From the NCBI GenBank assembly GCA_902796965.1, contig CADBRA010000026.1, positions 1-52,015 of the forward strand: DNA of 52,015 nt, given 5' to 3'. Positions 1-52,015 of this stretch are shown piece by piece. A program made the translations under genes and the position numbers. The notes below the pieces were generated by a model. That model saw only the letters and a list, made by a program, of their open reading frames with translations, was not told where the DNA came from and did no database searches. Positions within the stretch are counted from its first letter, which is position 1; each line of letters starts with the position of its first letter. Source of the DNA: an uncultured Eubacteriales bacterium (GTDB lineage: Bacteria > Bacillota > Clostridia > Peptostreptococcales > Anaerovoracaceae).

Positions 1-1612
1 TCTTTACACCGGTAAAATCGATCTTTTCGTTCGGGGTAAAGAACCCGGACTGATCAGAAACAGCCTCGGAACTCTTTTCTTCGCCGACCTTTTCGTCCGC
101 ATGTGCTTCATTGTTTTCAGCCTTGAGGGACTTGAGTGTCGGGAAGAGCAGAACGTCTCTTATGGCAGCGCTGTCAGTCATGAGCATTACCATGCGGTCT
201 ATTCCGAACCCTATGCCACCCGTCGGCGGCATACCGATCTCAAGTGCGTTCAGGAAATCTTCGTCTGTATGATTTGCTTCATCGTCGCCCGCCGCAAGAC
301 GTCTCTCTTCTTCTTTAAAACGCTCGCGCTGATCGATCGGATCATTTAACTCCGAATATGCATTCGCAAGCTCCCAGCCGTTCATAAACAGCTCAAATCT
401 CTCGACGTGTTCAGGATCATCCGGCTTTTTCTTTGTCAGCGGAGATATCTCGATAGGATGCTCTGTGATAAATGTCGGCTGTATGAGGTTTTTCTCTACG
501 AATTCATCGAAGAACAGATTCAGAATATCTCCTTTTTCGTGGCGCTGCTCGTACTCTATGCCCTTGCTGTCAGCCGCCGCTCGGGCTTCTTCGAGTGTTT
601 TGATTTCAGAGAAATCGACACCCGAATATTTCTTTACAGCTTCTGTCATCGTCATCTGCTCAAACGGTTTTCCGAGATCTATTTCCTTATCTCCGTATCT
701 GAGCAGCGTCGTTCCCAGCACTTCCTGCGCAACATAGCGGTAAAGGCTCTCTGACAGTTCCATCATGCCGTGAAAATCTGTGTATGCCTGATAAAGCTCC
801 ATGAGTGTGAATTCAGGATTATGCTTAGGGTCAAGACCTTCATTTCTGAATACTCTGCCTATCTCGAACACGCGTTCAAATCCGCCGACTATGAGTCTCT
901 TAAGGTAGAGCTCGAGCGATATGCGCAGCCGGAAATCCTCATCAAGAGAATTAAAATGAGTTTCGAAAGGACGCGCGGCGGCTCCGCCGGCGTTGGCAAC
1001 GAGTATAGGAGTCTCTACTTCCATGAAATCTCTTGCCGCGAGGAATTTTCTGATAGCAGTGAGAATCTGAGAACGCTTTTTAAAAGTGTCTCTCACTTCC
1101 GGATTCATGATCAGGTCTACGTATCTCTGACGGTATCTGAGGTCTGTATCCTGAAGTCCGTGGAATTTTTCAGGGAGCACCTGTATCGATTTTGAAAGGA
1201 GTACAAGCTCGCTGACTCTGACTGTTATTTCGCCGGTCTTGGTCTTGAAAACCTCTCCATTAACGCCTACGATATCGCCGACATCGTACTTCTTAAATAA
1301 CGCGTATTCATCAGCTCCGAGATTGTCTCTTGATACGAAGCACTGAATCCTGCCGTCTCGGTCAAGCAGATCGATAAACGAAGCCTTGCCCATGACCCTT
1401 TTCGACATGATCCTTCCGGCAATGCTGACATGCTGATTCTCAAACTTCTCATAATTTTCCTTGATTTCAGCACTTCTCTGCTCCTGATCCCACTTTGTTA
1501 TTTTGAACGGATCGCGTCCGGCCTCCTGAAGCTCCGCCAGCTTCTTTCTTCTTATGATGCGCTGTTCGCTGAGGCCCTCTTCTCCGCCTGCATTCTTCCT
1601 GTTTTCTGCCAT
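1..1612 (-). CDS. lysS: Lysyl-tRNA synthetase, class II (3' end outside window)
   Basis: Charges tRNA-Lys with lysine in the cytoplasm. About 537 codons are visible. They show the OB-fold anticodon-binding domain (about residues 55-100), the motif 2 region ([14 protein letters not shown]) and motif 3 ([12 protein letters not shown], near residue 467). The catalytic domain ends at LLFPTLK near residue 485, where many bacterial LysRS proteins stop. Here the frame continues through an acidic linker into [10 protein letters not shown] at the window edge. Some clostridial LysRS proteins have such a linker leading into a C-terminal EMAP/Trbp111-type tRNA-binding domain; that domain is inferred, not seen. 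The ATG at 1612 has an AGGA-type ribosome binding site. The gene is last in the coaX-dusB-greA-lysS run. Confidence 0.95.
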
Positions 1613-1643
1613 AGTTTCTTTCCTGTCCTGATTTGTATTCTGT

Positions 1644-2126
1644 CTATTCTCTGGTAATATCGAGCACCTTGAGGTGAATGATCTTGTCAGGAATCTCGAT
1701 TTCAGCCGTCTCGCCGAGCCTTGTGCCCCTGAGACCTCTTCCTACTGGTGATTCATTTGAAATCAGACCATTTAACGGATCAGATTCGTTTGATCCCACG
1801 ATTTTATATGTACTTTCTTCGCCTGTTTCAACGTTGAGTACTCTTACAGTATGACCGAGGTTGACTCTGTCAGCCTGGATCTCAGACTCATCGATGATCT
1901 TGGCGTTCTTGATCATATTTTCCAGTTTATATATACGCTCTTCATTCTCAGCCTGAGCGTTTTTAGCGGCATCGTAGTCAGCGTTTTCCGACAGGTCGCC
2001 CTGCGCGATAGCTTCGCCGAGCTGAGCCGCGATTTCCTTTCTCTTGACAGCAGTCAGTTCTTCAAGTTCTGCGACCAGTTTGTCGTATCCCTCTCTGGTA
2101 ATAAGCTTTTCTTCTGAATTAGCCAT
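1644..2126 (-). CDS. greA: Transcription elongation factor GreA
   Basis: Binds the RNA polymerase secondary channel and stimulates cleavage of backtracked transcripts. The 160-residue product has the N-terminal antiparallel coiled coil, with the acidic tip signature around [13 protein letters not shown], and then the FKBP-like C-terminal domain ([13 protein letters not shown]). I chose the ATG at 2126 (MANSEEK) over an upstream in-frame ATG at 2159. It gives the usual family length, has AAAGGA 9-10 bases upstream, and does not overlap dusB. It lies 14 bases after the dusB stop and 31 bases before lysS, so it is probably cotranscribed with both. Confidence 0.95.
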
Positions 2127-2140
2127 TCTCACGATTCCTT

Positions 2141-3169
2141 TCATTTTCTGTCTGCACAAAGCAGATCGAGCGCTCTGTATATTTCTTCAGCTGTTTCCAG
2201 CGTGTTTATCGTTCTCCGTATGCTGACTGCGCCTCTTATGCCTTTGACGTACCATCCTATATGCTTTCTCATGCATCTTACGGCTACATATTCGCCCTTT
2301 TCCGATAGCAGCAGGTTAAAATGATCTCTGATGACTGCAGCGCGCTCCTCGATGGAAGGAACATAATCCTTTCCCTCGATCATCGATTTGAATATCCACG
2401 GATTTCCGAGCGCACCTCTTGCAATCATGACCATGTCGCATCCGGTCTCTCTGAACATCGTTTCAGCGTCGGCCGTACAAAATATATCGCCGTTTCCGAT
2501 GACGGGAATCGACACAGCCTCTTTTACCTGCCTTATTACATCTCTGTCGGCTCTGCCGCTGTACATCTGATCTCGCGTTCTTCCGTGGACTGCGACTGCT
2601 GCTGCGCCCGCGTCTTCGAGGCGTTTCGCCACTTCAACAGCATTGATATGCTCTCTGTCCCAGCCGATTCTTATCTTTGCAGTCACCGGCTTTGACGAAT
2701 GTTTAACAGCGGCACGCATCACTTTCTCTGCAAGCTCAGGATCTTTGAGCAGCGCAGATCCATCGCCGTTTTTCACTATTTTCTGGACCGGGCAGCCCAT
2801 GTTTATGTCGAGCATGCAGTTTTCACGATTCGAAAGCTCTTCTGCTGCATAAGCTATCATGTCCGGCTCGGATCCGAAAATCTGAAATACGACAGGCTTC
2901 TCACCGTCATGTGTGTTAAGCAGACGGCGTGTTTCACCATCGTTATAGTACATGCCTTTGGCGCTTACCATCTCCGAATAAACGGCACCTGCGCCAAATC
3001 TGCTGCAGATGCGTCTGTAGGGGGAATCGGTGACTCCGGCGAGCGGAGCCAGAAAGTACGGATTGCCGAACTTGAGTCCGGCTATCTCGCACTCGCCCCT
3101 GCTCACATCAGTCTTCCCTGTATTAGCACTTGTATCTGTATTTCCCTCTGTCACAGTATTCTCCGTCAT
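2141..3169 (-). CDS. dusB: tRNA-dihydrouridine synthase (DusB type)
   Basis: FMN-dependent enzyme that reduces uridine to dihydrouridine in tRNA D-loops. The TIM-barrel signatures are present: [14 protein letters not shown] near residue 39, the active-site cysteine C126 in [10 protein letters not shown], and the FMN-phosphate region IPVIGNGDI. The annotated start overlaps the coaX stop as ATGA, which suggests translational coupling, but no good Shine-Dalgarno sequence precedes it. The first 25 residues are Thr/Asn/Gly rich and are not usual for the family. A GTG codon at residue 22, behind AGGGAAG, is a credible alternative start. Confidence 0.93.
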
Positions 3170-4014
3170 ATGCGGAGCGCTTTAAGCTCTATGCTCTCGC
3201 TGCTCTCGCGGCTCCTGCGGCTGAAATTGTTGCGGTTTTTCTCGTATATAAACTGCAGTCCCTCGAGTGTGAGAAGTCTATCGACCTTGTCTATCGATTT
3301 GGCGCCTCTCGAAACCATGGTCGCAAGACCGCCGGTCGCAATAACCTGAATCGGTTTTTCAGACTTCGCATATTTTTCTTTGTACTCTTCCTTCATCTTG
3401 TTTACGATGAAATCCACGACACCCATGTGGCCGTACACGAGACCAGCCTGCATGCTCTCTATCGTGTTGCGGCAGATAACGTGACCCGGCTCGAGGAGCT
3501 CTACTCTCGGCAGTTTGGCTGTCTTTTCGAACAAAGCGTCAGATGAAATCACCAGACCCGGCGCTATAGTGCCGCCCAGATACTCGCAGTTCTCCGATAT
3601 GCAGCAGAATGTCGTAGCTGTGCCGAAATCTATGACTATGAGCGGGCCGCCGTACTTGTGGTACGCGGCCACCGCGTTCACGATTCTGTCAGCTCCCACC
3701 TGCTTCGGGTTGTCGTACTTTATGATCATTCCGGTCTTTATACCTGGCCCGACTTCGATAGCTCTGATGTTGAAATACTTGATCGCCAGATGCTGAAGTG
3801 TATACGAAATCGACGGAACTACCGTCGAAATAATTACATCATCTACGTCACTGATCTTGAGCCCATTGTACATGAACAGCTCATTTATGATCATTCCGTA
3901 TTCGTCTGCGCTCTTTTCCTTGTCAGTTGCGAGTCTCCAGCTCTGGATAAGATTTTTTCCGTCGAACACACCGAGCACTATATTGGTATTTCCGACATCG
4001 AATGCCATTAACAT
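3166..4014 (-). CDS. coaX: Type III pantothenate kinase
   Basis: Phosphorylates pantothenate in the first step of coenzyme A synthesis. The protein has 282 residues with the ASKHA-fold motifs of the CoaX family: DVGNTN at 6-11, [11 protein letters not shown] at 108-118, DFGTATTF at 129-136 and GGTIAPG at 147-153. GGAGG lies 5 bases before the ATG at 4014. The stop overlaps the dusB start by four bases (ATGA). The C-terminus is slightly long and Arg/Ser rich before KALRI. Confidence 0.95.
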
Positions 4015-4088
4015 GAGTTCCTCCCCGGTAGCTGTGGCCTCTGTTGACCTGAGCTTCCGTTCTTTATTAAACTAATTTTTATCAATGA

Positions 4089-6233
4089 TCAGCGGGCGTC
4101 ATTGCTGCCATCTCCGCTGTCTTTGTCTGAACTGCCGCTGCCATTGTTCAGGCTGCTGCCTGTATCCGGTCCGCTGCTGTCTCCGCTTACGCCTGTTGTG
4201 CCGCTGCTGCCGCCGTTTTTATGTTTGAATATGACATCGTCAGGGTTGAGTTCTTTAATCATCTGCATGAACTCATCCTGCTCCGCCATCTGCTGCCTGC
4301 GCTTTTCTTCTTCAGCAGCTTCCTCTTCTTTTTCTCTCTTCTTCTGCGCAGCTATCCTCTTGCGCATCTTTTCTGCCTTTTCATGGACCTCGTTTACGAC
4401 TTCATCCTTGGTTCTCGTACCTGTAAACAGGTCTTCGAACTGTTCAGCGTCGAGAGTCTCAACCTCGAGCAGCGTCTCAGCGACGAGATGCAGTTTGTCC
4501 ATGTTATCTGTCAGAAGAGTTTCAGCCCTGGCATAAGCTTCGTCTATAAGACGTTTTACTTCACTGTCGATAAGAGCCGCTGTGGCTTCAGAATACTCCT
4601 TTTTCTCGGCAAAGTCCTTGCCGATGAATACTTCCTGTGACCCGCTGTAGTTAATCGCTCCCACTTTTTCGCTCATGCCGTATCTTGTAACCATGTTTCT
4701 GGCTATTTCTGTGGCTCTCTGAATGTCGTTGCTGGCACCCGTGCTTATATCGCCGAGTACGAGCTGTTCTGCAACACGTCCGCCGAGCAGATGAACGAGG
4801 GAATCTTTCATACGCGTCTTTGATTCGAATGATCTGTCTTCTTCTGGCAGGAACATAGTCATACCACCGGCCATTCCGTGAGGAACGATCGTGATCTGAT
4901 GAACAGGATCCGAATTAGGCAGGCATCTGATGAGCACAGCGTGACCTGCTTCATGGAATGCTGTCAGCCTGCGCTCAGGCTCTGTGACCTTGCGGCTCTT
5001 TTTCGCCGGTCCTGCCATAACCTTTGTTATGGCTTCCTCCATCTCATCCATGCCGATTGTCTTGCCTCCGCGTCTTACTGTAAGCAGAGAAGCCTCGTTG
5101 AGGATATTTTCGATGTCAGCAGGCGAAAATCCCGGAGTCATGCGCGCGAGCACGCCCAGATCCACATCATCGCCGAGAGGCTTGTTCTTTGAATGAACCC
5201 TGAAGACTTCCTCTCTTCCTGTCACATCAGGCAGACCTATCGTGATCTGTCTGTCAAATCTTCCCGGTCTGAGAAGCGCCGGATCAAGTACATCAGGTCT
5301 GTTAGTCGCAGCGAACACTATGACGCCTTCGTTTACTCCGAATCCGTCCATCTCTACGAGCATCTGGTTAAGCGTCTGCTCTCTTTCGTCGTGGCCACCG
5401 CCCAGGCCTGCGCCTCTGCGTCTGCCGACTGCATCTATTTCATCTATGAATATAATACTCGGCGCGTTTTTCTTTGCCTGATCAAACAGGTCTCTTACAC
5501 GTGAAGCGCCGACTCCGACGAACATTTCAACAAAATCCGAACCTGATATGCTGAAAAACGGAACTCCCGCCTCGCCGGCTACAGCTCTTGTAACGTATGT
5601 CTTACCGGTGCCCGGAGGGCCTACGAGAAGAACGCCCTTAGGTATGCGCGCACCCATTCTCGTGTACTTTCCAGGCCTCTGCAGGAAGTCAACTATCTCC
5701 TGCAGTTCTTCCTTTTCTTCTTTTAATCCGGCTACGTCGTCAAATGTAACCTTGTTTTCATCCTTGCTGACCATGTGAGCCTTGCTCTTGCCGAATGACA
5801 TTGCGCGGCCCGTTCCGCCCTGACTCGAATTCATGAAGAATATCCAGAGTCCTACAAATATGACGATAGTCAGAAGATACGGCAGCATACTGATATACCA
5901 CGGTGTCGTCTGCGGCCTCGTGCTCTCAACAGTGAGCGAGCCGTCCTCGACCTGCGGCATGATATACTTGTCGTTTATCGACATAAGCTGGATGCTCGAC
6001 GGTGAGTATGCGTGAATGACCGTACCGTCCTTCAGCGTCCCTGTCATGCTCGTATCTTTTATTTCCAGTTTTTTGATGTTTTCATCTGAAAGCTCACTTA
6101 CGAACTTTGTAAAAGTTACCTCTTTGACGTCTGTATGAGATTGACCCTGTGTGTAGAGGAGCGCCATCCCGATGACAAAGATGAATATGGCTGCGTAAAT
6201 GAGCGCCGTTCTGTACCATTTTCTGTTCTTCAC
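4089..6233 (-). CDS. ftsH: ATP-dependent zinc metalloprotease FtsH
   Basis: Membrane-anchored AAA+ protease that degrades misfolded and regulatory proteins. Two membrane segments (about 11-27 and 116-134) flank the extracytoplasmic domain. Then come Walker A GPPGTGKT (205-212), Walker B IIFIDEID (260-267), the second-region-of-homology arginines in [17 protein letters not shown], and the zinc motif HEAGH (427-431). The 714-residue length exceeds the usual 600-650. The extra length is a charged Glu/Lys segment followed by a low-complexity Gly/Ser/Asp tail over roughly the last 45 residues. The gene follows tilS, as in many Bacillota, but the hpt gene often found between them is absent. Confidence 0.97.
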
Positions 6234-6306
6234 AACGACCTCCTGTCGCGGCAGTTTTATGGTGTATGTCTGCAGCTGATTGATTCATTATTTATGTATG
6301 TGAACT

Positions 6307-6330
6307 GCCGCTTACCTGAAAGTAAGCGGC
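6307..6330. repeat. Perfect 9-bp stem-loop upstream of ftsH
   Basis: GCCGCTTAC and GTAAGCGGC are exact inverted repeats around a six-base loop. The structure sits between the 47-codon ORF and the ftsH start. Neither strand has a U-rich run after the stem, so it is not a standard intrinsic terminator. It could be an RNA processing or stability element in the ftsH leader. Confidence 0.6.
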
Positions 6331-6332
6331 TT

Positions 6333-6476
6333 CTATAAGATGCTTACACGCCTTAATTCAGGAAGTTTGATATTTAAGGCTTCCGCCTGCTGCCATGCAG
6401 CACTTATTCTCATAGGCGAGTTCACTTCACCTTTAGCGCATAGAGCATTAACGCTCACAACGTTACTTTTTGCCAT
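6333..6476 (-). CDS. Possible small protein (47 aa) in the ftsH leader
   Basis: I do not recognise this product. The ORF begins MAKSNVVSVNALCAKG and ends LPELRRVSIL. It is open from an ATG at 6476 to a TAG and lies between tilS and ftsH, downstream of a promoter-like sequence and upstream of a perfect stem-loop. Composition is plausible for a small soluble or amphipathic peptide (AWQQAEALNIKLPELRR could be helical). The ribosome binding site is weak (GGGATGA), and a competing five-codon ORF overlaps the start. It may be a real small protein, a leader peptide or chance. Confidence 0.3.
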   Translation of the reverse strand: MAKSNVVSVNALCAKGEVNSPMRISAAWQQAEALNIKLPELRRVSIL

Positions 6477-6568
6477 TCATCCCGCGGTCTACAGGGCATG
6501 GGTTTTATGGCTGATGTTTTATAAATGCCGCAGAGAGCGCAGCGCTCCCCGAGACCGATTGAATACAT

Positions 6569-6597
6569 ATTCTATCATACCCTTTTATAATATTCAA
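6569..6597 (-). promoter_or_regulatory. Promoter for the ftsH leader
   Basis: On the minus strand TTGAAT and TAGAAT are separated by 17 bases, close to the vegetative sigma factor consensus. It overlaps the tilS stop and would start an RNA with a leader of about 85 bases before the 47-codon ORF. ftsH would therefore have a promoter separate from tilS. Confidence 0.55.
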
Positions 6598-8054
6598 TTA
6601 ACAACATATTCAACAATCAGTATCTTTTCCGTATTTTTGTCAGGCACGCAGTCCGCTCCTGCCTCTCCTCCGGCAAGTACGATACTGCCGCCCGCGGCAA
6701 GAAGTATGATCGATTCACGCATCTGTGCCGGTACTTTTCTGTCCGTGAAAAAGTCTTGTATCTTTTTCCTGCCGAGCATTCCGACCGGCCTGAATCTGTC
6801 TCCCGGGCGCCTGTTCCGGAAAACAGGCTGACCGAGTGCAACGAGTTTTCCAAAATCAAGCTCTGCATGAATATCTTCTGCATCGGGACGCTGCCGCCCT
6901 GCGCGGGCTCCGCCTGCATAGTCAGCGGAGCTGACGAGTGTCAGCTTTATTTCCGCAAAACCAGCTCTGACAGCTGCAGTTCCCGTCTTCTCGAGCTCTT
7001 CAACCGGAATTTCAACGGGTTCCTCGATCTTTCTAAGTTTCTCATCCTCACGCCTAAGAAACCATAGTTTTCCGTATGATCTTCTGACATAGCATCCGTC
7101 TGAAATATCAGCTTCGCGCGGTTCATCCGGCGAAAGCGCTATGTCCGACATGCGCTCGACGGCATCAGCTGTAAGATTATGGGAAGCTCCGATGCGTTCT
7201 GTTATCTCAGTCAGCACACGCTTCGCGAGGGCCGGGTGAAGATCTCCAAATCCGCTGAGTTCCAGAACCGATCTGACTGCATTCCAATGATGTTCTGCGT
7301 CCAGATATCTCAGCGCTTCGTTTCTAAGGAAATCGTCTGTCTCCTCAGCCTGCGCTGCAAGTCTCGTCAGCGCGTCGTCCAGCCTGGGGTTGAATTCAGC
7401 TCTCATATATGGCATCAGATTCAGTCTCAGTCTGTTCCGTGTATATACCGGTTTAAGGTTTGTGCTGTCGATGTGCGGCTCAAGACCGCGCTCCTTGCAG
7501 TATGCCTCTATATCGGAACGGTCTGTGTCGAGCAGCGGCCTGATCACGACACCGTCCTCTCTGATGTGTTCAATCCCGGTAAGCCCGTGAATGCCTGTGC
7601 CTCGAATGACTCTCATGAGCACAGTCTCCGCCTGATCGTTTCTGTTGTGGGCAACAGCGATGCGCTGAGCCCCGTATTTTTCTCTGAATATCTCAAATGT
7701 CATATATCTGAGACGGTGTCCTGTCTCTTCTTCGCCCGCGCCCTGCTCAGCAGCCATCTTTTTCACATCGTACCGCACAGCGTCAAACGTCGCTCCGAAT
7801 TTTTCAGCTACATCCTTCGCGAACGCCTCATCGCCCATGCTCTCATCGCCTCTGAGCATATGATTAATGTGCACTGCGTGAATACTTTTTATGCCTAAAA
7901 CAGGCCTGAGCTCTCTGAGTACGCTGAGAAGGCATACGGAATCAGGGCCGCCTGACAAGCCGATGACAACGCTGTCTCCGAAATTTATCATATTGTATTT
8001 TTTTATGCAGTCAGCGGCAGCTGACGCAAGCTGGCTTAGTTGACCGTTTTTCAA
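6594..8054 (-). CDS. tilS: tRNA(Ile)-lysidine synthetase
   Basis: Converts C34 of tRNA-Ile(CAU) to lysidine so that it reads AUA. The protein has 486 residues with the PP-loop SGGPDS at 34-39 and the TilS central and C-terminal regions (FRNRRPGDRFRPVGMLGRKKIQDFF). The start is TTG at 8054, four bases after the tatD stop, with GGAGA seven bases upstream; part of the ribosome binding site lies in tatD. Near residues 374-378 the linker before the C-terminal domain carries VSSAD, encoded by a 15-bp palindrome found elsewhere in the window (6921-6935). Confidence 0.94.
   Translation of the reverse strand: MKNGQLSQLASAAADCIKKYNMINFGDSVVIGLSGGPDSVCLLSVLRELRPVLGIKSIHAVHINHMLRGDESMGDEAFAKDVAEKFGATFDAVRYDVKKMAAEQGAGEEETGHRLRYMTFEIFREKYGAQRIAVAHNRNDQAETVLMRVIRGTGIHGLTGIEHIREDGVVIRPLLDTDRSDIEAYCKERGLEPHIDSTNLKPVYTRNRLRLNLMPYMRAEFNPRLDDALTRLAAQAEETDDFLRNEALRYLDAEHHWNAVRSVLELSGFGDLHPALAKRVLTEITERIGASHNLTADAVERMSDIALSPDEPREADISDGCYVRRSYGKLWFLRREDEKLRKIEEPVEIPVEELEKTGTAAVRAGFAEIKLTLVSSADYAGGARAGRQRPDAEDIHAELDFGKLVALGQPVFRNRRPGDRFRPVGMLGRKKIQDFFTDRKVPAQMRESIILLAAGGSIVLAGGEAGADCVPDKNTEKILIVEYVVN
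6921..6935. repeat. GGA-core palindrome (GTCAGC subtype) within tilS
   Basis: A 15-base palindrome inside the tilS reading frame, encoding VSSAD in a linker. A second, shorter GGC-GGA-GCC hairpin is six bases away (6906-6914). Confidence 0.85.
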
Positions 8055-8057
8055 TTT

Positions 8058-8864
8058 TTATTCTCCGATATGCGCCGCGGACACACTGCCGCCGTCTTTT
8101 ATACCGAAGAACGACAGCGCGTTGCGGTATGTGAGTTCAGCGGTCTCTTCAAATGTCTTTCCCATATATTCTGCAGCTTTTTCTATCGTGTGGACGATGT
8201 ACGACGAATCATTACGCTCGCCTCTGTGTGGGACAGGCGTCAGATACGGCGAATCTGTTTCGACCAGCAGACGATCTTCCGGAACAGCTGACAGCACCGC
8301 TTTTGCTTTCCTGTTCATGTTATATGTAATCGGACCTGCTACAGAAAGGAAACATCCTCTGTCTGTCAGCTGCCTGGCGAATTCCGCGCTGCCTGAAAAG
8401 CAGTGAAACAAGATCTTTATACTGTCAAATGCTTTTTCTTCCTGCAGTATTTTGAATACGTCGCCGTGAGCTTCTCTGTCGTGGATGATTATCGGCATGC
8501 CGAGCTTTTCAGCAAGACGGATCTGTTCTCTGAACCAGAACTGCTGCACGTCGTGAGGCGTGTCATCCCAGTGATAGTCAAGACCTATTTCGCCGATCGC
8601 CATCACCTTCGGCTGCTCAGTGAGAGTTTTGATCTCCTCAAGAAGATCGTAATTCATGTGCCGTGTCTCCTGAGGATAATATCCGACAGCCGCATAGATC
8701 CAGTCGTGCTCTGACGCCAGTCTTACTGCAGCTTTTGAGGTCTCTATGTCGACGCCAGGATTCAGTACATATTTTACACCAGCGTCTCTTATTTTTTTTA
8801 GTACTTCTGCTCTGTCGCCGTCAAATTCCTCAACGTCAAGGTGAGCATGAGAATCAAATATCAT
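8058..8864 (-). CDS. tatD: TatD-family metal-dependent hydrolase
   Basis: Predicted metal-dependent 3'-5' exonuclease or deoxyribonuclease of the amidohydrolase superfamily. The metal ligands of the family are all visible: H6 and H8 (DSHAHLD), E92 (GEIGLDYHWD), H128 (IIHDREAH), H154 (HCFSG) and D204 (ETDSPYL). The 268-residue length is standard (YcfH/YabD type). It lies between metG and tilS, a common order in Bacillota. A strong terminator after metG suggests tatD-tilS also has its own transcription or depends on readthrough. Confidence 0.93.
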   Translation of the reverse strand: MIFDSHAHLDVEEFDGDRAEVLKKIRDAGVKYVLNPGVDIETSKAAVRLASEHDWIYAAVGYYPQETRHMNYDLLEEIKTLTEQPKVMAIGEIGLDYHWDDTPHDVQQFWFREQIRLAEKLGMPIIIHDREAHGDVFKILQEEKAFDSIKILFHCFSGSAEFARQLTDRGCFLSVAGPITYNMNRKAKAVLSAVPEDRLLVETDSPYLTPVPHRGERNDSSYIVHTIEKAAEYMGKTFEETAELTYRNALSFFGIKDGGSVSAAHIGE

Positions 8865-8881
8865 TTTTTTCCTTTCTCAAG

Positions 8882-8906
8882 AAAAAAAGCTGCCCAGTCG
8901 GGCAGC
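8882..8906 (-). terminator. Intrinsic terminator after metG
   Basis: On the minus strand a 7-bp GC stem (GCTGCCC/GGGCAGC) with loop GACT is followed by seven T residues. It begins nine bases past the metG stop. Confidence 0.9.
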
Positions 8907-8914
8907 CCCTGTTA

Positions 8915-10906
8915 TTATTTTACTCTGCTTCCATCAGGAGCATCGGCCGTTACGAATTCGTATCTTCCGTCGCTATCCGCGAAAAGAATCATTCCCTCGG
9001 AGCGCACGCCTCTCAGTTTTACAGGCTTGAGATTTGTGACTACGACAACTCTTTTCCCCTGCATTTCCTCAGGCGTGTGGCACGCGGCTACACCTGAAAC
9101 AATCTGACGTGTCTCATCTCCTATCTTTACCTGCGAGACGAGAAGTTTATCAGCATTCGGATGTTTCTCGCACGAAACGATCTCGCCCACTTTTAGAAGC
9201 ACCTTGTCAAAATCATCTATCGTGATCTCGGCCGGCTCTTCCGTTTTTTTATCTTCTACAGCAGCCTTTTTATCTTTGTTTCCGTCAAGGCTTCCGTCTT
9301 TTGCAGCCTTCGCCTTTGCTGCGGCTATCTGTTCAGCCTGTATCCTGTTGAGCTCTTTTATTTCCTTCTCAACATCAAGCCTCGGGAATATCGGTTTGCC
9401 GCGCTTTACCTTCTGTCCGTTCATGAGATCGAACTTCCTGGTCTCGTCCCATACGACAGGCTCGTCTGCAATACCCATCTGTTGTCTGATTTCCTCTGAG
9501 CTGTGATGGATGAACGGGTTCACGAGCACAGAAATTATCCGGATCGATTCAGCCAGATTGTGCATAACGGCGTCGAGTCTGGCTTTGTCAGCTTCATTTC
9601 TGGCTATCACCCACGGCTCCGTCTCATCTACGTATTTGTTTGTGCGCCTGATGAATTTCCAGATTTCCTCGAGAGCATTGTTGAAGCTGAACTTGTCCAT
9701 ATACTGCTCTACTCTGTCAGCCGTTGTCGTGCCCATCTCGATAAGACTGCCGTCAGGCCCTTCCTCAGGTCCCTTTGCCGGGACAACTCCGCCGCAGTAC
9801 TTCTCTATCATAGCAACAGTTCTGCTGACGAGATTTCCGAGATCGTTGGCCAGATCGTAGTTGAGCCTGTTGAGCATAACTTCATTTGTATAGATTCCGT
9901 CCTGGCCGAAGGCGTATTCCCGGAGCAGGAAATACTTGAGCGCGTCTATTCCATATCTGTCTATCAGCTTTACAGGATCGACAACATTGCCCTTTGACTT
10001 CGACATCTTGCCGCCGTCGAGGAGAATCCATCCGTGTCCCATTACATGTTCAGGCAGAGGTTCACCGAGTGACATGAGGATCGCCGGCCATATTATCGAG
10101 TGGAAACGCACGATTTCTTTGCCTACAAGATGTATGCCTGGCCAGTACTTTTTATATTCCTCAGCGTCTTCATCAGGATATCCGAGCGTCGTTATGTAGT
10201 TAGTGAGCGCATCGAGCCAAACGTACATAACGTGATTGCTGTCTACGGGTACAGGGATACCCCAGTCAAATGACGATCTGGAAATATTGAGATCCTCGAG
10301 TCCCTGTTTTACGAAGCCTATCATCTCTTTTCTCGATGATTCAGGCTGTACAAAATCAGTATTTTCCAGGAGATCGAGTATTCTGTCCTGGTATTTTGAA
10401 AGTCTGAAGAAATATGCTTCTTCTTTCATCACCTTAAGCGGGCGTCCACAGTCAGGGCAGATTCCGTCAGGCGCCTGTGTTTTTGTCCAGTACGATTCGC
10501 ACGGAACGCAATACATGCCCTCATACTGTCCTTTATATATGTCGCCTTTATCGTACATTTTCATGAAGATTTTCTGAACACGCTTAGTGTGGCGCGGCTC
10601 TGTCGTCCTTATGAAGTCGTCGTACGATATCTCCATTGTATCCCAGAGCTTCTTGATTCTGCCTACCACATCATCTACATATTCCTTAGGCGTGATTCCG
10701 TTTGCCTCTGCAATCTTCTGTATTTTCTCGCCGTGTTCATCAGTTCCTGTCTGAAATCTCACATCGTATCCCTGCAGCCTTTTAAAGCGCGCCATAGCGT
10801 CTGCCATTACTGTGCAGTACGTATGCCCGATGTGAAGATCAGCGCTCGGATAATATATCGGCGTAGTTATATAAAATGTCTTTTTTTCGTTTTCGGTATC
10901 TGCCAT
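8915..10906 (-). CDS. metG: Methionyl-tRNA synthetase with C-terminal tRNA-binding domain
   Basis: Charges tRNA-Met. The 663-residue protein has HIGH at 25-28, a zinc knuckle with C133, C136, C150 and C153, and KMSKS at 300-304. After a Lys/Ala/Glu-rich linker, residues from about 560 form a Trbp111-type OB-fold domain ([18 protein letters not shown]) that aids tRNA binding and dimerisation. The ATG has GGAGG eight bases upstream. No T-box leader is visible upstream, although many clostridial synthetases have one. The gene follows the trigger-factor-like gene by 37 bases. Confidence 0.96.
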
Positions 10907-10943
10907 GCAGCATTCCTCCCCCTGCTGGATCCGACCTGTTATA

Positions 10944-11858
10944 TTATTCGCTTACCGCGTTTGATTTAAGAACCTGAAGAGCCTTTCTTATCCTGACATC
11001 AGATTCTATAGCATCCATATGATCCTTTGTGAGTGCTTCTTTTACCTGTTCTACAGAAAGTCCGTATTCGATCGCCATCTGGCTGAGATACATTTCAATC
11101 GCCGGCTGCGTCGCTTCGAGGTGCTCAACCGCCGCAATCTCTTCGAGTACAAGTCTCGATTTTGCCCTCTCCATCGCCTGATCGTGGAAGTGTTCCTTTA
11201 CTCTTTCGTCGTTCATTCCAGTCATGCTGTAGTACTGGTCAGGATTGATTCCATTCATCTGAAGAGTCGCCTTCCATCTGTTCACGAGATCAGTCACCTC
11301 ACGTTCATACATGTCGTCAGGAACAGTGACCTCTGACTTCGCAACAACAGCATCGGCAAGCATGCCTTCATACTGATCCTCAACCTCGCGGTTCTTGAAC
11401 ATCTGAAGGCTGTCGAGAACTTCCTTCCTTACAGTCTCTCCTACTTCAGGATACTGCTGTTCAGAGATCTGCTTGATTTTGCACTTGAAAACAACCGCTT
11501 TGCCAGCGAGATCCTCTGCCGGATAATCTTCAGGGAACGTTACGTTTACGTCGATGTCCTGGCCGAGCTCAGCGCCGATAAGCTGATCCTCAAATCCCGG
11601 AATAAAAGTATTTGAGCCGATTTCGAGTGGATAGTCAGTGTCTGTACCTCCCTCAAACTGCTCGCCGTCGAGATATCCCGCAAAATCTATGGTCGCCACA
11701 TCGCCTTCTTTTACAGGTCTGTCCGTGATTTCCACGCTTGTCGCGAATTTGCGCTGGCGGCTTCTGATTCCTTCCTGAAGTTCCTCTTCTGTAACAACGG
11801 CTTCCGGCTTTTTGATCTTAAGGCCCTTGTATTCTCCAAGCTTTACATATTCACCCAT
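10944..11858 (-). CDS. Trigger-factor-like peptidyl-prolyl isomerase lacking the ribosome-binding domain
   Basis: FKBP-type prolyl isomerase and chaperone related to trigger factor. It has 304 residues, against about 430 for full trigger factor. It starts at the end of the ribosome-binding domain ([16 protein letters not shown]) and continues with an FKBP domain (about 45-135; [31 protein letters not shown]) and an all-helical chaperone-like C-terminus. The N-terminal ribosome-docking region is absent and no remnant is visible upstream. The start is firm: AAAGGAGAAAATAAGT precedes the ATG and a promoter lies upstream. I infer a free cytoplasmic folding factor; a complete tig gene may lie elsewhere. 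Confidence 0.9.
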
Positions 11859-11926
11859 ACTTATTTTCTCCTTTGATAATTTTTTTACGCCGCCAGATTC
11901 GTCCCATTTTTGGCGCTATTGTTTGA

Positions 11927-11935
11927 ATTATACCA
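11927..11935 (-). promoter_or_regulatory. Extended -10 promoter of the trigger-factor-like gene
   Basis: TGGTATAAT on the minus strand is an extended -10 element about 70 bases before the ATG. The -35 match is weak (TGTAAA), as is usual for extended -10 promoters. Confidence 0.55.
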
Positions 11936-12013
11936 TAATTAACCCTGTTTTACACATACAATGGAAAAACGATTGATTCACATGATTCTCTCAGGAAAAT
12001 CAAACATCCCGTG

Positions 12014-12028
12014 ACCGCTCCGCGGACA
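12014..12028. repeat. GGA-core hairpin (single variant)
   Basis: The minus strand carries CCGC-GGA-GCGG, one of the dispersed hairpin family. It lies in the 651-base gap between the trigger-factor-like gene and the IS remnant. The rest of that gap holds an unassigned inverted repeat (CCCGGCA near 12113 and TGCCGGG near 12153) and a terminator; no gene is visible. Confidence 0.6.
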
Positions 12029-12173
12029 TTATAAAGTTCTCCGCAAACACAGCAGCATGACTGACTGCAGATATTCTGCAATATTTACGAAAATATCAGC
12101 TTTAATGTCACCCCGGCAGCCCGAAACATAACGTCACATCTAATGCCGTAATGCCGGGCATCATTTCAGATCA

Positions 12174-12210
12174 GCAAAAAAGAAAAAGCAGCCGATGACC
12201 GCGGCTGCTT
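12174..12210 (-). terminator. Intrinsic terminator downstream of the IS remnant
   Basis: A GCAGCCG/CGGCTGC stem is followed on the minus strand by TTTTTCTTTTTT. It would stop transcription leaving the TnpB remnant before the trigger-factor-like promoter. Confidence 0.8.
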
Positions 12211-12373
12211 TAACAGAATAGAAAGTACCTTTGTCTATATTATGTTAAGAGTGAATAATCAGGGAGGTTTGGCTTTCCCGTCCCTTATTACACTATCTAT
12301 TATATACAAAAAAATAAACGGTAATATGGACCAAAAAGGATACTTTTCGCTATTATTTACTGATTATGAACTA

Positions 12374-12509
12374 CTCCGACTTATAGAAGTCGGAGCTTCC
12401 TGTTTCCACCACTACTGTGTTGGTTACGACAATACGTAACTAACGTTTGACACAATGTCCGCAGGCGTATGAGTTCGGGCTATTCCATCCCTACTATATA
12501 TTTGTTTTG
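12374..12509 (-). ncRNA. Possible right-end (omega-like) RNA of the TnpB element
   Basis: In IS605-type elements the 3' end of tnpB and the right end are transcribed into a guide RNA used by TnpB. The region between the TnpB stop and the end hairpin has the expected position and a terminal stem-loop. If still made, the guide part would lie outside the element, below about 12370. Transcription is not shown and the partner protein here is broken. Confidence 0.35.
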
Positions 12510-12998
12510 CTATGCTGATTTAGTAAGTATTCGTAATCCTCCGTTTAGGATATTGATGGCTGCGTTTTGATCGCGGCTGCTTGTAAGTTCACAATCACAT
12601 TTCATCGTGCGGATTTGCAAGTTCTTCATCTCATGATGAATCTTGCCGCAACGATGACATATTTGCGATGATGGAAACCACTTATCTACTTTGACAAGAT
12701 ACTTATTCCTATCAGACAGCTTGTACTCAAGCATAGATAGAAACATCCCATATCCGTTATCAAGAGTGGCTTTCCCGTTGCCAAAACCGTGATTTTCCAT
12801 AGACCGCATATTCAAAGTCTCCACACAAACAACATCATGCTGATTGGCTATCTCAGCAGATATTTTATGCAGGTTATCCAAACGCTGATGAGCGATGTGC
12901 CTATGAATCTTGTTTACCTTAAGCAGCTGTTTGAGATAATTATTTGACTTTTTCTCATGTTTTTTAGAACCTTGCAGAGGTGGGGATTTCTTGCTCAC
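12510..12998 (-). pseudogene. Truncated TnpB (C-terminal 162 residues)
   Basis: TnpB is an RNA-guided nuclease of IS200/IS605 elements. This fragment retains the RuvC-II glutamate (E60 in CVETLNMRSM), a zinc ribbon (C114, C117, C134, C136) and the RuvC-III aspartate (D143 in SRDQNAAINIL). The frame opens with GTG within the helical region that normally follows RuvC-I, so the first catalytic aspartate and the nucleic-acid recognition lobe are missing. It cannot be an active nuclease. Upstream sequence (12999-13064) shows no continuation. Confidence 0.85.
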
Positions 12999-13064
12999 GG
13001 CGTGTTAAACCGCTTTAAGGCGATTTTTACTTTACTGATATTCCCGGGGATCCTAAAGCTGTCA

Positions 13065-15584
13065 CTAAATGTCCCCATACGTTCTGGGGATTTCCCGCTT
13101 CCTTATCCCCGCTCTTCTCCTGCGGTATTCGGCGATCGCATCTGATTTCTTGTTGACGCCGAGCTTCTGGTAAGCGCTTGCCATGTGCTTTTTTACCGTC
13201 GAATGAGATATATAAAGTTTATCTGCTATCTGAGCCGCCGTCAGACCGTCACACACGAGGTCCATCACTTCTTTTTCCCTCACGCTGAGTTCAATTCGTT
13301 TGTTCCTGTTTCTGAAATTGTTTTTCGCGATTGTATACTGTCTTGCGAACTTCAGAACTTTTTCGGCAAACGGCGTGTTTATCTGTTCGAGCATCTGAAT
13401 CAGCTCATATGTATTTTCTGAAATCGTCACGCAGATTCCATCCTTTTCAGCCATATCAAGAGCTTCTTTGAGCTCAGCTATTCCGGCAGATACGCCCTTT
13501 GTATGATAGAGTCCGATCGCTCTGAACACCTTGAATATCATCACCCCGTCGAGCGTCTGATGCTCATAGTAAACAGGTATCATCTTGTCGGCCAGCTTTA
13601 TCAGCTCCTCGTAGTTTCCGTGCTCGCTGAAATACTTGCCTTTTATGACGTATGCACTGTTTCTGCCTATGGCCATGAACTTCGATGTTCCGTCGTCGCC
13701 CTTTATCCACGCCGGAACCATATCATATTTGCCCATGAAACTGAAAACGTATCCAAGTATGAATTCATAACAGCTGAGCATGACAGGAGAACCATTCTTT
13801 TCAACCTCCTGCATCATCTGCAGCATTATGTCATTTACCTCGCGCGGCTTGCTTTTAAAGAGAGCTATCCTGAGCAGCACGAACGACGCCGACAGGATAA
13901 TATCGCACTGGTCTCTCATCCTGCCCTTGTAAATGGCTTTGTACGCAAGCATTTCTGCACTGTCAAAATCACCGGTCTTGAAGCAGTATTCAGAGTGCAG
14001 AAGGAATTCAAAGCCTGTTCCGCTCCCGTTCGCGATGTGGTTGTAGATCCAGAATTCGTCCTCAACGAGCTTTACCATATCCTTGAGTCCTCCCAGTTCT
14101 CTGTGATACAGAAACATGTTGAGCGGAATTCCGAACGTGATATTTGCATCCGAGGAATATATAGCCGATGATCCGCCGTCAAAATACTCGTATGCCCGCT
14201 CATAGCATCGGAACATTTCATTCAGATCGTTAAACGCCTTTATACTTTCTATCATTGATATTTCGCCTAATATCTGATTCCTGTTCACCAGATCAGGCGA
14301 TTTATAAGGATCCGAATAATATTCCTTTGCCTGACGAAGCATCTCGGCACCGCGTTCTACACTTACAGTCGTACTAAATGAATATATATATGAAAGATAT
14401 CCGAGCGGATTGGACAGTTTCGTTTCAAGAGGCATGTTCTCAAACGCCTTTATAATGACGTTAGGAGCGATGTTCATATATTTTGACGAGTTAGGCTCAG
14501 CCATAATAGACAGCACGTGATCGTAGTCGCCGCAACGTGAAAAGGCCCTTATCGCACCAATGCCGTCGTTCGACGCCATGCACCAAACTCCCTGTTTCTT
14601 GAAGATTTCGTTTTCATCGATATCAGACTTCCCGAATTCTTCATCAAGTACAGCTTTAAGAAGACTGTGGAAGCTGTACGTCCCGGTCTCCTCATCATAC
14701 TTTGTGAAGCAGTAGCTCGAGTACATGTTCTGAATCACATATCTTATACGGTTGTCATCTGTGATCATCTCAGCCTGTTCTATTGAAAAATCAGGCAGAC
14801 GCGACAGCATGAGAAGCGATCTCTGAGTCTGCAGATCGAAGTTGTCGTATATAGCCTTTCTCATGAGCTGAGATCCGTCAGGCATATTGCTGAGAGTCCC
14901 GTATGTACGGTAGTACATGAGAGCCATATAAAGGCCGGACGCCCATCCGTGAGTGTGATCCCACAGAATTTCAAGTTCATCAGCACTCAGAGGAGCGTCA
15001 TTAAGCATGAAAAAGTTGCTGCACTGATTCTTCGTAAAGGCGAAATCTTTCTGATTGATTATCTTTGCATAATTTGTTGACAGCACCTGGCCGCTGTTTT
15101 CAGGGTATTCGCGTGAAATATACACTATGTGAAATTTTGGTATATTTCTCTCCGCAAGATGTTTTATAAGATTGTGATAATATTCGCTTCTGCAATAGTG
15201 TACATCATCCAGTATCAGTACGGTTTCTATTTCTATAGCTTCTTTTATGAAACTCTCAAGCCTGTCGAAATCATATTTGCTATACGGCATCCCGTATTCC
15301 ATGAGCTTTCTGCCGAGCTCACGGTTTGATCGCTCGACAAGTCTGCTGAGACGCACCCAGAGCCACATGTCTTCAACCTGTTCCTGAGGAAAATAAAACC
15401 AGATATACTTAATCCTGCGTCTGTGCCGGATATATTCGTTGATCGTCGTGGATTTTCCGTAACCCATATCAGATATGACAAAGAAAAGCGGCGTTTCGAA
15501 TATTCCCTCCAGTTTCTCTTTTATAGCGTCTCTGCGCAGTATTTTCAGGTCTGTAAGCTGATTGTACGATGATCTGTAAGCCAT
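13065..15584 (-). CDS. Large ATP-binding LuxR-family transcriptional regulator (MalT-like)
   Basis: Predicted STAND-type regulator that uses ATP and an inducer to control transcription. The 839-residue protein has Walker A at about 38-46 (SDMGYGKST), Walker B near 122-130 (VLILDDVHY), a long helical TPR-like sensor region, and a C-terminal LuxR helix-turn-helix (about 768-830; LSVREKEVMDLVCDG, then SHSTVKKHM). The inducer and targets cannot be read from the sequence. It is flanked by the IS remnant downstream and wecB upstream (46 bases), with no obvious functional partner. GGAG lies ten bases before the ATG. Confidence 0.88.
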   Translation of the reverse strand: MAYRSSYNQLTDLKILRRDAIKEKLEGIFETPLFFVISDMGYGKSTTINEYIRHRRRIKYIWFYFPQEQVEDMWLWVRLSRLVERSNRELGRKLMEYGMPYSKYDFDRLESFIKEAIEIETVLILDDVHYCRSEYYHNLIKHLAERNIPKFHIVYISREYPENSGQVLSTNYAKIINQKDFAFTKNQCSNFFMLNDAPLSADELEILWDHTHGWASGLYMALMYYRTYGTLSNMPDGSQLMRKAIYDNFDLQTQRSLLMLSRLPDFSIEQAEMITDDNRIRYVIQNMYSSYCFTKYDEETGTYSFHSLLKAVLDEEFGKSDIDENEIFKKQGVWCMASNDGIGAIRAFSRCGDYDHVLSIMAEPNSSKYMNIAPNVIIKAFENMPLETKLSNPLGYLSYIYSFSTTVSVERGAEMLRQAKEYYSDPYKSPDLVNRNQILGEISMIESIKAFNDLNEMFRCYERAYEYFDGGSSAIYSSDANITFGIPLNMFLYHRELGGLKDMVKLVEDEFWIYNHIANGSGTGFEFLLHSEYCFKTGDFDSAEMLAYKAIYKGRMRDQCDIILSASFVLLRIALFKSKPREVNDIMLQMMQEVEKNGSPVMLSCYEFILGYVFSFMGKYDMVPAWIKGDDGTSKFMAIGRNSAYVIKGKYFSEHGNYEELIKLADKMIPVYYEHQTLDGVMIFKVFRAIGLYHTKGVSAGIAELKEALDMAEKDGICVTISENTYELIQMLEQINTPFAEKVLKFARQYTIAKNNFRNRNKRIELSVREKEVMDLVCDGLTAAQIADKLYISHSTVKKHMASAYQKLGVNKKSDAIAEYRRRRAGIRKREIPRTYGDI

Positions 15585-15630
15585 TTCCGATCCGCTCCTA
15601 TTTGCCCTGCTGACTCAGTAATATTTTCTG

Positions 15631-16746
15631 TTACTTATTTTTGCTCAGATTCCTCAGTGTTTCCACGATTCTCTCCGATGCTCTCCCGTCACCGTAAGGA
15701 TTAGAAGCTTCAGACATTCCGGCGTATGCATCCTTATCCGAGAGCAGCTCGGCTGCTGTATTGTAAATATTGTCTCTGTCGACACCAACAAGCTTCACAG
15801 TTCCCGCTTCAAGAGCCTCAGGACGCTCTGTCTCTTTGCGCACGACGAGAACAGGCTTGCCGAGTGACGGAGCTTCCTCCTGCATGCCGCCTGAATCAGT
15901 GATAATAAAGTATGATTTCGCCATGAGGTTTACGAACGGCTGATACTGCAGCGGATCTATAAGATGTATTCTCTCGTGTCCTCCCAGGATTCTGTTCGCT
16001 TCCTCTCTGACTTTTGGATTCAGGTGCACAGGATAAATGACTTCTACATCCTTGAAATCCTCAGCTATATCGCGGATAGCCGAGAATATGTGCTCCATGT
16101 ATTCACCCAGATTTTCTCTTCTGTGGCATGTGACAGTTATGACTCTTCTGTTTTCAAAATCTATTTTCCTCAACGTATCGTCCGTGAATGCATAAGGTTT
16201 CCCCGCTACTTCGAGAAGCGCGTCTATGACAGTATTTCCTGTGATGACAATTTTGCTTATGTCTACCCCTTCTCTCAGGAGATTCTGCCTGTTTCTCTCA
16301 GTAGGAGCAAAATGGACTGCAGACAGATGTGATGTGAGTACGCGGTTCATCTCTTCAGGAAATGGAGAATACATATCGTATGTGCGCAGCCCTGCTTCGA
16401 CGTGGCCGACAGGAATTTGCTGATAAAACGCTGCGAGGGCCGATGAAAATGTCGTGCTTGTATCGCCGTGTACCAGAACTATATCAGGCCTTTCCTTAAC
16501 GAGAACCTCCTCCATGCCGCGTAGAACATTCGCCGTTATCATGCTCAGCGTCTGGTTAGGTTTCATAATGTTGAGGTCGTAGTCAGGAGTCAGTTCAAAA
16601 AGACTAAGCACCTGATCGAGCATCTCTCTGTGCTGTGCTGTAACGCAGAGAACTGACTCAAAATCAGGATCCCCGTTTAGTTTTTTTACGAGAGGCGCCA
16701 TTTTAATTGCTTCAGGACGTGTCCCGAATACTGACATTACTTTCAT
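15631..16746 (-). CDS. wecB: UDP-N-acetylglucosamine 2-epimerase (non-hydrolysing)
   Basis: Interconverts UDP-GlcNAc and UDP-ManNAc for cell-surface polymers. The 371-residue protein has the family signatures GTRPEAIKMAPLVKKL at the N-terminus, GHVEAGLRTYDMYSPFPEE, the TCHRREN region and DSGGMQEEAPSLGKPVLV. It begins ten bases after the wecA-like gene, so the two probably supply a lipid-linked sugar and its nucleotide precursor for a teichoic-acid-like or secondary wall polymer. The polymer itself is not identifiable here. Confidence 0.95.
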   Translation of the reverse strand: MKVMSVFGTRPEAIKMAPLVKKLNGDPDFESVLCVTAQHREMLDQVLSLFELTPDYDLNIMKPNQTLSMITANVLRGMEEVLVKERPDIVLVHGDTSTTFSSALAAFYQQIPVGHVEAGLRTYDMYSPFPEEMNRVLTSHLSAVHFAPTERNRQNLLREGVDISKIVITGNTVIDALLEVAGKPYAFTDDTLRKIDFENRRVITVTCHRRENLGEYMEHIFSAIRDIAEDFKDVEVIYPVHLNPKVREEANRILGGHERIHLIDPLQYQPFVNLMAKSYFIITDSGGMQEEAPSLGKPVLVVRKETERPEALEAGTVKLVGVDRDNIYNTAAELLSDKDAYAGMSEASNPYGDGRASERIVETLRNLSKNK

Positions 16747-16756
16747 CTATATCTCC

Positions 16757-17935
16757 TTACTCTTCAGTCTGTTTCTTTTCCGCAGCAGGCGCTGGTTCAG
16801 CTGCCTGTGCGCTTTGTTCTGCGTCAGCGGAGCTGACGTCATCGGACGAATTATGCTCGTTTTCTTTTGATTTATGGTTGAGCATTCCGATCTTTTCAGG
16901 CGGTATGCCTTCCTTCAGTATTTCCTTCATCGAATCTCTGTCAGCAATGAATACGCACGTGAGGACGGCCGCCACGAGGATCAGAACTATAGACTCGATG
17001 AACATGCGCTGAACCACGAGCACGGCAACCATACCCATGATCGCACTGATGCAGTACATGATAAGCACTGTCCTACGCTGCCCTATTCCAGTATTCATTA
17101 TTCTATGATGCAGGTGTCCCTTGTCGGCTTCCATGATCGGGTAGCCGTTGACCCAGCGTCTGATTATCGCGAACGCCGTGTCGAAAATAGGAAGGCCGAG
17201 CACAAGGAACGGAACTATCGTCGCTATAAGCGTAGCGCCTTTTGTGGAGCCGAGTATTGAAACGGCAGCTATCATGAATCCGAGATACAGCGAGCCGCTG
17301 TCGCCCATGAATATCTTAGCTGGATGGAAGTTGTACGGCAGGAAGCCGATTGCTCCGCCTGAAACGGCGAACATAGCGAGCCCGACTTCGAACTGGCCGC
17401 TCAGGATCGCGGAGTACGCTATGCAGCCCGATGCGATCGCCGCGACGCCTGCCGCAAGACCGTCAAGACCATCTATGAGATTTATCGTATTCGTAATGCC
17501 AACGATCCATATTATCGTTATTATGAAACTCAGCCAGCTCGGAAAAAACAGATATGTATGCTGATTGAACGGATTCCTTACAAAATCGATCTGGATACCG
17601 CCTACATATATGACAATCGCGGACAGGATCTGAAGCGCAAGTTTCACCTTGGCAGGCAAACCCCTTATGTCGTCAGCCGCACCCACTGCATAAATGCACG
17701 CTCCTCCTATGATTATCGCTATGACCTTGGGATCGCTGTGAAGGAAAAGCGCAAGTGAAATCTCAGTGCCCAGAAACATCGATATCCCGCCGAATCTCGG
17801 CATAGGTTTCGTGTGCATGCGCCGTTTGTCGCGAGGCACATCCATCGCGCCTATTCTTGGTGCTATCTTTATCGCAAACGGCGTCACCACGCACGATATT
17901 GCGAACGAAAGCAGTATTATCATTAAATATTTCAT
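16757..17935 (-). CDS. wecA: Undecaprenyl-phosphate GlcNAc-1-phosphate transferase (WecA/TagO type)
   Basis: Membrane enzyme of the MraY/WecA superfamily that starts wall polymer synthesis by moving GlcNAc-1-phosphate to undecaprenyl phosphate. It has about ten membrane segments and the conserved cytoplasmic motifs GAADDIRGLPAK, NLIDGLDGLAAG, FMGDSGSLYLGF and KGHLHHRIM. Beyond about residue 345 comes a hydrophilic tail that is Ala/Glu/Ser rich and poorly conserved in kind. It contains VSSAD (367-371), encoded by the same 15-bp palindrome as in tilS. It lies between comEB and wecB. Confidence 0.93.
   Translation of the reverse strand: MKYLMIILLSFAISCVVTPFAIKIAPRIGAMDVPRDKRRMHTKPMPRFGGISMFLGTEISLALFLHSDPKVIAIIIGGACIYAVGAADDIRGLPAKVKLALQILSAIVIYVGGIQIDFVRNPFNQHTYLFFPSWLSFIITIIWIVGITNTINLIDGLDGLAAGVAAIASGCIAYSAILSGQFEVGLAMFAVSGGAIGFLPYNFHPAKIFMGDSGSLYLGFMIAAVSILGSTKGATLIATIVPFLVLGLPIFDTAFAIIRRWVNGYPIMEADKGHLHHRIMNTGIGQRRTVLIMYCISAIMGMVAVLVVQRMFIESIVLILVAAVLTCVFIADRDSMKEILKEGIPPEKIGMLNHKSKENEHNSSDDVSSADAEQSAQAAEPAPAAEKKQTEE
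16823..16837. repeat. GGA-core palindrome (GTCAGC subtype) within wecA
   Basis: The 15-base palindrome (stem GTCAGC, core GGA) lies in the 3' end of wecA, in frame, encoding VSSAD in the hydrophilic tail. Identical copies occur at 6921, 23163 and 44802. Confidence 0.85.
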
Positions 17936-17961
17936 ATTAACAATATCTCCGGTTTCTTAAA

Positions 17962-18462
17962 CTATTCTGCGCTGTGCTCGCCGAGCATTTCAACTCTGAT
18001 CCCGGCTTCTTTGAGCATGTCAGCTGCCGCTCTGTCGGGATATCCTTCTTTTATAACTATACGTTCGACATCAGCGTTGATAAGCATCTTTGCGCACAGG
18101 ATACACGGCTGATTCGTGCAGTAAAGAGTGCTGCCAGATATAGATACGCCGAGATACGCCGCCTGGACGATTGCATTCTGCTCAGCGTGGATTCCTCTGC
18201 AAAGCTCATGCCTTTCACCTGACGGAACTCCCAGCTGTTCTCTGAGACATCCTGTCTCGAGGCAGTGCCTGATGCCGGAAGGCGCACCGTTATAACCTGT
18301 TGCCAGTATTCTGCGGTCCTTCACGATAACAGCTCCCACGCTTCTTCTCAGACATGTAGAGCGTTTCCTGACCACCTCTGCGATTTCCATAAAATATTCG
18401 TCCCAGTCCGGTCTTACGCGGACATCTCTTTTTTCTGAAGTATTTACAACATTCTCTGCCAT
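17962..18462 (-). CDS. comEB: dCMP deaminase (ComEB-like cytidine/deoxycytidylate deaminase)
   Basis: Zinc-dependent deaminase that makes dUMP from dCMP for thymidylate synthesis. It has 166 residues, with zinc motif [11 protein letters not shown] and [15 protein letters not shown], plus the extra Cys/His-rich segment ([11 protein letters not shown]) typical of this family. I chose the ATG at 18462 (MAENVV) over an upstream in-frame start because it has GGAAGG eight bases upstream and avoids overlapping truA. It is the second gene of truA-comEB-wecA-wecB. Confidence 0.92.
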
Positions 18463-18476
18463 AAACAAAACCTTCC

Positions 18477-18491
18477 GCCAGCTCCGCCGGC
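18477..18491. repeat. GGA-core hairpin between truA and comEB
   Basis: On the minus strand GCCGGC-GGA-GCTGGC forms a hairpin with one G-U pair. It sits just before the comEB ribosome binding site, whose GGAAGG follows the hairpin directly, so it could affect translation. Confidence 0.5.
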
Positions 18492-18496
18492 AATCA

Positions 18497-19288
18497 TCAG
18501 TATTTTTCTGTTCCTTTGACAAGATCATCGGTGCTGAAATACACTTCAGCCATGTAAAGTCCCTGAGCCGGAGCCGTATGACCCGCCGCAGACCTGTCGC
18601 ACGCTGCGGCGATTTCCACAGCCCGATCAGCAGGAATCCTCCCGGTGCCGATATCGACAAGCGTTCCGGCCATTATTCTAACCATATTGTACAGAAATCC
18701 GGATCCTGTAACTGCAATTGAAATGTCTCTCCCTTCTTCGCGGATATTTACGGCATGGACAGTCTTCACTGTACTGCCCCTGAAATCATCAGATGCTGTC
18801 ATGAACGAACTGTAATCACGCGTTCCTGTAAAGAAAGACGCTGCTTTTATCATCGCATCTGTATTGAGCTGTTTTTTTACATTATATCTGTAATTCCTTA
18901 AAAAAACAGGCATGTTCTTCGCATTATATATTCTGTAAATATACGTCTTGCCGACAGCACTTTTTCTGGCGTGAAAGCCGGCAGGCACATCCTCAGCCGA
19001 CAATATTCTTATATCACCCTGTTTCATGCGGTTTTCAGCCAGAAGTCCGTTTGCCGCCCGGGGTATTCTGTCAGCCGGAATCGAGAATTCACCACTGAAC
19101 GTCGCACACTGACCCAGCGCGTGAACGCCTGCATCCGTTCTCCCTGTGCCGTCTATCGTGATATTGCCGCCACATAAAACAGAAAGCACCCTCTCAAGTT
19201 CGCCCTGTACAGTCCTCCTGCCGGGCTGTCTCTGCCATCCGTAAAAGGCCGTGCCGTCGTATTCGATTCTGATGAGCACATTTCTCAT
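18497..19288 (-). CDS. truA: tRNA pseudouridine(38-40) synthase
   Basis: Forms pseudouridine at positions 38-40 of tRNA anticodon stem-loops. The 263-residue length is normal. The catalytic aspartate lies in [14 protein letters not shown] near residue 52, preceded by the family start [16 protein letters not shown] strong promoter at 19326-19354 makes it the first gene of the truA-comEB-wecA-wecB transcript. Confidence 0.95.
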
Positions 19289-19325
19289 AAAAAACCGTCT
19301 TTCACATGTAAATATACGCTTTTTT

Positions 19326-19354
19326 ATTATAGCACTAAGAAATTACTTGTTCAA
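19326..19354 (-). promoter_or_regulatory. Promoter of the truA operon
   Basis: Minus-strand TTGAAC and TATAAT are separated by 17 bases, about 40 bases before the truA ATG. It is one of the clearest vegetative promoters in the window. Confidence 0.8.
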
Positions 19355-19511
19355 TTCAACAAAACGGAAGGACATGGCAGCGGGCTTTTCTGTCTGCCTG
19401 CCTTTATAACAATTCACTCTGCCTTATCCATATGATCTGACACGTCAATATGCATGATGCAGCAGATAAAGAATATACCGTGCAAGTGCCGCGCGTGCGG
19501 CTGCCGCATGA

Positions 19512-19538
19512 TGAAAAAAGCGGGCCCACAGGTCCCGC
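19512..19538 (-). terminator. Intrinsic terminator after thiD
   Basis: On the minus strand a GCGGGACC/GGCCCGC stem is followed by TTTTTTC, about ten bases past the thiD stop. It ends the thiamin operon. Confidence 0.85.
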
Positions 19539-19548
19539 CAGATACAAT

Positions 19549-20367
19549 CTATTTTTCTGTAAAAATGTACATGTGATTTAATGGGCCCCGTCCATGCCCC
19601 AGATTGAGCCCTGCTCCGATCGCGCCTGTGATGTATTCCTTGGCCATTCTGACAGCGCCCTCGAGATCATCAGGATCTTCCGCCAGACCGCATGCTATTG
19701 CTGACGAAAGCGTACAGCCTGTACCATGAGTATTAGGATTGTCGATGTGGCGTTCCGTATACCAGACCATGCGGTCTTCGTCAGGAAGATAGAGCAGATC
19801 GTCGGCATTCGATTCAAGGTGTCCGCCCTTTACGAGAACTGCCGGGGCGCGGCCGCCGGCTTTCACTGACGCTTCAGCTATTATTCCGGCTGCCTTTTCT
19901 GCTTTTTCACGCGAATCTATTTCATCTATACCGCTCAGGATCTCTGCTTCCGGCAGGTTCGGAGTGATAACCGATGCAATCGGAATCAGCATTTTCTTCA
20001 GCGCTTCAGTCGCATCGTCCTGTATTAGCTTTCCGCCGCTCGTCGCCGCCATAACCGGATCCAGAACTATCGAACGCGCATTGTATTCAGTGAGTTTTTC
20101 TGCTATGACCTCTATTATACCTGCGTTTGAAACCATGCCTATTTTAACGGCATCCGGAAATATATCCGCACATATGCAGTCAAGCTGCTGTCCAACAAAT
20201 TCAGGCGGTGTATCGAAAACGCCGTAAACGCCTGTCGTGTTCTGCGCGGTCAGGGCCGTTACCGCACTCATCGCATACATGCCGTGCGCCGTTATCGTTT
20301 TTATATCGGCCTGCATTCCGGCTCCGCCGCTGCTGTCAGATCCAGCTATTGTCAGTACTTTTTTCAT
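19549..20367 (-). CDS. thiD: Hydroxymethylpyrimidine / phosphomethylpyrimidine kinase
   Basis: Phosphorylates HMP to HMP-P and then HMP-PP for thiamin synthesis. The 272-residue ribokinase-fold protein has the N-terminal GSDSSGGAGMQADIKT substrate motif and the C-terminal anion hole HGTGCTLSSAIACGL. It starts two bases after the thiE-HAD gene, so it is clearly cotranscribed. It supplies HMP-PP to the ThiE domain encoded just upstream. Confidence 0.96.
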   Translation of the reverse strand: MKKVLTIAGSDSSGGAGMQADIKTITAHGMYAMSAVTALTAQNTTGVYGVFDTPPEFVGQQLDCICADIFPDAVKIGMVSNAGIIEVIAEKLTEYNARSIVLDPVMAATSGGKLIQDDATEALKKMLIPIASVITPNLPEAEILSGIDEIDSREKAEKAAGIIAEASVKAGGRAPAVLVKGGHLESNADDLLYLPDEDRMVWYTERHIDNPNTHGTGCTLSSAIACGLAEDPDDLEGAVRMAKEYITGAIGAGLNLGHGRGPLNHMYIFTEK

Positions 20368-20369
20368 TT

Positions 20370-21695
20370 TTATACATCTTCTCTCTTAATGTTATCGATA
20401 CCCGGCCAGTCATGATAAGAATCGAGGTATATTCTGCTGTAGCTCTCTATAGCTGCCCGGTCCTTTGCCGAGCTCTCATCATAGATTCCTACGACCGTAA
20501 AGCCCGCATTTTCCGCCGTCTCGCCCGCGTATATCATGTCTTCGAATACAAGTGTCTCGCAAGGAGCCGCTCCAAGACTCGCCGCAGCGATATAATAAAT
20601 ATCAGGAAAGTGCTTTGTCGTTGCCCAGTCGTCGCAAGAAAATATTCCGTCGAAATACTTGTCTATGCCGAGCCTTTTGTTTGCAGATCTGATCATTCTC
20701 GACGGTGTCTGCGTGGCTACAGCCATTTTTATACCCCTTGACCTGAATTCCTCGAAAACATCTATGATTCCCGGCTTGATTTCAAGTTCATTCTTATAGC
20801 TGTACCAGACCATATCCATGATCTGATCGACGATTTCACTGTCAGTGCCCTTTGCTCCATATTCTCTGAACTTCGCGGCGCTTTCCTCCAGCGTCATGTA
20901 TTTTACACGTTCATCCAGACCAGGTTCCGCTTCGTGACCGAGAATCTCAGCAAATCTGCTCGGCACGCTCTCCCACATCGGCATCGAATCGAGAACAGTC
21001 CCGTCATAATCGAAAATCGCCGCCTTGAATTTATCTGAGCCGAGCGCTCTGTGCACAGCATCCGCCATGCGTGCCGCCGCATCTGTTGTATTTTCTCTGC
21101 CAAAGATTGCCGATATGGCCGCTGCGCCGGCTATGCCCGTTCCGGCAAGCTGACCGATATTTTCCTGATTTACACCGCCTATAGCAACGACAGGAATATG
21201 AACAGCCGAGCAAATGAGTTTCAGCTCTTCCCTTGAAAGCGGCATTGCATCGGCTTTAGACGATGTATGGAAGACAGCACCTGCTCCGATATAGTCAGCA
21301 CCCGCTTTTTCAGCTGCTTCAGCCTCTTTTGCGCTGTGAGCTGTCACTCCGAGGATCTTGTCCGGGCCGATTGCGGCTCTCGCATCTGACGGATCCATAT
21401 CATTCTGTCCTATGTGCACGCCAGCGGCGCCGGCGTCTATGGCCGCCTGCGGATTGTCATCGACAATGACAGGCACGCCATATTTTCTGAGCACATTTAC
21501 AAGTGCCTGCGCATGCATGGTAAGTTCCTCAGTGTCAGCATTCTTTTCACGTAGCTGAATCATCGTAGCTCCTCCACGTGCTGCTGCCTCGGCGGCGCTG
21601 ATCAGATCACGGAAGCTTCCGTCTCCTGTTATTTTTCTTTCTGTAACTGCATATACTCTCAGCTTGTCAGCGAGATTATTTTTCACGTTTCCCAT
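20370..21695 (-). CDS. thiE: Fusion: thiamin phosphate synthase (ThiE) + HAD-family phosphatase
   Basis: A two-domain protein of 441 residues. Residues 12-217 are a ThiE barrel (MIQLREKN 45-52, VIVDDNPQAA 77-86, GVHIGQNDMDPSDAR 92-106, VVAIGGVN 169-176) that joins HMP-PP and thiazole phosphate to thiamin phosphate. Residues 223-435 are a HAD hydrolase with nucleophile D229 and D231 in FDYDGTVLDS, motif II in VATQTPSR, a KHFPD lysine and FEDMIYAGE acids. I infer that the HAD domain dephosphorylates thiamin phosphate or a related pathway intermediate; its substrate is not proven by sequence. The start overlaps the end of cytX by 20 bases and has AAAGGA. Confidence 0.92.
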   Translation of the reverse strand: MGNVKNNLADKLRVYAVTERKITGDGSFRDLISAAEAAARGGATMIQLREKNADTEELTMHAQALVNVLRKYGVPVIVDDNPQAAIDAGAAGVHIGQNDMDPSDARAAIGPDKILGVTAHSAKEAEAAEKAGADYIGAGAVFHTSSKADAMPLSREELKLICSAVHIPVVAIGGVNQENIGQLAGTGIAGAAAISAIFGRENTTDAAARMADAVHRALGSDKFKAAIFDYDGTVLDSMPMWESVPSRFAEILGHEAEPGLDERVKYMTLEESAAKFREYGAKGTDSEIVDQIMDMVWYSYKNELEIKPGIIDVFEEFRSRGIKMAVATQTPSRMIRSANKRLGIDKYFDGIFSCDDWATTKHFPDIYYIAAASLGAAPCETLVFEDMIYAGETAENAGFTVVGIYDESSAKDRAAIESYSRIYLDSYHDWPGIDNIKREDV

Positions 21696-22869
21696 TTATT
21701 CCTTTCGCTGCAGCGTTCACGATAACGCACATAATTACCACGATCACGACGACCGGCAGAGTGCTGCCGACCGGAGTGTCGATATTCATGAAAATCCTGT
21801 ATATTATGAAGCCGGCCGCCCATATCACAAAATTCGCCCAGTTCACCGGCCGGGACGAACTGTCGTTCCTGTTTATGAAGTAATCAGCCGCAAGCACTGA
21901 AATCATAGGTACGAACACAGAACCTATAAGATAAAGAAAATTCTCATAGAAAGAGTCTGGCACGAAAAGAGATATCAGCGTTCCGACAGCTGTGACGACA
22001 GCGGCAGCCGCTTTCTCGTTTATTTTATCATAAATGCCCGCTGCACTCACACCTCCTGAAAAGGCATCCAAGAAAGTTGTAGTGACAGTTGAAAGTACAA
22101 CAATGAGAAGTCCCGCGGCGCCGAGCCCTGCTTTAAGCATGATCTCCGCGATGCTTCCCGACGGAACGAGTTCAGCCGCGGCCATTCCGATGATGAACAT
22201 CCAGCACGAACCGAGCCCATATGTTATAACGCTTACGAGAGTCGCTGGCAGTGCCCTCTCCGCCGTTCTCGTATAGTCAGAAATCAGAGGCAGCCACGAA
22301 ACAGGCATAGCTGCGGCCAGCTCTACAGCCGCTCCGAAGCTGAGAGCACCACTGCCTTTGGAAAACGAAGCTCCGCCGCCGAAAACTACGACGCTTAGGA
22401 TCACAGTGAGCACAAACAGCAGTCCCATTACAACGACATTGAGCTTCCCTATATGTGTCACGCCGATAAGCACTGCTGCGAGAATCAGAACACCGATCAC
22501 GATGACCCACAGCGATCTGCTCTCAAAAACGCCCGGACCTCCTGCTGAAGCAGCCGCATCAGCGCCCTGTCCTGTCATGACTGCCGTCCAGCCAACGAGC
22601 TGCAGCACGTTCATGAGTGCAAAAAAAGAAGCTCCGTATCTTCCGAATGATATGCGAACCGTACCCATGGCACTGCTGCCCGTTCTCGCTCCGATAATCC
22701 CGGCAAGAAACATCAGCGTACAGCCGATGACATGACCGATGATTATAGCTGCCATTCCTCTTGCAGCACCCATGCCTGCGAATGACGTGCCTGTCAGCAG
22801 CTCTGCGATCGATACAGATGCACCAAACCATATCAGGCCATTTTCAAAGACAGAAGTTTTTTTCTCCAA
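21676..22869 (-). CDS. cytX: Hydroxymethylpyrimidine transporter of the NCS1 family (CytX)
   Basis: Predicted importer of the thiamin pyrimidine precursor HMP. About twelve hydrophobic segments and the family start KTSVFENGLIWFGASVSIAELLTG place it with CytX. I chose the TTG at 22869 because AAAGGAG lies six bases upstream and known relatives start near here; an ATG at 22908 would add 13 hydrophilic residues. It is the first gene after the TPP riboswitch and overlaps thiE-HAD, so uptake, phosphorylation and coupling are encoded together. No thiC or thiazole genes are present, which suggests salvage. Confidence 0.9.
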   Translation of the reverse strand: MEKKTSVFENGLIWFGASVSIAELLTGTSFAGMGAARGMAAIIIGHVIGCTLMFLAGIIGARTGSSAMGTVRISFGRYGASFFALMNVLQLVGWTAVMTGQGADAAASAGGPGVFESRSLWVIVIGVLILAAVLIGVTHIGKLNVVVMGLLFVLTVILSVVVFGGGASFSKGSGALSFGAAVELAAAMPVSWLPLISDYTRTAERALPATLVSVITYGLGSCWMFIIGMAAAELVPSGSIAEIMLKAGLGAAGLLIVVLSTVTTTFLDAFSGGVSAAGIYDKINEKAAAAVVTAVGTLISLFVPDSFYENFLYLIGSVFVPMISVLAADYFINRNDSSSRPVNWANFVIWAAGFIIYRIFMNIDTPVGSTLPVVVIVVIMCVIVNAAAKGINGKREK

Positions 22870-22932
22870 TTTTCTCTCCTTTCTGTCGTGAGACATCGTG
22901 CCCTGCATAATCCGCTATTACCAGCGCTGCTC

Positions 22933-22968
22933 AAAAAAACAAAAACGGCCGCCGAAACTGGCGCCCGT
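22933..22968 (-). terminator. Riboswitch-controlled terminator before cytX
   Basis: A stem of eight pairs with one mismatch (ACGGGCGCC / GGCGGCCGT) around AGTTTC is followed on the minus strand by TTTTTGTTTTTTT. It lies between the TPP aptamer and cytX and is the likely off-switch. The short sequence CAGTTTCG occurs both before and inside the hairpin and could take part in the alternative fold. Confidence 0.85.
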
Positions 22969-22990
22969 CAAAAATCGAAACTGCCGGCAC

Positions 22991-23085
22991 TGTCCCTGCG
23001 TTGGCATTATCCAAATCAGGTGTGAGCAGGCACACGCCCGCTCTGGGTCGAAGCCGAACTTCCTCTCAGCCGTTTAAAGCTCCCC
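22991..23085 (-). promoter_or_regulatory. TPP riboswitch (THI element)
   Basis: The minus strand shows the conserved aptamer pieces in order: GGGGAGC, GGCTGAGAGGAAG, CGACCC, ACACCTGATTTGGATAATGCC and AACGCAGGGA (written here in separate parts). Binding of thiamin pyrophosphate would favour the downstream terminator and shut off cytX, thiE-HAD and thiD. Confidence 0.96.
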
Positions 23086-23158
23086 ATAAAACCATAACAA
23101 CGATAACATCACAGTGCCGAGTTGTCAACACTGCCGCAATGCATAAACCATTGCCGGT

Positions 23159-24046
23159 TTACGTCAGCTCCGCTGACAGAACTGCTGCCGCGGAAGCAGC
23201 GATCCAAGGCGCCATCGGATGCGAAGCACCTGGTTCCGATTTTCTGAATATAAGAAGCAATGCGAACCACACGGTGCTCGAAATGACAGATGCAGAAAAA
23301 AACACTGCCGAAGCGGTCATCCAGTCTCCGCCCGGCGACCCTGCAGCCGCTCCGCAAGCCGCCATAAGCTTAACATCGCCCATGCCGAATGCTTCCTGAC
23401 CGCTCACAATACGGCCAAGCAGAGCCGAAAGCAGTATCAGGCAAGCTGCTCCCGCAGCTCCGGAAGCAGCTCCGGCAGGCGAACCGCATGCGGCCGCGTA
23501 CAATGCCGCAAGCGCGGCCACACCGGCGCTCAGCTGATCCGGTATTATGCAGTAATCGATATCGCTGAGCGCTGCAGCCGCCAGAAGCACAGAAATCATC
23601 ACAAAATACAGCAGACGGACTGCAGCCGGACCGGCGCATATCCACAGAGCAGGATGGTCCAGCCGTTCTGCTTTCAGGTCGGCCTCATACTCCGTCACTT
23701 CGCCTGGCTGCGGGCGCTCCTCTGATATTGACTGCAGAATCACGCTTCTGCTATGTCTTTCGGCGAATATCGTATTGACGTTGTCCACCGCACCCGCAGC
23801 CCCATAATCGGCTAAGCATGCGCCGGCCATCGGAAAGATCATGACAAAAAGATACATCATGATGGCGAAGCGCGATAAGTGCTTCCGACGGCAGCGGTTC
23901 GCTTTTTTATGCTGCGGCCCTGCCTCTTCTCCGTACTCACAGAGCCACTTCGCCGGCAGGGCTATATAGAGAGAGACCGCCATAAACGCTGCTGTACAGG
24001 CAGCCACAGCCGTAGCTGATATCTGAGCAAAAAAAATATATGTCAT
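23159..24046 (-). CDS. A24-family prepilin peptidase, stand-alone
   Basis: Membrane aspartyl protease of the prepilin peptidase/TadV group. The 295-residue protein has several hydrophobic segments and the two catalytic aspartates in SDIDYCIIPDQL (D162) and GMGDVKLM (D224). The cysteine-rich N-methylase domain of PilD is absent. Instead an N-terminal region includes a hydrophilic segment near 100-130. No pilin or secretion ATPase gene lies nearby, so its substrate must be encoded elsewhere. The last residues (LSAELT) are encoded by the dispersed palindrome, so the gene's 3' end was formed or extended by that element. GGAGAG lies before the ATG. Confidence 0.85.
   Translation of the reverse strand: MTYIFFAQISATAVAACTAAFMAVSLYIALPAKWLCEYGEEAGPQHKKANRCRRKHLSRFAIMMYLFVMIFPMAGACLADYGAAGAVDNVNTIFAERHSRSVILQSISEERPQPGEVTEYEADLKAERLDHPALWICAGPAAVRLLYFVMISVLLAAAALSDIDYCIIPDQLSAGVAALAALYAAACGSPAGAASGAAGAACLILLSALLGRIVSGQEAFGMGDVKLMAACGAAAGSPGGDWMTASAVFFSASVISSTVWFALLLIFRKSEPGASHPMAPWIAASAAAVLSAELT
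23163..23177. repeat. GGA-core palindrome (GTCAGC subtype) at the prepilin peptidase 3' end
   Basis: This exact 15-base copy ends two bases before the stop codon and encodes most of the final LSAELT. It is in the opposite reading orientation to the copies in tilS and wecA. Confidence 0.85.
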
Positions 24047-24078
24047 AGAAAACTCTCCTTCAATCTATGACATATATT
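24035..24078. repeat. 14-bp inverted repeat enclosing the prepilin peptidase ribosome binding site
   Basis: AATATATGTCATAG and CTATGACATATATT are perfect inverted repeats 16 bases apart. Read on the coding (minus) strand, the loop holds GGAGAG and the second arm contains the start codon, followed by a run of eight T. The first arm overlaps the proposed -10 box. It may be an operator, or an RNA hairpin if transcription starts further upstream. Confidence 0.8.
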
Positions 24079-24102
24079 ACCATTTATGGTGTGCTGTCGC
24101 AA
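24074..24102 (-). promoter_or_regulatory. Promoter of the prepilin peptidase gene
   Basis: Minus-strand TTGCGA and TAATAT are spaced 17 bases apart. The -10 box overlaps the outer arm of the inverted repeat. The remainder of 24103-24399 contains a GGA-core hairpin, a GCTGCT/AGCAGC stem and a GCCCG/CGGGC stem, but no gene that I can support. Confidence 0.5.
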
Positions 24103-24299
24103 CCAAATATCTGTTTTTCTGTATATTTGTTCCAATCGGTCGTAATTCTTTCAATTCGTATCGAATGATTACGTCTTCAGTCCAGGCTGTTCACAGTCAC
24201 TTTGACCTGAATCCGGCAAATCCCATTTCCGTCCATATATCTGATGCGCGCATTCCATCACGTTATGCCGGCTGTATGGCCAGAAACCGGCAGACGGTC

Positions 24300-24318
24300 T
24301 GTACGCGGAGCGTTCGCC
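24300..24318. repeat. GGA-core hairpin (TGTRCGC subtype)
   Basis: TGTACGCGGAGCGTTCGCC with stem ACGC/GCGT. It is nested within an outer CAGAC/GTCTG pairing. A near-identical copy is at 48902; copies with a compensating A-T to G-C change are at 35636 and 44714. Confidence 0.8.
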
Positions 24319-24399
24319 TGTCTGTATTTATAGGGAATTGCTGCTTCTACGTAACAGCAGCTCATGCTCTTTTACGCCCGTTCCGGGCCGTTTTCCGCG

Positions 24400-25587
24400 T
24401 TATTTCCCTCCGTTTGCCGAACTGTCAAGAAGTGACGAGTAATCCCTCAGGCATATGACATAATCCGGCTTGTATTTCCTGATGAATTCAGAAACCGTTC
24501 CTTTCTCATAGTAGCGCATATCTATCGTGTACATCTTGTCAAAGCTGTTGTAAAGTATGCATTCCAGAGCGTCGGTAAAGCTGTCTCCGTAGATCAGGAC
24601 AGATGGAAGCTCTGGTCTGTGTGTGTCTATCACGGCCTCAGGCAGATCACCGCCCATATAGTACTGATACGTGAGCTCAGTCGTAGTATCGGACTCGTCC
24701 GGTCCGTAATAAACGCGCGGAGCCTCCTCTTTGCCGTTTACAGTAAGGCTGAAATCTACAGGTCTTTTCAGTGTGAGCTTGTAGAGCGATTCGTCTATGT
24801 TTCTGAGATTCAATATCTTGCGTTCGTAAGCGCCGAGATACGGATTCTTCACCTTAGTGATATCCACCTCGCCGTCGCCGAGCACGTGCAGGCTGCTTCC
24901 AGTATCTTCGTTTATCTTTTCCATGATCGCCTTATATGTCCTGAAGGCTCCTTGAATTCCGTAGTGATTATCTATTTTCGAACTGTAGCCTGACGGCATT
25001 CCGTCCGCCTTGAACAGCGGGCCTATATCGAGGAAGCTTACGCCGTCGCTGTCAAGTCTCTTAGAAATTGCCGGAATCGTTGCATCAACATAATCAGACC
25101 AGTTATCCATGTACCACGGGTAGTCATCAGCATGGCACCAGAACTGCGGAGGAACAGCCACATAACAGAAATATCCGCCATATGATGCCGCTGCATCCGA
25201 TACTGCTTTGAGATTCGGTGCGATCTGATTGAGCTGCCACTGAACGTCCTTCGGATTCTTCTCATCATAATCGCAGTAGGACATCAGTATATCGCCCTTC
25301 ACAACGATATCGTTGACAACAGGACGTTTGAATACATCGAGGTCGAGTTCCGTTCTTGTCTTTACCATCAGCTTTCTGAGCGCTGAATGGTCTATCAGAA
25401 ATGACTCAAGATTGTCGAAGTAATCACCGTCCATGATTTCTTTTACTACAGCTGACGGCATGGATGCAAGGTCTCTGTTCTCATAATATGAATATTTTTC
25501 GTCTCTGTTTCCTATTGTGAAAACCATACAGACTGCTATAAACACTGTAAAGCAGAATATAATCAGTATCTCGGCAAATCTTTTCAT
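24400..25587 (-). CDS. AlgX/AlgJ-like (DHHW) membrane-anchored acyltransferase partner
   Basis: Predicted extracytoplasmic SGNH-fold protein that works with an MBOAT transporter to O-acylate a surface glycan. It has an N-terminal membrane anchor (about 5-25), a conserved segment with KIDNHYGIQGAF, and the serine motif YGDSFTDALE near residue 338. The gene starts 13 bases after the MBOAT gene, with AGAGG as ribosome binding site, so the two form an operon. The target glycan is unknown; none of the surrounding genes specifies it. Confidence 0.82.
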   Translation of the reverse strand: MKRFAEILIIFCFTVFIAVCMVFTIGNRDEKYSYYENRDLASMPSAVVKEIMDGDYFDNLESFLIDHSALRKLMVKTRTELDLDVFKRPVVNDIVVKGDILMSYCDYDEKNPKDVQWQLNQIAPNLKAVSDAAASYGGYFCYVAVPPQFWCHADDYPWYMDNWSDYVDATIPAISKRLDSDGVSFLDIGPLFKADGMPSGYSSKIDNHYGIQGAFRTYKAIMEKINEDTGSSLHVLGDGEVDITKVKNPYLGAYERKILNLRNIDESLYKLTLKRPVDFSLTVNGKEEAPRVYYGPDESDTTTELTYQYYMGGDLPEAVIDTHRPELPSVLIYGDSFTDALECILYNSFDKMYTIDMRYYEKGTVSEFIRKYKPDYVICLRDYSSLLDSSANGGK

Positions 25588-25600
25588 TGAAACCGCCTCT

Positions 25601-27028
25601 TCAGAACTGGAAATAGATGAACGGATTGAAGCTTCCGGTTACAAGCTTGAGATATGAAACAGCGAATACGCATAGCGCGTATATTTTCGGGCCCCAGAGC
25701 ATGAGCTGATTCGCTGCCGCACTGCCCGTCGATATGCATTTCTTCAGTGCGTTCTCTATCAGGACTTTGACCGGGAATATAGCGATCAGACACATTATCC
25801 ACTCAGGCCAATACTCGAGCAGATAATATACAGCTTCTCCTCCGCCGGCTCCTGAACCGAATCCGATCATCGAGAGCAGCATCTTCCCCGCGTACCCGAG
25901 CGTCGGTGAACGGAAAAACACCCAGCCTGCAATGACTATCAGCATAGTGTATATGTGCTTGAATGCGGCCGGAGACCGCTGAAGCGGGCTTGTCCAGACA
26001 AACTTTTCCATCAGCAGGAAAAACAAATACCAAAGCCCCCAGAATATAAAATTCCATGCGGCTCCATGCCACATGCCTGTAAGAATCCAGACTATGCTAA
26101 GATTTCTGATGTTTTTTGCTCTGGAGCAGTAGCTTCCTCCGAGTGGGAAATATACGTAATCTCTGAACCACGTTGACAATGATATGTGCCAGCGTCTCCA
26201 GAAATCAGTTATCGAATCCGCAATATACGGATAGTTGAAGTTTTCAAGGAAATGGAATCCGAACATGCGGCCGAGACCGATCGCCATATCAGAATATGAC
26301 GAAAAGTCAAAATATATCTGGAATGTATATGCTATTGCAGCAATCCACGCCGCGCCTGTCGTGAGATCAGGCGTATTCTGTCCGAAAACCGCATCTGCTA
26401 TTTCTCCCATAGGATTTGCGAGGACCATCTTTTTTGCAAATCCTATCATGAATCTGACTGTACCGGCAGAGAAATCCTCAATATTCTCGCGGCGTTCTGT
26501 TATTTCATGTTCCACAGTCGTATAACGGACTATAGGACCCGCAACGAGCTGCGGAAAAAGCGCAATGTACAGTGCCAGGTACAGCGGATTGCGCTGACAG
26601 TCAGCGTCTCCTCTGTAGACGTCTATTACGTAGCTCAGTCCCTGGAACGTAAAGAATGAGATTCCTATCGGAAGAGTTATATGCGGAACAGGAATCGGCA
26701 CACCGACCTGGTTTATGATCTCTGCGAAAAATCCCGCATACTTAAACCAGCCGAGCAGTGCAAGCCCCAGAATAACAGCAAGCGCCACGCCGGCTTTTCT
26801 GACTCTCTGGCCGTTTCCTTCTGCGGCGAGCAGACCGGATATATAGTTTATCGCTATCGACAAGAGCAGCAAAGCCGTGAATTTCACGCCTCCGAATGCG
26901 TAAAAGACAAGGCTGAATGCCAGTAATATGTAATTTCTTGCTTTCCTGAATCTCGAAGGTACTATAAAGTACACTGCCAGCAGGCATGGAAGAAAAAACA
27001 GGAGAAATGTCACACTGCTGAATACCAT
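25601..27028 (-). CDS. MBOAT-family O-acyltransferase (AlgI/DltB-like)
   Basis: Polytopic membrane protein that moves acetyl or another acyl group across the membrane to a partner transferase. The 475-residue protein has about ten membrane segments and the family core WRRWHISLSTWFRDYVYFPL, followed by the catalytic histidine in LTGMWHGAAWNFIFWG. Its partner at 24400-25587 follows directly. The pair resembles alginate-type acetylation modules. The dltA, dltC and dltD genes are absent, so D-alanylation is unlikely. Confidence 0.92.
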   Translation of the reverse strand: MVFSSVTFLLFFLPCLLAVYFIVPSRFRKARNYILLAFSLVFYAFGGVKFTALLLLSIAINYISGLLAAEGNGQRVRKAGVALAVILGLALLGWFKYAGFFAEIINQVGVPIPVPHITLPIGISFFTFQGLSYVIDVYRGDADCQRNPLYLALYIALFPQLVAGPIVRYTTVEHEITERRENIEDFSAGTVRFMIGFAKKMVLANPMGEIADAVFGQNTPDLTTGAAWIAAIAYTFQIYFDFSSYSDMAIGLGRMFGFHFLENFNYPYIADSITDFWRRWHISLSTWFRDYVYFPLGGSYCSRAKNIRNLSIVWILTGMWHGAAWNFIFWGLWYLFFLLMEKFVWTSPLQRSPAAFKHIYTMLIVIAGWVFFRSPTLGYAGKMLLSMIGFGSGAGGGEAVYYLLEYWPEWIMCLIAIFPVKVLIENALKKCISTGSAAANQLMLWGPKIYALCVFAVSYLKLVTGSFNPFIYFQF

Positions 27029-27077
27029 AAATCCAATCCTGAAACCCTGATTTTATTAGTGAAAAAACGTGATTTGT

Positions 27078-27106
27078 ATTATAACACAGTTTTATGCCAC
27101 TGTTAA
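27078..27106 (-). promoter_or_regulatory. Promoter of the MBOAT operon
   Basis: Minus-strand TTAACA and TATAAT are spaced 17 bases apart, about 50 bases before the MBOAT start. Confidence 0.65.
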
Positions 27107-27134
27107 GTCTGCCCGGCCAGTGTACGCCGGCATT

Positions 27135-27170
27135 CAAAAACCGCAGGGGATGGTTGGTCCGCTGCGGTTT
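27135..27170 (-). terminator. Hairpin terminator downstream of the DUF2889-like gene
   Basis: AAACCGCAG and CTGCGGTTT enclose a loop that adds GGA/TCC pairs. On the minus strand the stem ends in TTTTT. It lies about 300 bases past the DUF2889-like stop. The remainder of the gap 27171-27467 shows no supported gene on the minus strand. Confidence 0.7.
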
Positions 27171-27467
27171 CTGTCTGCATTGTTTCTGTTTTTTTGTTAG
27201 GAGAGTTTATGAAAAGTTTTTCTGTTGTCATGTCTCGGGGTTTCTGCGTTTCTCCCTTCGACGCTTATTAATATACACTCCTTATATGTTCAAGCTTTAT
27301 TATCTTTTTGAAGTTATTTGTGCGTTTTGTGAATGTTGTGTGAAACCATTCCGGGAACTATGATATTCCGTGCCGCCGGTGCGGTCAGGTTTACAGTATT
27401 TATCTGCTGCCGCAACAGATAAGCTTCTGTGCGGCATGCATCTGATCCCGTCTGATATTCACACATA

Positions 27468-28394
27468 TCACTCTTGTATCGCCATGGCAATATCGGCAAG
27501 TATATCGACAAAATGGAAGCATCCGCGCGGACCGCCAAGCACATTTCCTATATCGCGCTTCTTTATGTCATAAAGGTTCATGCCGATGATCTCCTGAGGA
27601 TCGATATGGTCGAGCTCGCGGCATCTGTCGAAAGGAACCCTCACTGCTGTCATATCGTAATCTATTATCATGCCGTCACTGTCGTACTCAAGTTCTATGT
27701 TCATCTCGTGCGCTGAATCGTTATATGAACCCGCAGCATAATTCAATCCGCCGCCATTGTCAATGACCATGTAATTTATGTACTTGTTGTACAGGTCATA
27801 TTTCCTGTAATGCTGAATGTTTCCCGTGTAAACAGGCCATTCCTCCAGTGCAGGCATATTTCCTTTTATATATGGCCTGCAATATCCCGGCTTGAGCTTT
27901 TCCCAGTACGCCTCATACTCTCTGAGTGTTCCCATGCCTCTTTCTTCTATGAGATATGCTTCGGCCTGATAGGCTCCGCGCAGACATTCGTTGAAGAGCT
28001 CTCTGATATGACGCCACGCCGGCGAAACTATATCTGCCGGAGCTGTGTCGAGGATTTTTTCTTTGTGCGGGTTTATATTTTCCCAGCCGCCGGGCGGTTC
28101 GCAGTAATCAGTCACATACGTGTAATCAGGCAGGACTCTGACGGAATTTTTTTTGTCATCGATATATGCCGATTCTCCTATCAGCATCGGAGCCTTTCCC
28201 TCGCCTCGGCGCTCAGGATCCTGATCTCTGTGAACAGCCCACCTCGCATCCGTTATCTCAAACGTATCGACTCGAAACTGCAGACTCGCACTTCCCTCGA
28301 AATCTGTCGATTCAAGATATGCGTCCGAAACGCATTCGCTTTCGTTTATGCGCCTTACGGTATTTGAATATACGCCCTGTTTTATGATATCCAT
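27468..28394 (-). CDS. DUF2889-like protein of unknown function
   Basis: The 308-residue soluble protein ends in CRELDHIDPQEIIGMNLYD then GPRGCFHFVDILADIAMAI. This matches the general layout of DUF2889 domains, in which a conserved Gly-Cys-x-His motif closes the domain. The first 90 residues are beta-rich (EGSASLQFRVDTFEITDARW). No signal peptide or membrane segment is visible. The biochemical role is not known. It is isolated between a promoter near 28448 (TATAAT) and a terminator, so it is probably monocistronic. AGGAG lies six bases before the ATG. Confidence 0.65.
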   Translation of the reverse strand: MDIIKQGVYSNTVRRINESECVSDAYLESTDFEGSASLQFRVDTFEITDARWAVHRDQDPERRGEGKAPMLIGESAYIDDKKNSVRVLPDYTYVTDYCEPPGGWENINPHKEKILDTAPADIVSPAWRHIRELFNECLRGAYQAEAYLIEERGMGTLREYEAYWEKLKPGYCRPYIKGNMPALEEWPVYTGNIQHYRKYDLYNKYINYMVIDNGGGLNYAAGSYNDSAHEMNIELEYDSDGMIIDYDMTAVRVPFDRCRELDHIDPQEIIGMNLYDIKKRDIGNVLGGPRGCFHFVDILADIAMAIQE

Positions 28395-28588
28395 AATAAA
28401 CTCCTGTCTGCTGCGAGCAGCACAAATTATTGATATGCTTATTATTTATTATATGACCTTAATGCAACTTATGCCATATTTTATCATCAAAAAGAACTGT
28501 GCAAATCTCAATTGCATTCTGCCCGCGACGACTCAGACATGGCTAAAATAGCGCTCAGCATCCGTAATGGCAGTCTTTTTATAAAAGC

Positions 28589-28618
28589 GCAAAAACCTGC
28601 GGCAGAACCGCAGGTTTT
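28589..28618 (-). terminator. Intrinsic terminator after glnS
   Basis: AACCTGCGG/CCGCAGGTT stem followed by TTTTTG on the minus strand, about 20 bases beyond the glnS stop. Confidence 0.85.
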
Positions 28619-28639
28619 CGTATCGAATATCATTTTATT

Positions 28640-30298
28640 TTATTTCTTCTTAGGTTTCCACGAGCTCTTGAGATCTACCGTACGGTTGAACACTTTATGA
28701 TCAGGCGTACTCAGCTTCGTATCCTCAATATAGTATCCATGTCTGAAAAACTGCCAGCGGCTGCCCGGCTCGGAATCTTCGATAGCCGGCTCTGCAAACG
28801 CTTCGTGAATCGTGATCGTGTTTTCGTTTGTCACTTCTTCACCTGTTTCTTCATCAGTCCTGAGCAGATAGCCGAAGTCGCGCACTGTCACAGGAACAGC
28901 TGACGCTGCATCGACCCAGTGAATAGTCCCCTTTACCTTACGGCCTTCAAATCCGGAACCGCTTTTCGTCTCCGGATCATATTTACAGCGCAGTTCAGTC
29001 ACATTTCCTGCATCGTCTTTAACTACTTCATCACATGTGATGAAGTATGCACCTTTGAAGCGCACTTCGTTTCCAGGGAAGAGCCTGAAGTATTTTTTAA
29101 CAGGCACCTCCATAAAATCTTCTCTTTCTACATAGAGTTCGCGCGAGAAGGGAACCATTCTCGTACCCATCTCCGGGACATTTCTGTTGTTTTCTATCTC
29201 GCACATCTCCGTCCTGCCCTCAGGGTAATTCGTTATTACGACCTTGAGCGGATCGAGAATGACGTTTCTGCTCTGTGTCTTGAGCTGCAGATCATTTCTT
29301 ATGCAGCTTTCGAGCTGCGCTGCATCAACCTTACTGTAGGCTTTTGCCACTCCTATATCTGCGCAGAAATTTCTGATAGCCTCAGGCGTATATCCTCTGC
29401 GCCTGAGTCCTGAAATTGTCGGCATGCGCGGATCGTCCCATCCTTCTACTACACCATCGTCGATGAGGCGCTTGAGATAGCGCTTGCTCATAACCGTATT
29501 GGTGATATTGAGTCTCGCAAACTCTATCTGTCTTGGAGGCTCAGTCCACTCTGTCTCCCTGAGCACCCAATCGTAGAGCGGTCTGTGATCCTCGAATTCC
29601 ATTGTGCAGATCGAGTGAGTTACTCCTTCAATTGCGTCCTCGAGAGGATGTGCAAAGTCATACATCGGATAGATGCACCACTTTGTCCCTGTTCTGTGAT
29701 GTGCATCATGAGAAATTCTGTATATTACCGGATCCCTCATGTTCATGTTCGGCGACGACATGTCAATCTTAGCTCTTAGGCACATCTCTCCGTCCTCGTA
29801 TTTCCCGTCTCTCATCTCGCGGAACAGGCGCAGGTTTTCATCAATGCTTCTGTTTCTATACGGGCTTTCTTTACCCGGTTCCGTAAGAGTCCCTCTGTAT
29901 TCCTTCATCTGTTCAGGCGTGAGCTCGCATACAAACGCCCTGCCCTTCTTTATGAGCATCTCGGCACACTCGTACATCTTGTCAAAATAGTCCGAAGCAA
30001 AGCACTCCTCAGCCCAGTCAAATCCGAGCCATTTGACGTCATTTTCGATCGCCTTAACGTACTCATCATTTTCTTTCGTCGGGTTAGTATCATCAAATCT
30101 AAGGTTTGTTGTGCCATTGAATTCTGCGCCAAGTGTGAAGTTCAGGCAGATCGACTTCGCATGGCCTATATGAAGATAGCCGTTAGGCTCCGGCGGGAAA
30201 CGTGTTTTTATGGGTCTGCTGTATGTGCCATCCTCGAGGTCCCTCTTAATAGCGACTTCTATAAAATTTCCTGAAACAGTTTTTTCATTAGTCTCCAT
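28640..30298 (-). CDS. glnS: Glutaminyl-tRNA synthetase
   Basis: Charges tRNA-Gln directly. The 552-residue class I synthetase has HIGH in [12 protein letters not shown] (about 37-48), the KMSKS-like [10 protein letters not shown] and the GlnRS-specific catalytic core FDDTNPTKE. Many Bacillota lack GlnRS and use GatCAB, so the gene indicates at least one direct route in this organism. It overlaps nothing and lies 27 bases after the Ig-like protein gene. GGAGGAG precedes the ATG. Confidence 0.96.
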
Positions 30299-30325
30299 GC
30301 TTTTAACTCCTCCGCGCAGGCGCGA

Positions 30326-31102
30326 CTATCTCTTTATCTTCTTGTTGGCGACTCTTTTCGTATGCATTTTGAAGACCTGATACTCTTCAGGGTCTTCCTC
30401 GATAAGCTTCTCAAGCTTCGCTTCTTTTTTGTTCTTTTTATCTATCTTTTTCTGCTCTTTTGCTTTTTCCTTATTTATTATTCTGTTAGCCTCTTCGACA
30501 GAGATGCCTTTTTCCTTAGCGAGCTTATATGGATTTTTCTGAAGTTTAGGATCGATTTTTCCGCTCTCGACGACCTCATCTTCTTTCTGCTTGCGCTGTT
30601 CTCTGAACGTGAAGAACATCATGGCGGCCATCATGGCTACCATCAGCAGAACATAAACGACTCCGCCTCCCGACTTTTTCGTAGTAAAGTCTATAGTCTG
30701 ATCTTTGCCGAGAGCCGATCCGCTGTTATTTACCAGGCTTCCGTCGATCGTAACAGTATACGACTTGTTGACCTGCAGATTGTCTTCAGCGAGCAGGCAT
30801 ATTCTTCTGCTGTCGCTGCCGTCGTAAAATACTTTGAAATCGACATTCTTGCCGTTTGCATTCTGGAATGTAAATTTGTCTTTGTTGACTTGCTTTGCTT
30901 CCGATGAATTTACATCGGAATTGAAATCAAGTTTTATCATGACATTCTGAGCCTGTACCCTTTTATATCCGTCCGAAGGCGTCGTATTCACAAGCCTGAA
31001 CGAACTGCCTGCGTCCGAAGACCCGGCCGCGAAAACAGCAGCGCCTCCGAATGCAAAGAGAAGCAATGCTGTTATCAGAATGACTGCAGCCCTTTTCTTC
31101 AT
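30326..31102 (-). CDS. Membrane-anchored protein with an SbsA/Big_5 Ig-like domain
   Basis: Function not known. From the start at 31102 the protein has a signal peptide (MKKRAAVILITALLLFAFGG), an extracellular Ig-like domain of the Big_5 type (NTTPSDGYKRVQAQNVMIKL through TIDFTTKK), a membrane segment (VVYVLLMVAMMAAMMFF), and a basic, Lys/Glu-rich cytoplasmic tail of about 100 residues. I preferred the ATG at 31102, which has GGAGGAAATAAT, over the upstream ATG. The start lies one base past the tadA stop and the ribosome binding site is inside tadA, so translation is probably coupled. A role in joining envelope to cytoplasm is a guess. Confidence 0.8.
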   Translation of the reverse strand: MKKRAAVILITALLLFAFGGAAVFAAGSSDAGSSFRLVNTTPSDGYKRVQAQNVMIKLDFNSDVNSSEAKQVNKDKFTFQNANGKNVDFKVFYDGSDSRRICLLAEDNLQVNKSYTVTIDGSLVNNSGSALGKDQTIDFTTKKSGGGVVYVLLMVAMMAAMMFFTFREQRKQKEDEVVESGKIDPKLQKNPYKLAKEKGISVEEANRIINKEKAKEQKKIDKKNKKEAKLEKLIEEDPEEYQVFKMHTKRVANKKIKR

Positions 31103-31103
31103 A

Positions 31104-31574
31104 TTATTTCCTCCTGAGTTCTCTGAAAAAATCACGCAGGATCTGTGCGCATCTTTCCTGCAATATTCCTATGTGGACTGCAGGGTGGTGATTCAGCATT
31201 TTCTCTCCCGTAACGTCGAGAACAGATCCGCATGCTCCGGATTTCGGATCCGGCGTACCGATATAAATATTTTTAATTCTGGCGTTCACGAGCGCTCCCG
31301 CGCACATCGCACACGGCTCGAGCGTCACGTAAATATCGCACCCCGTCAGCCTCCATCCGCCGACCGCCTTAAGAGCTTCATGAACAGCCTCCATCTCAGC
31401 GTGGGCTGTAGGATCTTTTTCTGACACGGTATGGTTGCTGCCGCATCCGATTATCTCTCCCTCTCTAACAACAACAGCTCCTACAGGAACCTCTCCGGAC
31501 TTCGCAGCACTTTCTGCGAGCGCCAGCGCCTTTTCCATATATTTTTCGGCTGCTGTTCTTTCCGCTTCTGTCAT
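31104..31574 (-). CDS. tadA: tRNA-specific adenosine deaminase
   Basis: Converts A34 to inosine in tRNA-Arg(ACG) so that it can read three arginine codons. The 156-residue zinc enzyme has the catalytic motifs TAHAEMEAVHEA and TLEPCAMCAGALVNARI. Its start shares one base with the stop of the Lrp-type regulator (TGATG) and its stop abuts the Ig-like protein gene, so the three genes are one transcript. Confidence 0.95.
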   Translation of the reverse strand: MTEAERTAAEKYMEKALALAESAAKSGEVPVGAVVVREGEIIGCGSNHTVSEKDPTAHAEMEAVHEALKAVGGWRLTGCDIYVTLEPCAMCAGALVNARIKNIYIGTPDPKSGACGSVLDVTGEKMLNHHPAVHIGILQERCAQILRDFFRELRRK

Positions 31575-32035
31575 CAGCGTCTGACGTTCAGCGTAGGAGA
31601 CACACTGTTCTTTATCTTTGTGGTATTGAGGATCACATTCGTCTGTGTCCGCTTTATCCCGCTGAAGCTCCTGATCCTGTTCATTATATGCTCGAGCGAT
31701 GTCGTATCTGTCGTAACGACTTTCAGCATATAGTCGTATTCACCTGTTATATAATGGCATTCAAGGATCTCCGGCTCACTCTGCACATATTCCAGAAACG
31801 CTTCTGTATCTGTCGTCGATTCGAGTCCGATGCTGATTACTACAGAAAGATCCTTTCCCATGAGCTTAGGATCGAGAATAACTGTGTATTTATTAATCAC
31901 ATTCGAATTTTCCAGTTTCTTCAGTCTTTCGCTCACAGCGGAAAGCGAAAGATTAACCCTCTTGCTCAGCTCTGAAATTGAGACGCGCGAATTATCCTGA
32001 AGGACTTCAAGAATTTTTACGTCTATCGTGTCCAT
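31574..32035 (-). CDS. Lrp/AsnC-family transcriptional regulator
   Basis: The 153-residue protein has an N-terminal winged helix (about 4-60; VSISELSKRVNLSLSAVSERLKKLE, written in part) and a C-terminal RAM domain (about 70-140) that usually binds an amino acid. The target amino acid cannot be assigned from sequence. It is the first gene of the Lrp-tadA-Ig-like transcript, with a promoter just upstream. Confidence 0.9.
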   Translation of the reverse strand: MDTIDVKILEVLQDNSRVSISELSKRVNLSLSAVSERLKKLENSNVINKYTVILDPKLMGKDLSVVISIGLESTTDTEAFLEYVQSEPEILECHYITGEYDYMLKVVTTDTTSLEHIMNRIRSFSGIKRTQTNVILNTTKIKNSVSPTLNVRR

Positions 32036-32120
32036 TATATTACTTTTCCTCCGTTTCTATTATATGTACAGCTGCTTATGCAGCCTTTACAGCACATTTC
32101 TTTTTAACAATATCTTTTTT

Positions 32121-32148
32121 ATTTTAGCATATGGCAAAATTATTGCAA
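32121..32148 (-). promoter_or_regulatory. Promoter of the Lrp-tadA operon
   Basis: Minus-strand TTGCAA and TAAAAT, 16 bases apart. The -35 box is immediately after the T run of the terminator of the upstream phosphatase gene. Confidence 0.6.
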
Positions 32149-32184
32149 TAAAAAACGGATGATATCAAAATATCCATCCGTTTT
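32148..32184 (-). terminator. Intrinsic terminator after the PP2C phosphatase gene
   Basis: AACGGATG/CATCCGTT stem, with additional inner pairing, followed on the minus strand by TTTTTT. It marks the end of the [2Fe-2S]/H-cluster/phosphatase operon. Confidence 0.85.
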
Positions 32185-32247
32185 CTTGTAATTTGCCTTA
32201 TTTTCCGTATTTATGCAGCCTGACGTCTTTAACAGATTGCAGCAGAA

Positions 32248-33438
32248 TCAGTATTCCTCAAGCTTTATTTTTCGGCCGAGCTTCTCAAGTTTTTCAGCTA
32301 TAGAAGTGACGATTCTCATCTTGACATCGAGACCGAGGCGCGGATCACTCTTGTTATATGCGGGGTTGTTAGCCTGACCCAGCATGAATGTTATGTCAGT
32401 CGTACTGTCCGCCAGCAGCTTCACCAGCTTGGTCGCGCCGTCTTCCTTCTCTAAATCGACGTATTTTCCCGGCTTCTGACCAGTCTCAACTTCGTGAAGG
32501 TATTTTTCCATGAGCGTCTCTGCTGCCGTCAGCGTGAGCACACCCTCTGTTACTAGATCAACGCCGTCAATGTACGCTATCGGAGGCACATCCTCGCTGT
32601 AATACTTAGTGTCTCCACGAAGCGGACGTCCGAGCTCGCGTGCCACAAGCTGCGATGTTGAGCCTCCGCATACAATCTTTTTACCGCTCGCCGACATGAG
32701 TATATCGACAACTCTCCTGTCATCATCTCTGGATGCCGGCGGCCCGACGAGCACACGCGTTTCCGTTTGCGGCACTATCCTGACCGTGGTGACAGTAGTA
32801 TCATCACCAGGTTCTCCCTCGTAAAGATCATCGCATATGCCCATGAGTGTGCGTGTCATATCTCTGGCCGGCATCTTCTTTCTGTAATTCCGCTGTACAA
32901 ATTCGACGACGTTCTCGCGGCGCCATCCGAGATTGAGAAGCTGCCCGATTCCCGCGTGTATCACGCCGTCTGAAAACGTCACAATCATATCGTCAGGCTG
33001 CGCGCGGAAATAGCATTCCCATATGTTTTTGCCGTTTATCACGCGCATATGCTTATCCATATTCTCATCTATAACGCCGTCTCTGATTATTATCAGCTCA
33101 GGTCCGTCAAATTCAGCTGTATATACGCCTCCCTCGCTGCCGACCTCTATTATCGTAAATGTAGAGTAGGCTATGCCGCGTTCGCTGCATACCGGCAGAG
33201 TGTCAGTTATCGTATCTACGCAGTCTATAATAGACGCGCCTCCGGCCAGCATTGTCGCTATGATCTTGCTTGTGAGTGTCGCAAGTATATTTGCCTTTAC
33301 GCCGCTGCCCATACCATCTGCGAGCACGACGACAGACTTTGACGGAGTATATATTACGTTAACCATATCTCCGCAGAGCTCTTCGCCCTTTTTATTCATG
33401 CTCATGCTGTAGGTGTCGATGCTAAACTTCCGTCCCAT
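32248..33438 (-). CDS. SpoIIE-type PP2C serine/threonine phosphatase
   Basis: Predicted protein phosphatase, likely the output of the adjacent sensor. Metal-binding motifs are visible: GDMVNV near residue 23, LADGMGSGVKAN near 39-50, SDGVIHAG in the middle of the domain and GDDTTVTTVRI near 210. After about residue 225 there is an extra 170-residue region (KKIVCGGSTSQLVAREL, written in part) of unknown fold. There is no membrane region like that of sporulation SpoIIE. The gene follows the H-cluster/PAS gene by 18 bases, with GGAGG before the ATG. Confidence 0.9.
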   Translation of the reverse strand: MGRKFSIDTYSMSMNKKGEELCGDMVNVIYTPSKSVVVLADGMGSGVKANILATLTSKIIATMLAGGASIIDCVDTITDTLPVCSERGIAYSTFTIIEVGSEGGVYTAEFDGPELIIIRDGVIDENMDKHMRVINGKNIWECYFRAQPDDMIVTFSDGVIHAGIGQLLNLGWRRENVVEFVQRNYRKKMPARDMTRTLMGICDDLYEGEPGDDTTVTTVRIVPQTETRVLVGPPASRDDDRRVVDILMSASGKKIVCGGSTSQLVARELGRPLRGDTKYYSEDVPPIAYIDGVDLVTEGVLTLTAAETLMEKYLHEVETGQKPGKYVDLEKEDGATKLVKLLADSTTDITFMLGQANNPAYNKSDPRLGLDVKMRIVTSIAEKLEKLGRKIKLEEY

Positions 33439-33456
33439 CAGTTTTCACCTCCGCCT

Positions 33457-35223
33457 TCACAGATCTGATTCGCTTGATATCATGAGTATATTTCTGAGCC
33501 TGTTGAATGCAAGCTTTGATTCCGCCGTAGTTTCTCCGAGCAGACTCGCTATCTCCTGTGCTATTCTCATCTGTTTTTCAACGACTTCCTGTGTGACTTC
33601 AAGTGTCTCATCTCTCAATTCCGACGCTTTCTTTATTTGTTCGGCATGAGCCGTCCTGTCATCTATGATAGCCATCTCTATATTATGGCGCGCAACTTTA
33701 AAGAACGTTATGTCAACTATCTTCTCTATTGCATGGCATTCTACAGTTTCACGCACGAATTTCGTCTCCTTGTACATCGAATGCTCAAAAAACTCGCCGT
33801 CGAGATAATCGCTTACCGGCCGGCCTATGAGTTCGCCGCGCGGCTGCCCGATAATCTCTTCAGCCACCTGATTTGCATCTATTATATTAAGCTTATCATC
33901 CATGATGAGCACGCCGTTAGGAGAATTATCAAACAGCAGGTTCGACTGTGCTTCAGCTTTGTCACGAGCATTTGGAATGCACATGAACGGATCCGCCATC
34001 CCCTGATAAACAGCCTTTGCCTTTTCCACGCACGAGCTGTACCCGCAGCCGCCGCAGTCAAGCATATCTTTCTTTGTCCTGCGGCCCACGAGCGCCAGCA
34101 ATTCCCTGAGTTCCTCCGCACTCGGCTCTTTTTCCTCTATCGGCTGCGGTTTGAACTTCTTTCTGATATCCACATCTGCCGTTTCAGAAGGACTGTTGTG
34201 AGTAAGACTGACATCAACCCTTACACTCTCCAGCCACCTGACCATGCTGCCAAATGTATTTTTGTTATTCAGTCGAAATATCGGTCCTCCAAGACACGCG
34301 GAACTGCACGACATGACAGTTATGAAAAAGCCGTGCATATCTTTGCCCATCTGACCGAGCATGCTGTACGCGCGCGATTCGCCGTTTATATCCCACATTT
34401 TATAATTATATTTGAGCTCACCGGGCAGAGCTTTAACCAGTCCTCCCGGTTCATCCGGATACTTCCATCTGTAACTGTGACAAAATGTCGTTTCCTGATC
34501 CTCTTCGGCCGTGATGTTGAGCGATTCCTCTTCCATCCACTGCTCGAGTTCCTCGAATGTGAGATATGCATCAATGAGTTTTCCATCGTCTGCGATATTG
34601 GCGAGCTTGTGATACGCTATGCACTGACCGATCCCAACAACCCTGATATCATTCCCATAAGTTGCTCTCAGCATCCTGGCATGGGCTTCGAGCGGAGTCT
34701 CGACCGGAATCATCCACTTGACGAGATCGGGATAGTACTTCTGTATCATAAAATTCACCGCCGGACATATCGAGCTTATCGCATTGTCCATGTTATGCTC
34801 ATACAGCAGTTCGGAATATTCCTGGATTACACGACCCACGCCCTCTGAAATTTCTTCGACGCCGGCAAATCCGAGTTTCTTCAAGACGACAGCTATTTTC
34901 TTGAGATTGCTCTCAGGAAAATAGACCGACATAGCTGAAGAAACAGACGCATAGACCTTTTCTCCTGAAGCGGTCATTTTTCTGACTCTGTCGAGATCCC
35001 CCGCGAGATCCCTCGCGTCCTGTGGGCAGACGATATAGCATCTGCCGCAGTAAATGCACCTGTCCTCGTTTATTTCGGCACGCTCGCTGATGATGGCAAT
35101 GGCCTTTACCGGACAGGCTCTCACACATTTGTAGCAATTTTTACAGTTAGCCTTTTTCAGCCTCATGATCGGCTCTGTTGATCTGTTTGAAGTTCTTTCA
35201 TTCATACTGAGAATCACCCTCAC
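33457..35223 (-). CDS. Ferredoxin-H-cluster-PAS protein (putative HydS-type sensory [FeFe] hydrogenase)
   Basis: 588 residues. N-terminal ferredoxin domain: C27, C30, C33, C37 and C56, C59, C62, C66. Then a hydrogenase-like core with cysteines placed as H-cluster ligands: C153 (SSICPA), C201 (GQCIAYH), C306 and C310 (SCSSACLGG). Next a CGGCGYSSC cluster motif (C390, C393, C398, with C415) and a PAS domain at about 425-525. The usual TSCCP proton-transfer cysteine is replaced by isoleucine, as expected for sensory (group C-like) rather than turnover enzymes. With the neighbouring phosphatase and [2Fe-2S] protein it may sense hydrogen or redox state. A second ATG at 35205, behind GAGGGTG, is a possible start. 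Confidence 0.88.
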   Translation of the reverse strand: MRVILSMNERTSNRSTEPIMRLKKANCKNCYKCVRACPVKAIAIISERAEINEDRCIYCGRCYIVCPQDARDLAGDLDRVRKMTASGEKVYASVSSAMSVYFPESNLKKIAVVLKKLGFAGVEEISEGVGRVIQEYSELLYEHNMDNAISSICPAVNFMIQKYYPDLVKWMIPVETPLEAHARMLRATYGNDIRVVGIGQCIAYHKLANIADDGKLIDAYLTFEELEQWMEEESLNITAEEDQETTFCHSYRWKYPDEPGGLVKALPGELKYNYKMWDINGESRAYSMLGQMGKDMHGFFITVMSCSSACLGGPIFRLNNKNTFGSMVRWLESVRVDVSLTHNSPSETADVDIRKKFKPQPIEEKEPSAEELRELLALVGRRTKKDMLDCGGCGYSSCVEKAKAVYQGMADPFMCIPNARDKAEAQSNLLFDNSPNGVLIMDDKLNIIDANQVAEEIIGQPRGELIGRPVSDYLDGEFFEHSMYKETKFVRETVECHAIEKIVDITFFKVARHNIEMAIIDDRTAHAEQIKKASELRDETLEVTQEVVEKQMRIAQEIASLLGETTAESKLAFNRLRNILMISSESDL

Positions 35224-35229
35224 ACTTCT

Positions 35230-35484
35230 CTAAATTTCTCCGCTGCCGAGAATCTCTCTTCTGAAAACTTCATCCACATTCTGTTCAGTCATGTCGTAAA
35301 CCGGGCGGCCGTCAACCTCAGCTGCTATAGCGTCCCCTTCGCATCTGTCCATGCAGAATGACGCTTTGAGCTCTACTTCGTTCTCGAGCCCGTATTCTTT
35401 TATCAGCTCGGCAAGCTTATTGATCGCGTGATGCGAGCCCTTAAGATGGCATGACGTTCCTACACACACAGTAATAGTTTTAAT
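35230..35484 (-). CDS. Small thioredoxin-fold [2Fe-2S] protein
   Basis: Predicted electron-transfer subunit related to the 24-kDa (NuoE/HymA-like) family. Four cysteines are spaced as cluster ligands: the pair in CVGTSCHLKGS and the pair in SFCMDRCEGD. The first standard start in frame is GTG at 35469, 24 bases after GGAGG, which is too far. Family members usually begin about five residues earlier (MKxxTVCVGxSC). Here that position is AUU at 35484, nine bases after GGAGG, giving 84 residues. An AUC at 35487 is the alternative. It is the first gene of the putative sensor operon. Confidence 0.85.
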   Translation of the reverse strand: MKTITVCVGTSCHLKGSHHAINKLAELIKEYGLENEVELKASFCMDRCEGDAIAAEVDGRPVYDMTEQNVDEVFRREILGSGEI

Positions 35485-35493
35485 GATAATCCG

Positions 35494-35498
35494 CCTCC
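35494..35498 (-). promoter_or_regulatory. Ribosome binding site that decides an unusual start
   Basis: GGAGG on the minus strand. Its distance is 9 bases to AUU (35484), 6 to AUC (35487) and 24 to GTG (35469). No ATG or TTG is available at a suitable distance in this frame. Confidence 0.7.
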
Positions 35499-35536
35499 GT
35501 TCTGCCCGAATCGATTGTTACAACAATTTTTAATAT

Positions 35537-35542
35537 ATTATA
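35537..35542 (-). promoter_or_regulatory. -10 box before the sensor operon
   Basis: TATAAT on the minus strand about 50 bases before the [2Fe-2S] gene. A convincing -35 at standard spacing is not visible; TTGCAC lies 20 bases upstream. Confidence 0.45.
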
Positions 35543-35635
35543 TCATTTTTGGAGTATATTCTGTGCAAAACAGAAGTCATTATATAAAGCAACTGGAATA
35601 AATTCACACCATCTTTCCTGCCAGCATTATATTCT

Positions 35636-35653
35636 GCGAGCGCTCCGCGCACA
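35636..35653. repeat. GGA-core hairpin (TGTRCGC subtype)
   Basis: Minus strand TGTGCGCGGAGCGCTCGC; 18 bases are identical with the copy at 44714. The stem is GCGC/GCGC, in place of ACGC/GCGT at 24300. Confidence 0.8.
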
Positions 35654-35691
35654 GCGAGCCGCTGTACGGCGAATCCAGGCACTCAGCGACT

Positions 35692-35743
35692 CAAAAAAAG
35701 AAAAAGCCCGTGCCGAAATACGACGGCGTATTTCGGCACGGGC
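35692..35743 (-). terminator. Very strong intrinsic terminator after the lytic transglycosylase gene
   Basis: A perfect 17-bp stem (35706-35722 with 35727-35743) around a four-base loop, followed on the minus strand by TTTTTCTTTTTTT. It is the longest perfect terminator stem in the window. Confidence 0.95.
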
Positions 35744-35763
35744 CGCCGGCACAAATACGGCGG

Positions 35764-36837
35764 TTATGCAATCAAGCTGCTGATCGCACTGTATTTTTTC
35801 ATTATGTTGTTATAATATCCGAGCTTGTAATTACCGCGGTTTACATTGCCCTTACCGTAGCAGTAAGCGCTTATTGATCTTTCGGAATCTCCATATGAGC
35901 TGAAATTTCCCGCCATTATGGCCGCAGCCGCATGAACTGAAGGATCTATCTGACTTAAATCCTCAGCCGTGAATCCATACTCGGCGCCAGTCGTCCGGCT
36001 TATCTGCATGAGCCCGATACAGCCGTAGTCGTTCGGCTCTGATTTGTCGAACGTGCTTTCGCACTGAGCTGTCGCCATGAGAAGCAGCGGATCTATTCCG
36101 TACTGGTTTCCGTAGTTGTAGAATGCATTTACCATCGTTTCCGCATCAGATTCGGAAACGCTGCTGTTTTCTCTGAGGATATATGATACGAGTGACGATA
36201 ACTTCTCTGCGGATAACTGCGATGATGACGGAGAATACGATGAAGAATCTCCTGCAGCCGCCGAAGATGTCGTCAGAATAAGGCCGTTTTCATTTGTATA
36301 ATCAGCTGTCCATCCTGCAGCTCCCGACTGGAGAATCGGACTGATCGGAACATATACCGTTGTTCCATTATAAAGGGCCGGACATGAAGACATGTCAAGA
36401 GAAACCTGTGTGCCATCAGAAGCTGTAAACGTAGCCGAAAGATTCTTTACTTCAAGCATTTTAACCGTTCCCGACCATCCGTATGACTGAGCCCCTGTAA
36501 AATCTACAGCCTGAGCTGAATCCAATGTAATATGAACGGACTCCTCTGACGAATCCAGCTCTGCCTTGATTCCGAGCAGGCTGCCAAACGTCGCATCCAT
36601 AGGAATATAAATGTATCCGCCGCTTATTATAAGCGGATCTGTGAGACTGCCGGCCGGAATGCTCTGACTGTTTATCTCAAGATTGTTGTCATAATACCGG
36701 GCGAAAACAATACTGCCATCATCATATGTTTCTTCCGCGAAAACCTGCGTAGGCATAACCGCCGATATCATGGCTATCGCCAGAATCAGAGCAGTAATCG
36801 CCGCTCTGATTCTGAAATTTGAAATATTTTCTGACAT
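35764..36837 (-). CDS. Secreted lytic transglycosylase with stalk-like N-terminal domain
   Basis: Predicted to cleave peptidoglycan glycan strands outside the cell. From the ATG at 36837, which has GGAGG ten bases upstream, the order is: signal peptide (about 1-34, ending QVFA), a copper-amine-oxidase-N-like beta domain (about 45-195; GGYIYIPMDATFG, TTVYVPISPIL), a Ser-rich linker, then an SLT domain with catalytic glutamate in ATAQCESTFD and the GCIGLMQIS signature, ending AYCYGKGNV. An upstream in-frame ATG would spoil the signal peptide. The gene is monocistronic, with a strong promoter and terminator. Confidence 0.92.
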   Translation of the reverse strand: MSENISNFRIRAAITALILAIAMISAVMPTQVFAEETYDDGSIVFARYYDNNLEINSQSIPAGSLTDPLIISGGYIYIPMDATFGSLLGIKAELDSSEESVHITLDSAQAVDFTGAQSYGWSGTVKMLEVKNLSATFTASDGTQVSLDMSSCPALYNGTTVYVPISPILQSGAAGWTADYTNENGLILTTSSAAAGDSSSYSPSSSQLSAEKLSSLVSYILRENSSVSESDAETMVNAFYNYGNQYGIDPLLLMATAQCESTFDKSEPNDYGCIGLMQISRTTGAEYGFTAEDLSQIDPSVHAAAAIMAGNFSSYGDSERSISAYCYGKGNVNRGNYKLGYYNNIMKKYSAISSLIA

Positions 36838-36884
36838 ATAATTAAAACCTCCGCAATTTATCAATTTTAACAAAATACGCTATA

Positions 36885-36913
36885 ATTATACTGGAAATAT
36901 TTCAAAATGTCAA
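36885..36913 (-). promoter_or_regulatory. Consensus promoter of the lytic transglycosylase gene
   Basis: TTGACA, 17 bases, TATAAT on the minus strand: a perfect match to the vegetative consensus, about 45 bases before the start codon. Confidence 0.9.
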
Positions 36914-37064
36914 AAATGTGGACGTATCGTGTCATCTTTGGTTATATAACACGGCTAGCGCGTACACCAGCAGTGTCTTTTTATAACAGGTATGTGATGC
37001 AGCATCTGCCCACCTGGCAGATTTAAAGAATCACGGGTGAACAGTAAGACATATTAAAATAGAT

Positions 37065-37103
37065 GTAAAAAAGCCCTGAAATCTGCACATTTCAGGGCTT
37101 TTT
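37065..37103 (-). terminator. Intrinsic terminator after tRNA-Arg
   Basis: AAGCCCTGAAAT/ATTTCAGGGCTT stem followed by TTTTTT on the minus strand, four bases after the CCA end of the tRNA. Confidence 0.93.
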
Positions 37104-37106
37104 AAA

Positions 37107-37182
37107 TGGTGCTCGTGGGGAGACTCGAACTCCCGACGCACGGTTTAGGAAACCGACGCTCTATCCGCTGAGCTACACAAGC
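37107..37182 (-). tRNA. tRNA-Arg (anticodon CCU)
   Basis: A full cloverleaf of 76 bases on the minus strand: acceptor GCTTGTG/CACGAGC (one G-U), D stem GCTC/GAGC, anticodon loop TTCCTAA with CCU at positions 34-36, T arm GGGAG-TTCGAGT-CTCCC, and an encoded CCA. It reads the arginine codon AGG. Confidence 0.95.
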
Positions 37183-37238
37183 ATGTATGAACATACATGT
37201 AATATTAACACAGCGCACTTAGGTTTTCAAATAATTTT

Positions 37239-37910
37239 CTATCTGATCAGACTATTTATGTTATTTATTGAATCAGCATACGGTATCATATTGTATTTCT
37301 CCATAAATCCCATGACGATTGAATGATCGAGCTGCGATGAAAGCACTGACACATCCAGGAACAGAGACATGTAATAGAGGCATATGAGAATCAGGTATGA
37401 CAGTATCGCGCCCTCGACAATACCCAGAATCATGCCGCCTATGCTGTCAGCAGTGCTTACGACACGGTTCTTCTTAAGCATATTCCTTATTATCGTTATC
37501 GCAATCTTCAGAATAATTCCCACAACCAGCATGACAAGTATGACCGCAATTACGTTCATAATCGTATTTACTACAGGTGATGCGATGTTTGCAGCCTGCT
37601 GATCTATCGCACTGTTTGACGAATTCCTCATTGCAGCCTTCACAGAGTCAGGAAGCTGCGAGTTTTCAGACAGGCCGCTGAGCTCCGAGATTGCTCTTTC
37701 TTTAATGTACTGGATTACGCGCGTCTCTATGCCTGATCTAAGGTCTGTATATCTGTCAAGAAATGCTGCTCCGGCTGGATAAAACAGAAATGCCGCAATG
37801 AAAGCTGCAGCCCATCCCACTATGCCCAGCAGCGTTGATATCAGTCCGCGTCTGTCACCTCTGAATATGAAAATCAGCAGTACAGCCGCAACCAAAAAAT
37901 CTATCCACAT
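37239..37910 (-). CDS. CvpA-family membrane protein
   Basis: The 223-residue protein has four predicted membrane segments (about 2-18, 28-48, 110-136 and 155-180) and the CvpA opening, in which an Asp and Gly-rich loop follows the first helix (FRGDRRGLISTLLGIVGW). CvpA proteins are linked in other bacteria to colicin production, envelope stress and polar functions, but the molecular role is unsettled. It precedes the tRNA gene and follows tex. GGAGTGG lies before the ATG. Confidence 0.85.
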   Translation of the reverse strand: MWIDFLVAAVLLIFIFRGDRRGLISTLLGIVGWAAAFIAAFLFYPAGAAFLDRYTDLRSGIETRVIQYIKERAISELSGLSENSQLPDSVKAAMRNSSNSAIDQQAANIASPVVNTIMNVIAVILVMLVVGIILKIAITIIRNMLKKNRVVSTADSIGGMILGIVEGAILSYLILICLYYMSLFLDVSVLSSQLDHSIVMGFMEKYNMIPYADSINNINSLIR

Positions 37911-38039
37911 TTAATCCACCACTCCCTTTCCGGCAAGCAGATTTTCCATAATTTTATCAAGCCGGATCATAGTCTGCAATACAAAACAGTCTTAAATAAA
38001 CATGAACCTACTGTTTTTTTGCCGTCATTAACAAGTGCT

Positions 38040-40388
38040 TTACTTTATCTTCATAGACAGTGATATTTTATGATGAGTCTCATCTACATTTAGTACCTTT
38101 ACCTTGACGACTTCACCGACGCTGACCTCATCCATAGGATGTTTAATACGCCTGTTCGACATCTCGGAAATATGGACGAGACCATCCGTCTTTACGCCAA
38201 TGTCAACGAACGCTCCGAAATCTACTACATTTCTCACCGTGCCTTCAAGAATCATTCCCGGTGCCAGATCTTCAAAAGAAAGCACATCCTGTCTGAAGAT
38301 AACAGGCGGCATTTTATCTCGCGGATCTCTCGCCGGCTTTTTGATTTCATTTACAATATCTGTGAGTGTTATCAGACCTATTCCAAGATCCTCAGACATG
38401 AGCTTCATGCTCTCCTTAAGGCGGCCGGCATTCTCCGGCTTTTTATGCTTGGCGTCTCTGTTTCCGTTTCCTTTCCCGCTTCCGCTGTCATCAAGCAGAA
38501 CAGAGAGCACTGCAAACGGGCTGTTTGCAGTGTACCGGCTTTTTCTGTCTCTTCGGTTTCTGTTTTCATTTCGACCGCGCTGTTTCGCCTTCTGAGGCGC
38601 CGGATACTTTTCGCATATCTTTTTATCAATATCCGAGACTCCTCCTTCAGTTATACTGGATTCGTCAATGCCGAGTTTCCCGAGCATTTTTTCCGTGATT
38701 TCATATGACTCGGGATGAACAGCAGTTGAATCGAGCGGATTTGTTCCGCCCGATATGCGCAGAAATCCGGCACACTGGCCGTAAGTCTTTTCACCGAGAC
38801 GGGGCACATTGAGCAGCTGTTTTCTGTCTGTGAACGGGCCGTTTTCCTCCCTGTATTTTACGATATTCTTTGCTGTCAGCGAATTTATGCCAGCCACATA
38901 TGCCAGAAGGGACGGAGATGCAGTATTCAGGTCTACACCTACATTGTTTACGCAGTCCTCGACGACATCTGACAGAGCTTTGTCGAGCATCGCTTTATCT
39001 ACGTCGTGCTGATATTGTCCTATCCCCATGCTTCGCGGCGGTATCTTGACAAGTTCTGACAGCGGATCCTGAAGCCTTCTGCCGATGGACATTGCGCCTC
39101 TCGTCGTCACGTCGAGATCAGGATACTCCTCGCTTGCAAGCTTCGATGCTGAATACACTGAAGCCCCTGCCTCGCTGACGAAGGTGTATTTCAGATCTTT
39201 TCCTGTCCTCGCTATGTAGTCAGCTATGAACTGTTCTGTTTCTCTTGATCCTGTGCCGTTTCCGATGACAATAGTATTCAGATCGAATCTGTCTATTAGC
39301 TTCGTTATTATGCGCTCTGAACCGGCTATATCCTTTTTAGGCGTCGTCGGATATATTGTCGCATATGCGAGCAGCTTGCCCGTGCTTCCAAGCGCCGCGA
39401 GCTTGCATCCTGTTCTCTGACCCGGATCTATAGCGAGCACTCTCGCGCTTCTGACCGGCCTTTGCATGAGCAGATTCTTAGTATTTGCAGCAAAAACTTT
39501 GAGAGATTCCTTTCCTGCCCTTTCCGTAAGCTCATTCCTCAGTTCACGCTCTACAGACGGTGCCATCAGCCTTTTGTACGCATCATCCGCAGCAGCGGAG
39601 ACGATGTCCGCAAATATCGATTTTTCATTCGCAACAGCGCGTTCTTTCAATAGTCCGCATATCTTATCAGTATCCACATCGATTCTGACCTTCAGTTTCT
39701 TTTCCTTTTCGCCTCTGTTTACTGCCAGAACGCGGTGATTCGGAATCTTTCTCACTGCTTCAGAATATTCATAGTACATCTCATAAGGAGTGCTTTCATC
39801 TTTGTCAACAGCTTCCGATACGATCGAACCGTGTTCCCTCGTAAATGTTCTGACTATGTCAATATTTTCCGGATCGTCGGCTATCCGCTCCGCTATGATA
39901 TCAGATGCTCCTGCAAGAGCCATTCCGGCATTATCCACATCTTTTTCAGGATCGGCATAAGCAGCTGCAGCCTGTTCAGGCGTGCCGTCCGTCATTTCCT
40001 GTGCCCATATTATATCTGCAAGCGGTTCGAGTCCGCGTTCTCTCGCTTTGCCCGCGCGGGTGCTCTTTTTCTGCTTAAACGGCTTGTACAGATCCTCGAC
40101 TCTCTGCAAAATCTCCGCGTTCTCTATCTCCGTCTTCAGTTCTTTAGTCAGTTTTCCCTGTTCCTCAACACTTTTCAGAACTTCTGCCTTTCGCTCCTCG
40201 AGATTTCTCAGATATGTCAGCCGTTCCATGAGCTCACGCAGTATCACGTCACTCATTCCTCCTGTTGCTTCCTTTCGGTAGCGGGCTATGAACGGAATCG
40301 TATTGCCGTCGTCTATAAGTGCTACAGTCTGGTTTATGAATTTCTCACTCACTCCTAATTCTGCAGCCAGCTTTCTGTTAATGTCCAT
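38040..40388 (-). CDS. tex: Tex-family RNA-binding transcription accessory protein
   Basis: Binds nucleic acid and acts in transcription. From the ATG at 40388 (MDINRK; GGGAGA six bases upstream) the order is: N-terminal helical domain, YqgF/RuvC-like domain (RVLAIDPGQRTGCKLAALG, written in part), helix-hairpin-helix region (LNTASPSLLAYVAGINS) and C-terminal S1 domain (GMILEGTVRNVVDFGAFVDIG, shortened). Between HhH and S1 there is an unusual insertion of about 60 residues rich in Arg, Asn, Lys and Gly (around RGRNENRNRRDRKSR). It is likely disordered and may add RNA affinity. Confidence 0.94.
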   Translation of the reverse strand: MDINRKLAAELGVSEKFINQTVALIDDGNTIPFIARYRKEATGGMSDVILRELMERLTYLRNLEERKAEVLKSVEEQGKLTKELKTEIENAEILQRVEDLYKPFKQKKSTRAGKARERGLEPLADIIWAQEMTDGTPEQAAAAYADPEKDVDNAGMALAGASDIIAERIADDPENIDIVRTFTREHGSIVSEAVDKDESTPYEMYYEYSEAVRKIPNHRVLAVNRGEKEKKLKVRIDVDTDKICGLLKERAVANEKSIFADIVSAAADDAYKRLMAPSVERELRNELTERAGKESLKVFAANTKNLLMQRPVRSARVLAIDPGQRTGCKLAALGSTGKLLAYATIYPTTPKKDIAGSERIITKLIDRFDLNTIVIGNGTGSRETEQFIADYIARTGKDLKYTFVSEAGASVYSASKLASEEYPDLDVTTRGAMSIGRRLQDPLSELVKIPPRSMGIGQYQHDVDKAMLDKALSDVVEDCVNNVGVDLNTASPSLLAYVAGINSLTAKNIVKYREENGPFTDRKQLLNVPRLGEKTYGQCAGFLRISGGTNPLDSTAVHPESYEITEKMLGKLGIDESSITEGGVSDIDKKICEKYPAPQKAKQRGRNENRNRRDRKSRYTANSPFAVLSVLLDDSGSGKGNGNRDAKHKKPENAGRLKESMKLMSEDLGIGLITLTDIVNEIKKPARDPRDKMPPVIFRQDVLSFEDLAPGMILEGTVRNVVDFGAFVDIGVKTDGLVHISEMSNRRIKHPMDEVSVGEVVKVKVLNVDETHHKISLSMKIK

Positions 40389-40528
40389 ATATGTTCTCCC
40401 TGAGATAAAAACGTATCCGTGCGAAACAGAACACACCGTGATACACCGGAATCAGCTGTCTTTAACAAAGAAACAAATAATACAGCTGTTTTGTTACGGC
40501 GTCAGATCATATCCGCAGCGATACGAAA

Positions 40529-40571
40529 GAGGCAGAGACCGCAGTACACAACAGTACGTGGCCTCTGCCCC
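40529..40571. repeat. Long imperfect hairpin between prfB and tex
   Basis: GGCAGAG/CTCTGCC outer pairs with inner CC/GG and GTAC/GTAC pairing. On the minus strand it lies about 70 bases past prfB, but the following T run is weak (TCTTTCG). It may be a weak prfB terminator. A GCGCCGCGGCGC-like palindrome lies nearby at 40591-40602. Confidence 0.55.
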
Positions 40572-40641
40572 CTGGTGAGCTGATTATTATGCGCGCCGCG
40601 GCGCTTCAGTGCCCCGGACACTTTTATGCAAATTATTATTT

Positions 40642-41743
40642 CTAGTCTTTCTGTTTGAGTTTTTCGTTGATGAAGTAGTCTATGTCACCGTCCATGACCT
40701 TCTGAACATCGCCGACTTCGGCTCCCGTTCTGTGATCCTTGACCATAGTATACGGCTGAAATACATATGAACGTATCTGGTTTCCCCATGTTATCTGACC
40801 ATAGTCGCCCTTGAGCTCATCAATTTTCTCCTTGTGCTCGCGTTCCTTGAGTTCCAGAAGTCTCGATTTCAGGACTCTCATCGCAACCTCGCGATTCTGG
40901 TGCTGCGAGCGCTCGTTCTGACACGAAACTACGATATTCGTCGGAATATGCGTAATGCGGACCGCAGAATCAGTCGTATTTACATGCTGTCCGCCGGCGC
41001 CGCTCGATCTGTATGTGTCTATGCGCAGATCCTCAGGATTAATCTCTATCTCGATATCATCGTCGATCTGTGGTGCAACGTCAACAGATGCAAATGAAGT
41101 ATGGCGTCTCGCGTTTGAATCGAACGGCGAAATCCTCACCAGACGGTGAACTCCGCGCTCGTTCTTCAGATAGCCGTACGCATTTTCGCCCTCTACAACA
41201 ATAGTTGCGCTCTTGATTCCGTTTTCGTCATCAGCCTGTATGTCGATGACCGTACACTTGTATTCCTTACGCTCGCACCATCTCATGTACATGCGGAGCA
41301 GCATGTTGGCCCAATCCTGCGCATCTACGCCTCCAGCCCCCGAATGTATCGAGAGTATGGCATTTCCATGATCATATTCGCCCGTGAGCAGTGTTTCCAC
41401 AGTCAGATTATCTATATTACTGCTGAGCTTTTTGAAATCCTCCTCGATCTCAGGAATGAGCGACTCATCGTTTTCCTCGTCAGCCATTTCAATCATTACT
41501 TCCAGATCGTCATAATCGCTGTTCAGCTTTTCATATGCATTCAGCTTTCTTTCAACCTTTTTCTTCTTCTGCATAACTCTGGCGGCTTTTTCATTATCAT
41601 TCCAGAAGCCGTCGGCCTGCATTTCTTTATCTATGCCATCCAGTTCCTTTTTCAGTGATGCCACGTCAAAGGGACTCACCCAGTTCTTTAAGTCTGCTTC
41701 GAACATCTGTCATCTCGTATCTGGTCTGATCGAGCTGAAGCAT
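40642..41743 (-). CDS. prfB: Peptide chain release factor 2 with programmed +1 frameshift
   Basis: Releases peptides at UGA and UAA codons. Translation starts at the ATG at 41743 (GAGAGGAG seven bases upstream; MLQLDQTRYEMTDVRSRLKE) and meets in-frame UGA at codon 26 (41668-41666) in the classical CUU UGA C context. Slipping by +1 continues as DVASLKKELDGIDKEM to the end at 40642. A GGGTGAG sequence three bases before CUU may act as the internal Shine-Dalgarno. The main frame carries the RF2 recognition tripeptide SPF and catalytic GGQ (SSGAGGQHVNTTDS). The gene follows secA, as is common. Confidence 0.96.
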
Positions 41744-41793
41744 GTGATCACTCCTCTCGGATAATTAAAGTTTGCATTAACGGTCTTTTCATA

Positions 41794-44568
41794 TCAGGAA
41801 ATGTTTCTTCCGTGGCAGTTCTTGTATTTCTTGCCGCTCCCGCAAGGACAAGGATCGTTTCGTCCTATCTTAGGCTGCACGCGCTTGTACGGCGTGTGAT
41901 TCCCTTCTTTTGTTTCCTTTGCTGCTTCACGCGGAACATCTCCGCCGCCCGCAGCACGGCGCGCCGGGGCAGGAGCGATTCCTGTATCTGCCGGAGCTTC
42001 GTCCTTACGCTCCTCGCCGCCTGATATTACCTGACGGCGCTCTGTGTTTGTACGCAGAGTAACGTTAAAGCAGAATTTAACGGTCTCTTCCTTTATGTTG
42101 TTTATCATTTCCTCAAACATGTCGAATCCCTCGTTGGCATATGCCATCGCAGGATCCTGCTGTCCGAGTCCTCTGAGGCCAATTCCTGTACGCAGCTGAT
42201 CCATCGCATCTATGTGATCCATCCACTTGTTGTCAACCACTCTTATGAGTATCATGCGCTCAAGCTCACGCATGCGGTCTGCTCCGATTTCTTCTTCCTT
42301 AACGCTGTAGGCCTTATCGATGGCATCGTGAACATCCTGCCTGAGCTGCTCAGGCTCTATCTGAGGTTCGTCGCCATAGTCAGGAAGCTCAATACTCGGG
42401 CTCAGACGAGCAATATTTCTGCGCAGCATGTCGAGATCCCACTCCTCGGAGAATTTCGAGCCGGCAGTGCATGTATCGACAAATCCATCAGCGAATTCGT
42501 CTGCCATAGTGAGAATGTGGCCTCTGAGTTCTTCTCCGTCGAGCACTCTGCGGCGCTCGTCGTATATGATCTTCCTCTGTGTATTCATTACGTTATCGTA
42601 CTGAAGAACATATTTACGCGACGTGAAGTTTCTGCCCTCCACGCGTTTCTGAGCGTTTTCTATGCTCTTAGTTACGATCTTCGACTCTATGGCATCATCG
42701 CCGTAGCTCTTGAACCTCGACATTATGTTCTGAATCCTGTCACCGCCGTAGCGCCTTACAAGATCATCTTCAAGACTGACAAAGAATCTCGTCGAACCAG
42801 GATCTCCCTGACGTCCGGCACGACCTCGCAGCTGATTATCTATACGTCTTGACTCATGACGTTCTGTGCCTACAATATGAAGGCCTCCGAGCTCGATTAC
42901 CTTCTGCTGTTCATCATGTCTCTCGTCGGCGTACTTTTTGTAGAGATCATCGAACACCTTTCTTGCGGCAATCAATTCTTCATCTTCGAGAGGAATGCGG
43001 CTCGACGCATATGAAATCGTATTATCATCGTAGCCTTCCTTCTTCATTTCCTTTCTGGCCTCAAACTCAGGATTTCCGCCGAGTATGATGTCAGTACCTC
43101 TGCCGGCCATGTTCGTCGCTATCGTAACAGCGTTCAGCCGCCCTGCCTCTGCTATGATCGCAGCTTCGCGCTCATGATGCTTAGCGTTCAGCACATTGTG
43201 CTTTATTCCCTTTTTTGAGAGCAGATCGCTTATCATCTCTGATTTTTCGATCGAAATAGTACCCACGAGAACTGGTCTGCCCGTCGCATGAACTTCCTCG
43301 ATCTCATTGATGATAGCTTTTATCTTTGATTCCTCGCTGAGATAAACCTGATCGTTGTAGTCTATCCTCTTTATTTCCTTGTTTGTCGGAATGACTACTA
43401 CGTCCATATTATAGATTTCACGGAACTCGTCTTCTTCTGTCTTGGCTGTACCGGTCATGCCGGCAAGTTTATTAAACATCCTGAAGTAGTTCTGAAGTGT
43501 AATAGTCGCGAGGGTCTTAGATTCACTTCTTACGTTTACGTTTTCCTTCGCCTCTATCGCCTGGTGCAGACCGTCACTGTATCTTCTGCCCTGCATGAGA
43601 CGTCCCGTGAATTCGTCTACGATTATGATTTCACCATCCTGAACTACATAATCTACGTCGCGCTTCATGATGAAGTTCGCCTTCAGAGCCTGCATAATAT
43701 TGTGATTGAGCTCCATGTTGTCAGGATCAGAGAAGTTTTCTATGTTGAAGTAGTCCTCGCAGCGCGCCACTCCCTCTTCAGTTAATGCGATTGTCTTGTC
43801 CTTCTCTTCGATCGTGTAATCAACATCCTGTTTGAAATTCTTGACGAATCTGTCAGCCTTTATATACATGTCAGTCGACTTTTCGCCCACGCCGGAAATT
43901 ATGAGCGGCGTACGCGCTTCATCGATAAGTATGGAATCGACCTCGTCGACTATCGCATAATTAAGACCTCTTTGAACCATCTGTTCCTTGTAACTGACCA
44001 TATTGTCACGCAGATAGTCGAAACCGAATTCGTTGTTTGTTCCGTAAGTAATGTCGCAGTCGTAGTTTTTCTTTCTCTGATCAGCGGGCACCTCGTGAAA
44101 AATGCCTCCTACAGTGAGCCCGAGGAACGTGTAGATCTTGCCCATCCATTCCATGTCTCGCTTTGCCAGGTAATCGTTGACTGTTACGATGTGGACTCCT
44201 TTACCTTCGAGCGCATTGAGATATGCAGGCATGGTCGCAACAAGCGTTTTACCTTCGCCTGTCTTCATCTCTGCTATTCTGCCCTGATGAAGAGCGATGC
44301 CGCCTATGACCTGAACAGGAAACGGCTTCATTCCGAGCGTCCGGTCAGCAGCCTCACGGCATACAGCAAACGCTTCAGGAAGCAGCGAATCGAGAGATTC
44401 ACCCTGGTTCTGGCATCTGTCCTGAAATTCCCTGGTTTTTGCTCTGAGATCATCGTCCGACAGCTTCTGCATGTCTTCGTCGAGCGCGAGCACCTTATCA
44501 GCGATCTTCTGAAGTTTCTTTACTTCTTTTTTATTAAGGTCTCCGAAGAGTACCTCCATTACACCCAT
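41794..44568 (-). CDS. secA: Preprotein translocase ATPase SecA
   Basis: Motor that drives secretory proteins through SecYEG. The 924-residue protein has Walker [10 protein letters not shown] near residue 105, the DEAD-like [20 protein letters not shown] region (shortened here), the preprotein cross-linking domain and the helicase domain 2 signature [20 protein letters not shown], written in part. The C-terminal linker ends in the SEC-C zinc motif ([14 protein letters not shown]). GAGGTAAAT precedes the ATG. prfB follows 51 bases downstream. Confidence 0.97.
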
Positions 44569-44713
44569 ATTTACCTCTTTCTCTAATCCTGTGTGTTTTC
44601 CCGCTCTGACCGAAGCCGGCGCACAAACGCATGAAATATATACCGGAAAGTCATACGTTAAACGGTCTCATGCCGCCTTCATGAATCAGCAGCCTGAAGC
44701 CGGCAGCTGTGAT

Positions 44714-44732
44714 GGCGAGCGCTCCGCGCACA
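44714..44732. repeat. GGA-core hairpin (TGTRCGC subtype)
   Basis: The minus strand reads TGTGCGCGGAGCGCTCGCC, with stem GCGC/GCGC. Compared with the copies at 24300 and 48902, an A-T pair has become G-C on both arms, which preserves the stem. Confidence 0.8.
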
Positions 44733-44801
44733 TTCAGAGCACAGGAAAAGAACCACGGAAATGCTTCGCGTCCGCCCTCTCTGATCCGGGGCGGACAGCC
44801 T

Positions 44802-44816
44802 GTCAGCGGAGCTGAC
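44802..44816. repeat. GGA-core palindrome (GTCAGC subtype), intergenic copy
   Basis: An exact copy of the 15-base palindrome found in tilS, wecA and the prepilin peptidase gene, here outside any gene. It therefore shows the element's edges without coding constraint: identity with other copies ends within one or two bases of the palindrome. Confidence 0.85.
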
Positions 44817-44876
44817 GCAGGAACACATGTTTCCTGCACACGCCGAGACCGGCATTTCTGCAGTTTCTGAAATTTT

Positions 44877-46187
44877 TTATTTTACAAAAGCTTTGTAGAT
44901 AGCACTGATTGCTGTCTCGAAGCTGTCATTTTCAACTCCGATTATGATATTCATCTCGCTGGAGCCCTGATCTATCATCCTGACATTTACGCCCGCGTCA
45001 TTGAGAGCCCCGAAAAGCGCCGCACATACGCCCGGTCTGCGCGTCATGCCTGTACCTACTGTTGCTATGAGCGCCATGTCGTGATAAACCTCGATAGTGT
45101 CCGGGCTGAGCCTTCTTTCTATATCGTCGAGGAGATCCTGCAGCTTGCCCTCGAGCTGCTTCTGCGAAACTACTACGCAGACTGTGTCTATTCCGGTCGG
45201 CAGATGCTCGAATGCCACATCATTGTTTTCGAGGATCGTAAGAAGTCTCTTAACGAATCCGACTTCTGCGTTCATCATGTTTTTGTAAAGCGTGATGACA
45301 GCAAAATCTCTTCGTCCTGCAATGCCCGTGATTATGCTGTCGTTTTCGTGAGGAGCGTCTGAGATTATCGTGCCCGGATCATCAGGATCGTTTGTATTTC
45401 TGATGTTTATAGGGATGTTGGCTTCCCTTGCCGGGAACACTGCATCCTCGTGGAGCACGCTTGCACCCATGTAGGAAAGCTCTCTGAGTTCTTTATATGT
45501 GATATTTTTGATCGGCTTTGCTTCCGGAACGATCCTCGGATCAGCCATCAGGAAGCCTGAAACATCAGTCCAGTTTTCATAAATATCAGCGCCTACTGCT
45601 TTTGCAACTAGCGAGCCTGTGATGTCTGAACCGCCGCGCGAGAATGTCTTGATGTTGCCATCCATATCGCTTCCGTAGAATCCCGGAATAACCGCGTTTT
45701 CATGTTTTTTAAGTTCTGCTGAGAGACGTGAGTCTGTCTGATCCGGGAGATATCTGCCCCTCTCGTCGAAACATATGAGTCCCGCCGGATCCACGAAATC
45801 AAATCCGAGAACAGCTGCAGCGAGTTTTCCGCAGAGATACTCTCCTCTGCTCGCGATATAATCGGATGTAACGCCCGGCTTGAGATTTTCTCTGATTATC
45901 TCGAGCTCCTTGTCAATGTTTACATCTACGCCGAGATTCATCTCCATCATCTTATATCTGTCACAGATAACCTGGAATACGTGAGCCGCCGTCAAGTTGT
46001 TGTCTATATGAGTCTTGCAAAGATACAGAAGATCTGTGATTTTACTGTCATCTGAAAAGCGCTTGCCTGGAGCAGACACTACTATAAATCTTCTTTCCGG
46101 ATCTGTTTCAACTATTTTTTTTACCTTCTGGAGCTGGAGAGCATCCGCCACAGAAGATCCACCAAATTTTAAAACTTTGATACCCAT
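44877..46187 (-). CDS. Aspartate kinase
   Basis: Phosphorylates aspartate as the first step towards lysine, threonine and methionine. The 436-residue protein has KFGGSSVADA at the N-terminus, the catalytic domain (FSRGGSDITGSLVAKAVGA, written in part) and two C-terminal ACT domains that would confer feedback control. No lysine riboswitch is visible in the 260-base upstream gap, so regulation is probably by the ACT domains or in trans. Its promoter (TTGACC-17-TAAAAT) is back to back with the plus-strand unknown gene. Confidence 0.94.
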   Translation of the reverse strand: MGIKVLKFGGSSVADALQLQKVKKIVETDPERRFIVVSAPGKRFSDDSKITDLLYLCKTHIDNNLTAAHVFQVICDRYKMMEMNLGVDVNIDKELEIIRENLKPGVTSDYIASRGEYLCGKLAAAVLGFDFVDPAGLICFDERGRYLPDQTDSRLSAELKKHENAVIPGFYGSDMDGNIKTFSRGGSDITGSLVAKAVGADIYENWTDVSGFLMADPRIVPEAKPIKNITYKELRELSYMGASVLHEDAVFPAREANIPINIRNTNDPDDPGTIISDAPHENDSIITGIAGRRDFAVITLYKNMMNAEVGFVKRLLTILENNDVAFEHLPTGIDTVCVVVSQKQLEGKLQDLLDDIERRLSPDTIEVYHDMALIATVGTGMTRRPGVCAALFGALNDAGVNVRMIDQGSSEMNIIIGVENDSFETAISAIYKAFVK

Positions 46188-46252
46188 ATCTTTTCCTCAC
46201 TTAAGCAAGCTTATTACCATCTTTTTTTCGAAAAAATCCCTATTAAATATTC

Positions 46253-46281
46253 ATTTTATTATATTCTTTTTTCCCGGTCAA
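46253..46281 (-). promoter_or_regulatory. Promoter of the aspartate kinase gene
   Basis: Minus-strand TTGACC and TAAAAT spaced 17 bases apart, about 65 bases before the start codon. The divergent plus-strand gene has no equally clear promoter; TATACT at about 46418 is a possible -10. Confidence 0.65.
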
Positions 46282-46454
46282 CACGAACAGGCAAAAATAA
46301 CCGGTGCTTTACATATGCCGTCGACGGGAATCATCGCCGTACTGCTTAAGTGGTGCGGACATGAAGACACATCATAAAAATTTTTACCTACTGCGGTCAT
46401 AACTGCAGATAATGATATATACTACTATTACATTTCAAAAGGAGTATGTTACTT

Positions 46455-47702
46455 ATGCAACCTAAATTCACCGTCATAAAAGGCGGACGCACATCTGCTG
46501 CAGATGCGCGGACATATAAATTCATCTCGGGAAGTTCCACAAACACACGCCTTATGGGAGTGCTCGGCATAGAGCTGACATGGACTTATACCGACGGACA
46601 TAAAAAAGGAACACTGCAGCAGGTATTCTACCTTGACTGCGAATCCCATATTATAGATACTTATACTGAATGTCTTGACAGCGAAACCGAAGAGTTCGCC
46701 AAAGCGCGGCGCAGGCTGCGTGCAGCTCTCGGCGGACGCATCGTTCCGATAGAAGAAAAAGAGGCCCGTTTCCTCGTGCAATCGTATTCGTACGGCGAGG
46801 GCTCTGATGATATAACATCAAAGGATCAGAACGGATATTCGTTCATGCTGCACCCGAGGCAGACGTTGAACGATGAGGAATACAGGCTGCTCGCCAGCAG
46901 AATATGCTGTGAGCTGCCAGCCCCTAATTTCGCGGTAAATTATTATCTCATGCGCTGTGCGTCACTCGACGCGAGAGGGGCCGCTTATCTTGAAGGAAAC
47001 ATGAATTTCGCCGACCGCGAAAACATAAGACCCGAAGATCAGCCTGAAAGCGCAAACTGCAATATATTCGAATCAGAACAGCCTGTTACGCTGTGTCTCA
47101 ATAAGATAAATCCCGCATCGGATGAAAACGGGGCAGTGACTTATGTCTGCGAATCACTCACGGAGCAGGCGGACGGATACAAGCTCTCCACAGCAGAAAT
47201 AACTCTCAGCAGCGAACCATACAGAGTTACGGGAGCTGTTCTGACGTCGTCTTTTCATATAACGGATATTGAGTCTACCATGATGATGAAAAGGCCTGAG
47301 TTCGTAACGGTCTGTGATATTTTAGATCCGGACGAAAGCTTCGATGAAGTTTTCGGAAGGCTCACCGAATCATTTACTGAAACTCAGTATGACCATGGCC
47401 GGTTGTTCATAGATTTCAAGAATAATAACGACCATGTAGGAAGCAGATTTTACAGAATAAACGACGACATGAAAGCCGTCTATTTTCTCACAGACAACAA
47501 CCAGCTTATAATAATGTCGTATTCCATGCGCGACGCGCAGTATTCAGAATACCGCGCCATAGTGACACTTCTGCAGTTCGACATATGCGTCACTATGAAA
47601 TACGAATTCGCCGAGCCTGTGCTTTACGAATTTGTAAACAGCGACTTCGAGGATTTTGGTGATTTTCTCAACTTCATAACGATACGCGACGATGACGACT
47701 GA
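46455..47702 (+). CDS. Unrecognised protein, the only plus-strand gene
   Basis: I do not recognise this 415-residue protein. It begins MQPKFTVIKGG and ends in an acidic IRDDDD. There is no signal peptide, membrane segment or known catalytic motif. The N-terminal part is beta-rich with a conserved-looking LGIELTWTYTDGHKKG, and a C-terminal beta region contains GSRFYRINDDMKAVYFLTD. AAAAGGAG ends ten bases before the ATG at 46455 and only one base before an earlier ATG at 46446, so the later start is preferred. The codon use resembles its neighbours, so it is not an obvious recent import. Confidence 0.8.
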   Translation: MQPKFTVIKGGRTSAADARTYKFISGSSTNTRLMGVLGIELTWTYTDGHKKGTLQQVFYLDCESHIIDTYTECLDSETEEFAKARRRLRAALGGRIVPIEEKEARFLVQSYSYGEGSDDITSKDQNGYSFMLHPRQTLNDEEYRLLASRICCELPAPNFAVNYYLMRCASLDARGAAYLEGNMNFADRENIRPEDQPESANCNIFESEQPVTLCLNKINPASDENGAVTYVCESLTEQADGYKLSTAEITLSSEPYRVTGAVLTSSFHITDIESTMMMKRPEFVTVCDILDPDESFDEVFGRLTESFTETQYDHGRLFIDFKNNNDHVGSRFYRINDDMKAVYFLTDNNQLIIMSYSMRDAQYSEYRAIVTLLQFDICVTMKYEFAEPVLYEFVNSDFEDFGDFLNFITIRDDDD

Positions 47703-47738
47703 GAAAATCATTATTTCACACTCTGCATTATAACAATG

Positions 47739-47821
47739 AAAAAACAGGGAAACCTGCCGGTGCCGCCCACAAAGTATAACTTTTCGGCACATTTGTTCCG
47801 GACTGCGTCTCCCTGTTTTTA
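47739..47821. terminator. Shared bidirectional terminator
   Basis: AAAACAGGGA and TCCCTGTTTT pair around a structured 60-base loop that contains a TGCCG/CGGCA stem. T runs follow on both strands. It serves the converging plus-strand unknown gene and the minus-strand acetolactate synthase subunit gene. Confidence 0.75.
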
Positions 47822-47831
47822 TTATTAATCC

Positions 47832-48302
47832 TTACTTTTTCAATGCAACAGTACCTGTCTTCATCATCGAAATTACACCGTAAGGCTCGAGAACTTCCAC
47901 GATTCCCTTTATGTTTTCAACTTCTCCCGTGGCTTCAAGCGTTATTGTGTCAGCAGTCATATCAACTACCTTCGCTCTGAAGGCATTCGCAAGCTCGAGA
48001 ATCTCAATACGTGACTGCGGGGTAGTGGAAAGCTTTATTATAAGCAGCTGTCGGCTTATTGTCGACTCATGAGTAACATCTTCCACATCTATGATTTCCT
48101 GAAGCTTGCTCATCTGTCTTACTACCTGGTCTATCATCTGATCGTCGCAGTCGACAACGATGGTCATACGAGTCACTTCTTCGTTTTCCGTCGCACTGGC
48201 TACGATGGAATCGATATTATATCCTCTCCTGCCAAAGAGGCCAGCAAGTCTTCTGAGAACTCCTGGCCTGTTTTCCATAAGGGCTGAAAGCACGTGTTTC
48301 AT
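47832..48302 (-). CDS. ilvN: Acetolactate synthase regulatory (small) subunit
   Basis: Regulatory subunit of acetohydroxy acid synthase, which confers valine feedback control and activates the large subunit. The 156-residue protein has an N-terminal ACT domain (about 3-75; ENRPGVLRRLAGLFGRRGYN, at most) and the C-terminal small-subunit domain. GGGAGG precedes the ATG at 48302. The large subunit (ilvB) is not adjacent: upstream is a gene-free region and downstream the opposing unknown gene. The lone position is unusual, since ilvB and ilvN are often together. Confidence 0.92.
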   Translation of the reverse strand: MKHVLSALMENRPGVLRRLAGLFGRRGYNIDSIVASATENEEVTRMTIVVDCDDQMIDQVVRQMSKLQEIIDVEDVTHESTISRQLLIIKLSTTPQSRIEILELANAFRAKVVDMTADTITLEATGEVENIKGIVEVLEPYGVISMMKTGTVALKK

Positions 48303-48404
48303 CAATTATTACCTCCCGATTACATAGTATATTGATTATATCCCAATGGGAACTACAGTAAAAGTAATTTTTCCTCTGAAGAGACATCTGCGCCAGTGCC
48401 GATT

Positions 48405-48480
48405 TTCAGAAAGGTAAATTATGATTTACATTTATGTAAACTAAATTGTAAATTATGCACTTTTTTGATTAATTAATTTC
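48405..48480. other. AT-rich tract next to DnaA boxes
   Basis: A 75-base tract composed mainly of A and T (with TTTACATTTATGTAAA palindromic sequence and TTAATTAATTT) directly left of the DnaA-box cluster. It resembles a DNA unwinding element by position and composition. Confidence 0.5.
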
Positions 48481-48530
48481 CACAGGCTGAAAATGCCTTT
48501 ATTCTGCGGTTTCTGATATTGAAGCACCGT

Positions 48531-48672
48531 TTGTCCACTGAGTTATCCACTTATGAGATGTGGAAAACTTTTTCGGCTGTAAGCCTTGCAATCACTCGCT
48601 TTGATTTGATTGATAATTTTTTGTCGCGAAAAGTTATCCACAGATTATTGTCACTTTCCACAGTTATCCACA
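48531..48672. other. Cluster of DnaA boxes
   Basis: Two perfect TTATCCACA boxes at 48634-48642 and 48664-48672, one-mismatch boxes at 48543-48551 and, on the minus strand, 48559-48567, and weaker matches near 48531 and 48654. All lie within about 145 bases. With the adjacent AT-rich tract they look like an origin or a DnaA-binding control locus. Confidence 0.75.
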
Positions 48673-48901
48673 AAATAGAGTATTGACTTTTTGCATCACT
48701 GACGAATAACTGTTTTCTGTAAATATACAAAATATTTTTGTGATTCCGGCGAAGCATATGTGATCATACACGAATTTCTTCAGGATCTTTTCCCTGCACT
48801 GTCCCAAACGGCTGCCGTATTAAGTGCACTTCCGGCTCATAATTGTTTTTCCTGCGGCGCACTGAAATGCCGGCCGCCGATATTTATCCGTGCGGCCTGC
48901 C

Positions 48902-48919
48902 GTACGCGGAGCGTTCGCC
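48902..48919. repeat. GGA-core hairpin (TGTRCGC subtype)
   Basis: GTACGCGGAGCGTTCGCC, identical to the copy at 24301 over these 18 bases. It lies about 40 bases after the dtd stop. A GGCCGC/GCGGCC stem lies just beside it (about 48871-48897). Confidence 0.8.
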
Positions 48920-48957
48920 TGACGAGATTCTCATCTGAATGCGATTTATCTTTGATT

Positions 48958-49410
48958 TCAGTCCTCGTGTTCCTTCTCAAGTATTATCGTAACCGGACCG
49001 TCGTTCACAAGAGCAACTTTCATTTCCGCTCCAAAGACTCCTGTCTGAACATCTTCGATACCTTCTCTGCGCAGTGCTTCGCAGAAATATCTGTAAAGTT
49101 CGTCAGCTTTTCCCGGTTCTTCAGCATCTGTAAATCCCGGACGGTTTCCTCTGCGGCAGTCCGCATACAACGTAAACTGTGAAACTGCCAGAATCGAGCC
49201 CCCCTTATCCTTTATAGAGAGATTCATCTTTCCGTGTTCATCCGAAAATATCCTCATATTTGCGATTTTATGAGCGATATAGTCTGCTTCATCACGCGTA
49301 TCGCCGCGGCCTGCTCCGAAAAGTATCATGAAACCGCTTCCTATGCTCCCGACAGTTTTCTCTCCGACGTTTACGTCAGCATTTGTGACGCGCTGTATTA
49401 CTGCTTTCAT
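48958..49410 (-). CDS. dtd: D-aminoacyl-tRNA deacylase
   Basis: Removes D-amino acids (and glycine from tRNA-Ala) mischarged on tRNA. The 150-residue protein has SQFTLYAD and the cis-proline motif NDGPVTIIL that define the family. I chose the ATG at 49410 (MKAVIQRV), which overlaps the glpK stop as ATGA and gives the family length. The longer frame starting at 49485 lies in glpK. Translational coupling to glpK is likely. Confidence 0.94.
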   Translation of the reverse strand: MKAVIQRVTNADVNVGEKTVGSIGSGFMILFGAGRGDTRDEADYIAHKIANMRIFSDEHGKMNLSIKDKGGSILAVSQFTLYADCRRGNRPGFTDAEEPGKADELYRYFCEALRREGIEDVQTGVFGAEMKVALVNDGPVTIILEKEHED

Positions 49411-50939
49411 TTCAATCTCATTCCTTGTTCTTCCTCTGCCCAGCGCGATGCCCGTTCTACGGCTCTGTGCCAGCCTCTGAGGCATTTTTCCGTGTCTTCC
49501 GATACACGGCCTGGCATGAATATTTGTTCGGCTGTTCTGATGTTCTTAATCTCATCTGTGCTGTTCCAGACGCCTGCAGCAAGTCCCGCAAGATATGCTG
49601 CTCCCATCGCTGTTGTCTCTGTGCAGGCCGGCCTGTTCACAGGGCAGCCGAGGAGCTCGGCCTGAAACTGCATCATTACGTCACTGACGCATGCCCCGCC
49701 GTCGACTCGAAGTTCCGGCAGTGATGTGCCGGTGTCGGCCTGCATAGCTTTTATAAGATCATATACCTGATATGCTATGCCCTCAAGCACTGCTCTGGCA
49801 ATATGCTTTTTGTTCGTGCCACGCGTTATTCCGATTATTGTACCTCTCGCATACATATCCCAGTATGGAGCTCCAAGACCAGTAAACGCCGGGACTACAT
49901 ATACTCCTCCGCTGTCTGAGGTCTGCTCGGCGAGTATGTCACATTCATGGGGCTCTGATATGAGACCAAGTTCGTCCTTGAGCCACTGAATTGTCGAACC
50001 CCCGTTAAAGACGCTGCCTTCAAGCGCATATGTCGTTCTTCCGCCCAGCGACCATGCAACCGTCGGTATAAGGCCGTTTGATGAGTGCACGATCTGTTCT
50101 CCGGTATTCATCAGCGTAAAACAGCCGGTTCCATAAGTATTCTTTGCCTCGCCGCGGCTGAAACACGCCTGGCCGAAAAGAGCAGCCTGCTGATCTCCAG
50201 CTGATCCGCACACAGGCACTCCGTCAAGTTCCGGTATGCCTACCGCTTCTCCGTCAATTCTGCAGTACACAGCTGAATTCGCTACAGGTTCAGGCAGCAT
50301 CGAAACTGGAATACCGAGTTTTCTGCAGATTTCACGATCCCATCTGAGCTCTCTGATATCAAACAGCATCGTCCGTGCACAATTTGAGTAATCTGAAACA
50401 TGCGTCCTGTGCTTTCCGCTGAGATTCCAGATTAGCCATGAATCGACTGTTCCGAAAAGAAGCCTGCCGTTTTCGGCTTTCTCTGCAGCGCCAGCTATGT
50501 TGCTCAGTATCCATTTTATTTTCGTTGCTGAAAAATACGCGTCTATAAGCAGGCCGGTCTTTTCCTCAGCATAATCGACAAATCCCTGATCCTTCATCAG
50601 TGCGTCGCACATTTCAGCTGTGCGCCTGCACTGCCACACGATCGCGTTATACACGGGCTGACCGGTCTTGCGATCCCATACTATCGTAGTTTCTCTCTGA
50701 TTTGCTATCCCGACCGCCGCTATGCGGCCTCCGGCTGATCTGCATTTTTCTACAGCCTCACGAAGAGCTATGAGCTGTGACTGAAGGATGTCAAAAGGAT
50801 TATGCTCAACCCAGCCCGGCTTCGGATATATCTGCTCAAACGGATGCTGCGCCATCGAAACTATGCTTCCGTTTCTGTCAAAAACTATCGCCCTTGAACT
50901 TGTCGTCCCCTGGTCAAGAGCCGCAATATATTCTTTCAT
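49407..50939 (-). CDS. glpK: Glycerol kinase
   Basis: Phosphorylates glycerol to glycerol 3-phosphate. The 510-residue FGGY-family protein starts ALDQGTTSSRAIVFDR and has the ADP/phosphate motifs YGTGCFTLMNTG and LEGSVFNGGSTIQWLKDELG (shortened to fit). GTTSSRA and the C-terminal DGGACVSDVMMQFQAE are the family signatures. No glycerol facilitator or glpD gene is beside it. The gene precedes and overlaps dtd. Confidence 0.96.
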   Translation of the reverse strand: MKEYIAALDQGTTSSRAIVFDRNGSIVSMAQHPFEQIYPKPGWVEHNPFDILQSQLIALREAVEKCRSAGGRIAAVGIANQRETTIVWDRKTGQPVYNAIVWQCRRTAEMCDALMKDQGFVDYAEEKTGLLIDAYFSATKIKWILSNIAGAAEKAENGRLLFGTVDSWLIWNLSGKHRTHVSDYSNCARTMLFDIRELRWDREICRKLGIPVSMLPEPVANSAVYCRIDGEAVGIPELDGVPVCGSAGDQQAALFGQACFSRGEAKNTYGTGCFTLMNTGEQIVHSSNGLIPTVAWSLGGRTTYALEGSVFNGGSTIQWLKDELGLISEPHECDILAEQTSDSGGVYVVPAFTGLGAPYWDMYARGTIIGITRGTNKKHIARAVLEGIAYQVYDLIKAMQADTGTSLPELRVDGGACVSDVMMQFQAELLGCPVNRPACTETTAMGAAYLAGLAAGVWNSTDEIKNIRTAEQIFMPGRVSEDTEKCLRGWHRAVERASRWAEEEQGMRLK

Positions 50940-50966
50940 CTATTTAATTCACACTTCTCCGATCCA

Positions 50967-51833
50967 TTATTTTTCTTCGTCCGGACTTTCTTTGAACCAA
51001 TAATCCGGTTCAGCGTATTTCTGCTGAATTTCTTTTATTATGTCCTTGGTATTCATGAAGAGCCGCTTCTTGTCTGTAAGGTAATTCGTGTGGTTAGCGA
51101 GAGCTCTCTCCGTGAAATATCCGGCATTGTCCGTTTCATTCTGCACGATTTCATAGCCTTTTCCGCCCCTTTTAAGAGTGCCCGTCGCTCCACATACAGC
51201 GCATTTTACTGTCCCGTCAGGATTGATCTTTATAGCTGTAGATGTACAGCAAGGACACTCGAGGAATTCGGAACTTCTGTCAGGATTCTTCTTGCCCTTT
51301 TCGAGCAGACTCGCGAGCTTATGAAGTACATCGAGATTGTCACCTCTCACAGAATCAGCAGGCAGAGTAGCCAGTATCGGCTGTACTGCAAGTACATTGA
51401 GATGCAGTTTGTTAGCGAATGCAATCCCGCTTTCCTTGATCATTCCCTCCCATTCAGCCATACCATAAGGATTTACAACTACGCAGTCAGGATAAGGATG
51501 CGGCCAGCCAGGATAATCGCTCGTAACAGAAAGCAGTCTGTCCATTATATTTTTTACAGGACCCGGAGCCGAGAAAATATATGCAGGAAAAGCGATTATT
51601 ATCTTATCACTGTGCTTGACGTTTCTTATTATGATATCCAGCTCATCCTCAATGGCGCATTTGCTGCCCTCAGGTACGCAATGATAGCACGCCCGACACG
51701 GATTAATGTCAAGCTTTCCGAGATCAACCATCACTTTTTCCCAGTCATCTGGAAGACAGTTCAGAATTTCTCTGACTGCCAGTTCCGAATTTCCGCCTCT
51801 TCTCGGCGAATATACAAAACCACATGCACGCAT
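50967..51833 (-). CDS. Flavodoxin-fold NADPH-dependent reductase with C-terminal zinc ribbon
   Basis: Iron-sulfur flavoprotein relative. The 288-residue protein starts MRACGFVYSPRRGGNSE, which holds the flavin phosphate-binding loop. It has cysteines in PCRACYHCVPEGSKC that in related proteins bind a [4Fe-4S] cluster, and FPAYIFSAPGPVKNIMDR, a classical flavin-binding segment. Near residue 205 a CPCC...CAVC zinc ribbon follows. I chose the ATG at 51833 because GGGAGG lies six bases upstream; the longer frame runs through a GGA-core hairpin. Substrate unknown. Confidence 0.85.
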   Translation of the reverse strand: MRACGFVYSPRRGGNSELAVREILNCLPDDWEKVMVDLGKLDINPCRACYHCVPEGSKCAIEDELDIIIRNVKHSDKIIIAFPAYIFSAPGPVKNIMDRLLSVTSDYPGWPHPYPDCVVVNPYGMAEWEGMIKESGIAFANKLHLNVLAVQPILATLPADSVRGDNLDVLHKLASLLEKGKKNPDRSSEFLECPCCTSTAIKINPDGTVKCAVCGATGTLKRGGKGYEIVQNETDNAGYFTERALANHTNYLTDKKRLFMNTKDIIKEIQQKYAEPDYWFKESPDEEK

Positions 51834-51845
51834 GAAATACCTCCC

Positions 51846-51860
51846 GCCCGCTCCGCGGGC
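51846..51860. repeat. GGA-core hairpin abutting a ribosome binding site
   Basis: On the minus strand GCCCGC-GGA-GCGGGC is followed at once by GGGAGG, the ribosome binding site of the flavodoxin-like gene. If transcribed, the hairpin could restrict ribosome access. Confidence 0.7.
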
Positions 51861-52015
51861 AAAAATAATATTCACAAAAAACGTTCTTTTAATAAACAAT
51901 AATAATTTTATTTTAGCATACATTCATTGTTTGGTGTGACGTCAGAGAGGGTTCATTTAAGCCTGCTTTGCGCAAATTCATTTAATATTAATATCATCGC
52001 ACAGGCCGTCTTGCA

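Follow-up and report, generated by a model that had tools for sequence, protein, structure and literature searches.

A clade of phosphatase-linked, HydS-like sensor proteins without two residues of the diiron pocket

Our analysis of a stretch of 52,015 nucleotides (the window) revealed a HydS-like sensor protein from a clade that lacks both of two conserved diiron-pocket residues. This clade is new here, within a three-gene arrangement that is already known. By descent and architecture, as judged from sequence comparison, the module is a member of the group C3 "phosphatase-linked" lineage. We rate the chances as about even that it works as a redox-controlled phosphatase switch of this lineage, with a ferredoxin or redox signal likelier than H2 in the window clade. 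An earlier sequence-only reading had described a hydrogen or redox sensing module and had overlooked the loss of the two residues. Its signalling part stands, since a role in signalling is very likely for a unit of three genes that is so conserved, whereas the sensing of H2 has become doubtful in the window clade with the loss of pocket residues. The module consists of three open reading frames on the minus strand, which are listed here with their surroundings in window coordinates.

35230..35484, minus strand: thioredoxin-like [2Fe-2S] protein, 84 aa, with an ATT start at 35484 (Pfam 2Fe-2S_thioredx; ATT aligned with the ATG of relatives; a homologue precedes HydS at 72 of 80 named genome loci)
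33457..35223, minus strand: HydS-like sensor, with 588 aa if started at GTG 35223 but more probably with 582 aa, started at ATG 35205 (open reading frame, Pfam, alignment)
32248..33438, minus strand: SpoIIE/RsbU-type PP2C phosphatase, 396 aa (Pfam, structure model, fold search)
35705..35744, minus strand: strong terminator of the preceding gene, which forms the upstream boundary of the module (18-pair stem and T tract)
31574..32035, minus strand: Lrp/AsnC-type regulator, a neighbour that adjoins the module in several window-clade genomes (neighbour-gene comparison)

All three reading frames, reported before as a SpoIIE-type phosphatase and a small [2Fe-2S] protein encoded with a 588-residue protein, were recovered together with their Pfam families. 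The reading frame of 588 residues is present, but the start of the closest relative matches ATG 35205 and a protein of 582 aa is therefore more likely. The small protein, when read from 35484, matches Pfam 2Fe-2S_thioredx (E=6.8e-6) and shows the cysteine pattern C-x4-C...C-x3-C. Its ATT at 35482-35484 is preceded by GGAGG and lines up with the ATG of three relatives; it is either an unusual start codon or a mistake in the assembly. Neighbours of the module in the window are the Lrp/AsnC regulator, a TadA-like deaminase and GlnRS, in an order that is common to the window and the congener G002. The same congener has the sole relative, among the neighbour genes compared, of a 308-aa protein encoded at 27468-28394. 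The whole 52-kb window contains a single Fe_hyd_lg_C protein and no second hydrogenase gene, and neither a catalytic hydrogenase nor ethanol genes, as in the hfs and R. albus operons, were found beside the module in the window.

The sensor combines the following domains and residues, numbered from GTG 35223.

35011..35166, minus strand: 2x[4Fe-4S] ferredoxin domain, residues 20-71, with Cys 27, 30, 33, 37, 56, 59, 62 and 66 (Fer4_7, invariant Cys)
34282..34959, minus strand: H-cluster domain Fe_hyd_lg_C, residues 89-314, with the [4Fe-4S]H ligands C153, C201, C306 and C310 (Pfam, alignment)
34936..34938, minus strand: Ser96, at the position of P231 in CpI (100 of the 107 aligned HydS have Pro; alignment)
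34768..34770, minus strand: Ile152, equivalent of the proton-transfer cysteine C299 of CpI (alignment)
34612..34614, minus strand: Tyr204, at the position of K358 in CpI (of the 107 HydS, 98 have K and two R; Tyr or Cys is confined to the window clade; alignment)
33973..34062, minus strand: C-terminal FeS cluster domain PF04060, residues 388-417 (Pfam)
33727..33936, minus strand: PAS domain, residues about 430-499 (Pfam)

The match to Fe_hyd_lg_C (residues 89-314) has an E-value of 4e-32. The reported four H-cluster and eight ferredoxin cysteines are present, and together with four in the FeS domain (390, 393, 398 and 415) they make up 16 cluster cysteines that are invariant in an alignment of 26 sequences. 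All four H-cluster cysteines (153, 201, 306 and 310) are moreover invariant across 107 HydS sequences. The second cluster motif and the PAS domain noticed from the sequence correspond to the Pfam domains at residues 388-417 and about 430-499. The PAS domain is followed by a conserved tail (residues 524-587), which is helical in a low-confidence model of the sensor; this model, built from seven sequences, was poor (pLDDT 54) and was set aside as unusable for pocket geometry.

In CpI, K358 forms a hydrogen bond to one of the cyanides at the diiron site, while the other cyanide lies at P231/S232. We checked the CpI numbering on an alignment of a HydA protein from the genome of the window to CpI. 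At the K358 position, 98 of the 107 HydS have K, two have R and the remaining seven have Tyr or Cys, and the P231-equivalent proline is kept in 100 and missing in seven. Both losses hit exactly the same seven proteins, namely the window protein and six relatives, which carry Tyr (5/7) or Cys (2/7) at position 204 and mostly Ser at the 230-231 equivalents. The earlier statement that the proton-transfer cysteine was lost is correct, with Ile152 at the C299 position; loss or replacement of this cysteine alone is common in sensory enzymes (PMC10055695, PMC10407848). The hydrogen-bonding residues that hold the [2Fe] cofactor, in contrast, are reportedly kept in sensory hydrogenases (PMC10055695), and the loss of the K358 and P231 equivalents makes hydrogen binding by the window clade doubtful. 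A second, milder pocket change was seen in two HydS of the genus g60 (L074 and L077), with Asp at the A230 equivalent and Arg at the K358 equivalent.

The seven proteins without K358 and P231 equivalents form one clade (support 100/100) nested inside the HydS family. Its stem branch is long, with 1.34 changes per column versus a median of 0.3 for end branches. The sensor and phosphatase genes are both under purifying selection in this clade, with pN 0.14 versus saturated pS for HydS between window and G002, and dN 0.04 and dS 1.0 for L060-L062. Together with the loss of three pocket residues, the long stem branch might be taken for decay, with a sensor half that senses nothing and a constitutive phosphatase. 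The invariance of 16/16 cluster cysteines, the strong purifying selection in both genes and a gene order kept across several genera speak against such a remnant, which we consider improbable. Still less probable, in our view, is that the cysteines of the H-cluster domain bind another, non-hydrogenase cofactor, for example a [4Fe-4S] cluster with Tyr or Cys at 204 as an extra ligand. The restriction of position 204 to these two residues is non-random and would fit such a ligand, but the occurrence of two alternative residues speaks against a specific one, and we saw no positive evidence for this reading.

The favoured reading, a redox switch, is supported by the domains and cluster ligands, the conserved gene order, the phosphatase fold with its metal-site Asp, and the loss of pocket residues in a single clade under purifying selection while the four H-cluster cysteines stay. 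The window, with no hydrogenase in its 52 kb, also supports it, unlike other HydS loci of the family, which are often found with HydABC, Rex, AdhE or NuoE. In the window clade, known from seven sequences, the H-cluster probably lacks its diiron part or has it in a much changed form, and the signal is therefore likelier to be the state of ferredoxin or redox than H2. Its most specific version, in which a hydrogenase-derived protein has given up the diiron site, kept all Fe-S ligands and its phosphatase, and become a pure [4Fe-4S] ferredoxin or redox sensor, appears to us to have somewhat less than an even chance. What counts against the redox switch is that none of the four H-cluster cysteines is lost, not even the bridging ligand of the diiron site, and that Tyr could take over from Lys in donating a hydrogen bond to the cyanide.

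The strongest alternative is a functional H2 sensor like other members of group C3, in which a complete H-cluster tolerates Tyr204 and Ser96, affinity or redox potential is retuned, and the phosphatase is under the control of H2, as has been proposed for HydS of R. albus. We regard this as a serious possibility that falls clearly short of an even chance. The same gene unit and all cluster cysteines are present, C299 is commonly replaced in sensory enzymes (PMC10055695), and the R. albus operon was 111-fold down in co-culture with an H2 consumer (PMC6776011). On the other hand, the equivalents of K358 (as K or R) and P231 are kept in 100 of 100 HydS outside the clade and lost together inside, and no hydrogenase gene lies in cis within the window.

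Absence of H-cluster maturases had been proposed as a refutation of hydrogen sensing, and the outcome is mixed. In the genome of the window, a draft that is 92% complete, HydE (570 bits) and HydF (569 bits) are present and an H-cluster could therefore be delivered. HydG was found neither in this draft nor in three congeners, which speaks against the H2 sensor, and the best HydG-like match in the draft is a ThiH beside ThiG. We dropped the missing HydG as strong evidence against an H-cluster, since at least 11 of 30 family genomes share the HydE+/HydF+/HydG- pattern, some of them 97-99% complete (e.g. G062, in 3 contigs). The HydA proteins checked in HydG-less family genomes keep their motifs, and a missing hydG has already been reported for [FeFe]-bearing Clostridium genomes (PMC9431212). 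The genome of the window encodes five Fe_hyd_lg_C proteins, among them HydA proteins with intact motifs. HydA with intact motifs in a genome lacking a detectable HydG means that the maturase test leaves the H-cluster question undecided. The motif TSCSPGW of its own HydA was considered as a lost ligand and rejected, as HydA1 of A. woodii (7q4v, 782 bits) has the same motif. The same genome also carries a bifurcating HydA operon (L086:6070-14400, contig C62) with a group D-like H-cluster protein, an HATPase_c_2 protein and DRTGG-like genes, and this group D-like protein is a putative second sensor.

The phosphatase is divided into two domains.

32776..33429, minus strand: PP2C catalytic domain with metal-site Asp D24, D41, D157 and D212/D213 (Asp invariant in 96 sequences)
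32251..32763, minus strand: family-wide C-terminal alpha/beta domain, residues 226-396, without a named family (alignment, structure model, family searches)

SpoIIE of Pfam matches residues 34-221 (E=1.6e-14), which leaves about 170 aa without a family. The fold matches structures of SpoIIE, RsbU-type proteins and RsbX (VIA-align Z about 19-23), and PP2C domains were among the matches listed for the full-length model. The extra domain of 170 residues noticed earlier is no peculiarity of this locus, as it is present in 96/96 aligned phosphatases and is therefore a standard, unnamed part of this phosphatase family. Structure prediction, suggested earlier for this region, gave an alpha/beta domain that is modelled with confidence (the protein as a whole has a mean pLDDT of 88), and G232, G258, P285, G292, E298, G299, G354 and N358 are near-invariant. 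Searches of Pfam and NCBIfam returned no family for it, and a sequence search of the PDB gave no convincing match; a weak PDB profile match was to phosphoheptose isomerase (E=0.011). A match over 275 residues to Rv1364c (3ke6), an RsbU-RsbW tandem, hinted at a GHKL domain. We discounted this hint as weak, since in our reading neither the sequence nor the predicted order of strands and helices resembles a GHKL ATPase. As a widely conserved and unnamed domain it presents a clear target for structure work.

In the favoured redox reading, electrons would reach the sensor via the small [2Fe-2S] protein, the ferredoxin clusters or both. The redox state of the relay, from a [4Fe-4S] cluster at the H-cluster site to the C-terminal FeS cluster, would alter the PAS domain and the helical tail, and these would contact the adjacent SpoIIE-type phosphatase and switch it on or off. 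The phosphatase would then dephosphorylate a Ser/Thr-phosphorylated regulator. Concerning this target, the search for anti-sigma and anti-anti-sigma partners proposed earlier was successful in part. The genome of the window contains an RsbW-like anti-sigma gene paired with a SigB/F/G-type sigma gene directly after gyrA (L133:7240-8493, contig C15), but no STAS (anti-anti-sigma) domain was found in this genome and no STAS gene lies beside the pair, whereas STAS proteins occur in 22 of 28 relatives. The phosphatase of the module is the only SpoIIE-type one in this genome (the other match being Stp1/IreP), and this, along with the RsbW-like/sigma pair, makes an RsbW-SigB output possible. SpoIIAA-SpoIIAB-SigF-like operons were seen in relatives, but we found no link between them and the phosphatase of the module.

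If the version with a pure redox sensor is true, it illustrates how losing the residues that anchor the [2Fe] subcluster can convert an H2 sensor to redox sensing. Surveys class such proteins as H2 sensors (group C3), and counts of these would include non-hydrogenases if the window clade no longer binds the diiron site; the equivalents of K358 and P231 would then provide a simple filter for non-hydrogenases. Proteins with and without diiron anchors, but with the same partners, offer a natural comparison for the route of the signal from a sensory hydrogenase to PAS domain and phosphatase.

The catalytic fold and metal-binding Asp of the phosphatase resemble other SpoIIE/RsbU-type PP2C proteins, from which it differs by its extra C-terminal domain and by the lack of a STAS substrate found in the assembly. 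With group D [FeFe] proteins (TamHydS), of which a relative occurs in the bifurcating-hydrogenase operon (L086), the sensor shares an accessory C-terminal FeS cluster; these proteins, however, are without PAS, keep the K358 equivalent, and have HATPase and DRTGG-like genes as partners where the sensor has a phosphatase. The arrangement with a phosphatase is already known from HydDB group C3 (PMC5037454), the R. albus operon (PMC6776011) and hfsABC (PMC5707799, PMC11837493). In Thermoanaerobacterium hfsB encodes a PAS-[FeFe] protein and hfsC a serine phosphatase, and deletion of hfsA or hfsB leads to more adhE transcript and ethanol (PMC5707799, PMC11837493). HfsB and HfsC are thus similar to sensor and phosphatase of the module, but hfsABCD has the hydrogenase hfsD in the operon, and genetics are available for hfs only, the window clade being known from sequence. 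The R. albus operon, described with an H-cluster/PAS protein, a Ser/Thr phosphatase, a ferredoxin-only hydrogenase and an alcohol/aldehyde dehydrogenase (PMC6776011), shares with the module the small [2Fe-2S] protein, HydS and a phosphatase in which this C-terminal domain recurs. Further genes at the locus of R. albus 8 (L203) are rex, adhE, those of an APH/RIO-type kinase and another small [2Fe-2S] protein, and an [FeFe] hydrogenase gene in the HydA2 position, none of which is found beside the module of the window. The kinase gene (L203:3743-4492, and at 11 other loci) is located directly upstream of [2Fe-2S]/HydS in operons of the R. albus type and might encode an opponent of the phosphatase; it was not found in the genome of the window. 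Finally, HydDB lists [FeFe] group C3 as "phosphatase-linked (putative)", with possible H2 sensing via Ser/Thr phosphatases (PMC5037454), and a phosphatase lies downstream of HydS in 78 of the 80 named genome loci. The earlier assignment to sensory, group C-type proteins agrees with domains and tree: in a HydS tree built without HydDB's own sequences, the window protein is nested in the phosphatase-linked radiation, at a node (100/99) with HydS of Christensenella, Petroclostridium and Caloramator. The module resembles group C3 in its H-cluster domain, ferredoxin clusters, C-terminal FeS cluster, PAS domain and adjacent Ser/Thr phosphatase and belongs to the same lineage by tree, while the window clade differs from it in being without the K358 and P231 equivalents.
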